Shown: positions 1-32,814 of the stretch, one piece after another
Layout of the letters: every line of letters begins with the position of its first letter
Numbering within the stretch: position 1 is the first letter of the stretch
IMG/VR virus record: IMGVR_UViG_3300042450_001464
Span: 1-32,814 of that record
DNA length: 32,814 nt
Strand: one strand, 5' to 3'
Source: a virus
Position numbers and translations under genes: made by a program
The notes under the pieces: generated by a model
The model's database searches: none
The model's input: the letters and a program-made list of their open reading frames with translations, nothing else
Told to the model about the DNA's origin: nothing

Positions 1-418
1 CCTTCAGTGACACTCTCGCGGCGGGCGTCAGCCCGAAGTCCGACTCCAACTGCCGCAACTGCTGGGCCAACTTGTGCGCGATTGCCACCTCGGGCCGTTG
101 GGCGATGTACTTGATCTCGCCCCCGTCATTCAGGATCGGGTACGTATCGCCTTCCTTTTTCAGTTTCGCACGCACTGCAAGCCACCACTCGTGCGTGTCG
201 CAGTACCGGGCCAGAGCCTCAACGTCCGCGCGAGTCATCACCCGCACGTTCTGCAGCATCGGCAGCAGTTCGCGCCATCGCGCCGCGGCGATCTCGCCCA
301 GGTGGTCGGGCATCTCACAGCCATCCGCGGGCGGTTGCGGCTCGGCGTTGTTCAGCCGACGACAGCCCGGGTTGCCACGGGCAATTTTTAGTTTGGTTGG
401 CGTTGCTCGCCTGCCCAT
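1..418 (-). CDS. Terminase small subunit, P27 family (3' end cut by window edge)
   Basis: The reading frame opens with ATG at 418 and runs off the left edge after 139 codons. The N-terminus MGRRATPTKLKIARGNPGCR and the following Asn/Glu/Pro-rich stretch are the characteristic opening of P27-family (phiSLT type) terminase small subunits. A helical body follows, with an ALARYCDTHEWW-type segment. P27 proteins recognise the packaging site and present phage DNA to the large terminase. Usual length is about 150 residues, so little is missing. The large subunit should be the next gene to the left. HNH genes lie just upstream in transcription order, a common arrangement in cos-packaging phages. The family call is from memory of the motif, not from a search. 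Confidence 0.85.
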   Translation of the reverse strand, partial: MGRRATPTKLKIARGNPGCRRLNNAEPQPPADGCEMPDHLGEIAAARWRELLPMLQNVRVMTRADVEALARYCDTHEWWLAVRAKLKKEGDTYPILNDGGEIKYIAQRPEVAIAHKLAQQLRQLESDFGLTPAARVSLK

Positions 419-449
419 GATTTAGCCTTTGAAAAAGAAGTTGCCGGAT

Positions 450-466
450 TGCTCATAACTTGAGCA
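450..466. repeat. 6-bp perfect inverted repeat upstream of terminase gene
   Basis: TGCTCA and TGAGCA are separated by five bases, about 30 bases upstream of the terminase small subunit start and inside the 185-base gap 419-603. A TTGACG-like hexamer (minus strand, 470-475) lies just upstream, but I see no matching -10 box at the right distance. It could be an operator or a leader hairpin for the late packaging genes. I see no gene in the rest of this gap. Confidence 0.3.
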
Positions 467-603
467 GTACGTCAAATTGGCACCTACCCCTCAAGCGTTT
501 TTTGCAGCCCCCCGGCTTGGTTAGAGCAGATGGTTTTACTCGTTGGGGGTTTGGGCAGGCTCCCCCCCTACCCGGTCTGTATATTTTTCGCGCACGCGGT
601 TGC

Positions 604-912
604 TCAATGTCGCGTCTCCGCGTTTGTCTTTCGCTGATGACATGAAGCGCAAAGGCACTGACCGTTCTCGACTTCATACCGCAGGTCGGGCCGCAACTTC
701 ACCGGGGCAATGTGATCAGCATGGGCTTCCCCTTTCATGCCGCACACCCGAGAGCATGACCGGCAGCGGTAGGCATCCCGCAGCAAGACCGCCTGCCGCC
801 ACGCCTTGTGCTTGTGGTCACAGTACCCGCGAGCATGGGCATTGGGTCGCCCCTCACCTGCGGAGAACTGCCGCACCCGTGGAGCCTTGTACCTCGGCAC
901 CCGCTGCGGCAT
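604..912 (-). CDS. HNH endonuclease
   Basis: A 102-residue protein with a compact HNH (beta-beta-alpha metal) fold. A structural-zinc CxxC lies at about residues 50-53. The ADHI core carries the catalytic His near residue 67, an Asn follows near 83, and a second CxxCH lies near 88-92. Small HNH proteins beside terminase genes are known in HK97-like phages to stimulate terminase cleavage at cos sites. Its position one gene from the terminase small subunit suggests the same role here, which is inference. The N-terminus is basic and fits DNA binding. No strong Shine-Dalgarno precedes the ATG at 912. Confidence 0.85.
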   Translation of the reverse strand: MPQRVPRYKAPRVRQFSAGEGRPNAHARGYCDHKHKAWRQAVLLRDAYRCRSCSRVCGMKGEAHADHIAPVKLRPDLRYEVENGQCLCASCHQRKTNAETRH

Positions 913-915
913 GGC

Positions 916-1272
916 TCAGCTCTTCAGGGTGACAATGCCCACGGTGCCGGTGCTGTTCGTGGTGCCGCTCAGGATCTCAAGATAGGGCACAGCAAAGACT
1001 TCATCGGGCAGGGCATAGATGCGGCCGGCCGCGGTCGATGCTGCTAGGGTGATGTCGGCCACCGACCCGTCGGTCTTGTACAGCCGGCGGTAGGTGCCGC
1101 CCTCGCTTGAGGCTCCCCACATTTGCAGGGTCGCCGCGTTGGTGGACATGGTGCCCAGGTCGACAACGCCACCGGCGTAGTCTTCCATGCGGATCGAGGT
1201 GGCGAGGGCGGTCGTGGTGTGCAGCGTGATCGTCACCTGACGGGTCCGCCGCTTCATCTTGATTTCGGACAT
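916..1272 (-). CDS. Hypothetical phage protein, possible minor virion protein
   Basis: I chose the ATG at 1272 (MSEIKMKRR) over an upstream in-frame start because GGAGAG sits at good spacing before it. That gives 118 residues. The protein is rich in Thr, Gly, Ala and Val and looks all-beta (alternating hydrophobic stretches such as RQVTITLHTTTAL). It has no Cys, no signal peptide and no membrane segment. This composition resembles small capsid-decoration or tail proteins, but I do not recognise a family. It lies between two HNH genes and close to the packaging gene, in line with a structural or packaging-related role. That role is inference only. Confidence 0.7.
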   Translation of the reverse strand: MSEIKMKRRTRQVTITLHTTTALATSIRMEDYAGGVVDLGTMSTNAATLQMWGASSEGGTYRRLYKTDGSVADITLAASTAAGRIYALPDEVFAVPYLEILSGTTNSTGTVGIVTLKS

Positions 1273-1342
1273 GGGTTCTCTCCTGCTTGGGTGGCACTGG
1301 TCTCGGGCCAGCAACGCGGCCGACAGCCTTTAGCCTAGAGCG

Positions 1343-1666
1343 TCACCCGACGGGGCTTGCAGCCTCACGCAGGCGCTCACGGTATCGGGCGGCATCCTCC
1401 CGCACGTGGCGGTTCGCTCGAGTCCATGACAGCAGGTGCCCGTGCACGAGGTGGCAGGGGTCGCCGCACAGGGTGAGCAGGTTGCCCTGGTCGAGCTCTA
1501 GGTCGGGCCGCTCGTGGTACGGGATGACGTGGTGCACCTCGAGCGTCTTGGTTCGCCCGCAGGCGGCACAGGCTGGCTCGCGGGCGAGGTGCTCACGTCG
1601 GACACGTGCCCACGAACCGGAGCGGCCGAATAGGTCGTCTGCTTGTTTGCGGAACCAGCCGAGCAT
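1343..1666 (-). CDS. HNH endonuclease
   Basis: A 107-residue HNH nuclease distinct from its neighbour at 604-912. CxxC lies near residues 33-36, the VHH core at 44-46 contains the catalytic His, an Asn in the DQGNLLTLC segment lies near 62, and the final CHxxHGH segment spans about 71-77. The N-terminus is basic and amphipathic. Two HNH genes so near the terminase could mean one packaging cofactor and one homing or defence nuclease. The sequence does not tell which is which. Confidence 0.85.
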   Translation of the reverse strand: MLGWFRKQADDLFGRSGSWARVRREHLAREPACAACGRTKTLEVHHVIPYHERPDLELDQGNLLTLCGDPCHLVHGHLLSWTRANRHVREDAARYRERLREAASPVG

Positions 1667-1714
1667 AGTTCCAGCGTACGGCGGTCGACGCCTTGGCTTG
1701 CAGCGACCCGATAC

Positions 1715-3016
1715 TCAATGAAGAGCGCACTTCGTGAACAGCGGCCCGGCCCCCGCCTCGGCTGCCGCGATCCTCGCCTTGGCTATCTCGACGTATTCCG
1801 CCTCGCGTTCGATGCCGATGAACCGGAAGCCTTCAAGCGTCGCGGCCTTGCCCGTGGAGCCCGAGCCCGTGAACGGGTCGAGCACCACGCCGCCGGGTGG
1901 CGTGACGAGGCGGCAGAGGTAACGCATGAGGTCGGTAGGCTTCACGGTGGGGTGGTGGTTGCGATTTCTCGCTGGGGCGTTTGGGTCAATGCCTTCCCCG
2001 AGGCCCGCTCCATATCGGTGAACGTCTTTGACCATCAGCCCCTCGCACCCTTCATCCCGATCCGCCTTGCTCGCCTTGGCGCAGTAGAAGAAGCGGGCGG
2101 CGGAGCCGGACGATCCGTAGCCGGGGTGATGCCTTCCACCAAATCCACCACCATAGGCTTCCTTGCCGTTGACGTTGGGGCTGGAAACGCCATCCTTTGT
2201 CACGGGAAACAACCCCACCACCTCCTCGCTGCCGTCGTGGATGAGGTTCGCGGGCCAGCGGCCTTTTCCGATGTCGAGAATGTCGCAGGCTCCGTTTATG
2301 CCATGCCCGTAGATGCCGTTGCTTTCATCCTTCGGCGGATTGCCTTTTGCGGTTCCGCCATCAGCCCCCACCCTGCACCCATCCACGTTGATCCCGCCGG
2401 TGCCATGCGTCAGCACGTTTTCAGCCACGGTGCCGACGAGCGGCTTGCGGGCCACGATGATCGGCTCCCAGGCGGGCTTGAGGGCCGTGCCCCAGCCGGA
2501 CCACTGGCGGGCGGCGTCGGTGGCGGGGGCGTACTGGCGGGCGTTGCGGTCAACGGCCTCCGCATCTTCCATCCAGGGGCGCTGAAGGCCTTCGTGCCCA
2601 TCCTCGCCTCGCATGCGTCCGCGCTGAATCCAACCAGCATGGGCGGCAGATTTTGGTTCGCCGTATTCGCCCTTCGCCCCAGCCGCCTTGTCGATCGCCT
2701 TGCTCACGTCGTGCGACTTCGGGAACCCGCTGCCGTAGACCCACATGACGCAATCCCGAATCTCCCAGCCCGCATCCTCGATGGCACACGCGAGACGGTG
2801 ATATGTGCGAGTCCCGCCGAACGCGAGCAGGTGGGCTCCTGGCTTCGCCACCCGCATGGCTTCGGTCCAAAACTCCACGCCCGGCACGCCGTGATCCCAT
2901 CCCTTGCCCATGAACGACAGGCCGTAGGGCGGATCGCTCACGATGCTATCGACGCTCTCGGGGTGGAGCGTTTGCATCACCTCGCGGCAGTCGCCGTGGT
3001 AGATGTTCCATGCCAT
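1715..3016 (-). CDS. Site-specific DNA methyltransferase, beta class (N4-cytosine or N6-adenine)
   Basis: A 433-residue amino-methyltransferase. The catalytic motif IV DPPYGLSF is at the N-terminus (residues 28-35). The AdoMet-binding motif I DPFTGSGSTGKAA is near the C-terminus (from residue 380), followed by GIEREAEYV. Motif IV before motif I defines the beta order. It transfers a methyl group from AdoMet to the exocyclic amine of A or C in double-stranded DNA; the target site cannot be read from sequence. No restriction enzyme gene is adjacent, so it looks like an orphan phage enzyme that shields phage DNA from host restriction or marks it. The start codon directly abuts a perfect hairpin. 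A long antisense open frame over it is a codon-bias shadow. Confidence 0.92.
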   Translation of the reverse strand: MAWNIYHGDCREVMQTLHPESVDSIVSDPPYGLSFMGKGWDHGVPGVEFWTEAMRVAKPGAHLLAFGGTRTYHRLACAIEDAGWEIRDCVMWVYGSGFPKSHDVSKAIDKAAGAKGEYGEPKSAAHAGWIQRGRMRGEDGHEGLQRPWMEDAEAVDRNARQYAPATDAARQWSGWGTALKPAWEPIIVARKPLVGTVAENVLTHGTGGINVDGCRVGADGGTAKGNPPKDESNGIYGHGINGACDILDIGKGRWPANLIHDGSEEVVGLFPVTKDGVSSPNVNGKEAYGGGFGGRHHPGYGSSGSAARFFYCAKASKADRDEGCEGLMVKDVHRYGAGLGEGIDPNAPARNRNHHPTVKPTDLMRYLCRLVTPPGGVVLDPFTGSGSTGKAATLEGFRFIGIEREAEYVEIAKARIAAAEAGAGPLFTKCALH

Positions 3017-3037
3017 GAGCCCGAACGTAGCGGGCTC
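3017..3037 (-). promoter_or_regulatory. Perfect 7-bp hairpin abutting methyltransferase start codon
   Basis: GAGCCCG, seven loop bases and CGGGCTC end exactly one base before the ATG of the methyltransferase gene. No Shine-Dalgarno is visible. The repeat could be an operator for autoregulation, as many orphan and restriction-linked methyltransferases control their own promoters, or an RNA hairpin that limits translation. The repeat is observed; the role is inference. Confidence 0.45.
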
Positions 3038-3070
3038 GTCAACTGAATCTATGGGGCTGTGGCAGGAAAA

Positions 3071-3193
3071 CTAATCCACAAGCCGGAACTCTGGGCAGCC
3101 GCAATTAGGGCACGGCTTCGTGTCGGCCTTGGCCTGATTACACCTGTTGCACAGGATCAAGGGCGGCATGAATGGGAGTGGGCGTTGCGTCAC
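3071..3193 (-). CDS. Zinc-ribbon microprotein
   Basis: A frame of 40 codons from GTG at 3193, or 32 codons from ATG at 3169. Two CxxC knuckles, CNRC and CPNC, are separated by about ten residues and followed by another Cys. That is enough for a single treble-clef or rubredoxin-like zinc site. The GTG lies 18 bases after the stop of the gene at 3212-3418, in line with co-translation, but the ribosome site is weak. Such zinc microproteins are common in phages and often of unknown role. The gene sits between a small conserved protein and the DNA methyltransferase. Confidence 0.5.
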   Translation of the reverse strand: MTQRPLPFMPPLILCNRCNQAKADTKPCPNCGCPEFRLVD

Positions 3194-3211
3194 GATGTTC
3201 GCTCAATAGCG

Positions 3212-3418
3212 TCAGATGTCCAGCATCTCGCCCGGAATCATCGCCCGTATTTCGTCCGCGAGCCGTCGCTCCTCCGCTGTCGGCTCGCCGTGCTTGCACA
3301 GGCTGCGGCAGGTCTGGTCGATCTGCCACAAGACCTGCCGCGCCTCCATGCCCAGCCGGGCGGCGTCGTATTCGGCCTGCTCGTCTGGGAGCGTGTAGGT
3401 GAGCGTTGCGGTGGGCAT
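3212..3418 (-). CDS. Small hypothetical phage protein
   Basis: A 68-residue acidic, helical protein beginning MPTATLTYTLPDEQAEYDAA. The opening T-Y-T-L-P-D-E-Q-x-E-Y pattern is typical of small conserved phage proteins I have seen without function. A charged helical C-terminus with a single Cys-x-x-x-Cys follows. No membrane segment or enzyme motif is visible. It is the first gene after the long non-coding gap and has no clear Shine-Dalgarno, so its expression may depend on the structured leader upstream. Confidence 0.7.
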   Translation of the reverse strand: MPTATLTYTLPDEQAEYDAARLGMEARQVLWQIDQTCRSLCKHGEPTAEERRLADEIRAMIPGEMLDI

Positions 3419-3506
3419 TTATAGGAAAGTTACTACGGTTTATCGGCTCACTACACCGGGCGTGGGTACGGTGCCGCCGTAGTGTAGCGATTTCCAGATT
3501 CCAGTT

Positions 3507-3530
3507 TTTGATAGGTCGCAGGCTATCAAA
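3507..3530. repeat. Perfect 8-bp inverted repeat, operator-like
   Basis: TTTGATAG and CTATCAAA flank an eight-base spacer. The AT-rich arms and one-turn spacing are typical of a dimeric repressor operator. As RNA it would form a weak stem. It lies about 90-110 bases upstream of the gene at 3212-3418. Confidence 0.5.
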
Positions 3531-3554
3531 GCCGCCCAAATCATATCAGCAAAC

Positions 3555-3570
3555 GCATCATTTGTGATGC
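3555..3570. terminator. Perfect 6-bp hairpin, possible terminator
   Basis: GCATCA, a TTTG loop and TGATGC are followed on the plus strand by TTTT and preceded by A-rich sequence, so minus-strand RNA would also carry a few U residues near it. Outer arms CATAT (3542) and ATATG (3578) could extend the stem. It is a weak terminator candidate or part of a longer structured RNA. Confidence 0.35.
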
Positions 3571-3709
3571 TTTTCGCATATGGATTCGGGAAGAAAACCT
3601 ATGCACTTTTTCCCATGTGACGAGGTTTCCGCTGCCGGATACTGCTCGGTGATACTAGGCCGTCTTCTGGTGCAAGAGCGTCACGACGCGATCTAAGGTG
3701 AGTAGCGCA

Positions 3710-3728
3710 GTTTCGCAATTCGCGAAAC
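3710..3728. repeat. Perfect 7-bp inverted repeat downstream of small appendage-partner gene
   Basis: GTTTCGC and GCGAAAC flank a five-base AATTC spacer, 36 bases past the stop of the gene at 3764-4078. GCGAAA is repeated once more just after it. There is no U-run, so it is a better operator or RNA-stability hairpin than an intrinsic terminator. Confidence 0.4.
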
Positions 3729-3763
3729 GCGAAAGTCGTTATGTAGTTGGGAGAGCGCAGCGC

Positions 3764-4078
3764 CTAGATCGCCGGGTCCGCTGGCAGCAGCGCCACCGCG
3801 TCGGCCCAAGGGATCACCGTTACGTTTGGCAACAGCACCGCCTGATCCGCTGCGGCCCACATGCCCGCCAACAGCCCACCCGGCATAACTTCGGTGAGGA
3901 TGTCGCCGCACAGCATGAGCCGCCCATCGGTGAGCGTGCGCGGCATCGGCACGCAATTCGTGGAGCCGTGTTCCGCGTGGAGTTCCGCGAGCCTGCCAGC
4001 CAGTTGGGGCGTGAAGACGAGGGCCAGAGCCTTGGCATCGGCGTCACTGAGCGGGAGTGTGAGGTCGGAGAGCGTCAT
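3764..4078 (-). CDS. Hypothetical protein coupled to the appendage gene
   Basis: A 104-residue protein whose ATG overlaps the stop of the LamG-like appendage gene by ATGA, so translation is coupled. The N-terminal half (LPLSDADAKALALVF) looks helical. The C-terminal half is hydrophobic and beta-rich, with a WADAVALLP segment. No known motif is visible. Small genes directly after a tail fibre often encode fibre chaperones or minor attachment subunits. That would fit here, but it is inference from position only. Confidence 0.7.
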   Translation of the reverse strand: MTLSDLTLPLSDADAKALALVFTPQLAGRLAELHAEHGSTNCVPMPRTLTDGRLMLCGDILTEVMPGGLLAGMWAAADQAVLLPNVTVIPWADAVALLPADPAI

Positions 4079-5640
4079 ACGTTCCTCGTCAGTGCTGTTT
4101 GGAACGCTTGCATGGCCGCATCGTATGCAGAAATGTCACTGGAGTTGAGTCCGGCACCAATAGAATATCCCGCGAGCGTTTGATTGCTAAACAGGCTTGC
4201 AGTGTAGGCGTTTGCACCCGTACTCTGGTCATTGCGGGCAAACACGGCAAATGGTATCGACGTTCCTGAAACAGACGCGCTCGCCGCATTGGCGGCCGAA
4301 AGCGTAGTCCTGCGGAATGACACGAGATCAGTGTCGTTTGTGCGTGTTACACCTAAAAGCGAGTCATGCGTACCCGGCACGGCAACACTGCCCGTAGTGC
4401 CTCCCAGAACATTTCCGCCAGCGCCAAATTCCCATGAGTTTCCGAGCGAGGTAGACCTCGCGCTCAGGAGTACTCCGCTGTTTGTGCTGGTGCGTTTGTA
4501 GAAAGCCAGATGCGAGCGCACGTTGCCGCCAGTGATCCACGCAGACGATTGCAAGCCGGTTTGCAAATACTTGCTGCTGCCGTTACCGACCAGCCCGCCC
4601 GTCGCCCCAGTCTCAACATAATCGCCGCTTACGAAGTTGACGTTCGTATCCGTCGTGTTCCCGAACTGCGTCCCGCCCAGCGACGGGCCTCTGTAGAGCG
4701 GCACCAGTGCGGCCGAGAGGCCCGTGCCTGCGAACAAGTTGAGGCGGTAGAACCTGTCGCGTAGGCCAGCCGATTCGATGCTGGTGCAGAACGTGTTGAC
4801 CGCCGCAGCCGTCGCGATGCTGACGGTGCCGCCGTTCAGGTAGACGTTGTTGATCCAGGCTTGGGCGTCGGCGTTGGTGGCGGTAGGGGCGAGCGTCACG
4901 CCCCACTTGTTTGCGAGGTAGCGCTCAATTACTCGTCGCTGGATGTCTGTTAGTGCAGCGCTATAAACCAATATCTCGCAAATGCGACCATTAAGAAATA
5001 CAAGGGCATCACCTCCGGCGTAGCCCCCGATATAGTGATTGTTTCCGGCGTCGAATGTTGTTGACGCGGAATAGACAAATGCACCGTCCTTGCGATGCCC
5101 GTATTGCCCGCCGACAACGCGCTGGGCGATAACGTGCCGACCCGACGCTGCCGACCCGTGCCGCACGTTGTTTAGTCGCGTGGAAGAAAAAACGCCGGGA
5201 TAACCCAAACCTTCGGTGATGTATTGGTAGTATTGGGCGTTAAGGCGAGTGCCGTACAAATTGTATGCCAGGTCAGTGCCTTCTACCTCGTATGCTACAA
5301 ACACTTCTCCTTGCGAGGGGAAGGCGGCCGATAAATCGCCGAGTTCCATTCTCTGGAATGCCGACTGCGCGAAGTTTACCGCTGGCAGACTGTTCACCAG
5401 CAACCCTGACCGAGTCGGCCGATTGCCTGCCGTCGATTGCGTGGCGTGTCGCCCATTCCCGCTCTTGTCGCCCCAGTACCCAACGGGATCGCTGCTCGCG
5501 GTTGCGGACACTGTGCCGTTGCTGTTCTGAAACAACGTCGCCCCATCCGAAGCATCTAGCCACAGGGCAAGCCCGCTGATGCTCTTAGGCGTGAACGCGC
5601 CGGAAGCCTTGGGCCGCAGCAGTCGGGGTGACATCGCCAT
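4075..5640 (-). CDS. LamG/concanavalin-like tail appendage protein
   Basis: A 521-residue protein with two lectin-like beta-sandwich halves. The first (about residues 18-245) opens with GLALWLDASDGATLF and contains GYWGDKSGNGRHAT, the common LamG-type (laminin G) phage signature. A linker with AQAWINNVYLNGGTVS and RDRFYRLNLFAGTGLSA is often seen in environmental phage fibres. The second sandwich follows from about residue 370 to the end. There is no signal peptide or Cys cluster. It probably forms a tail fibre, tip or capsid appendage that binds surface glycans. It is encoded by the same phage that carries a glycosyltransferase cassette. The domain call is from motif memory; the virion location is inferred. 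Confidence 0.8.
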   Translation of the reverse strand: MAMSPRLLRPKASGAFTPKSISGLALWLDASDGATLFQNSNGTVSATASSDPVGYWGDKSGNGRHATQSTAGNRPTRSGLLVNSLPAVNFAQSAFQRMELGDLSAAFPSQGEVFVAYEVEGTDLAYNLYGTRLNAQYYQYITEGLGYPGVFSSTRLNNVRHGSAASGRHVIAQRVVGGQYGHRKDGAFVYSASTTFDAGNNHYIGGYAGGDALVFLNGRICEILVYSAALTDIQRRVIERYLANKWGVTLAPTATNADAQAWINNVYLNGGTVSIATAAAVNTFCTSIESAGLRDRFYRLNLFAGTGLSAALVPLYRGPSLGGTQFGNTTDTNVNFVSGDYVETGATGGLVGNGSSKYLQTGLQSSAWITGGNVRSHLAFYKRTSTNSGVLLSARSTSLGNSWEFGAGGNVLGGTTGSVAVPGTHDSLLGVTRTNDTDLVSFRRTTLSAANAASASVSGTSIPFAVFARNDQSTGANAYTASLFSNQTLAGYSIGAGLNSSDISAYDAAMQAFQTALTRNV

Positions 5641-5672
5641 GTGAATTGCGCTCTTGGGGTGATATAGCGCGG

Positions 5673-5963
5673 TTAGTTCGCGCCCTGTGTATTAGCAGGC
5701 CGTGCAAGCACCTGCTGGATTTCACGCTGGCCGTGGGCAAGCTCTTGGAGCGTCTCGGCTTGGCGTGCCATTGTTTCTTTCGCCCCGTCCAAGAACTCTA
5801 CGTGCGACTTCACGACCGGTTCCACGACCGTGCTGTGGATGGCAATGGCCGCTTCGCGTCCGCAGTACAGCACCACGGCCAACACCACACACGGCACGCC
5901 GAAGCGGTCTGCGATCCGCAAGAGGGTGTCGACCATGCTTGCCTTGAGTTCGTCTGCTGTCAC
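5673..5963 (-). CDS. Small membrane protein with coiled coil, holin or spanin candidate
   Basis: A 96-residue protein. A short polar N-terminus is followed by one hydrophobic segment at about residues 23-42 (VPCVVLAVVLYCGREAAIAI), then a long charged helix (about 50-88) with the heptad character of a coiled coil. A single transmembrane helix plus a coiled coil fits an i-spanin or a class III-like holin. The start overlaps the preceding membrane-protein gene by four bases. It belongs to a run of membrane and exported proteins around the papain-like peptidase. Confidence 0.7.
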   Translation of the reverse strand: MTADELKASMVDTLLRIADRFGVPCVVLAVVLYCGREAAIAIHSTVVEPVVKSHVEFLDGAKETMARQAETLQELAHGQREIQQVLARPANTQGAN

Positions 5964-6319
5964 TTGGTTAGCTCCGCTTGCATCGTAAGCAAAAACACCC
6001 GGTTACTTGCACGTTCCTGCCACCAATCGAGCAGGATCTTGATGATGGCGCTGACGAGAATTTGCAGCACGAATGCCCAAATGAACCCGTATTCCCGCGG
6101 TTCCTTGCCGCTCACCAACTGGTGCCCGCGTTTTACTGACGACTCGATCGCGGCGCACACAATCGCCTTCTGCTCGGGGGTCGCCGCGTAGTTGAGGTAC
6201 TGCCCCTGCCAGTTCTCAACCGTCAACTGCACGAGGTCGTCGAGCGTGCCGCGGCCGATGACGTGCTTGCCCAGGGGGCAGCGTTTCCACACGTACTGCT
6301 GGAGTTCGGGCAGGTTCAT
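5960..6319 (-). CDS. Small membrane protein, C-terminal anchor
   Basis: I chose the ATG at 6319 (MNLPELQQYVW) because it overlaps the upstream stop as ATGA; a longer in-frame version is antisense read-through. The 119-residue protein has a soluble helical N-domain and one strong hydrophobic helix near residues 85-105 (FIWAFVLQILVSAIIKILL), then a short basic tail. This suggests a membrane-tethered protein of the lysis or envelope module, perhaps a holin partner. I recognise no family. Confidence 0.7.
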   Translation of the reverse strand: MNLPELQQYVWKRCPLGKHVIGRGTLDDLVQLTVENWQGQYLNYAATPEQKAIVCAAIESSVKRGHQLVSGKEPREYGFIWAFVLQILVSAIIKILLDWWQERASNRVFLLTMQAELTK

Positions 6320-6606
6320 TTCTTGCACCGCCCATCGGTGCACGTCTTGCCGGTGCCTTTGCAGATGGGGCATTGCACGCGGATTGAATTTCCATCGCCG
6401 ATGTACCCCGCGCCGGCACAGTTCCCACACACGCCCGGCTTCGGGGCTGGCGTCGGCGTCGGGGCGATCTCGCTCCGCAGCCGTACGGTCATGCGGGCGG
6501 TCTCGCACGCGAGGTCTGCGACGATCGCGGCGTCGTTCACGGGCGGGGAGCCGCAGCCGTCGGCGAACAGCAGGAACGTCCCGGTGACGAGGGCCGCAGT
6601 TTTCAC
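6316..6606 (-). CDS. Putative lipoprotein with DnaJ-like CxxCxGxG zinc motifs
   Basis: The GTG start at 6606 overlaps the stop of the peptidase gene as GTGA, giving 96 residues. The N-terminus MKTAALVTGTFLLFADGC is a signal peptide ending in a lipobox-like site, although Asp at -2 before Cys is unusual. A Pro-rich linker (PTPTPAPKP) follows, then two CxxCxGxG-type knuckles (CGNCAGAG and CPICKGTG), the pattern of the DnaJ cysteine-rich domain, and a last Cys-rich tail. It is likely exported and anchored outside the inner membrane, with one bound zinc. It could be an o-spanin-like component or an envelope zinc protein. The function is unknown. Confidence 0.7.
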   Translation of the reverse strand: MKTAALVTGTFLLFADGCGSPPVNDAAIVADLACETARMTVRLRSEIAPTPTPAPKPGVCGNCAGAGYIGDGNSIRVQCPICKGTGKTCTDGRCKK

Positions 6607-7523
6607 AGGATGCCCCCGGTCCAGTTGTCGATCTTGGTCGCCTTGAACCCCGAGTACCCGGCGTACGTGTAGGTGTCCTCGCCGCGGCACATGCGGTCGA
6701 TCACGTCCGCGTCAGCCCAGAAGCTCGACACGCGAACCGGCTCGGGGATGTTGTGCGGGTAGTGCTTGCCGACCGTGTTGCTCGCGCCCCACGAGTTGAT
6801 GATCAGAGCACCGGGCCGCTTGCCCCAGCGGATTCCCGCTATGCACATGGCGTGCGGCCAACTCCCACCGGGGCGGCAGAATCCCTCGTCGTCGCGGCTC
6901 ATGCTGAACCCCTGCATCGAGCAGACGACGCACGCGTACCCGTTGCCGACAGCCTTCGCCACGTCGTTGAACGAAGTGACGAGCGTCGTCTCGGAACACC
7001 GGCGTTCCTTGGCGAACGGCTCGAGCACGTCGGGCAATCCGTTGCGGCCCCAATCCCGCTCCCGCTGGGAGGAGTGCCCGTCGAACGTCGTGCCGCCGTA
7101 GTCGACGCCGTAGTGCAGGCACCCGTAGTCGCGGATCGCCTTTGCAGCGTGGAAGCCCGTGCTCCCGTCGCCGCCGTTATTTGATCGCTGCCCGCGACTC
7201 TCGACCCGGCTTAGCCCGTACAGGCTCGCCTCGATCGTGCGACCGCCCCACGACTCCGGTTCCTTGCGGTACACGATGTCGCACGCGGCGAGGATGTCCA
7301 CGCACAGACTTGCGGCCCACCCGACGCACGAACCCACGGAGCCTTGCGAGCCGCGCTGCCAACCCGGGCTGCACTTGAGCAACGCCTCGTAGAGAAAGAC
7401 TTCGGTCGTCTCGTCGGTGGCGAGATCCGGCCCCGCTTGGGCGAGCGTCGGGTGTGCCAGCGTCGCGACGAACGCGGCGGCACCGTGCGGGTCGGGATCG
7501 TATCCGAAGGCGTGGCCCTGCAT
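6603..7523 (-). CDS. Papain-like (C1 family) cysteine peptidase
   Basis: The start at 7523 is set by GGAGG six bases upstream; it gives 306 residues. The catalytic triad is complete. Cys66 lies in QGSVGSCVGWA, with the oxyanion Gln at 60. His224 lies in WPHAMCI and Asn243 in INSWGASN. The mature-type fold begins near residue 50. There is no pro-region, signal peptide or membrane segment, so the enzyme would be cytoplasmic unless released by a holin. It is flanked by genes for signal-peptide and membrane proteins, which suggests a lysis or envelope role. Processing of virion proteins or attack on host proteins are alternatives. The peptidase call is strong; the role is inferred. Confidence 0.88.
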   Translation of the reverse strand: MQGHAFGYDPDPHGAAAFVATLAHPTLAQAGPDLATDETTEVFLYEALLKCSPGWQRGSQGSVGSCVGWAASLCVDILAACDIVYRKEPESWGGRTIEASLYGLSRVESRGQRSNNGGDGSTGFHAAKAIRDYGCLHYGVDYGGTTFDGHSSQRERDWGRNGLPDVLEPFAKERRCSETTLVTSFNDVAKAVGNGYACVVCSMQGFSMSRDDEGFCRPGGSWPHAMCIAGIRWGKRPGALIINSWGASNTVGKHYPHNIPEPVRVSSFWADADVIDRMCRGEDTYTYAGYSGFKATKIDNWTGGIL

Positions 7524-7524
7524 C

Positions 7525-8001
7525 TCAGCCTCCGTTGACGCCGGCCCACGCAATCGCCCGGCACGCATCTCCGTAGGACCGGCGAAGCTCTGGCGTCACG
7601 GGCACGACCTCGAGCCCCACCGTCTCGCCCAGCACCTTCTCGACCGCTTCCCGCAAGCCGGGATACTTGCCGGGGGCATTGCCGCCCAGCCGCCGCCATG
7701 CGATGTCGAGGGCCAGCACAGTGAATCCCCGCAGGGATCTTGTGTCGGTGAACACCACCTCGGTGCCGACGGCATCGCCGGCCACGACGATCGCTGCCTT
7801 TTCCCACGTGCTCGCCCACACGGCACGATCGACAGGGGACGCGGACTTCAGGCACGCGGCGACAGTGGAAACTTTTGTTTGCATCTCAGGTGTAGGGTCA
7901 GCGACGGTGACACGGGGCAGGGACGGGACGGTGATCGACGGCACGCCGAACGCGGCCACGTAGCCAAGCACAGCCGCGATCGTGAGCCGCTGCCAACTCA
8001 T
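7525..8001 (-). CDS. Hypothetical exported or membrane-anchored protein
   Basis: The ATG at 8001 overlaps the upstream stop as ATGA, giving 158 residues. The N-terminus MSWQRLTIAAVLGYVAAFGV is a signal peptide or signal anchor. A Pro/Thr/Val linker and a helical globular domain follow (about residues 45-158), with two Cys that could form a disulfide after export. No catalytic motif is visible. The C-terminus ends one base from the start of the papain-like peptidase gene, so the two are co-expressed. Confidence 0.7.
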   Translation of the reverse strand: MSWQRLTIAAVLGYVAAFGVPSITVPSLPRVTVADPTPEMQTKVSTVAACLKSASPVDRAVWASTWEKAAIVVAGDAVGTEVVFTDTRSLRGFTVLALDIAWRRLGGNAPGKYPGLREAVEKVLGETVGLEVVPVTPELRRSYGDACRAIAWAGVNGG

Positions 8002-8276
8002 TTCTTTGCCTTCGCGTTGCCGAGCATCACGTCGATGAGTTCTTGGCACAGGGCGACGCCGGCCATGCACCCGGCAGCCTTGAGCCGCGTGGCAAGGTCG
8101 AGCACGATGTGCAGATCCTTGCCGGTCACGGCTGCGACTTTTTCAGCACCGGTTTCCACCTGACGGTTTTCCCAGTGGGCTTTGACTTTTGAAGCCAGGG
8201 CGGCAAGCGAGGGGCCAGCGACGACACCCACTGCCGCCAAGACGGCGACGACACGTATGATGGCATCGGTTGTCAC
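7998..8276 (-). CDS. Small membrane protein, holin candidate
   Basis: The GTG at 8276 overlaps the upstream stop as GTGA, giving 92 residues. One strong hydrophobic segment near residues 5-29 (IIRVVAVLAAVGVVAGPSLAA) precedes a charged stretch and two amphipathic helices ending in a Lys-rich tail (NAKAKK). Size, single helix and basic C-terminus fit a small holin. Several other small membrane proteins lie nearby, so which is the holin cannot be decided. Confidence 0.65.
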   Translation of the reverse strand: MTTDAIIRVVAVLAAVGVVAGPSLAALASKVKAHWENRQVETGAEKVAAVTGKDLHIVLDLATRLKAAGCMAGVALCQELIDVMLGNAKAKK

Positions 8277-8581
8277 TTCGCCTCCTCGACCTTGAGCAGG
8301 CACCACCGGATCAACGCCTCGCCCTGCGGCGTCTTGAGCAGGTCGGCAATCAGCCGCACCGCTTGGTCGTCGACTTGGGTCTGCGTCTTTGACGCCACCC
8401 ACTCCACGCCGTCGGCGATCACGAGCGACCGCTTGTACGGATCGCTTTGCTGTGCGTACGCCTGGGCGTAGGACAGGAGCGGTGCCCACTGGGAAAGCAA
8501 CTTGATCTGGTCGAGCCAGTTGAGGTTGACGCCGTACGCGGCGTACTCCTCGGGCGTGGCGGAATAGGTCGGGTGGTTCAT
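8273..8581 (-). CDS. Hypothetical helical phage protein
   Basis: A 102-residue soluble, helical protein starting MNHPTYSATPEEYAAYGVNL with a perfect AGGAGG ribosome site. It has no Cys cluster, membrane segment or enzyme motif. It heads the coupled run of membrane-module genes towards the left, and its stop overlaps the start of the small membrane protein. I do not recognise a family. Confidence 0.7.
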   Translation of the reverse strand: MNHPTYSATPEEYAAYGVNLNWLDQIKLLSQWAPLLSYAQAYAQQSDPYKRSLVIADGVEWVASKTQTQVDDQAVRLIADLLKTPQGEALIRWCLLKVEEAK

Positions 8582-8591
8582 GGCGGTCCTC

Positions 8592-8846
8592 CTATTCCTC
8601 TACGTTAGGGCTGTCATCCCCGGCACTTGCAGTCGGGAAGTTGATTGCTTCGTTCAAGGCGTCGTAGACGATGTCGTAAATGTCCTTCGCTTCCTCGTGC
8701 ACCTCCTGCCGGTCGAGCCGGTACGGCTGAGTAAAGACCTCCTCGTCGAGCACCTTGCCGTTGGCGTCGGTGGTGTAGAGATACACGTACCGGTTGCCGT
8801 GCTCGATCACGGTTCGCCTGTGGATCGTGTCTTTCTCGCTTACCAT
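8592..8846 (-). CDS. Small acidic hypothetical protein
   Basis: I chose the ATG at 8846 (MVSEKDTIHRRT), which has GGGAG upstream and overlaps the preceding stop by seven bases. The 84-residue protein has a beta-rich first half (RYVYLYTTDANGKVLDEEVF) and an acidic helical second half ending in a disordered DDSPNVEE tail. It has no known motif. Confidence 0.65.
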   Translation of the reverse strand: MVSEKDTIHRRTVIEHGNRYVYLYTTDANGKVLDEEVFTQPYRLDRQEVHEEAKDIYDIVYDALNEAINFPTASAGDDSPNVEE

Positions 8847-9244
8847 TGCGACTCCCGGTTGAGGTCGTCGAACAGGTCTCGGGCTTCGTCGGGGATCTGG
8901 ACGGGCCGCATTTGAAACACGGGCGGCTTCACGACCGAACGCTCGCCCCGGGTTCTGTCGTCCCACGTCGCCTGCACGGACGTCACGCGGGCAGCAATGG
9001 CCGGCGACAGCGACAGGCTGGCCTTCGAGGCTTCGGCCTCCTCGGGCGTCGGCGGTGCCTGCCGCTCGGGCTTCGCCCGCAGCCGGCGGTCGTGCCGCGG
9101 CGGCAGGTGCCAGACGAATTTCAGCCGGGTCACTTGGTCGCGGGTCACGGAAAAGTTCTGGCACAGCGAACGGATCGGCACGTGCGCGACCCACTGCGCG
9201 CGAAACGCCGTCACCGCGATCGTCGCTGTGTTACCCGCCGCCAT
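8840..9244 (-). CDS. Helix-turn-helix protein
   Basis: A 134-residue protein with an N-terminal helix-turn-helix at about residues 22-50 (IRSLCQNFSVTRDQVTRLK), then a basic, Pro-rich linker (HLPPRHDRRLRAKPE) and an acidic C-terminus. The pattern of a short HTH followed by a basic arm resembles GcrA-like or small phage DNA-binding proteins. It may regulate the late or membrane module encoded just downstream. The start overlaps the end of the glycosyltransferase gene by 14 bases. Confidence 0.6.
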   Translation of the reverse strand: MAAGNTATIAVTAFRAQWVAHVPIRSLCQNFSVTRDQVTRLKFVWHLPPRHDRRLRAKPERQAPPTPEEAEASKASLSLSPAIAARVTSVQATWDDRTRGERSVVKPPVFQMRPVQIPDEARDLFDDLNRESQW

Positions 9245-10112
9245 GCTTGGCCTCGTCAGGAATCCAGAACGAGACGCAACGCATGGACGGGTTTAACGCA
9301 AGCCGGCGACGCGTCGCCTTGTGGATGCTCTTGTGAAAGGTCACGTGCTCGCAATCGTCGCCGCCATACGTACCAGCGAGGTAGGCATCGCCACGGTAAA
9401 TCGCCAGTTGCCCGAACGCGGAGTTGAACGGCACCGGCGGCGCGCCGACCGGGGGGTGCCACTGGAAAAACCACTGCTGATCTCGCTGCCGCCAGTGATT
9501 CAATCGAGCGGCAAAGGCGTCGTAATGGATCGCCATCGGCTGCGGGGCGATCGGTGGACCCCACTCGCCCCACGAGTACGACGCCAGCCCGTACAGGTCG
9601 CGGTCTGCATCCAGCCACGCGATAGAGTTCGCCACGCCGTCCACGCTCCACCCGCCCCACGGGTCGGTATCGAACACGACCACATAGTCGGGCGTCTTGC
9701 CATGCCGCACGAACCACTGGCACTGCGTGCGGTACTCCGCGAGGGCGATCGTCCGCACGGGCTCCGTCGTGAAGTTCAGGTGCGGGCGGCCGTTCGTGTT
9801 TAGGCTCGCGTGCCGCTGCTGCCCGTCCTGCCACGCGGAGAGCACCTCTTTCGTATCGTCAGCCGAATCGTTTTCGAAGACAAAGGCCGACCACTCGCGG
9901 AACATCGCGCCGGTCTCTTCGACCAACGCCAGCGTCCGCGGCAGCCATGGCATCGCGTTGCGGCAGATGGCAACGAAAGCAACGGTCGCATCCTTTGCCA
10001 ATCGGCGACCGGCTGCGGCCTTGTCGCGGTAGTCGTCCGCGAACTCTGCGTCGGGCGGCAGCAGCACGTCGGGATGGTGGCGGGCGATCTCGTCAAGCGT
10101 CACGCTGGGCAT
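9231..10112 (-). CDS. Glycosyltransferase, GT-A fold (GT2-like)
   Basis: A 293-residue protein. An N-terminal tail is followed by a GT-A core: hydrophobic strand TVAFVAICRNAMPWL (about 43-57), nucleotide-sugar segment FENDSADDT (79-87), and a metal-binding DxD-type motif in VVVFDTDPWGGW (145-155). The later FNSAFGQLAIYRG segment fits the acceptor site. It has an AGGAGG ribosome site. It is the last of four consecutive glycosyltransferase-like genes with a methyltransferase, so it probably adds a sugar to the same glycan. Cytoplasmic location is expected, as no membrane helix is seen. Donor and acceptor are unknown. Confidence 0.78.
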   Translation of the reverse strand: MPSVTLDEIARHHPDVLLPPDAEFADDYRDKAAAGRRLAKDATVAFVAICRNAMPWLPRTLALVEETGAMFREWSAFVFENDSADDTKEVLSAWQDGQQRHASLNTNGRPHLNFTTEPVRTIALAEYRTQCQWFVRHGKTPDYVVVFDTDPWGGWSVDGVANSIAWLDADRDLYGLASYSWGEWGPPIAPQPMAIHYDAFAARLNHWRQRDQQWFFQWHPPVGAPPVPFNSAFGQLAIYRGDAYLAGTYGGDDCEHVTFHKSIHKATRRRLALNPSMRCVSFWIPDEAKHGGG

Positions 10113-10737
10113 CGGCTCCCTCCTGCGGCCACGGGTGGTGCGCCAGCGACCCCGTCATGTGCATGGTCGTCAACTCCGGGTAGGCGTAGGTTCCCGCGAC
10201 TGACAACTCGCCTAGGCCGCGCTGCCCGCCGGCGTGCACGTGCCGCGTCTTGATCGACAACGCTGGGTTCACCACCTCGTAGCCCGCGAGCATCGCCTCG
10301 CCGAGGATCGCCTGATCACAGCCGATGTATCCCAACGGAATGCTGTCGCCGATCCCGACCAGCTCACCGCCGACAAATGCCCACACGTCCTGCGAGCCGG
10401 AGTAAAAACGCTCGTTCATGTAATGGCCGATCATGCGGGGCGTCGCATCGCTTTCCCACCGCGTAAGCGTCACCAGCCGATTCGACTTCACGGCGAACGG
10501 CAGCAGTCTAGCGGTCTCGTCAAACCGGATGTCGGCGTTGGCGAGCACGCACACACGACCGGGATACCGATCCGCACACATGCGGAACGCCTGCCCGTAC
10601 CGCAGCCGGTCGCCGCTATTCATCAGCGGGAGGAACTCCTCAAACACGCCGAGCCGTTCATTCTCTGCCGCCGTTGCGGTTAACTCCGCAAGTCGGGCCT
10701 CGTCACTCGGGATGTACCGCTCGACTAGGAGGATCAC
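10093..10737 (-). CDS. Putative glycosyltransferase, GT-A-like
   Basis: The GTG at 10737 overlaps the upstream stop as GTGA, giving 214 residues. MILLVERYIPSDEARLAEL opens a Rossmann-like strand and helix. GRVCVLANADIRFDETARLL (about 60-79) holds a NADIRFD motif like the DxD of GT-A enzymes. IPLGYIGCDQAIL and a later TRHVHAGGQR segment resemble the C-terminal half of such enzymes. It lacks an obvious catalytic base motif, so confidence in activity is moderate. It is translationally coupled to the genes on both sides. Confidence 0.65.
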   Translation of the reverse strand: MILLVERYIPSDEARLAELTATAAENERLGVFEEFLPLMNSGDRLRYGQAFRMCADRYPGRVCVLANADIRFDETARLLPFAVKSNRLVTLTRWESDATPRMIGHYMNERFYSGSQDVWAFVGGELVGIGDSIPLGYIGCDQAILGEAMLAGYEVVNPALSIKTRHVHAGGQRGLGELSVAGTYAYPELTTMHMTGSLAHHPWPQEGADAQRDA

Positions 10738-11432
10738 AGTCGCGGCTCCGTTTCCACAAAGTCGCGGACGGGGACGCCGCCCAGGTCGTCGGCGGTGATC
10801 GGCACGTGGTGGTACTGGGCGTGCCACTCAGGGTCAGAGACGTGCGTCCCCTTCTCGGCCCCGATGTTCTGGATGCGGCTGACCGTCGGGAACGCCTCCC
10901 AGCGGGTGCCGCGGATCACGTTGTTCAAGATGATGTCCCACGAGGGGCCGTCTTTGCTCGTCCACTGCGGGGCGATCTCAACCCATCGGTTCGCCCACGT
11001 GCCCCAGCCCCACGGGGTGAACCACCGGCGGGTGCCGCACTGGTCGGGCTGGCCATTGCTTTGCTGCTGGTAGCCCGACACTGTCATGACGTGCGGGTCG
11101 TGCCGGTACTGGTCGCGTGCCCACGAGAACCACAGCAACGCGTCGCGGGTCGGCACCGTGTCGTCTTCAAAATGCAGATGGAACTCGCTCTGCATGATTT
11201 CAAAACCGTACCGCATGGCCGTGTAGATCGCGTCGTTGCACCCGGCGTGCGAGTTCAACGTCAGGCAGCCAAACCCGTACTTGTCGGCGATCTCTTTCGA
11301 CCGCTCCGTTTCTTCGCACGGGTCGAGCAGCACGACCACGCGGCAACTCGAGACGCCGACGCAACGCGACACTGCCTGACAGGTCTGGTCAAGGTATTCC
11401 GGCCGGTTGTATCCGCTGATCGTGATGTTCAA
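10734..11432 (-). CDS. Glycosyltransferase, GNT-I/POMGNT-like
   Basis: A 232-residue GT-A enzyme starting at TTG, overlapping the upstream stop as TTGA. ITISGYNRPEYLDQT is the first strand with a nucleotide-sugar loop. LHFEDDTVPTRDALLWF (about 86-102) is the EDD metal-binding motif typical of the GNT-I/GT13-like group. FTPWGWGTWANRW (138-150) matches the Trp/Gly-rich acceptor-side motif of that group. The enzyme would move a sugar, in the family often GlcNAc, from a nucleotide donor. The family is better known from eukaryotes and from bacterial and viral glycan loci. The substrate in this phage is unknown. Confidence 0.8.
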   Translation of the reverse strand: MNITISGYNRPEYLDQTCQAVSRCVGVSSCRVVVLLDPCEETERSKEIADKYGFGCLTLNSHAGCNDAIYTAMRYGFEIMQSEFHLHFEDDTVPTRDALLWFSWARDQYRHDPHVMTVSGYQQQSNGQPDQCGTRRWFTPWGWGTWANRWVEIAPQWTSKDGPSWDIILNNVIRGTRWEAFPTVSRIQNIGAEKGTHVSDPEWHAQYHHVPITADDLGGVPVRDFVETEPRL

Positions 11433-12025
11433 CGCCGCACCTCACCAAGTTTTTGGCGCAGCATCTCACACCGTTCGTCACGCGGCGCGCCGCACGGGTG
11501 GTACACAAAGTCGCCGGGCTGCCAGTGGCACGTCTGCTGATGGTGGACCGACTGCAAGGTGCGCATAGGAAGAATCTCAAGACAGTCCAAACGTCCGCTA
11601 TTGAACATGAGCCAATCTTGCGAGAGGAAATTCATTCGACTCCATTCAGGCTCAGCCGCGATTAACTCGTTCACCAACCCGCGAGACTCGTCTGTACTTC
11701 TCCACACCATCGAGTCGTTGTTGAGCAGGGTATGGGCACCCAGCCCTTCCTCGCAGACAGTAACGTGATCACCCAAGTCGGTGACGCACTCAATTCGCTG
11801 CGTCATGTCTGTGATGAGGCAGTCGATCCCCAGTGTCCATACGAGGTCAAACAATCCCAGCAATCGGGACAACTGGCGCAAGTGCTCAATACTCGAGTGT
11901 TCATATGCCGCATAAATCACGCTCATGGTGTAACCGTGGCGACGGCAATACTCGGCTCGGTTCGGCAGCGTGATGTCGGCCCACGGCGTCCTGTCGCTGG
12001 CGGTGCCTAGAATGCAGATTTTCAA
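11429..12025 (-). CDS. Glycosyltransferase, GT34-like (GMA12/MNN10 type)
   Basis: The TTG at 12025 overlaps the methyltransferase stop as TTGA, giving 198 residues. KICILGTASDRTPW starts the fold and NRAEYCRRHGYTM follows (family pattern: Y-A-x-x-H-G-Y). LVWTLGIDCLITDM (61-74) is the DxD-like site. A later FLSQDWLMFNSGRLDCL (about 133-149) fits the family's Q-D-x-x-x-N-x-G element. GMA12/MNN10 enzymes transfer galactose or mannose to glycans. It is one of four linked glycosyltransferase-like genes. Confidence 0.75.
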   Translation of the reverse strand: MKICILGTASDRTPWADITLPNRAEYCRRHGYTMSVIYAAYEHSSIEHLRQLSRLLGLFDLVWTLGIDCLITDMTQRIECVTDLGDHVTVCEEGLGAHTLLNNDSMVWRSTDESRGLVNELIAAEPEWSRMNFLSQDWLMFNSGRLDCLEILPMRTLQSVHHQQTCHWQPGDFVYHPCGAPRDERCEMLRQKLGEVRR

Positions 12026-12654
12026 TCGCGCACCCAAATGGCAGCGCCATTCCGCACGTTGGCGTCCGCCCAGACGAGCGACCACGCGGGGTCGTCCGCA
12101 AGCTCGCAGTGTGCCCGCCGGCACTTGAAGGCGTGAAACGCGTCGTCCAGCATCAAGCACCGCACTCGATCCTTGACGAGCCGGTAGTCGTCGTAGCCGG
12201 CAAACTCATCGCCGTCGATCAGTGCCACGTCGAACGTCTCGTTGAGCGATTCCAGATACCCGGCGTGCACGCCTTCAAGAAACGTCTGACCGGCGACCCA
12301 CCATCCGTGAACCAGTTCCCGCGGATAACGCAGGGCGTTGTACGGCGACTCCCACACGTCTTGGTCGAAGTTCTGGAGGGTCAAGGAAGCGAGCGAGATG
12401 GACGACTGACAGACGCACCGGACCCACGGGTGCTGTGCCGTGTTCACAAGCAACTGCCGATACCGCGACGGGTCCGCCTCGAGGCAGACGAGCGTGGGAT
12501 CAGACGCGTGCCTCAGCGCCTCGATGAATACCTGCGTTGACCCAAGCCCATCGAACGAACCCACCTCGAGCACGCTCTCAAATGCGTAGGCTCGGATCGT
12601 GGCGGTGATCGCCTTGCCGAAACTATCGGCGGAAGTTATTTCAGCGGGCATCAT
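12022..12654 (-). CDS. SAM-dependent methyltransferase, class I
   Basis: The start at 12654 overlaps the RusA stop as ATGA, giving 210 residues. Motif I is FESVLEVGSFDGLGST (about 25-40) and the acidic motif II lies in VCLEADPSRYRQL. FDVALIDGDEFAGYDDY holds an Asp cluster of the kind that binds metal and substrate in O-methyltransferases of cephalosporin-hydroxylase or macrocin type. It probably methylates a sugar of the glycan built by the four downstream enzymes, since all five genes are translationally coupled. Free small-molecule substrates are an alternative. Confidence 0.78.
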   Translation of the reverse strand: MMPAEITSADSFGKAITATIRAYAFESVLEVGSFDGLGSTQVFIEALRHASDPTLVCLEADPSRYRQLLVNTAQHPWVRCVCQSSISLASLTLQNFDQDVWESPYNALRYPRELVHGWWVAGQTFLEGVHAGYLESLNETFDVALIDGDEFAGYDDYRLVKDRVRCLMLDDAFHAFKCRRAHCELADDPAWSLVWADANVRNGAAIWVRD

Positions 12655-13058
12655 TGAATCCGCACCGTCGTGCGGGGCTCCTCTCCGTAGCTCTTCTCGA
12701 CCACGAGCTTGCCGACCTGCCGATCGTCCGCCCACGCCACGCCGTTTAGCGAGTCGAGGATTCCCTTGGCGACGTTGTCCACGTCGGCCCTCGGTTGCAC
12801 GGGGGCACCCTTCCGCAGGCCGGATTTGTTCTTGTGCGACGCCGGCCGGGAAAACACGAGGTCGAGGATCACCGTGAGCGGTTCCTCATCCGTGGCCGTG
12901 GCCCCGGCGGCTGCGGCCGCAGCGGCGATCGCCTGCCGGTAGGTGTGTATCTGGTGCTTGCCGGGCACGTACGCCCTCGCGAACCCGCCGCGCGTGCTGA
13001 CGCGAACGCGGGGCTGCGGGACCGGGTCGCCAGTGACGGCAAACGTGATCGGCTTCAT
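12651..13058 (-). CDS. rusA: RusA-type Holliday junction resolvase
   Basis: A 135-residue protein, close to the usual RusA length of about 120. The N-terminal GDPVPQPRVRVSTRGG (10-25) and the catalytic block PRADVDNVAKGILDSLNGVAWADDRQV (split here as residues 89-115) hold the conserved acidic residues near 92, 94 and 111 and a Lys near 98. RusA dimers cut four-way junctions formed during recombination or late replication. It fits with the Sak4-like ATPase encoded further upstream. It can clear branched DNA before packaging. Confidence 0.9.
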   Translation of the reverse strand: MKPITFAVTGDPVPQPRVRVSTRGGFARAYVPGKHQIHTYRQAIAAAAAAAGATATDEEPLTVILDLVFSRPASHKNKSGLRKGAPVQPRADVDNVAKGILDSLNGVAWADDRQVGKLVVEKSYGEEPRTTVRIQ

Positions 13059-13213
13059 GGCAGAGGCACCCCGCGGTGAGCAGCCTCGTCAGTGGCGATC
13101 CGCAAGAGCGTCTCGAGTTCGTGCCGTACGATCGGCGACAACGATCCATGAATCAGTCGGCTGCGGATCGCGAGCACGACCTGGGCGAGCACGGCGGCGG
13201 CGTCGGGGTTCAT
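13055..13213 (-). CDS. Short hypothetical protein upstream of RusA
   Basis: A 52-residue helical protein (MNPDAAAVLAQVVLAIRSRL) from ATG at 13213. An in-frame GTG at 13222 that touches the upstream stop (TAGTG) would add three residues. Its stop overlaps the rusA start as ATGA, which supports it being real. It is amphipathic, with no membrane segment or metal motif. It may be a small regulator or accessory to the recombination gene. Confidence 0.6.
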   Translation of the reverse strand: MNPDAAAVLAQVVLAIRSRLIHGSLSPIVRHELETLLRIATDEAAHRGVPLP

Positions 13214-13221
13214 GCCCGCCA

Positions 13222-13962
13222 CTATCGGGCCGGTGTCAAACCTTGGACGGCGGCGATCCACTCGAGGTAGAGGCTCACCCGGGTGTGCCCCGTCTCTTCC
13301 CCTTCGCGGCTGTTCAGCGGCCCGCGGTCGGCCATCGTGAACGAGTTGATACCGGCGAGCTTGCCGCCGATGAACATCGGGCCGCCCGAGTCGCCCGGCG
13401 CGATCATGAACGGCAGCGGCGTCAGCCCCCGGCGGGGGCACAGCACGACCACCGCCCGCTCGTGTCGGACCACCTTGCCCGTGCCGGCTCGCAGGAGCCC
13501 GTCTGAGGGGCTTCCGCGTACATACCCTGTGCTCAGTCGCCCCGTGACGCCGTAGCCCGCCATGAGCACCACGTCGCCCACAGCCTCGCCACCCTTGGAC
13601 AGCGGCGGATAGAACGCCAGCCCGAACGACTCGCCGACGTGCAGCGCCGCGATGTCGTGCCAGCCAAGATCGTCGCCACGCCACTGGGGGTGCACGGCGA
13701 TCAGGTCGACCGCCTTGCCGCCGGCCGTGCACACGGTCAAGTCGTGGGCGACGTGGGCGGCGGTCAGTGCCCAGCGATCAGAAATCGCCACGCCAGACGC
13801 GAGGGCGGGGTTCCCGTCCATCGACCTGCCCACGATCCGCAGCGTGTACGGGGCAAACCCGTGGGCGTACTCGCGGTAGCGAGCGTCGGGAACGGCGTCA
13901 TCGGTCGTTCCTGCGAAGACCGATGACGCCGCCCAGACGATTAACACCAGAGCCCACCGCAT
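13222..13962 (-). CDS. Secreted trypsin-like serine protease
   Basis: The ATG at 13962 gives 246 residues and starts with a signal peptide (MRWALVLIVWAASSVFA, cleavage near 17-18). The S1 triad is complete: His70 in LTAAHV, Asp103 in HDIAALHV and Ser192 in PGDSGGP. The GDSGGPMF block and the later AGINSF segment are typical of the family. It would act outside the cytoplasmic membrane, or be carried in the virion after export. Secreted trypsin-like proteases are unusual in phages. It could attack envelope or competitor proteins or process a phage surface protein; these roles are inference. The signal peptide shows it is not an ordinary head-maturation protease. Confidence 0.88.
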   Translation of the reverse strand: MRWALVLIVWAASSVFAGTTDDAVPDARYREYAHGFAPYTLRIVGRSMDGNPALASGVAISDRWALTAAHVAHDLTVCTAGGKAVDLIAVHPQWRGDDLGWHDIAALHVGESFGLAFYPPLSKGGEAVGDVVLMAGYGVTGRLSTGYVRGSPSDGLLRAGTGKVVRHERAVVVLCPRRGLTPLPFMIAPGDSGGPMFIGGKLAGINSFTMADRGPLNSREGEETGHTRVSLYLEWIAAVQGLTPAR

Positions 13963-14000
13963 GTGTCCACTCTGACACGCTTGGCAAGCAGGCTTGCAGC

Positions 14001-14300
14001 CTAGCGGTAGCGAATCACCGCGTAGTAGCGGCGCGTGACCGGGGAGTAGGCAATGCCTTCCTCGAGGATCACCTTCCGACCGAAGTAGCAGCAGTTCCGG
14101 CGGGCCTGCTCGGGCGTACTGCCCATACCGATCCCCTCGGTCGTCGAGCACTGGCTGTGCACCAGCGACCCGCGGCGAGCAATGATGACGGCGTGGTCCT
14201 GGGCCGTGATCACCGAACCGCCGCGACGAACGACCACCGTGCCGTCAGCGACGGCGAACGTGGCGACCGACGCAATCAGCAAAGCAAAAACAAAACGCAT
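14001..14300 (-). CDS. Secreted hypothetical protein
   Basis: The ATG at 14300 has GGAGG seven bases upstream, giving 99 residues. A signal peptide (MRFVFALLIASVATFAVADG, cleavage after Ala near 17) is followed by a basic, beta-rich mature domain with two adjacent Cys near residues 73-74 and one earlier Cys, so a disulfide is possible outside the membrane. A Tyr/Arg-rich C-terminus (YYAVIRYR) follows. It lies next to the secreted protease gene and may be co-exported as its partner or inhibitor. That is inference from position only. Confidence 0.7.
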   Translation of the reverse strand: MRFVFALLIASVATFAVADGTVVVRRGGSVITAQDHAVIIARRGSLVHSQCSTTEGIGMGSTPEQARRNCCYFGRKVILEEGIAYSPVTRRYYAVIRYR

Positions 14301-14352
14301 AGGAAATCCTCCGTGAAGTGAAACGAACCAGACAGGCACAGTCGCAAGTCGG

Positions 14353-14817
14353 TCAAGCCGGGGCCGGCTCCCAATCGCCGTATCGGTTGCGGCGGAACTC
14401 CCGCACGTCGGCAAACCCCAGCGAGCGGGCGAGCGTCACGCACTCAGGCGAAAACACCGCAATCGCCAGCCGCCGGTCGAGATACTTCGTGGCAAGCAAG
14501 GTCAACGCTCCGATCCGGCAGAATCCCTTGCGTCGCCACTCGGGGGCCACGAATCCCTCGAGCGTCTGCAAGCCCCGCCACGTGTGCGTCGCCACCCAGC
14601 CGATCGGGTCGCCGTCATAAAACACGACCATCGGCGTCTCGGCGTCCAGCCGCACAAACTCTTGCTGCATCTCGGACCCGATGCGGCAGAGGTTCGCCGC
14701 CATGTATTCGGCGTCCTCGGGCTCAAGCGTCAACGGTGACTCGGCTGCGATGAACATGGCCGCCATCGTCGCGAGCGTGTCAACAGCGGCGGGCAGTGCC
14801 AGGACAAACCCCAGCAC
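14353..14817 (-). CDS. GNAT-family N-acetyltransferase
   Basis: A 154-residue GNAT-like protein from GTG at 14817; a later start near the MFIAAESPLTLEPEDAE segment is also possible. The strand VVFYDGDPIGWVATHTW leads into the acetyl-CoA pyrophosphate loop in WRRKGFCRIGALTLL (about 93-107). A C-terminal SPECVTLARSLGF segment matches the motif B region of the family. It would acetylate an amine on a protein, antibiotic or sugar; the target is unknown. It sits between an HTH gene and the secreted proteins, not in the glycan cassette. Confidence 0.75.
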   Translation of the reverse strand: MLGFVLALPAAVDTLATMAAMFIAAESPLTLEPEDAEYMAANLCRIGSEMQQEFVRLDAETPMVVFYDGDPIGWVATHTWRGLQTLEGFVAPEWRRKGFCRIGALTLLATKYLDRRLAIAVFSPECVTLARSLGFADVREFRRNRYGDWEPAPA

Positions 14818-14832
14818 TGCCCGCGTCGCCGC

Positions 14833-15066
14833 TCAACCGCTTTGTCGCATCGACGCAAAGTGAGCCTCGCGGATTTCTTTCTTTCGCTGCTCAAGCTCGT
14901 CAGGCGTCGGGTCGATGTCCCCACGTCCAAACTTGTTCTCCCGATCCTCGATCCCAAACTTCCTCCGCGCCGCCGTCACCGTGCTTCTCGCCACGCCGAA
15001 GTAATTCGCAAGGTCGTTCAGGTGCATCCCAGAAAGCCAGAGCGTCCGCAGTTCTTCTCGTTCCAC
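14833..15066 (-). CDS. Small helix-turn-helix DNA-binding protein
   Basis: A 77-residue protein from GTG at 15066, directly after the sliding-clamp stop. A helix-turn-helix at residues 8-40 (LWLSGMHLNDLANYFGVARS plus the recognition helix TVTAARRKFGI) is followed by an acidic and a Lys-rich helix. The HTH resembles resolvase or sigma-4-like forms that recognise specific DNA. It is probably a phage transcription regulator for the genes to the left. Confidence 0.7.
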   Translation of the reverse strand: MEREELRTLWLSGMHLNDLANYFGVARSTVTAARRKFGIEDRENKFGRGDIDPTPDELEQRKKEIREAHFASMRQSG

Positions 15067-15067
15067 G

Positions 15068-16189
15068 CTAGTCCTTTGCCAAGGGCATCACGACGCCCGT
15101 GAAATCCTCGCACCGAAACACCACGGCCGACGCGGCGTCCTTCACGTGCAGGCTCACCGTCGGCTCTCCGTCCGGGGGCAAGTTCGAAAGGAAGTCCGCA
15201 ACGAATCGCGGGTCGAGATTCACCGTACACCCGTGCCCGAACTCCATGATCGGACACGTGACGCTCGACTCGCCCGCTTCCGCACTCTTGCCGTGGAGCC
15301 AGATCCCGTTCTCAGCGAACGTGAAGTCGACCCCCTTTGACGCCTCGCTCGTCACGATCGCCGCTGCCATCGTCGCCGACAGCAGTTCCGAAATCACCGC
15401 GGCCGTCGGTGCTTCCTCGAACTGAAGGATTTTATCACGCCACGCAGGGAACCTGCCCGACAGCAGCCGCGCCGTGATCACCGTGCCGTCGATCGTGGCG
15501 ACCACCTCGTTGTCGGTCGCCTCAATCTGCACCGCCCCAGAGCTTTTGCCTGCCGCCGTGAAAATCGCCTGCATAGCCTTCAGCGGGATCAGCGTCTTGG
15601 AGTCGTCAACCGCTTGGTCGATCTCCACCTCAGCGGCGCTCAGCCGCCTCCCGTCGGTGGCAACAAAAGTGACCACGCCGTCAGCGACCTCGAGCATGAC
15701 GCCACCCAACGCGAACCGGCTCGACTTGTTGTCTGTCGCGTACATGACCGACTTGGCAGCCCGAGCGAACTGGTCGGCAGGAATCCGGCAGACCGACTTG
15801 GGCGCGTCGGCCTCCCACGTCGGGAACTCATTCGCCGCCTCGGTCGGCAGCGTCCACGTCGCCCCGTCGACCGTCACAACGCACGTCGTTTCGCCCGGGG
15901 TGAGGATGACCTCCTCGCCCTTGGGGCACGCGGTCAAAATCGCCTGCAGCCGGTGATGCGGCAGCAAGATCGGGTCGCCCGTGTACGCGATCTCCGCATT
16001 GACCTGCAGCTCGAGGTCCGTCCCCGTCAGCCCGCCGTTGGCGAGCAGGACGTTGAGTAGGACCGGCTTCGGGCTCCGCGTGGAGACCGCCGCGCTCACC
16101 GCGTGGAGTGCCTTCCTAAGTGCCGCGGCGCTCAACGTGATCCCCGTGCCAGTACGCCGCCGTTTTCGTTCTGCTGTTGCCGTTGTCAT
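15068..16189 (-). CDS. dnaN: DNA polymerase III beta sliding clamp homologue
   Basis: A 373-residue protein, the usual DnaN length, with the three-domain clamp layout. A first-domain segment SPKPVLLNVLLANGGLTGTDLELQ matches the bacterial pattern for the clamp core. FALGGVMLEVADG and FVATDGRRLS mark domain 2. RLLSGRFPAWRDKI and the C-terminal VVMPLAKD match the family ends (compare bacterial VIMPM-type tails). The clamp tethers replicative polymerase to DNA. The protein would be expected to interact with host DNA polymerase III, as no polymerase gene is visible here. Viral DnaN genes are rare. The ATG has a spaced AAAGGA site inside the upstream overlapping gene. Confidence 0.93.
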   Translation of the reverse strand: MTTATAERKRRRTGTGITLSAAALRKALHAVSAAVSTRSPKPVLLNVLLANGGLTGTDLELQVNAEIAYTGDPILLPHHRLQAILTACPKGEEVILTPGETTCVVTVDGATWTLPTEAANEFPTWEADAPKSVCRIPADQFARAAKSVMYATDNKSSRFALGGVMLEVADGVVTFVATDGRRLSAAEVEIDQAVDDSKTLIPLKAMQAIFTAAGKSSGAVQIEATDNEVVATIDGTVITARLLSGRFPAWRDKILQFEEAPTAAVISELLSATMAAAIVTSEASKGVDFTFAENGIWLHGKSAEAGESSVTCPIMEFGHGCTVNLDPRFVADFLSNLPPDGEPTVSLHVKDAASAVVFRCEDFTGVVMPLAKD

Positions 16190-16298
16190 TTTTCGAATCC
16201 TTTCGAGTTATGGAAATCCCTACCGCAATCCCAAGGACGAACGTCGCCACTTGGAAAATCGAACCGAGAGAAACGCAAACGATTTGTTCAAGAGACAT
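16116..16298 (-). CDS. Small membrane protein overlapping the clamp gene
   Basis: A 60-residue protein with one hydrophobic helix (residues 5-28, QIVCVSLGSIFQVATFVLGI) and a polar tail. GGAGG at good spacing supports the ATG at 16298. Its last 25 codons overlap the start of the clamp gene in another frame, so the clamp ribosome site lies within this gene. It may be a membrane regulator, and ribosomes passing through it could influence clamp translation. The gene may also be fortuitous. I recognise no family. Confidence 0.6.
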   Translation of the reverse strand: MSLEQIVCVSLGSIFQVATFVLGIAVGISITRKDSKNDNGNSRTKTAAYWHGDHVERRGT

Positions 16299-16488
16299 GA
16301 CCGGCCTCCATTCGCTCGATGACCTGGGCGAGTTTCATGCACCGCCGCATGAGCGATCGGATCGTGTCGGCGGACTGCTCGTGCAGCAGCCGCGAGTCGT
16401 CGTCCACGTGATCCATCCAGGCTTGGAGGGCGCACATGTCCGCGACCATCATGGGGGCCGGCAGTTCGTAGGGGGCGTCCTCGGTCAT
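16288..16488 (-). CDS. Small helical hypothetical protein
   Basis: The ATG at 16488 has AGGAGG and overlaps the upstream stop as ATGA, giving 66 residues (MTEDAPYELPAPMMVADMCA). It is a helical acidic protein with an Arg-rich segment (SLMRRCMKLAQVIERM) near the end and no known motif. It is co-translated with the LexA-like winged-helix gene. Confidence 0.65.
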   Translation of the reverse strand: MTEDAPYELPAPMMVADMCALQAWMDHVDDDSRLLHEQSADTIRSLMRRCMKLAQVIERMEAGHVS

Positions 16489-16721
16489 AGGGCACCTCCT
16501 GACGGGCGAATGGTTCTCGCCACCCCGGGGGTCCACGTGACCAGCCCCGCTCGGCTCAGAGCCTTCAGGTGGCCCCAGGCGGCATTCGGGCTGCGCCACT
16601 TGAAGTTCACGCAAATCTCTCGGACCGTCAGCCCGTACCCCTGCGCGGCGGTTTGGTCTCGCACGAATGCGAAGACCGCCCGCTGCGTGTCTGTGGTCGT
16701 GTGTTCAGCCGTCCCTGTCAT
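16485..16721 (-). CDS. LexA-like winged-helix DNA-binding protein without protease domain
   Basis: The ATG at 16721 with GGAGGAGG upstream gives 78 residues. The core TDTQRAVFAFVRDQ, YGLTVREICVNF and WRSPNAAWGHLKALSRAGLV matches the LexA N-terminal domain (TxRQxEVxxFI, PPTxREI, FxSPNAAxxHLKAL). The autoproteolytic LexA C-terminal domain is missing, so it cannot self-cleave. It could act as a constitutive competitor at host SOS boxes, or as a phage repressor or antirepressor. Its start lies inside the end of the initiator gene. Confidence 0.75.
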   Translation of the reverse strand: MTGTAEHTTTDTQRAVFAFVRDQTAAQGYGLTVREICVNFKWRSPNAAWGHLKALSRAGLVTWTPGVARTIRPSGGAL

Positions 16722-17349
16722 GTTCAACCTCCTCCGTGAGTGTCTCTTCCGATGCAACCTGCAGAGCATCCGCGCGGATGTCTGTGAACGATGCTTGCCC
16801 CTCCCCGGGCTTGCCACGAGAAGCGTCGGCCGGTGCCAACCCGGCCGGCAGCTTCTCGGATACCCATAGGAGTCTCTTAGGAGACTCTATGGGTATAGAG
16901 GAATAGGGGTCACACCTTGTGCCACCCTTGCGCACACCTTGTGCCACCCCCCTGGCACACTGTGTGCCACCCTTGCGCACACCTTGTGCCACCCCCCTGG
17001 CACACTGTGTGCCACCCCCCTGGCACACCTTGTGCCACCCCTCGCTCGCCACGTCGGCGAACTCATACTTCGCCCGGGTGCCCCCGGAACTGGACGCGAT
17101 GACCAGCAAAACCCGCTCGGCGACCAGCCGGTTGATGCCACGACGAACGGACGTCCTCTGTACGGCCATTACCTTGGCAGCCCCAGACGCGGACATGGTG
17201 AACGTGCAACGCCTGTAGTCGGCGAAGCAGAGGGCATAGGCGACCACCATGCGGGCATCAGTGCCCAACCGGGCCATCATGCCGCTGCGGAGCAAAGCCT
17301 CGTGCCGGCGACGCATCTCGCCAAACTCTCGTTTTGGTTTGTCGGCCAT
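16705..17349 (-). CDS. Replication-initiator-like winged-helix protein
   Basis: A 214-residue protein from ATG at 17349; a GTG at 17355 overlapping the helicase stop as GTGA is an alternative. Residues about 28-98 form a winged HTH (MVVAYALCFADYRRCTFTMS then VQRTSVRRGINRLVAERVLL). A low-complexity linker with a 15-residue tandem repeat (about 104-147) is encoded by a DNA iteron array, followed by a charged C-terminus. This order of a DNA-binding head, an origin-bearing linker and a tail is that of lambda O-type initiators. It sits just after the primase-helicase gene. It would bind the iterons and load the helicase; this is inferred. Confidence 0.7.
   Translation of the reverse strand: MADKPKREFGEMRRRHEALLRSGMMARLGTDARMVVAYALCFADYRRCTFTMSASGAAKVMAVQRTSVRRGINRLVAERVLLVIASSSGGTRAKYEFADVASEGWHKVCQGGGTQCARGVAQGVRKGGTQCARGVAQGVRKGGTRCDPYSSIPIESPKRLLWVSEKLPAGLAPADASRGKPGEGQASFTDIRADALQVASEETLTEEVEHDRDG
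16861..16895. repeat. 15-bp-stem hairpin beside the iteron array
   Basis: TACCCATA, one bulged G and GAGTCTC pair with GAGACTC and TATGGGTA across a TTAG loop. This is among the strongest local inverted repeats in the window. It lies inside the initiator gene and 15 bases from the iterons. It could be an origin structural element, such as a cruciform or a primer-start site. A terminator is unlikely, as there is no U-run and it lies within a gene. Confidence 0.75.
16911..17040. repeat. Six tandem 22-23 bp iterons, candidate replication origin
   Basis: Units start near 16911, 16933, 16956, 16978, 17001 and 17024. Each has the core CACA(CCTTG or CTGTG)TGCCACCC, in lengths 22, 23, 22, 23, 23 and a partial last unit. 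Units one plus two equal three plus four (45 bp, 15 codons), so the repeat keeps frame. Junctions with CTGG make palindromes: TGGCACAC-T-GTGTGCCA at 16953-16969 and 16998-17014, and a 7-bp-arm version at 17021-17037. Direct repeats with dyads inside an initiator gene are the hallmark of lambdoid origins. I see no long AT-rich unwinding region in the immediate flank. Confidence 0.75.
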
Positions 17350-17351
17350 GC

Positions 17352-19091
17352 TCACGGGCTCCAGTTCGCGAACTCGGCAATCGGGCCGACGGCCGTGTCC
17401 TCGAACGCCTGATACTTGCCGTGGAACCACAACTCCACGTCGCGCGGCTCGCCCTGGCGAAGTTTCTTGCAGTGCCAGACGACCTTGATCTCGCCGTCAG
17501 CCCCGACTTCCTCAGTCTTTTGGCCGTACAGCAGGTTGTCCGAGTCGTAGTCGATCTGGTTTGACAGCTTTCCGATGTTGCCGATTTCTGTGTTGTGATC
17601 CACGCCTTTTGCGACGTTCGTCACCATGACCAGAGCAATATTCCGGGTCGTAATCAGAGCACCGAGCCGCTTTAAAACCTCGATGATCTTGTTCGTCGGC
17701 TCCTCAATGTGCCGGTCGGCGTCGCACTTCTGCAGGTAGTCCACGACCAGCAGTTGCACGTTGTCTTTAATGACCGCCCGTTCAATCCGGTCAATCTTGA
17801 GCGGCTGGTCAATAATCTTGAGCCGGTTCCCGACTTTGTTGGCGAGGCTTGCGGCAATGCTTCGCGACTCGCCGTCCTTGCGGATGATGTCTTGGAGCGT
17901 GAGCCCAGAGGACTGACCGCCCCAGTTCGTGATCGCCCGGGCCGCAAGCGCCGTGCGTGTCATCTCCCCCATGCACCATGCAGCAACGAGGTTTTCGTCT
18001 TGCATCAAACACTGCAGGACGAGTTGCAACGCTAGGGCCGACTTGCCCACGCCGGGGGCCGCGGCCAGTGCGGTCATTTGCCCAAGCGGGATGCCGCCAT
18101 CAAAGAGCTTGTCGATCGACTCGATGCCCGTCTTGATCGTGGGCGTCTTTTCCTGCTTCGCCCATTCGTCGATTGCGTCGGTCAGCGTCGGCGTGGGCGT
18201 CTGAACCTCGGCGTCTTGCACGGGCTGGGCCTCTTCCGCCGGCCCCAGCACCGGGAGCCGCTGCCGCTTCCACGCGTTCGCGATCTGCCGCGGGCAATCA
18301 TCAAGGTCGTCCTGCCGCAGCCCGACCGATCGCATTCGCTGCATGATCAGCGTGGTTGCTTCCGACACGGCCCAGCCTCGAGCCGCTAGGTCGCAGGCCA
18401 CCGTGAACATCGTCTGCCGCCGGCCGGCGGTCATGACGTAGCCTTCCTCGCAAAACCTCCTGGTCAACTCGCTCATGCTCTTGGGTTTCACGACAATCGA
18501 CTGCGCCGCCTGCCGGCCAAAACGCGACATCGGGTAGACACGTGTCGGGTCGCAATCCTTGAGCACCGCCGTCGGCCGCTGCTCGTGTTTCCAGTTCACG
18601 AACCCGGGCAGCCGCATGATCCGCGGCCAATCGCAGACGCTTTGGTCAGAGCCCAGAGCCCCGGCAATCGCCTTCATTCGTTCGTGCCATGCGTCGGCGT
18701 CCGTCACCGGCTGGTCGAGCCGCCACCACGCGTGCACACCGCCGCCGCTTTCGAGGATCGCGGTAGGCCAGGGCAACCCCGCCGCCTTGATCCTGGCGTA
18801 CGCGTCCTCAAGCACGATGCCGCCGTCGAAGTCCGCGAACAAGCAGCGGGCCAGCTTCACGCCCTCGGCCTGACTAGCCCCCTTTTCTTTCCGTGGGTTC
18901 GCTCCAAAGTAGGCGTGGACACGGAGTTGCTCGTCGGCGTTGACCCGATGCAGCCAATCCACGATGTCGGGGATCTCGGAGAGCGGCGACCATCTACGGC
19001 CGGCAGACGGCGGCAGCGGGCGAAACTCGATGATGTCTTCGGGCTCAAAGATGGCCCCGAGAAAATCAATGCACTGCGATAGCGTGTCCAC
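17352..19091 (-). CDS. Primase-helicase: AEP-like primase fused to DnaB-type helicase
   Basis: A 579-residue protein from GTG at 19091. Residues about 80-170 carry an archaeo-eukaryotic-primase/prim-pol-like catalytic core: DxD in FADFDGG (87-89), the SGGGVHAWW His motif (His120), and CDWPRIMRLPGFVNWK (153-168). A linker follows (to about 310). The RecA-like helicase domain has Walker A APGVGKS (345-351), the ENLVAAWCMGEM strand and Walker B VVDYLQ (449-454). It would prime and unwind phage DNA at the fork. Such fusions supply replication independence from host DnaG and DnaB. Confidence 0.88.
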   Translation of the reverse strand: MDTLSQCIDFLGAIFEPEDIIEFRPLPPSAGRRWSPLSEIPDIVDWLHRVNADEQLRVHAYFGANPRKEKGASQAEGVKLARCLFADFDGGIVLEDAYARIKAAGLPWPTAILESGGGVHAWWRLDQPVTDADAWHERMKAIAGALGSDQSVCDWPRIMRLPGFVNWKHEQRPTAVLKDCDPTRVYPMSRFGRQAAQSIVVKPKSMSELTRRFCEEGYVMTAGRRQTMFTVACDLAARGWAVSEATTLIMQRMRSVGLRQDDLDDCPRQIANAWKRQRLPVLGPAEEAQPVQDAEVQTPTPTLTDAIDEWAKQEKTPTIKTGIESIDKLFDGGIPLGQMTALAAAPGVGKSALALQLVLQCLMQDENLVAAWCMGEMTRTALAARAITNWGGQSSGLTLQDIIRKDGESRSIAASLANKVGNRLKIIDQPLKIDRIERAVIKDNVQLLVVDYLQKCDADRHIEEPTNKIIEVLKRLGALITTRNIALVMVTNVAKGVDHNTEIGNIGKLSNQIDYDSDNLLYGQKTEEVGADGEIKVVWHCKKLRQGEPRDVELWFHGKYQAFEDTAVGPIAEFANWSP

Positions 19092-19575
19092 TTAGTTCGC
19101 GTCCTTTCATGTCCTTGTATGGATGGCATGTCCGATGGCAGTCGTGGCACAGCGAAACCAGATCGCAGATCAATTCGCTGAAAAGCCTGTCGTATGTCTC
19201 GTGGTGCACTTCGGTAGCCACGCACTCAAGACAGCCCTGGCAGAGGTAGTTGTCGCGCTTTAGAGCCTTCGCCCGCCTAGCGCTCCAGGCCGCGGCCGCG
19301 AGATAGTCTTCATAGGCTTCCCACCAAGCGGAATCCTTCTCGTGCCGAGCTGATTCAGCCTGCAACCGAGCGGCGTTCACGCTGGCCTGCTGTAGCTCCT
19401 CGTCCCACATGGGAAGCAAGTCGCAATCCACCGTCGCAGGTTTCGCAACCCACGGCCCCTTGCCTGTCTTTTCGTAGTCGATCTTGCCGCACTTGCGGCA
19501 CTGGTACGTGAACTGGCTGGCACCATTGGCTGCCGCCTTGCGCACCAAATGGCTGTCGTGGTCTATGCAATCCAT
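19066..19575 (-). CDS. HNH endonuclease with N-terminal zinc motif
   Basis: I chose the ATG at 19575, preceded by GGGAGG, giving 169 residues. An N-terminal CRKCG knuckle (26-30) precedes an alanine-rich helix and the HNH domain: NYLCQGC (109-115), TEVHHETYDR (121-130) with the catalytic His, and SLCHDCHR (141-148). The position between ParB-like and primase-helicase genes, and the distinct sequence from the other two HNH proteins, suggest a separate insertion or a replication-linked nuclease. The stop overlaps the next start by 26 bases. Confidence 0.82.
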   Translation of the reverse strand: MDCIDHDSHLVRKAAANGASQFTYQCRKCGKIDYEKTGKGPWVAKPATVDCDLLPMWDEELQQASVNAARLQAESARHEKDSAWWEAYEDYLAAAAWSARRAKALKRDNYLCQGCLECVATEVHHETYDRLFSELICDLVSLCHDCHRTCHPYKDMKGRELSGHAIAVH

Positions 19576-19646
19576 TGCTGCCTCCCTTTCCATTCCGCCC
19601 CGCCGCGTCGAAGCGGCTGTCGCGCCTATCGCGAGGGCGGCCGTGC

Positions 19647-20435
19647 TTAAACCGCAGCCTTTTTCTTTCGCGACCCTCTGTAGTAAAGCGAGGAAATTGC
19701 GTCGCACGTCGCAGCCGCTCGGCCGTAGTGCCCAGACGACCTTTCTCTCTCCAGCTTGAACGTGGCGTCCGCAGCGCGGATTACTGAAGAAACAGCCTTC
19801 ACTCGCAGCTTTTCCACAAGCTTCTTGCGGTCAAAATCCTGATTCTTCTTAATGAAGATCGACATGCCTTCAATCATCTCGCCTTGCAGTGCGCCATCCT
19901 CGCCAGGCCACACCTCGCAGAGAATCCCAAGGCAATCCAGCAGGCCGTCAGATCCGATTCGCTGATACGACCGCTCCAGCGCTTTTACGGCCTTGATATA
20001 TGGCCACCCACATCCGCCGTCTTCTCGCACTCGCACCTTCAGCCCAGCACGGCCGACGACGCCTACGATGTCGCACGTTTGCGCATCGCCCTCAGTTAGC
20101 TGAGCATTGAACAGCGCTCCCGCCGAAACGTTAGTGCGCTCCTTATTCTTGAGACGAAACACACGGGCCTCGTGCTCCTGTCCGTCCGACTGAAACACGT
20201 CGCACGGAACCATGCCTATGCCCAGCTTTCTGGCCGCCGTAAGCCTCTGCATTCCGTCAACAACCCAGTAAGTTCCGTCTCGCCGCTCTCCGACCGTCAG
20301 CGAACCAAATGCGTCTTGGTCTAGGTTGCTTGCGATTCTGTTCACTCGGGCCGAAATAATCGTCCTTTGGTAAGCGTCAGAAATGTTCAGTTCGTCTACG
20401 CCAATTTTCCTATTCTCAGTCTTTAGCAGCCGCAT
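19647..20435 (-). CDS. ParB/sulfiredoxin-fold nuclease-like protein
   Basis: A 262-residue protein with AAAGGAGG before its ATG. The N-domain has a ParB-like core: IGVDELNISDAYQR, then YWVVDGMQRLTAARKLGI (57-72) with the DGxxR signature of ParB and DndB-related phosphohydrolase folds. The rest is helical and Lys-rich to the end (GSRKKKAAV). No HTH like that of true partition ParB is evident. It may be a DNA-binding or nuclease accessory of replication, or a phage copy-control factor. It is followed by HNH and primase-helicase. Confidence 0.75.
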   Translation of the reverse strand: MRLLKTENRKIGVDELNISDAYQRTIISARVNRIASNLDQDAFGSLTVGERRDGTYWVVDGMQRLTAARKLGIGMVPCDVFQSDGQEHEARVFRLKNKERTNVSAGALFNAQLTEGDAQTCDIVGVVGRAGLKVRVREDGGCGWPYIKAVKALERSYQRIGSDGLLDCLGILCEVWPGEDGALQGEMIEGMSIFIKKNQDFDRKKLVEKLRVKAVSSVIRAADATFKLERERSSGHYGRAAATCDAISSLYYRGSRKKKAAV

Positions 20436-20489
20436 GGCCGCCTCCTTTCATTCCTTCCACCACACATGCCGTCGCCACTCGCGTGGCAG

Positions 20490-20780
20490 TCACGACGTTG
20501 CTTTCCATTCCCGTTCCCGCCGCCCGCTGTCGCTCAAGACGAGCGTCCCCGTCTCGACGATGCTGCCCGCCTTGGCGAGCTCGTGAATCCTCCGGTTGAC
20601 TTGGTGCGGCAACAGCCCGCACCGTGCCGCGATGCCGCTGGCCCCAGCCGGCCCGGCCGCGAGCGCCTCGAGGATCTGCCCGTGGTGCTGGCTGCGGAAC
20701 GTCTTTGTCTCGTCAGCCGCAAGCCGCGACGTGACCGGGTCGGTGCGGCGAAACAGCGGCAAATCATCCAAGGCATCCAT
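20490..20780 (-). CDS. Winged-helix phage protein
   Basis: A 96-residue protein with GGAGAG upstream. MDALDDLPLFRRTDPVTSRLAADE opens it; the LFxxxDPxTSxxAA pattern is common among small phage replication-region proteins. A winged helix follows (HHGQILEALAAGPAGASGIAARC, then PHQVNRRIHELAKAGSIVE). The wing end is near residue 85. It is probably a DNA-binding regulator. Confidence 0.7.
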   Translation of the reverse strand: MDALDDLPLFRRTDPVTSRLAADETKTFRSQHHGQILEALAAGPAGASGIAARCGLLPHQVNRRIHELAKAGSIVETGTLVLSDSGRREREWKATS

Positions 20781-20792
20781 GCCTGTCTCTCC

Positions 20793-21617
20793 TTAGACGA
20801 GGGGCGGGGTTCGCGGCGTCTTCGTCCGCAGTTGGGAAAAATCGCAATAGGCTTGGTCGAAAAGTGCAGGCGATCGGTGGCCCAGGTGGAGCCGGCCGCT
20901 GCCCGCTTTGACCATCTCGCAGTGTGTCGCCCCGCTGCGCCTCAGCCACTTCGAACTGCCGCCGATCCCGAGGCTGTCGAGCAGGTCGCGCATGTGCCGC
21001 TGGGCCTGCCGTCGGCGTGTCACCCAGCCAAGAATGCTGCCGTCACGGGAGACCTTGAGCATCGCGTCGATCGAGTCGAGGCAGGCCGGGGTGAGCGTCC
21101 GCGTGATCGCGTCACCCGTCTTGCTTTGCGTCCACGCCAGCGTGTCGCTGTCGAGGTGGTCGCGACCGAACGACATGATGTCGCCGAACCGGGCACCGGT
21201 CTCGTAGCCCACGAGAATCCAGCACAGCAGGAACTCGCCCAGGTCGGCCCCGCTGCGGAGCTTGGTGCCTCGCTTCGCCTGTGCCGCCTCGATCGCCAGC
21301 CGCAGTTGCGGGACCGTCCACGCCTTCGTCGGGGCTTTGCGGGCCTTCACGCGGTTGATGCCACGCGGAGCCGCATCAAGCAGGCTGCGGTCGTACCCCC
21401 AGTTCCAGAGCGTGAGCAGGATGCCACGCTCAGCACGGGTCGTGATGCCGCTGACCTCGACGGATCGTTTCGCGAGGAACTGGTTAAGCAGTTCCACCGA
21501 AATCCCGCCGGCACGGTTGGCGATTCGCAGCACATTCTTCCCGTAGTTGGCCGTAACCGACCGCTCGGCAAGGTATTGCGGGGCAATTTCGGAGAATTTT
21601 TTCAGTTGTGGCTTCAT
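20793..21617 (-). CDS. Tyrosine recombinase (replication-cluster copy)
   Basis: A 274-residue integrase-family protein, AAAGGA before its ATG. An N-terminal SAM-like core-binding domain (about 1-95) precedes the catalytic domain: Arg143 in GYETGARFGDI, Lys166 in QSKTGDA, Arg226 in KWLRRSGA, His247 in LGHRS and Tyr257 in FDQAYCDF. The complete set suggests it is active. It sits in the middle of the replication genes rather than beside an attachment region, so it may resolve genome multimers (Xer-like) instead of integrating. It is distinct from the integrase at 25560. Confidence 0.82.
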   Translation of the reverse strand: MKPQLKKFSEIAPQYLAERSVTANYGKNVLRIANRAGGISVELLNQFLAKRSVEVSGITTRAERGILLTLWNWGYDRSLLDAAPRGINRVKARKAPTKAWTVPQLRLAIEAAQAKRGTKLRSGADLGEFLLCWILVGYETGARFGDIMSFGRDHLDSDTLAWTQSKTGDAITRTLTPACLDSIDAMLKVSRDGSILGWVTRRRQAQRHMRDLLDSLGIGGSSKWLRRSGATHCEMVKAGSGRLHLGHRSPALFDQAYCDFSQLRTKTPRTPPLV

Positions 21618-21716
21618 GGTGTCCTTTCTTTCTGTTGAATCGCAGTTCCCGCCGACCGACTTGCGCAGTCGCCACGTGGGGGATGAGGCCCACGCTCACA
21701 CTATGTGCGGGAAACC

Positions 21717-21760
21717 AGCCGCGGCGGCGCTGTGGCGACGCCACCGCGGCGGGCTGTTTT
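21717..21760. terminator. GC-rich hairpin after the SSB-tail gene
   Basis: AGCCGCGG-type left arm pairs with CCGCGGcgGGCT, with an internal GTGGCG-CGCCAC stem. The plus strand ends in GTTTT. It lies in the 145-base gap between the DNA-binding protein gene and the downstream recombinase, so it may reduce read-through. A second small hairpin CGTGGG/CCCACG occurs nearby (about 21673-21692). I see no gene in this gap. Confidence 0.45.
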
Positions 21761-21762
21761 GG

Positions 21763-22347
21763 TCAGAAAGGGATCTCGTCATCGGGCAGCGTCGCCGTCA
21801 CCTTCTGCGCCGCCGTCTGACGCGGCACCGACGCAACCCGCTCAGCCTTCGGGAGCTTTCCCGGCTCCATGGGCAAATATTTCTTGACCACGGCGCTGAC
21901 CTTGCCGGCCTTCGACGTGTAGTGCGACACCTCGACCAGCAGGTGCCGCCCGATCAGTTCGTCGGGAACGATCGCCAAGGTGCTGCCAACGGGGATGATG
22001 CCGACCGCCTGGGCCAGTTGCTGCGCCCGCCACCCCAAGTGCTTCGGGATGTCGTCGAAAATGAACTTGAATCCGCCGCTTGCATCGGTCAGCCGCAGTT
22101 TCAGGCACTGCCCGTCCGGGTTTTCGTCACTGATCTTGTATTCGTTCGGCCCTTCCTCCGCGGCGAGGATCGACATGGTGCGCGTGCCGACGGGCACGAT
22201 CGGCCGCTCGAGCGTCTCAGTCTGCGGGTTGTCTTGGATCGCGAATTGCATGGGTGGTGTCCTCTTGAACTTGTTGATGTAGGGATCGTTCTGTGAATGC
22301 CTTAACTCGTATTCGTTCTGCTCAAACGTGCTTCGTGGCTGGGTCAC
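21763..22347 (-). CDS. Recombination-associated ssDNA-binding-like protein with SSB-type acidic tip
   Basis: A 194-residue protein from GTG at 22347, overlapping the ATPase stop as GTGA. An ATG at 22251 with AGAGGA is also possible. The core (about 50-170) is beta-rich and ends with a disordered stretch and the tip LPDDEIPF. That tip is the acidic DDxIPF tail by which SSB proteins bind recombination and replication partners. It is adjacent to the Sak4-like ATPase, as expected for a recombination pair. No clear OB fold can be confirmed by eye, so DUF669-like or other SSB-tailed proteins are alternatives. Confidence 0.65.
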   Translation of the reverse strand: MTQPRSTFEQNEYELRHSQNDPYINKFKRTPPMQFAIQDNPQTETLERPIVPVGTRTMSILAAEEGPNEYKISDENPDGQCLKLRLTDASGGFKFIFDDIPKHLGWRAQQLAQAVGIIPVGSTLAIVPDELIGRHLLVEVSHYTSKAGKVSAVVKKYLPMEPGKLPKAERVASVPRQTAAQKVTATLPDDEIPF

Positions 22348-23309
22348 GCGGTCGCCTCCTCACCAGCGAGTGCTTCGATACGGGCGTCGATCTGATCGAG
22401 CAGCAGGTTGCCCTGGCTCTCGGTCAGGTCGCCCGCTGTCACCTTGTTCGCGACCTTGGGCCGTAGCCGCTCAAGGCTGGGCAGGCCCGCCGTGGCGATA
22501 GCCCTGCTCGTGTCCTCGATCAGCTTGCCGGTGTCGATCGCCGGCTCGGTCTTGAGACGGGGTGTCTCAATCTCTTGACCGCCGGCAAGCCACGCTGCGA
22601 TCTTCGCCCCCGTGTCCACCGTGATCGGCTTCGGATCGCCAGAGAAAAGCCCCGTGCGGTCCTTTGAAACGGTCGCGTAGTGGCCGTTGTGGATCAGATC
22701 GAGGCAGCAGGTGAACTCGTACTCGAGCCCGTCGCGGGCTTCGAGCTTCATGCCCAGGCGTTCAACCCGTTTCTTGCCGCCGGCCCCCTCTGCCTGCGCC
22801 GTTTCAGTTTTCGACCGCCCGGTGCAGATGACGTGGGCCGGCGAGTGCTGGATCTTGTCGACGAACTTCCGCCACCGCGGCGTGATCACGCTCCACGCGG
22901 ACCACGTGTTGCCGCGGAACTCCGCTTTCGCAATGTCCTCAAGCAGTTCCAAGCAGCCGCCCGTGCCGCTCCAACAGTGGGTCACGCTGTCGATGATTAT
23001 CACTTCGTACCCGGCCTCCTCGGCCGCGGTGATCGCCTCGATGTACCGCTCGGGCGTGTACGGCGGCTTCAAGTCGATGACGCTGAAATCATGCAGGTGG
23101 TCGTAGAGGTCGCTTGAGCCCTCCTCGGTGTCGATCACCACCGTCTGCCCGCCGATTCCCTTGGAGATTTGCAACGCTCCCCAGGTCTTGCCGCTCCCGC
23201 TCGGGCCGGTGAGCAGCAGTCGCAGTTTGGTTGCCGACCGCTTTGCCTTGCGGATCGAAACCGCCATGCCGACAAGCCCCAAAAACAGCCAAAAAATCAG
23301 AGTATTCAT
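22344..23309 (-). CDS. Sak4-like RecA-fold ATPase (single-strand annealing partner)
   Basis: A 321-residue P-loop ATPase. Walker A GPSGSGKT (35-42), VVIDTEEG after it (57-64), and Walker B VIIIDSVTHCWS (103-114) match the phage Sak4/AAA_24 group of RecA-core proteins. These bind ssDNA and act with an SSB in phage recombination. The first 15 residues (NTLIFWLFLGLVGMA) are strongly hydrophobic. They may be untranslated, with the real start at MAVSIRKAK (23267), but the upstream AAGGGA site favours the longer form. The C-terminal third is helical. Confidence 0.82.
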   Translation of the reverse strand: MNTLIFWLFLGLVGMAVSIRKAKRSATKLRLLLTGPSGSGKTWGALQISKGIGGQTVVIDTEEGSSDLYDHLHDFSVIDLKPPYTPERYIEAITAAEEAGYEVIIIDSVTHCWSGTGGCLELLEDIAKAEFRGNTWSAWSVITPRWRKFVDKIQHSPAHVICTGRSKTETAQAEGAGGKKRVERLGMKLEARDGLEYEFTCCLDLIHNGHYATVSKDRTGLFSGDPKPITVDTGAKIAAWLAGGQEIETPRLKTEPAIDTGKLIEDTSRAIATAGLPSLERLRPKVANKVTAGDLTESQGNLLLDQIDARIEALAGEEATA

Positions 23310-23420
23310 GTGCCACGTGTCCCTTCGTTTTTGTTTTCGTCCTGTAAAAATCCCGACTCCGCGTCCTGCCTTGCCGGGGCAATCCCTTCCTGGGCAATCC
23401 CGGTTCCACCGGGCTCCTGT

Positions 23421-23642
23421 TCAGTGCGTGATGTCTGCGGTCGGCACCGTGACCCACGAGTGGTCGACGTTCACAACGACGGTCTTGCCGTCGTCGCTGT
23501 ACCACTCGACGTGTCCCGACCAGTGCTTGCCCTTGGTGATGCCGCTGACAAAGTCGCCAATGGTTGGGGCCGAAGCTGCAATTCCGTAGGTGTCCTGCAT
23601 TCCGGCAACGGCACCGGCGTATTCGTTTTCGTGGGGGCTCAT
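23421..23642 (-). CDS. Small hypothetical early protein
   Basis: A 73-residue protein with AAGGA before its ATG. Beta-rich C-terminal half (HVEWYSDDGKTVVVNVDHSWVTV) could be a small SH3-like or OB-like barrel. It is the first gene after two candidate promoters. The next 110 bases before the ATPase gene hold only a short CCCGG/CCGGG hairpin and a GGGCAATCCC direct repeat. Confidence 0.7.
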   Translation of the reverse strand: MSPHENEYAGAVAGMQDTYGIAASAPTIGDFVSGITKGKHWSGHVEWYSDDGKTVVVNVDHSWVTVPTADITH

Positions 23643-23670
23643 TTGGGTGGTTCCTTCAAGTGTGGGGCGT

Positions 23671-23698
23671 AATGTACGGGCGTGCAGGTCATCGTCAA
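23671..23698 (-). promoter_or_regulatory. Candidate sigma70-type promoter
   Basis: On the minus strand, TTGACG (23693-23698), a 16-base spacer and TACATT (23671-23676). A transcript would start near 23664 and give a leader of about 20 bases before the ATG at 23642. It would feed the ATPase and DNA-binding genes. No CTACCGA operator is present here. Confidence 0.45.
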
Positions 23699-23766
23699 GG
23701 GGTGGTGTACAAACTTTCTAGGCGCGGGTTATTTTGCTCGCGGTGGGTTATGCCGCGATCGGCAGT

Positions 23767-23795
23767 ACAGTATCGATGTCGGTAGAACGTGTCAA
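23767..23795 (-). promoter_or_regulatory. Promoter with operator-like site (O2)
   Basis: On the minus strand, TTGACA (23790-23795), a 17-base spacer and TACTGT (23767-23772). The spacer holds a site matching 13 of 16 bases of the perfect palindrome at 25018-25033. The -35 region CGGTAGAACGTGTCAAC is identical at both places (17 bases). The promoter lies at the stop of the 47-residue gene and would drive the recombination genes. Confidence 0.65.
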
Positions 23796-23935
23796 CCCAA
23801 AAAACGGGCGAGTGTGCCCAGAACAAAATCGATGCTGTGGGCAATGGCTTGGGCAAGGTCGGAGTCGGTTCCGAGCTCCTGCCCCATGCGGATCAGTACC
23901 AGCGATTGCAAAGCGGCGTTCCAGTTGCGTTTCAT
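23792..23935 (-). CDS. Short hypothetical protein
   Basis: A 47-residue helical protein (MKRNWNAALQSLVLIRMGQE) with the perfect ribosome site AAGGAGGACGAC-ATG. Its size and helical, partly hydrophobic character suggest a small regulator or membrane-associated peptide. Its stop codon overlaps the -35 of the O2 promoter. Confidence 0.6.
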   Translation of the reverse strand: MKRNWNAALQSLVLIRMGQELGTDSDLAQAIAHSIDFVLGTLARFLG

Positions 23936-23958
23936 GTCGTCCTCCTTGACGGGATTGG

Positions 23959-24456
23959 TCAGAGCCCCAAGCCAGACAGCGAGACAATCGCCGGGCTGCA
24001 CTGCTGGGGCGAAACGAGCCACGAGTACGGTCTGCCGCTGGGGTGCGTGCTGGGCGGCAGTACGGATTGGGCGGGCTTGCCACCGATGCGGATCTCGGCA
24101 CCGCCGAACTTTCGCCAACCGCACGGCGGGAGATCGCCAGCGAGGCGAAACAGCCTGTGCTCGCCGCGGCCAGAAGCCCAGGTCGGCGTCTCAATGTCTA
24201 GGAGCCCGCGGTCGGCAAGCCACTGCCGGCCAGCGGCGTCGTCATACTCCACGTCGATGAGGTTGCCATGCCCAAGCAGGATGCCAAGGTTGTAGCCCTG
24301 GTCAAGCCACTCGCCGATCACGTCGGCGATTGTGGTGGCGAGCGTGTTCCACGCGTTGCCGAGCGGCCGCTTGTCGCCGCGGGCCACCTTGACCACAGCG
24401 GCACCGTGCTCGAGGAGGGCAGCGAGGTCGGCGTCGATCGTGCTAGTCATGGTCAT
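23959..24456 (-). CDS. Stand-alone prim-pol (AEP primase-polymerase) domain
   Basis: The ATG at 24456 with AAGGA upstream gives 165 residues, about the length of one prim-pol catalytic domain. DVE in NLIDVEYDD (68-70) is the metal motif. GRGEHRLFR (97-104, His100) is the family's sGxHxYF-type motif. GAEIRIGG (119-126) and SVLPPSTHPSGRPYSWL complete the fold. Such domains usually sit on longer proteins with helicase domains; here the frame ends just after the core. It may prime or extend short products for the phage, or be a shortened former primase. A second, unrelated AEP-like primase is at 17352-19091. Confidence 0.82.
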   Translation of the reverse strand: MTMTSTIDADLAALLEHGAAVVKVARGDKRPLGNAWNTLATTIADVIGEWLDQGYNLGILLGHGNLIDVEYDDAAGRQWLADRGLLDIETPTWASGRGEHRLFRLAGDLPPCGWRKFGGAEIRIGGKPAQSVLPPSTHPSGRPYSWLVSPQQCSPAIVSLSGLGL

Positions 24457-24529
24457 TGCTTGATTCCTTGTGTGAAATGCCACCCGTTTCGCGGCTGTCG
24501 GCTGGCCGGGTGGCCCCACCTTGTTCGGG

Positions 24530-24724
24530 TCAGGCTGCGGACTCGAGTGCTTGGCAGAGGGCGATGAACTTGGCCGACTCCATGCGGGCCTGAGCGGTCG
24601 CCATGCAGGCGGCGAACACGGTGTCGGCATCTGGGCGAAAGTCATTCATCAGCCCGCACATCACGTCGCGGATCTGATCGTCGGTGAGCTCTTCGATTCG
24701 GGCGGTGAGGGTTGCGGTGGTCAT
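24530..24724 (-). CDS. Small acidic helical protein
   Basis: I chose the ATG at 24724 with AAGGA eight bases upstream, giving 64 residues (MTTATLTARIEELTDDQIRD). It is helical, with two Met-rich segments (DVMCGLMNDF and AACMATAQARME). It resembles small phage early proteins of unknown role. It lies between the leaderless gene and the prim-pol gene. Confidence 0.65.
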   Translation of the reverse strand: MTTATLTARIEELTDDQIRDVMCGLMNDFRPDADTVFAACMATAQARMESAKFIALCQALESAA

Positions 24725-24789
24725 CGTTGCGTTCCTTCGTTCGTGGTCGTGTTGCCCGGCGGCGAAGTTGCCGCCGGGTGGAGTTGTGG

Positions 24790-25008
24790 CTAGCGGGCAC
24801 ACATCACAACCTGCCATCCCATGTCAGCCAGCAGCGTGTCGTCAGCCCTCGGGCAGCGATCTCGCAGAGTTTCAATGGCGATCCGGTGGGCGCAGCTGGT
24901 GTCGGCAACGCCGTTCTTCTTGACGGCTTTCTTGGCGGCGGCAAAGTCAGCGTTGTTGATTTTGGCGTTCATGTTCTTGTCTCCGGTGTTGGTGTCGTTG
25001 GTCGTCAT
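24790..25008 (-). CDS. Small early protein, possible leaderless gene
   Basis: A 72-residue protein from ATG at 25008, or 60 residues from MNAKINNADF at 24972, which has GGAGA upstream. The longer form starts seven bases beyond the -10 box, i.e. at the predicted +1. The protein is Lys- and Ala-rich, helical, with two Cys (SCAHRIAIETL and QVVMCAR). It is the first gene of the early operon controlled by the O1 operator. I recognise no family. Confidence 0.65.
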   Translation of the reverse strand: MTTNDTNTGDKNMNAKINNADFAAAKKAVKKNGVADTSCAHRIAIETLRDRCPRADDTLLADMGWQVVMCAR

Positions 25009-25014
25009 GTCCTT

Positions 25015-25043
25015 ACTCTACCGATATCGGTAGAACGTGTCAA
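25015..25043 (-). promoter_or_regulatory. Promoter with perfect 16-bp palindromic operator (O1)
   Basis: On the minus strand, TTGACA (25038-25043), a 17-base spacer and TAGAGT (25015-25020). The perfect palindrome CTACCGATATCGGTAG (25018-25033) covers the spacer and part of the -10 box, so a bound protein would block RNA polymerase. It should drive the early genes from 25008 leftwards. Intergenic bases 25044-25136 also hold a T7 run on the minus strand after a weak stem, a possible weak terminator for the preceding gene. Confidence 0.75.
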
Positions 25044-25136
25044 CTGGCATAAGAAAAAAACAAGAAACTGGACTTTCTCGGAGGAAACCGGGGTTCCCGC
25101 CCTTGTCGGACACTTTGGGAAGTGCGAAACCGGGGG

Positions 25137-25388
25137 TCAGGTGTCTGGCGAAAAGCCGCCGGCGGGCGGGCCGGGCATGGCCCCGGCGTCTCGAGCCTTC
25201 TGCCGCAGGGACGCCAGCCGCTTGAGCTCGTCGCGGTCGAGCACAAGGCTCCGTGCGCCATGCCGCTTCGACCAGACCTGCTTATTGCGTGCCAACTGAC
25301 GGATCCTGCCCATGGTGCAGCCGAGGATTTCAGCGGCTTCGCGGCACGAAATAAGGGTCCGGCTCGGCTCTTTTAGCATAGCAATCAT
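25137..25388 (-). CDS. HTH_17/excisionase-like DNA-binding protein
   Basis: An 83-residue protein. LISCREAAEILGCTMGRIRQLARNKQVW holds the MerR/HTH_17-type helix-turn-helix (residues 13-40), then the wing-like KRHGARSLVLDRDELKRL segment. This is the usual form of Xis and small repressor proteins. It lies next to the integrase on the other strand, as excisionase genes do. Its ATG at 25388 is at the predicted +1 of the O3 promoter, so it may be leaderless and may control itself. A start at MLKEPS (25379) is also possible. Confidence 0.78.
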   Translation of the reverse strand: MIAMLKEPSRTLISCREAAEILGCTMGRIRQLARNKQVWSKRHGARSLVLDRDELKRLASLRQKARDAGAMPGPPAGGFSPDT

Positions 25389-25394
25389 GCCTCT

Positions 25395-25422
25395 ATTCTA
25401 CCGACAGCGGCAATCGGGTCAA
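25395..25422 (-). promoter_or_regulatory. Promoter with operator-like site (O3)
   Basis: On the minus strand, TTGACC (25417-25422), a 16-base spacer and TAGAAT (25395-25400). The site CTACCGACAGCGGCAA (25398-25413) matches the O1 palindrome at 12 of 16 positions. It should drive the excisionase-like gene. The order suggests autoregulation, if that gene product binds the site. Confidence 0.65.
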
Positions 25423-25559
25423 ACCGACCGCCCCTTTGCCTATCCTACTCGAATCCCTGTACACTATCCGACAGCCCCTTTCGGGGCGATTGTTTTAGCG
25501 GATGGGGTGTAGTTATGTACACTGTTCACCTGTGAACGCTGTTTTTAAGGGACAAAAAA
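25423..25559. other. Integrase upstream region: palindromes and possible attP
   Basis: The gap before the integrase holds a GCCCC-TTTC-GGGGC hairpin (25474-25487) followed by GATTGTTTT on the plus strand, a direct repeat TGTACACT (25458-25465 and 25516-25523), and a palindrome GTTCAC-CT-GTGAAC (25524-25537). The palindrome lies just upstream of AAGGGA and the integrase ATG, in a typical operator place. Arm-type integrase sites or the attachment core could lie here, but no core match to a host tRNA end is visible. Confidence 0.35.
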
Positions 25560-26486
25560 ATGATCACGCTACGAGACCTTTTGAGAGACAGAATTGCACC
25601 GTTGCGGAACCTCAGCGACAGGAGCGTTGTGATGTACGAATCGACGCTCGACCGCCTGCGGGATCACCTGGGCCACGAGGCGACGGTCGACGACCTCGAC
25701 GATCTGACGATCGCCAAGTTCTTGAGATGGCGGGCCACGACGGTTCACGACCCGCGACGGGGGCTGATCTCGCCGGCCAGCCTCGCCAAAGATTCTGCCC
25801 ACCTGAGAACATTGTGGAATTGGTGCGCCAAGAAACGGATGAAGAGGGCCGACGGTGAACTGATCGAGTTCCCCGATTACGCCCGCCCTCGAGTCCCCAA
25901 GCCGCGGCCCAAGGCGTTCACCATCGAGCAGTTGTCGTCGCTGGTTCGGGCGGCCAGACACCGCAAGGGGCATATCTGCGGCAAGCCGGCGGCTTGGTAT
26001 TGGACGACCAAACTGATGGCGCTCTGGCAGACGGGCGAGAGGATCGGTGCGATCCTGCAGATCCGGTGGGGTGAGGTCGATTTTGAGCGACACACGCTCA
26101 CGTTCCTCGCCGCCACGCGCAAGGGCCACCGGGAGACCATTACACGGGCGATCACGCCCGATCTGGCTCGTATGTTAGCCGCTCAGAAGGGGGCCGCAGG
26201 CGAGCTTGTATGGGCTTGGAATAAGGACAGGGAGCCGTTGTCGGTCTACCCGTCTCTGCGGGTGCTCTGCCGCGTAGCCCAGGTGCCGTATCTGCCCTTC
26301 CATTCGATTAGAAAAAGCACCGCAAGTTATCTGAAGAGGGCCGGCCAATCGGCAAAGGACACGCTGGGTCACAGCTCGGAGGAAATGGGCGACCACTATT
26401 ACGACGAGGACATAACCGGGCGAAAGTCGGCGCTGGACTTTCTCCCGCCCCTCGACCTCGACGGGCCAGACAAACCCGCAACCTGA
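25560..26486 (+). CDS. Phage integrase, tyrosine recombinase
   Basis: A 308-residue protein with AAGGGA seven bases upstream. An N-terminal core-binding domain (about 15-105) precedes the catalytic domain: Arg161 in QTGERIGAI, Lys188 in ATRKGHR, HxxR in FHSIRKST (His248 and Arg251), His271 in LGHSS, and Tyr280 or Tyr281 in GDHYYDE. This is the only plus-strand gene, next to an excisionase-like gene, which points to a temperate or formerly temperate phage. It should integrate the phage genome into a host attachment site. It ends just before a strong shared hairpin. Confidence 0.85.
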   Translation: MITLRDLLRDRIAPLRNLSDRSVVMYESTLDRLRDHLGHEATVDDLDDLTIAKFLRWRATTVHDPRRGLISPASLAKDSAHLRTLWNWCAKKRMKRADGELIEFPDYARPRVPKPRPKAFTIEQLSSLVRAARHRKGHICGKPAAWYWTTKLMALWQTGERIGAILQIRWGEVDFERHTLTFLAATRKGHRETITRAITPDLARMLAAQKGAAGELVWAWNKDREPLSVYPSLRVLCRVAQVPYLPFHSIRKSTASYLKRAGQSAKDTLGHSSEEMGDHYYDEDITGRKSALDFLPPLDLDGPDKPAT

Positions 26487-26493
26487 CAGCGAG

Positions 26494-26528
26494 GAGCCCC
26501 GAGGGGGAAGGGAAAAACCTCGGGGCTC
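26494..26528. terminator. Bidirectional hairpin between convergent genes
   Basis: GAGCCCCGAGG and CCTCGGGGCTC form a perfect 11-bp stem with a 13-base loop, between the integrase stop and the stop of the gene at 26544-26747. There is no U-run on either strand, so it may be a rho-assisted or weak terminator or a stability hairpin. The place between convergent genes supports a terminator role. Confidence 0.6.
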
Positions 26529-26543
26529 GACCCGCCGTCCGGC

Positions 26544-26747
26544 TCAGTCTCCGCGTATCCGCGACAACTCCGGTCGTTCGTCACGTTGGGCGATCGTCAC
26601 GGCCAGCACTCCCTGCAGCCGCCGCACCTCGGCGACGCAGTGCAGCACCATGGCCGCAAGCGTCCCGCTCGTGCCGGTATAAGCACCGCTGAACGCACGG
26701 GCACGCTGCTCGCACTCCTCGAGGTATTCCTCACTCATCAATATCAT
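26544..26747 (-). CDS. Small hypothetical protein
   Basis: From ATG at 26747 (MILMSEEYLEECEQRARAFS), with AGGA five bases upstream; an ATG at 26738 is also possible. The 67-residue protein is helical and acidic. It overlaps the end of the Nmad1-like gene by 17 bases and may be its partner. I see no motif. Confidence 0.6.
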   Translation of the reverse strand: MILMSEEYLEECEQRARAFSGAYTGTSGTLAAMVLHCVAEVRRLQGVLAVTIAQRDERPELSRIRGD

Positions 26748-27222
26748 CTTGTTCCTCTTGGAAAAGCAGCAGGGCAAGCAGCGAATACGAAGCAAGGTCG
26801 AGCAAATTATCGACCACGCCCTCGTTGTGCAGCCGGCCGGTCGCGTTGAATGATGCCAGCCGCGTGACCTTGTCGCTCAACCGCACCATTGCACCCTTCC
26901 ACGCTGGGATGCCGACGAACTTCGCGCCGTTGCGGATGTTCGCCAAGGGATCTGTACCAGACGGGCAACCGTAGTCATGACTTTTGTTTTTGTGCATTTC
27001 TTTCAGCGAGTCGCAGAGGTCAAAGAAACGCTGCGATGTCGGGTGTGCCTCTGGCGTTAGCAGCCCGTCGCCGGTGAATCGCTGGGCGTACTTCTCCGCG
27101 CTGGCCTGGGTGGCCGCTTGCCAACCTGTTTTCGGCTCGCATCGCTGCCCTTCGCAGCAACCCGCCATCCGTTCCTCAACCGCGTTCCGCAGTGCGGCGT
27201 TTTCAAGTTCGAGTGTGTTCAT
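26731..27222 (-). CDS. Nmad1/DUF1599-like protein
   Basis: A 163-residue protein with AAAGGGA upstream; its ATG overlaps the phosphoesterase stop (ATGA). After a short helix, the core (about 70-160) has SHDYGCPSGTDPLANIRNGAKF and WKGAMVRLSDKVTRL, then LHNEGVVDNLLDLASYSLLAL. It fits the nucleotide-modification-associated domain 1 (DUF1599) pattern, an all-alpha fold related to NTP pyrophosphatases. Such proteins are linked to modified-nucleotide pools in phages. Here it lies with a metallophosphoesterase. Activity is not shown. Confidence 0.65.
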   Translation of the reverse strand: MNTLELENAALRNAVEERMAGCCEGQRCEPKTGWQAATQASAEKYAQRFTGDGLLTPEAHPTSQRFFDLCDSLKEMHKNKSHDYGCPSGTDPLANIRNGAKFVGIPAWKGAMVRLSDKVTRLASFNATGRLHNEGVVDNLLDLASYSLLALLLFQEEQDDIDE

Positions 27223-28397
27223 GTCTTTCCCTTTGGTGCTGCAACGTGCATGGCGGTGAGCCCGCCATCCGGCTGGTAAAGGAAAGTCTCCATTGCTTGT
27301 CTAGCGCCGATGAATCCGTTGACGCTGTGCCAATCATCCGGCGGGCAAAGAGCCGGTGCGGTTCGCACAATCACGCCGTCCAGCGTTTCAATCGGTCGCT
27401 GCCATTCCGCAGCCTGCGAATGAAAGTGGCCCGTGTGCCATTCGCGGTAGGGGCACTCGCTCCAGTGCTGCGCGGCTTCCAGTGCCATAATTTGCGGCAA
27501 TCGACGCTTTGCCCTGTGACCGTGAACAAAGGCGAGTAGGTTTTTTCCGTGCCGGTAATACTGCCTGCCGGTGAAGTCGGCTTTGACACTCACTCTCTTC
27601 GAGTTGCGGAACCGCTCAAGCAAGATCCGTTGAAACGTCCACGTCAGTACCTCGTCATGGTTGCCGTTGACCACGATCACGTCGGTGGGCACCGTCTCCG
27701 CTGATCGCTCGACAATCGCCAGCAACGAGTCACAGCCCACTTGAATCATCTTCTGCAACCGCCCGTCACGCTCTAGCGGTGTGCCCGATGTCGTGGTGCC
27801 GCTAGGCGTGTCGTAGTGGAAGAGATCGCCCAAGAACGCAATCGTCCTGCGAGTGGGCTTGTGGGAATCTCCCACCGCCAGCAGTTCGCTGCCGGCCTGG
27901 CCCACGAGCTGCTCGGCAATGTCGAGATCGTAGTCGTCGCCGCCGGTCGTTTTCTGCCATGCGTATTTACCGAAATGACAGTCGGCGACAACGAGCAGTT
28001 GCAGCAACCCCTCCCGCCGCTTCGGCTTCGCGTATCCCTTTTTCGGTATACGCCGCAGTTCCTTCTTCGCCGCCGCGATCATCGCCTCGACACACTCAAT
28101 CGTCGTCGGCCCGCCGCGCGGCTTGAGCCGCACGAACACGCGGTGCAACTCGATGCTCCCGCCGTCGCCGTCGCCGCATTCCCATTTCGTCGCTTCGCTG
28201 GCGGCAATCTCAAAGCGTGTCATATCCGCTTCGATGTGCCGCAGCAGATCCTCGACAGTCTTGATTCGCCGCGACGTGCTACGTGCTTCGAGCGTGTCGC
28301 CGTCCTGCCGCTGTGTCACCTGCTCCGCGTCGGCAGCGGGTTTCGGTGGCGGGAGTTTCGCGGCCACGCTGGCGGCTAGCGTCTTTTTCGTAGCCAT
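27219..28397 (-). CDS. Calcineurin-like metallophosphoesterase
   Basis: A 392-residue protein with all metallophosphoesterase motifs: DxH in VVADCHFGK (139-141), GD in AFLGDLFHYD (190-191), GNHDE (245-249), HGHR (292-295) and GHFH (323-326). The N-terminal 125 residues are a Lys- and Pro-rich extension. It binds two metals and hydrolyses phosphodiesters or phosphomonoesters, such as DNA, nucleotides or proteins. Phage members are often of unknown substrate. The neighbour Nmad1-like protein suggests a nucleotide role. Confidence 0.88.
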   Translation of the reverse strand: MATKKTLAASVAAKLPPPKPAADAEQVTQRQDGDTLEARSTSRRIKTVEDLLRHIEADMTRFEIAASEATKWECGDGDGGSIELHRVFVRLKPRGGPTTIECVEAMIAAAKKELRRIPKKGYAKPKRREGLLQLLVVADCHFGKYAWQKTTGGDDYDLDIAEQLVGQAGSELLAVGDSHKPTRRTIAFLGDLFHYDTPSGTTTSGTPLERDGRLQKMIQVGCDSLLAIVERSAETVPTDVIVVNGNHDEVLTWTFQRILLERFRNSKRVSVKADFTGRQYYRHGKNLLAFVHGHRAKRRLPQIMALEAAQHWSECPYREWHTGHFHSQAAEWQRPIETLDGVIVRTAPALCPPDDWHSVNGFIGARQAMETFLYQPDGGLTAMHVAAPKGKT

Positions 28398-28630
28398 GCG
28401 ATTACAGCCTGGACGCCACCGGTTTCCCAGTTGCGTTCCTTGGCCGCCTCCATGATTGCCAGAGCGTAGGCCCGCGTCTGGTGGGTGTTTGTATTGAAAG
28501 CCTCACGCACCGCAGACAGTTCCGATTGAGCGTCAGCGGGCAGCCTGTCGAACCATGTTCGGAAGCCGGGCTTTCCGTTCGACGCACGCGACAGCACGTC
28601 ATCAAGCAGGCTTGTCTTTCCCTTTGCCAC
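28376..28630 (-). CDS. Small helical phage protein
   Basis: I chose GTG at 28630 (AAGGA nine bases upstream), giving 84 residues (MAKGKTSLLDDVLSRASNGK). It is helical, with FRTWFDRLPADAQSELSAVR and a C-terminus GGVQAVIAWLRKRR. The pattern of a short Lys-rich start, a DDVLSRAS segment and a late Trp/Arg helix is found in small phage proteins of unknown role. It overlaps both neighbours by 20-30 bases. Confidence 0.6.
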   Translation of the reverse strand: MAKGKTSLLDDVLSRASNGKPGFRTWFDRLPADAQSELSAVREAFNTNTHQTRAYALAIMEAAKERNWETGGVQAVIAWLRKRR

Positions 28631-28790
28631 GAGGCTTTCCTTTCGGCTTGGGCTTCGAGCGCCGCAGGTACACCATGCCATCGTCATCGGGGATGCCGCC
28701 GCCAGCGGGTGCGTCGTCTTCCTCGTCCAACGGCGAAGCGTCGAACTCAGGCTTCGTCGCTGCCTTCGGCGGTGGCGGCTTGCGTGGCAT
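28602..28790 (-). CDS. Disordered charged small protein
   Basis: From ATG at 28790, AAGGA about ten bases upstream, giving 62 residues. It is Pro- and Lys-rich, with an acidic middle (LDEEDDAPAGGG) and a basic tail (SKPKPKGKPRGKGKDKPA). It has no fold motif and looks intrinsically disordered. It may bind nucleic acids or be a linker-type virion protein. It is uncertain. Confidence 0.5.
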   Translation of the reverse strand: MPRKPPPPKAATKPEFDASPLDEEDDAPAGGGIPDDDGMVYLRRSKPKPKGKPRGKGKDKPA

Positions 28791-28828
28791 CCGGCGTGAT
28801 CCTTTCGCCGTCCACCGTAGCGGGCGTG

Positions 28829-29152
28829 TCAATCTCCGACGTAGAACTTCTTGGCCGCGATCAACGCATTCCGTGCGTCGGTCTGCACCTTATTGCCCAC
28901 CTCGTTTAACCACTTCTGGCGACCGGCGCAGCCGCATCCGCCCGGCTTGCCAGCCGTGCGAGTCAGAGCCTCGACGCGATCCTTCGTAATGCCGATGGCG
29001 GTCAGCCCCTTTTCTACAAGGTCGCCAATCGGCACGGGTCGCCACGCCTTTTCCGGCAAGGGGCGGCATTCGCGGTGGGTGGGCAGCCGCCGGGCGACGT
29101 AGCCGCAGGCCGGGCAGGTCTGCGCCGGATTGGAGAAGTCACAGAGGGGCAT
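28829..29152 (-). CDS. Zinc-ribbon-type phage protein
   Basis: A 107-residue protein. CPACGYVARRLPTHREC (13-29) is a zinc-binding CxxC...HxxxC segment, and GGCGCAGRQKWLNEVG (72-87) is a second Cys-rich motif of the GCGCxxRQxxLN type. Between these is a helical domain (VEKGLTAIGITKDRVEAL). It is probably a small DNA-binding or virion-associated zinc protein that overlaps the end of the fibre gene. Confidence 0.65.
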   Translation of the reverse strand: MPLCDFSNPAQTCPACGYVARRLPTHRECRPLPEKAWRPVPIGDLVEKGLTAIGITKDRVEALTRTAGKPGGCGCAGRQKWLNEVGNKVQTDARNALIAAKKFYVGD

Positions 29153-31085
29153 TGATTGTTACGGTGTATGGGCAATCGGATGGGTTTACTGAGTTACACA
29201 GCGTGTAGTTTCCGAATGGATTGCACAAAGGCGTGTCCTTACATTCGCAGTCAGCCCCAACGCCTAACGGATAATTGGAAGTCCAATAGCGCGATCCAGA
29301 AACGCCTTCAGGGGAGAAGTCCACGGCAACGCTGCACTTTTTGTGACAGTTGTCTCCGCAGTCACTTGGAAAAAACCCGCTGGAAGTTTGACTTGCACAC
29401 AAACGCATATCAGCGGACACACCAAGCTGGCCTCCAAAAAAAGAATTTCCCCAGACGAGGTTAGAAGGGCCGGAATTTATACTCAGCACGGGGCGAACGT
29501 AGACGCCTTGCCCTGGCGCATTGGCATCTTGCGACGTAATGTCTATTTCCACCTCGCTAGGCACGGGTTCATTACCCTTGCAACAAATAAAACATGAACG
29601 CCCGCCTGGGTTTTTGTAGGTCGCGTCGTACTCCCCCCCAGCCGAGACGGTCGCCGTGCTGCCGCCGCTAGCCGAAAACGACACGCCAGACCATTCGGAG
29701 CAGTTGGTCACGTTGCCGATGGCTGTGAATGTTGTATTGCAAATGCTGCTAGAGGTGCCTGAAAGAATCTCAGATTGAAGCGTGATGTACGGTCGCGTCG
29801 TCGGCCCGTTATAAAGAACTTGGACGCGCCCGACATTGCTGGTCATGTTTCCAACGCCGCACATGCGGTGCTCGTATCGGCAGGCGTTGCCGTCTCCGTA
29901 ATTCAACCGCTTCACCACAACACTCAATCCGTTGTAGTAATCCCCGCAGCACTTCGTGTTTCGCCACTCCCACGCGAGGTAGTTGGTTCCGCCGTTGGTG
30001 ATGGCAATCGCCGTGATCTTGCCGAAGTTGGCACTGGCCGTGTCGTCCTCAACTGTGGCCGTTAGTGTTGCCCCGGTTCCTGCGCTCGGCGCGGTCTGGG
30101 TCACGCCGACTGTGACTGTCGCCACATAGGGTGACTCGCTGGCATCCTCGCGGTAATACGTGCCGCCAGCGTCGACGGTCACGCCAGTGATAACGCCGCT
30201 GTCCTTGAAATATTCGCCACCGTAATCAATTGTGACTCCTGTGATAGCCCCGTCGCCATCGACAGACGATACAGACGCAGAGAAGTAGCTGTAATACGTT
30301 TCCTGCCCGTCTGTGACCGTGACGGAAACAGGATCGCCAACAACGTAGTCGCCGCCGCCGCTGGTCGCCGTGATGCCAGACACGTTCCATACGGCGCGGC
30401 CGTCGTAGTCGGTTGTTTGCGTAAGCGTCACGGACAACGTCGCTCCCGTCCCGGCATCGCTGGCCACACTTGCGGATAGCGTCGGAGCTGTTCGAGTCGT
30501 GTTGATCGTGGCAGCCGCCGCCTGCTCTTCGGTGTCGCCTGCCGCCACGCTGAACGTGATCTGGTCGCCGTCAGCGTATCCGCTCGTTGTGCCTGTGACC
30601 GTTACGCCCGTGACGCTCCATGACGGGATGCCGTTCGCGTCGTTCGCGGAAGTGGCCGACACAGAGAACGTCGCCCCCGTGCCGCTGCCGCCGGATGCCG
30701 TGATCGTCGGGGCAACCCTGCCGAGCTTGGCGTAACCGCTTCCGCCGTTCGTCAGGTTCACGGCAGTGATCGGCCCCTTGTCCGTGTCTGGATAACCACC
30801 GGGGGCAGTGACCTTTCCAACCGCACCACCGCCGTATGGAGCAGAAAACGTCAGCAGGCAGAGATCGGGGCCGGGCGTTTGGTCTTGCAGGCCGCTAAAC
30901 GTGACCGTGAGCGTTTCCGGCAATTCGCCTTCGGTGCATTGGGTGCATGGCGCGTTGCAACACGGCGAGCAGCTCGACCCGAGCATGATGCCGAGCGGGT
31001 AGCCGCTGGCGGCGAACGCGAGAATCAGCCACGCCAACAGTGAGGGTGGATCGACTGACGAGATAGCGGCGAGAAGGTCGAGCAT
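29139..31085 (-). CDS. Cys-rich repetitive structural (tail or appendage) protein
   Basis: A 648-residue protein with GGAG upstream. A hydrophobic N-terminus (LLAWLILAFAASGYPLGIML) runs into a Cys-rich start (SSCSPCCNAPCTQC), so it may be a signal or lipobox-like segment, or a virion anchor. Residues about 100-360 repeat elements of the form I-T-x-V-x-x-N-G-G-x-x-Y and GSGTGATxxxx, the Gly-rich beta repeats of tail fibres and baseplate spikes. The C-terminal third is Cys-rich (CCKGN, CGDNCHKKC, ECKDTPLC), suggesting disulfides or metal binding. It lies with the other tail-type genes on the right. Export and virion location are inferred. Confidence 0.65.
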   Translation of the reverse strand: MLDLLAAISSVDPPSLLAWLILAFAASGYPLGIMLGSSCSPCCNAPCTQCTEGELPETLTVTFSGLQDQTPGPDLCLLTFSAPYGGGAVGKVTAPGGYPDTDKGPITAVNLTNGGSGYAKLGRVAPTITASGGSGTGATFSVSATSANDANGIPSWSVTGVTVTGTTSGYADGDQITFSVAAGDTEEQAAAATINTTRTAPTLSASVASDAGTGATLSVTLTQTTDYDGRAVWNVSGITATSGGGDYVVGDPVSVTVTDGQETYYSYFSASVSSVDGDGAITGVTIDYGGEYFKDSGVITGVTVDAGGTYYREDASESPYVATVTVGVTQTAPSAGTGATLTATVEDDTASANFGKITAIAITNGGTNYLAWEWRNTKCCGDYYNGLSVVVKRLNYGDGNACRYEHRMCGVGNMTSNVGRVQVLYNGPTTRPYITLQSEILSGTSSSICNTTFTAIGNVTNCSEWSGVSFSASGGSTATVSAGGEYDATYKNPGGRSCFICCKGNEPVPSEVEIDITSQDANAPGQGVYVRPVLSINSGPSNLVWGNSFFGGQLGVSADMRLCASQTSSGFFPSDCGDNCHKKCSVAVDFSPEGVSGSRYWTSNYPLGVGADCECKDTPLCNPFGNYTLCNSVNPSDCPYTVTINAPL

Positions 31086-31430
31086 CTAGCACTCCGCAGC
31101 GATCAGATACCACGCTGTGCCGTCCTTGGCAATCGCACACGCCCTTGAAGTGCTGGTTGCAGTCACGCCTGCGATAGCGGCAAAAAGATTCGTAGCGCTC
31201 ACCGTGTTCGGCGTCGTCGTCTGGTTGCGGAACGTCACCGTCTTGATAGAAGTCTTCGCCCACGCGCCCGTGAAGGTGCAGACGCGGAAGACGCGGCGCG
31301 GCCCGGCAGGGCCGGGGGAACCGAAGTCCAGATTGCCGCCATCACGGACCTGGTTCTCGACAACTAGGACGGCATCGGCGATCCGATTGGCTGCAGACCT
31401 GGTAAACGAAATGGCATCTGATTCCGCCAT
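31086..31430 (-). CDS. Hypothetical tail or appendage protein
   Basis: A 114-residue protein with GAGGA upstream; its stop is one base from the next start. It has an N-terminal helix (MAESDAISFTRSAANRIADAV) and a beta-rich rest with SPGPAGPRRVFRV and a FRNQTTTPNTVSATNLFAA segment. No known motif. Composition and the structural gene cluster suggest a virion protein. Confidence 0.65.
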   Translation of the reverse strand: MAESDAISFTRSAANRIADAVLVVENQVRDGGNLDFGSPGPAGPRRVFRVCTFTGAWAKTSIKTVTFRNQTTTPNTVSATNLFAAIAGVTATSTSRACAIAKDGTAWYLIAAEC

Positions 31431-31799
31431 TTAATCCTCAAGGATATTAAGAATCAGCCGCGTACCTGAAACTGCTGCGGCTGCGCCGTAATTACCCGGT
31501 GCAAGACGAAGGAAAGCGGCGTCTCCGCCCTTCATTTGAACAGCAGAGTAAAGGTTGGTGCCCTCAAGCCTGCCAAATGAAACCGTATGCGTTACGACCG
31601 ATGCGAGCGACTGAGCAAAACAAAAACCAAGGGTGTTCATCGTCGCGGTGCTGATAGCCGTAGGCGTCGTCCCAAGGCTAAGAGTTACGGACATCATCCC
31701 CGCAGTTGCAATGTCGGCGGTTTTTCCGCTGGCAGCAAACGTCTGCGAAAACGGCCCCTTTGCGGCGTTCACAAGAATCGAATACCTAACGTCTGACAT
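31431..31799 (-). CDS. Hypothetical tail or virion protein
   Basis: A 122-residue Gly/Ala/Thr-rich protein (MSDVRYSILVNAAKGPFSQT) with AGGGGGA upstream. Alternating strands (MMSVTLSLGTTPTAISTATM) suggest a beta barrel. RLAPGNYGAAAAVSGTRLIL resembles a common virion-surface sandwich pattern. No cysteines beyond one. Co-located with tail genes. Confidence 0.65.
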   Translation of the reverse strand: MSDVRYSILVNAAKGPFSQTFAASGKTADIATAGMMSVTLSLGTTPTAISTATMNTLGFCFAQSLASVVTHTVSFGRLEGTNLYSAVQMKGGDAAFLRLAPGNYGAAAAVSGTRLILNILED

Positions 31800-31808
31800 C
31801 AGTTCCCC

Positions 31809-32669
31809 CTAGTTTGGTGGTGCCCCGAAGTAACCGGAAAACTCTACTTCTCGATAGACGCGGCGGGTGAGGATGGCAGGTACAGGTGGGTCTCCTGTCG
31901 CCATGCCGCCCGACCCGTTTAGGGCTACAACCTCTGCCGACGCAATGTCGACTTCAACGCCGGTCTCGTCCTTTGTTTTGACGGTGGCCCTCTTGCGGAC
32001 TCCAGCCTCGATGAAGTTGTAGCCAACGTCCGGTATCAAGAGGTTCCACCCTGTCTGTCGAAACAGCAGTTCAACCGTCACTTCCCAGAACCCAACTATC
32101 ACGCCGTTTATCTCTTCGTATTTCTGCTGCCCGCTGATGCCTTGGCATTTCCAGCTTCCGGCCGTTGCGCCAAGGTAAGGGCTCGCGTTCACGGAGTTGG
32201 TGATCGCCGTGGCGATTGCTGAAGGGAACGTTGCCCGATTGCCCTTGATGAGCACCTTCGTCTGTGCTTCATCAACCTGCGGACCTCGCAGCCAATCTCC
32301 AGCGCTGTTGGTCATCGGTTTCATGGTGCTGCCGTCAAAGTAAAAAAACGCGGGGACGCTTGCACCTTGAGTCTGAAACGTCCAAATGTCTGGCCGATTG
32401 AGCGGGTCTTCGGAGTTGTCTTCTGGCCGGTACGTGGCAACGAGAGTCCTTGTGAAAACCTGCGCGTCTGGATCTGTTTCCTCCTCCGTTTCCTGCAGCT
32501 CAACGCAGTACATTCCGTTGTACTGGGAGCCGATAGAAATTTGGAAAAACGCCGCGAGGCCGCCCGGTGTGGTGAACGATATATCGTTCGTTTCCGTGAT
32601 GCGGCGAACGAGCGTCGGCCCTTCTCCGAAACGCTGTGTGAGGTCGTATGCCTCTTGGAACAAACTCAT
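31809..32669 (-). CDS. Structural protein, probable tail component
   Basis: A 286-residue protein with GGGGG upstream; its ATG overlaps the upstream stop as ATGA. It is beta-rich in its core (ISFTTPGGLAAFFQI, VFTRTLVATYRPED, FWEVTVELLFRQTGWNL), with acidic and Pro segments and no Cys cluster. It ends in a YREVEFSGYFGAPPN tail. The size and composition fit a tail-completion or baseplate protein. I recognise no family. Confidence 0.65.
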   Translation of the reverse strand: MSLFQEAYDLTQRFGEGPTLVRRITETNDISFTTPGGLAAFFQISIGSQYNGMYCVELQETEEETDPDAQVFTRTLVATYRPEDNSEDPLNRPDIWTFQTQGASVPAFFYFDGSTMKPMTNSAGDWLRGPQVDEAQTKVLIKGNRATFPSAIATAITNSVNASPYLGATAGSWKCQGISGQQKYEEINGVIVGFWEVTVELLFRQTGWNLLIPDVGYNFIEAGVRKRATVKTKDETGVEVDIASAEVVALNGSGGMATGDPPVPAILTRRVYREVEFSGYFGAPPN

Positions 32670-32814
32670 TTGACCCCCAAGATTTCAGCCTTTTTCGCCA
32701 ATGCGTTTCTGATGTCTTTCCGCAACTCCTTCAGTTCGCCGAGTTGCTTCTTGTATTCAGCAACTGCGGCATCTTCCCTGCCGCCAAGAAGGTCAAGCAG
32801 AGTATCAGCGCCAC
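32666..32814 (-). CDS. Partial coiled-coil protein, 5' end outside the window
   Basis: Only the last 48 codons are seen. They encode a charged helical region (DTLLDLLGGREDAAVAEYKK, then KQLGELKELRKDIRNALAKK) that looks like a coiled coil, ending ILGVK. The stop overlaps the next ATG. It is probably part of a tail or scaffolding-type protein; the full gene lies to the right. Confidence 0.6.
   Translation of the reverse strand, partial: GADTLLDLLGGREDAAVAEYKKQLGELKELRKDIRNALAKKAEILGVK

Follow-up and report, generated by a model that had tools for sequence, protein, structure and literature searches.

Does a tandem array of palindromic repeats lying inside a phage gene mark the origin at which that phage replicates, and is the product of the same gene the protein that recognizes it? 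The locus that raises this question belongs to an uncultivated virus, IMG/VR record IMGVR_UViG_3300042450_001464, whose full 32,814 bp were analyzed and are referred to here as the window. A sequence-only reading had described six palindromic iterons of 22-23 bp and a strong hairpin in a winged-helix gene placed directly after a primase-helicase gene, and had likened this layout to that of lambda O and its origin, with a different sequence and a different partner. Altogether, our comparative results support a model whereby this locus is, with high likelihood, a lambda-like replication origin inside the gene of its own initiator. The model builds on co-variation between protein and iterons, conservation of the iterons at the DNA level, compensatory change in the hairpin, the presence of a single copy per genome, and the place of the array in a replication module.

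Results

The locus and its gene neighborhood

The position described earlier was confirmed, in that the winged-helix gene directly follows the primase-helicase gene, both on the minus strand:

17352-19091, minus strand: fused primase-helicase gene, 579 aa, with an AEP/RepB-type primase N-terminus and a DnaB-type RecA-fold helicase C-terminus
16705-17349, minus strand: winged-helix putative initiator gene, 214 aa, ATG at 17349, enclosing the whole cis element
15068-16189, minus strand: sliding clamp gene, DnaN-like (phrog_947, E 7e-55), close downstream of the winged-helix gene
19647-20435: ParB-like gene

The primase-helicase matches both RepB_primase (E 1.6e-7) and DnaB_C (E 1.1e-19) of Pfam and brings together on one protein the RepB-family AEP primase and the RecA-type helicase of RSF1010-type systems. 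Across ten aligned relatives, its residues A86-D87-F88-D89, H120 and D154-W-P-R and its Walker A residues G347..G349-K350-S351 are invariant. Around the winged-helix gene, a replication/recombination module comprises the genes for the AEP-helicase, the sliding clamp, a Prim-Pol, a Sak4-like protein, RusA and an exonuclease. A LexA-like DNA-binding gene (16485-16817) overlaps the 3' end of the winged-helix gene.

This neighborhood bears on two other functions that an array of this kind might have. With a ParB-like gene nearby, and with winged-helix centromere-binding proteins in existence (4rs8 and 5k5q are among the fold matches of the protein), the array might be a partition centromere by which the protein segregates a low-copy plasmid-prophage. 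We find this very improbable, as no neighboring ParA or TubZ gene was identified, the tight neighbor of the array gene is the primase-helicase, and the integrase genes of the window suggest integration over plasmid prophages. Some small terminases also have winged helices, and pac sites sometimes sit inside the small terminase gene, making it conceivable that the array is a packaging start (pac/cos) recognized by a winged-helix small terminase. This explanation is hardly credible, given that matches to the terminase large subunit in G002, G006 and G010 are ~30 kb away from the array, which keeps its place next to the helicase.

The iteron array and the encoded protein

The cis element consists of three features:

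16910-17041, no strand assigned: iteron array, six 19-nt palindromic copies with a CAC-N5-GTG core, spacing 22/23 bp
16860-16896, minus strand: hairpin A, inverted repeat of the AT-rich stretch adjoining the array; candidate unwinding and/or priming site
16818-16857, minus strand: hairpin B, GC-rich inverted repeat, centered ~42 nt beyond hairpin A

The six iterons reported before are present, with copies starting at 16910, 16932, 16955, 16977, 17000 and 17023 (spacing 22, 23, 22, 23 and 23 bp). They are 84-100% identical, and each carries the dyad CAC-N5-GTG, the palindrome being extended by the flanks in most copies. The repeat scores 88 of 110 matches, a count that does not exceed 67 in any of 200 synonymous shuffles. 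No other array of this type is present in the 32.8-kb record. A DNA pattern search with the window iteron against viral contigs returned 18 scattered single matches and no arrays. Because neither 22 nor 23 bp is divisible by three, adjacent units are in different reading frames. The earlier statement that the repeats hold the frame is therefore accurate only for every second unit, i.e., for 45-bp pairs, which encode the 15-aa repeat GGTQCARGVAQGVRK twice in tandem.

The first 100 residues of the protein adopt a predicted winged-helix fold (AlphaFold2 model of the first 110 aa, pLDDT 82). The array is inside the gene, as had been noted, at the start of a C-terminal tail without a recognizable domain and not in a linker between known domains. 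The locus thus has the arrangement typical of lambda O, with tandem palindromic iterons in coding sequence beyond the DNA-binding domain of a putative initiator. The window protein has no significant Pfam or PHROG match. Among its relatives, L026 matches phrog_678 ("replication initiation O-like", 1.3e-8) and phrog_270 (7e-8), and L018 matches phrog_270 (3e-5), while Pfam searches with the winged-helix proteins returned only generic HTH families and weak plasmid-initiator matches. A structure search with the model gave no PDB match with E <0.001 and did not single out any one initiator family; the initiator entries 4pt7, 4pta and 1hkq, at Z ~7, are tied with many regulators.

Conservation of the array as DNA

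No relative of the window protein was retrieved with winged-helix queries alone, and the alignment of these proteins is too divergent to serve as a search query. Relatives were gathered by helicase similarity and consequently represent one lineage, with helicase identities to the window of about 70-76%. Forty-six viral loci were matched; after removal of duplicates and truncated ends, 28 distinct relatives carry the downstream gene, giving 29 loci with the window. All relatives are uncultivated and most are incomplete contigs. In agreement with the proposed layout, all 28 have the same architecture after the primase-helicase, i.e., a winged helix, a 22/23-bp array in the gene and an AT-rich hairpin, and the lambda-like order of iterons, AT-rich stretch and inverted repeat is conserved. 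The iterons are inside the gene in 29 of 29 loci, in contrast to the RSF1010 type, in which they lie outside the initiator gene repC. More distant AEP homologues, one viral (L041) and four from Planctomycetota/Phycisphaerae MAGs (L068-L071), have other partners and no adjoining array.

A decisive comparison, according to the sequence-only reading, was whether silent changes destroy the DNA repeats in relatives. They do not: in each of the 29 loci the 22/23-bp repeat is above all 200 synonymous shuffles. The motif CAC-N5-GTG occurs four to seven times in 24 loci (six or seven times in all but one) compared to about once in shuffles, mostly spaced by 22/23 bp and distributed over two or three reading frames. 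The remaining five loci form one clade and have a changed core with GGnAC/GTTCC-like arms. Eight relative records were assembled from pieces. Seven of them have no large CAC-N5-GTG cluster other than the array; the eighth, G006 of the changed-core clade, lacks a cluster of this kind, yet its array ranks first among its 22/23-bp repeats. What looked like another array in G011 (L096, ~14760) was rejected as poly-C. Between close pairs, differences at codon positions 1/2/3 number 39/24/179 in 900 codons of the DNA-binding domain and 16/11/22 in 540 codons of the array, i.e., third-position divergence is ~fivefold lower across the array and the codon-position bias is largely gone. Gene conversion among units could contribute to this low divergence.

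Judged by the synonymous shuffles, the multiple reading frames and the codon-position divergence, the iterons are conserved as DNA and not as peptide. These results contradict the idea that selection acts on the 15-residue repeat and that the DNA repeat is a by-product of a recent duplication. The in-frame 45-bp double unit of the window, with its perfect tandem peptide repeat, agrees with this idea, the likelihood of which we nevertheless consider close to negligible: units lie in different frames, the encoded peptides are quite different among relatives, and the repeat, which largely lacks codon-position bias, is lost in synonymous shuffles.

Compensatory change in the adjoining hairpin

The strong hairpin noted earlier corresponds to hairpin A, which spans 37 nt with 16 pairs and one bulge; the 47-nt stretch containing it has a folding energy of -14.3 kcal/mol compared to -4.0 kcal/mol in shuffles (z -6.2). 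Folding of the 16790-17050 stretch gave a z of -8.5. Hairpin B had gone without mention; nearly all relatives have a GC-rich inverted repeat at a comparable distance beyond hairpin A.

In 20 aligned relatives, counted without the window because MAFFT misplaced it in the hairpin alignments, 12 of 14 core pairs of hairpin A are altered on both sides, 95% of cells are paired, and the covariation score is 0.555 (controls, 0.19 shuffled and ≤0.17 slid). The stem exceeds synonymous shuffles in 22 of 22 sequences tested, in the window weakly (p 0.04) because the test disallowed its bulge. In each of the eight pieced-together relative records, hairpin A scores highest of all simple hairpins. GC content around it ranges from 0.33 to 0.52 and is lower than the synonymous expectation in most relatives; the window value, 0.49 against an expected 0.53, is not significantly lower (p 0.21). 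Mismatches in hairpin A comprise nine G-T and no A-C (28 and 19 in shuffles), mildly favoring the coding strand as the strand that would fold; for hairpin B, four G-T and two A-C mismatches do not distinguish the strands.

Two further observations concern the stem. In most relatives, hairpin A contains a CAGT/CAAG motif repeated at 10-12-bp intervals in different reading frames; its window counterpart is CC (16855-16905), with a spacing as if helically phased. At columns 22/43 of hairpin A alignment A4, 7 of 20 relatives have a G-G mismatch (CAGTGG...CCAGTG) where the others have a T-A pair, perhaps kept because the phased CAGT motif overrides pairing.

Co-variation of the protein with its iterons

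The strongest support for recognition of these sites by the winged-helix protein comes from one codon:

17152-17154, minus strand: Thr66 codon, second residue of the predicted recognition helix (residues 65-77)

Fifteen representative loci were classed from the DNA alone by the base beside CAC, and every protein column was scanned. Residue 66 (window numbering) alone separates the classes, with a normalized mutual information of 1.00 (next column, 0.48), for a pattern that was spotted by eye before the scan and a class threshold of our own choice. With Asn66, the base beside CAC is A or T in 122 of 126 half-sites (A86 T36 G3 C1); with Thr66, it is G or A in 177 of 178 (G132 A45 T1); and with Met66, it is C in 8 of 8. 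On the tree of the helicase, which is encoded by a separate gene, residue 66 needs five changes, including several independent switches: the window (Thr) and L004 (Met) lie within the Asn clade (support 100/99), while L014 and L032 (Asn) lie within a Thr-dominated clade. From these comparisons, the winged-helix protein and the iterons have co-evolved, and the protein very probably binds the in-gene array.

Such binding would also fit an array of operators, with the protein being a repressor or regulator that binds sites in its own gene and controls the operon without any origin function, and the nearest solved folds are indeed mostly transcription regulators. Six to seven sites with helical spacing, placed past the DNA-binding domain in the 3' half of the gene and not at a promoter, would, however, be unusual for operators. 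Operators would also leave the conserved AT-rich hairpin beside the array unexplained, and the best matches of some relatives are replication initiation profiles and not repressor families. Thus, we consider an operator array unlikely.

The minimum of GC skew that had been anticipated at the site was not observed: in nine records, cumulative GC skew runs one way through the site without a minimum or turn. Because skew seems to follow gene strand in these genomes, it neither locates nor excludes an origin. The in-gene origin first proposed from the window is backed by DNA conservation, co-variation, O-like matches and replication neighbors, and not by a turn in skew.

Discussion

In our model of the lambda-like origin, the winged-helix protein would bind the 6-7 iterons as dimers and wrap the DNA, after which the AT-rich stretch beside the iterons would open. 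The AEP-DnaB fusion encoded by the upstream gene would be loaded at the opened stretch, and its AEP primase would start primers at or beside the exposed hairpin(s). On this view, the amino acid sequence specified by the array and hairpins would largely be a by-product of the DNA element. We further speculate that the origin is a self-contained hybrid in which lambda-type iterons and a hairpin priming site of the RSF1010 type share ~230 bp of coding DNA and serve a single fused AEP-DnaB with no separate loader. In the same scenario, the initiator would shift its iteron specificity via one recognition-helix residue and the in-gene sites would follow, leaving related phages with mutually distinct origins. 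To this scenario as a whole we give slightly less than an even chance.

An iteron origin inside a gene is of a known kind; new here are the partner protein, the covarying hairpin and the inferred specificity code. In lambda and Stx phages, the iterons are imperfect inverted repeats of ~19 bp each, placed midway through the initiator gene after the part that encodes the DNA-binding domain, with an AT-rich tract following them; Stx phages have six, and extra iterons lengthen the protein (PMC7466680). The locus described here similarly has palindromic iterons in the initiator gene past the DNA-binding domain with an AT-rich tract next to them, but its winged-helix family is only remotely related to lambda O, the tail after the iterons is short and without a known helicase-loader-binding domain, and, where lambda works with its P protein and the DnaB and DnaG of the host, the partner here is a fused AEP primase/DnaB-type helicase. 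Lambda also has an inverted repeat beyond the AT-rich tract; hairpin A differs in being conserved by compensatory change.

RSF1010 (IncQ) has RepC iterons, the RepA helicase, the RepB' primase and ssi hairpins (PMC4538821, PMC4234260). The likenesses are an iteron-binding initiator (here putative), a hexameric RecA-type helicase, a RepB-family AEP primase and hairpins near the iterons, which by analogy are candidate primase start sites in our locus; the differences are that primase and helicase are fused here and that the origin is inside the initiator gene. In pRN1, a 100-nt stem-loop origin between genes beside the AEP-helicase gene is needed for replication (PMC4234260). Both systems have a stem-loop of conserved structure and variable sequence shortly after an AEP-helicase gene, whereas pRN1 has an SF3 helicase and no iterons and our locus has a DnaB-like helicase and iterons, all in coding sequence. 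Finally, in the excerpts of two other reports available to us, the P1 RepL origin oriL is postulated to lie inside the initiator gene, with synonymous changes in an AT-rich stretch impairing replication (PMC9948254), and a winged-helix dimer of RepA_N initiators binds semi-palindromic iterons (PMC7145576). These initiators belong to different families, and neither a fused AEP-DnaB partner nor a conserved hairpin is reported in those excerpts.

Our findings provide a clear candidate origin for an uncultivated phage lineage, the hosts of which are probably Planctomycetota, a guess made solely from L068, the Planctomycetota MAG sequence that is the closest cellular relative of the primase (58% over ~306 residues). 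They also suggest a readable specificity rule, in which the base beside CAC is A/T with Asn, G/A with Thr and C with Met at a single helix position, for an initiator family that carries its DNA sites along in the gene encoding it. Should the fused AEP primase start at the hairpin, the locus would join two textbook designs, the lambda ori and the RSF1010 oriV. The putative replicon, made up of the primase-helicase and initiator genes, would be ~2.4 kb, which is small enough for a test as a plasmid.

As to the wider context of these genes, L041, L068, L069, L070 and L071 join the same AEP primase N-terminus to different ATPase or helicase domains, a pattern of domain shuffling around one primase. 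The 32.8-kb contig carries two different tyrosine-integrase-like genes (20793-21617, minus strand; 25560-26486, plus strand). Among its structural or accessory genes are a protease-like gene (13222-14151, minus strand; phrog_9683, E 2e-5) and a gene (6603-7568, minus strand) that by eye resembles a papain-type peptidase.
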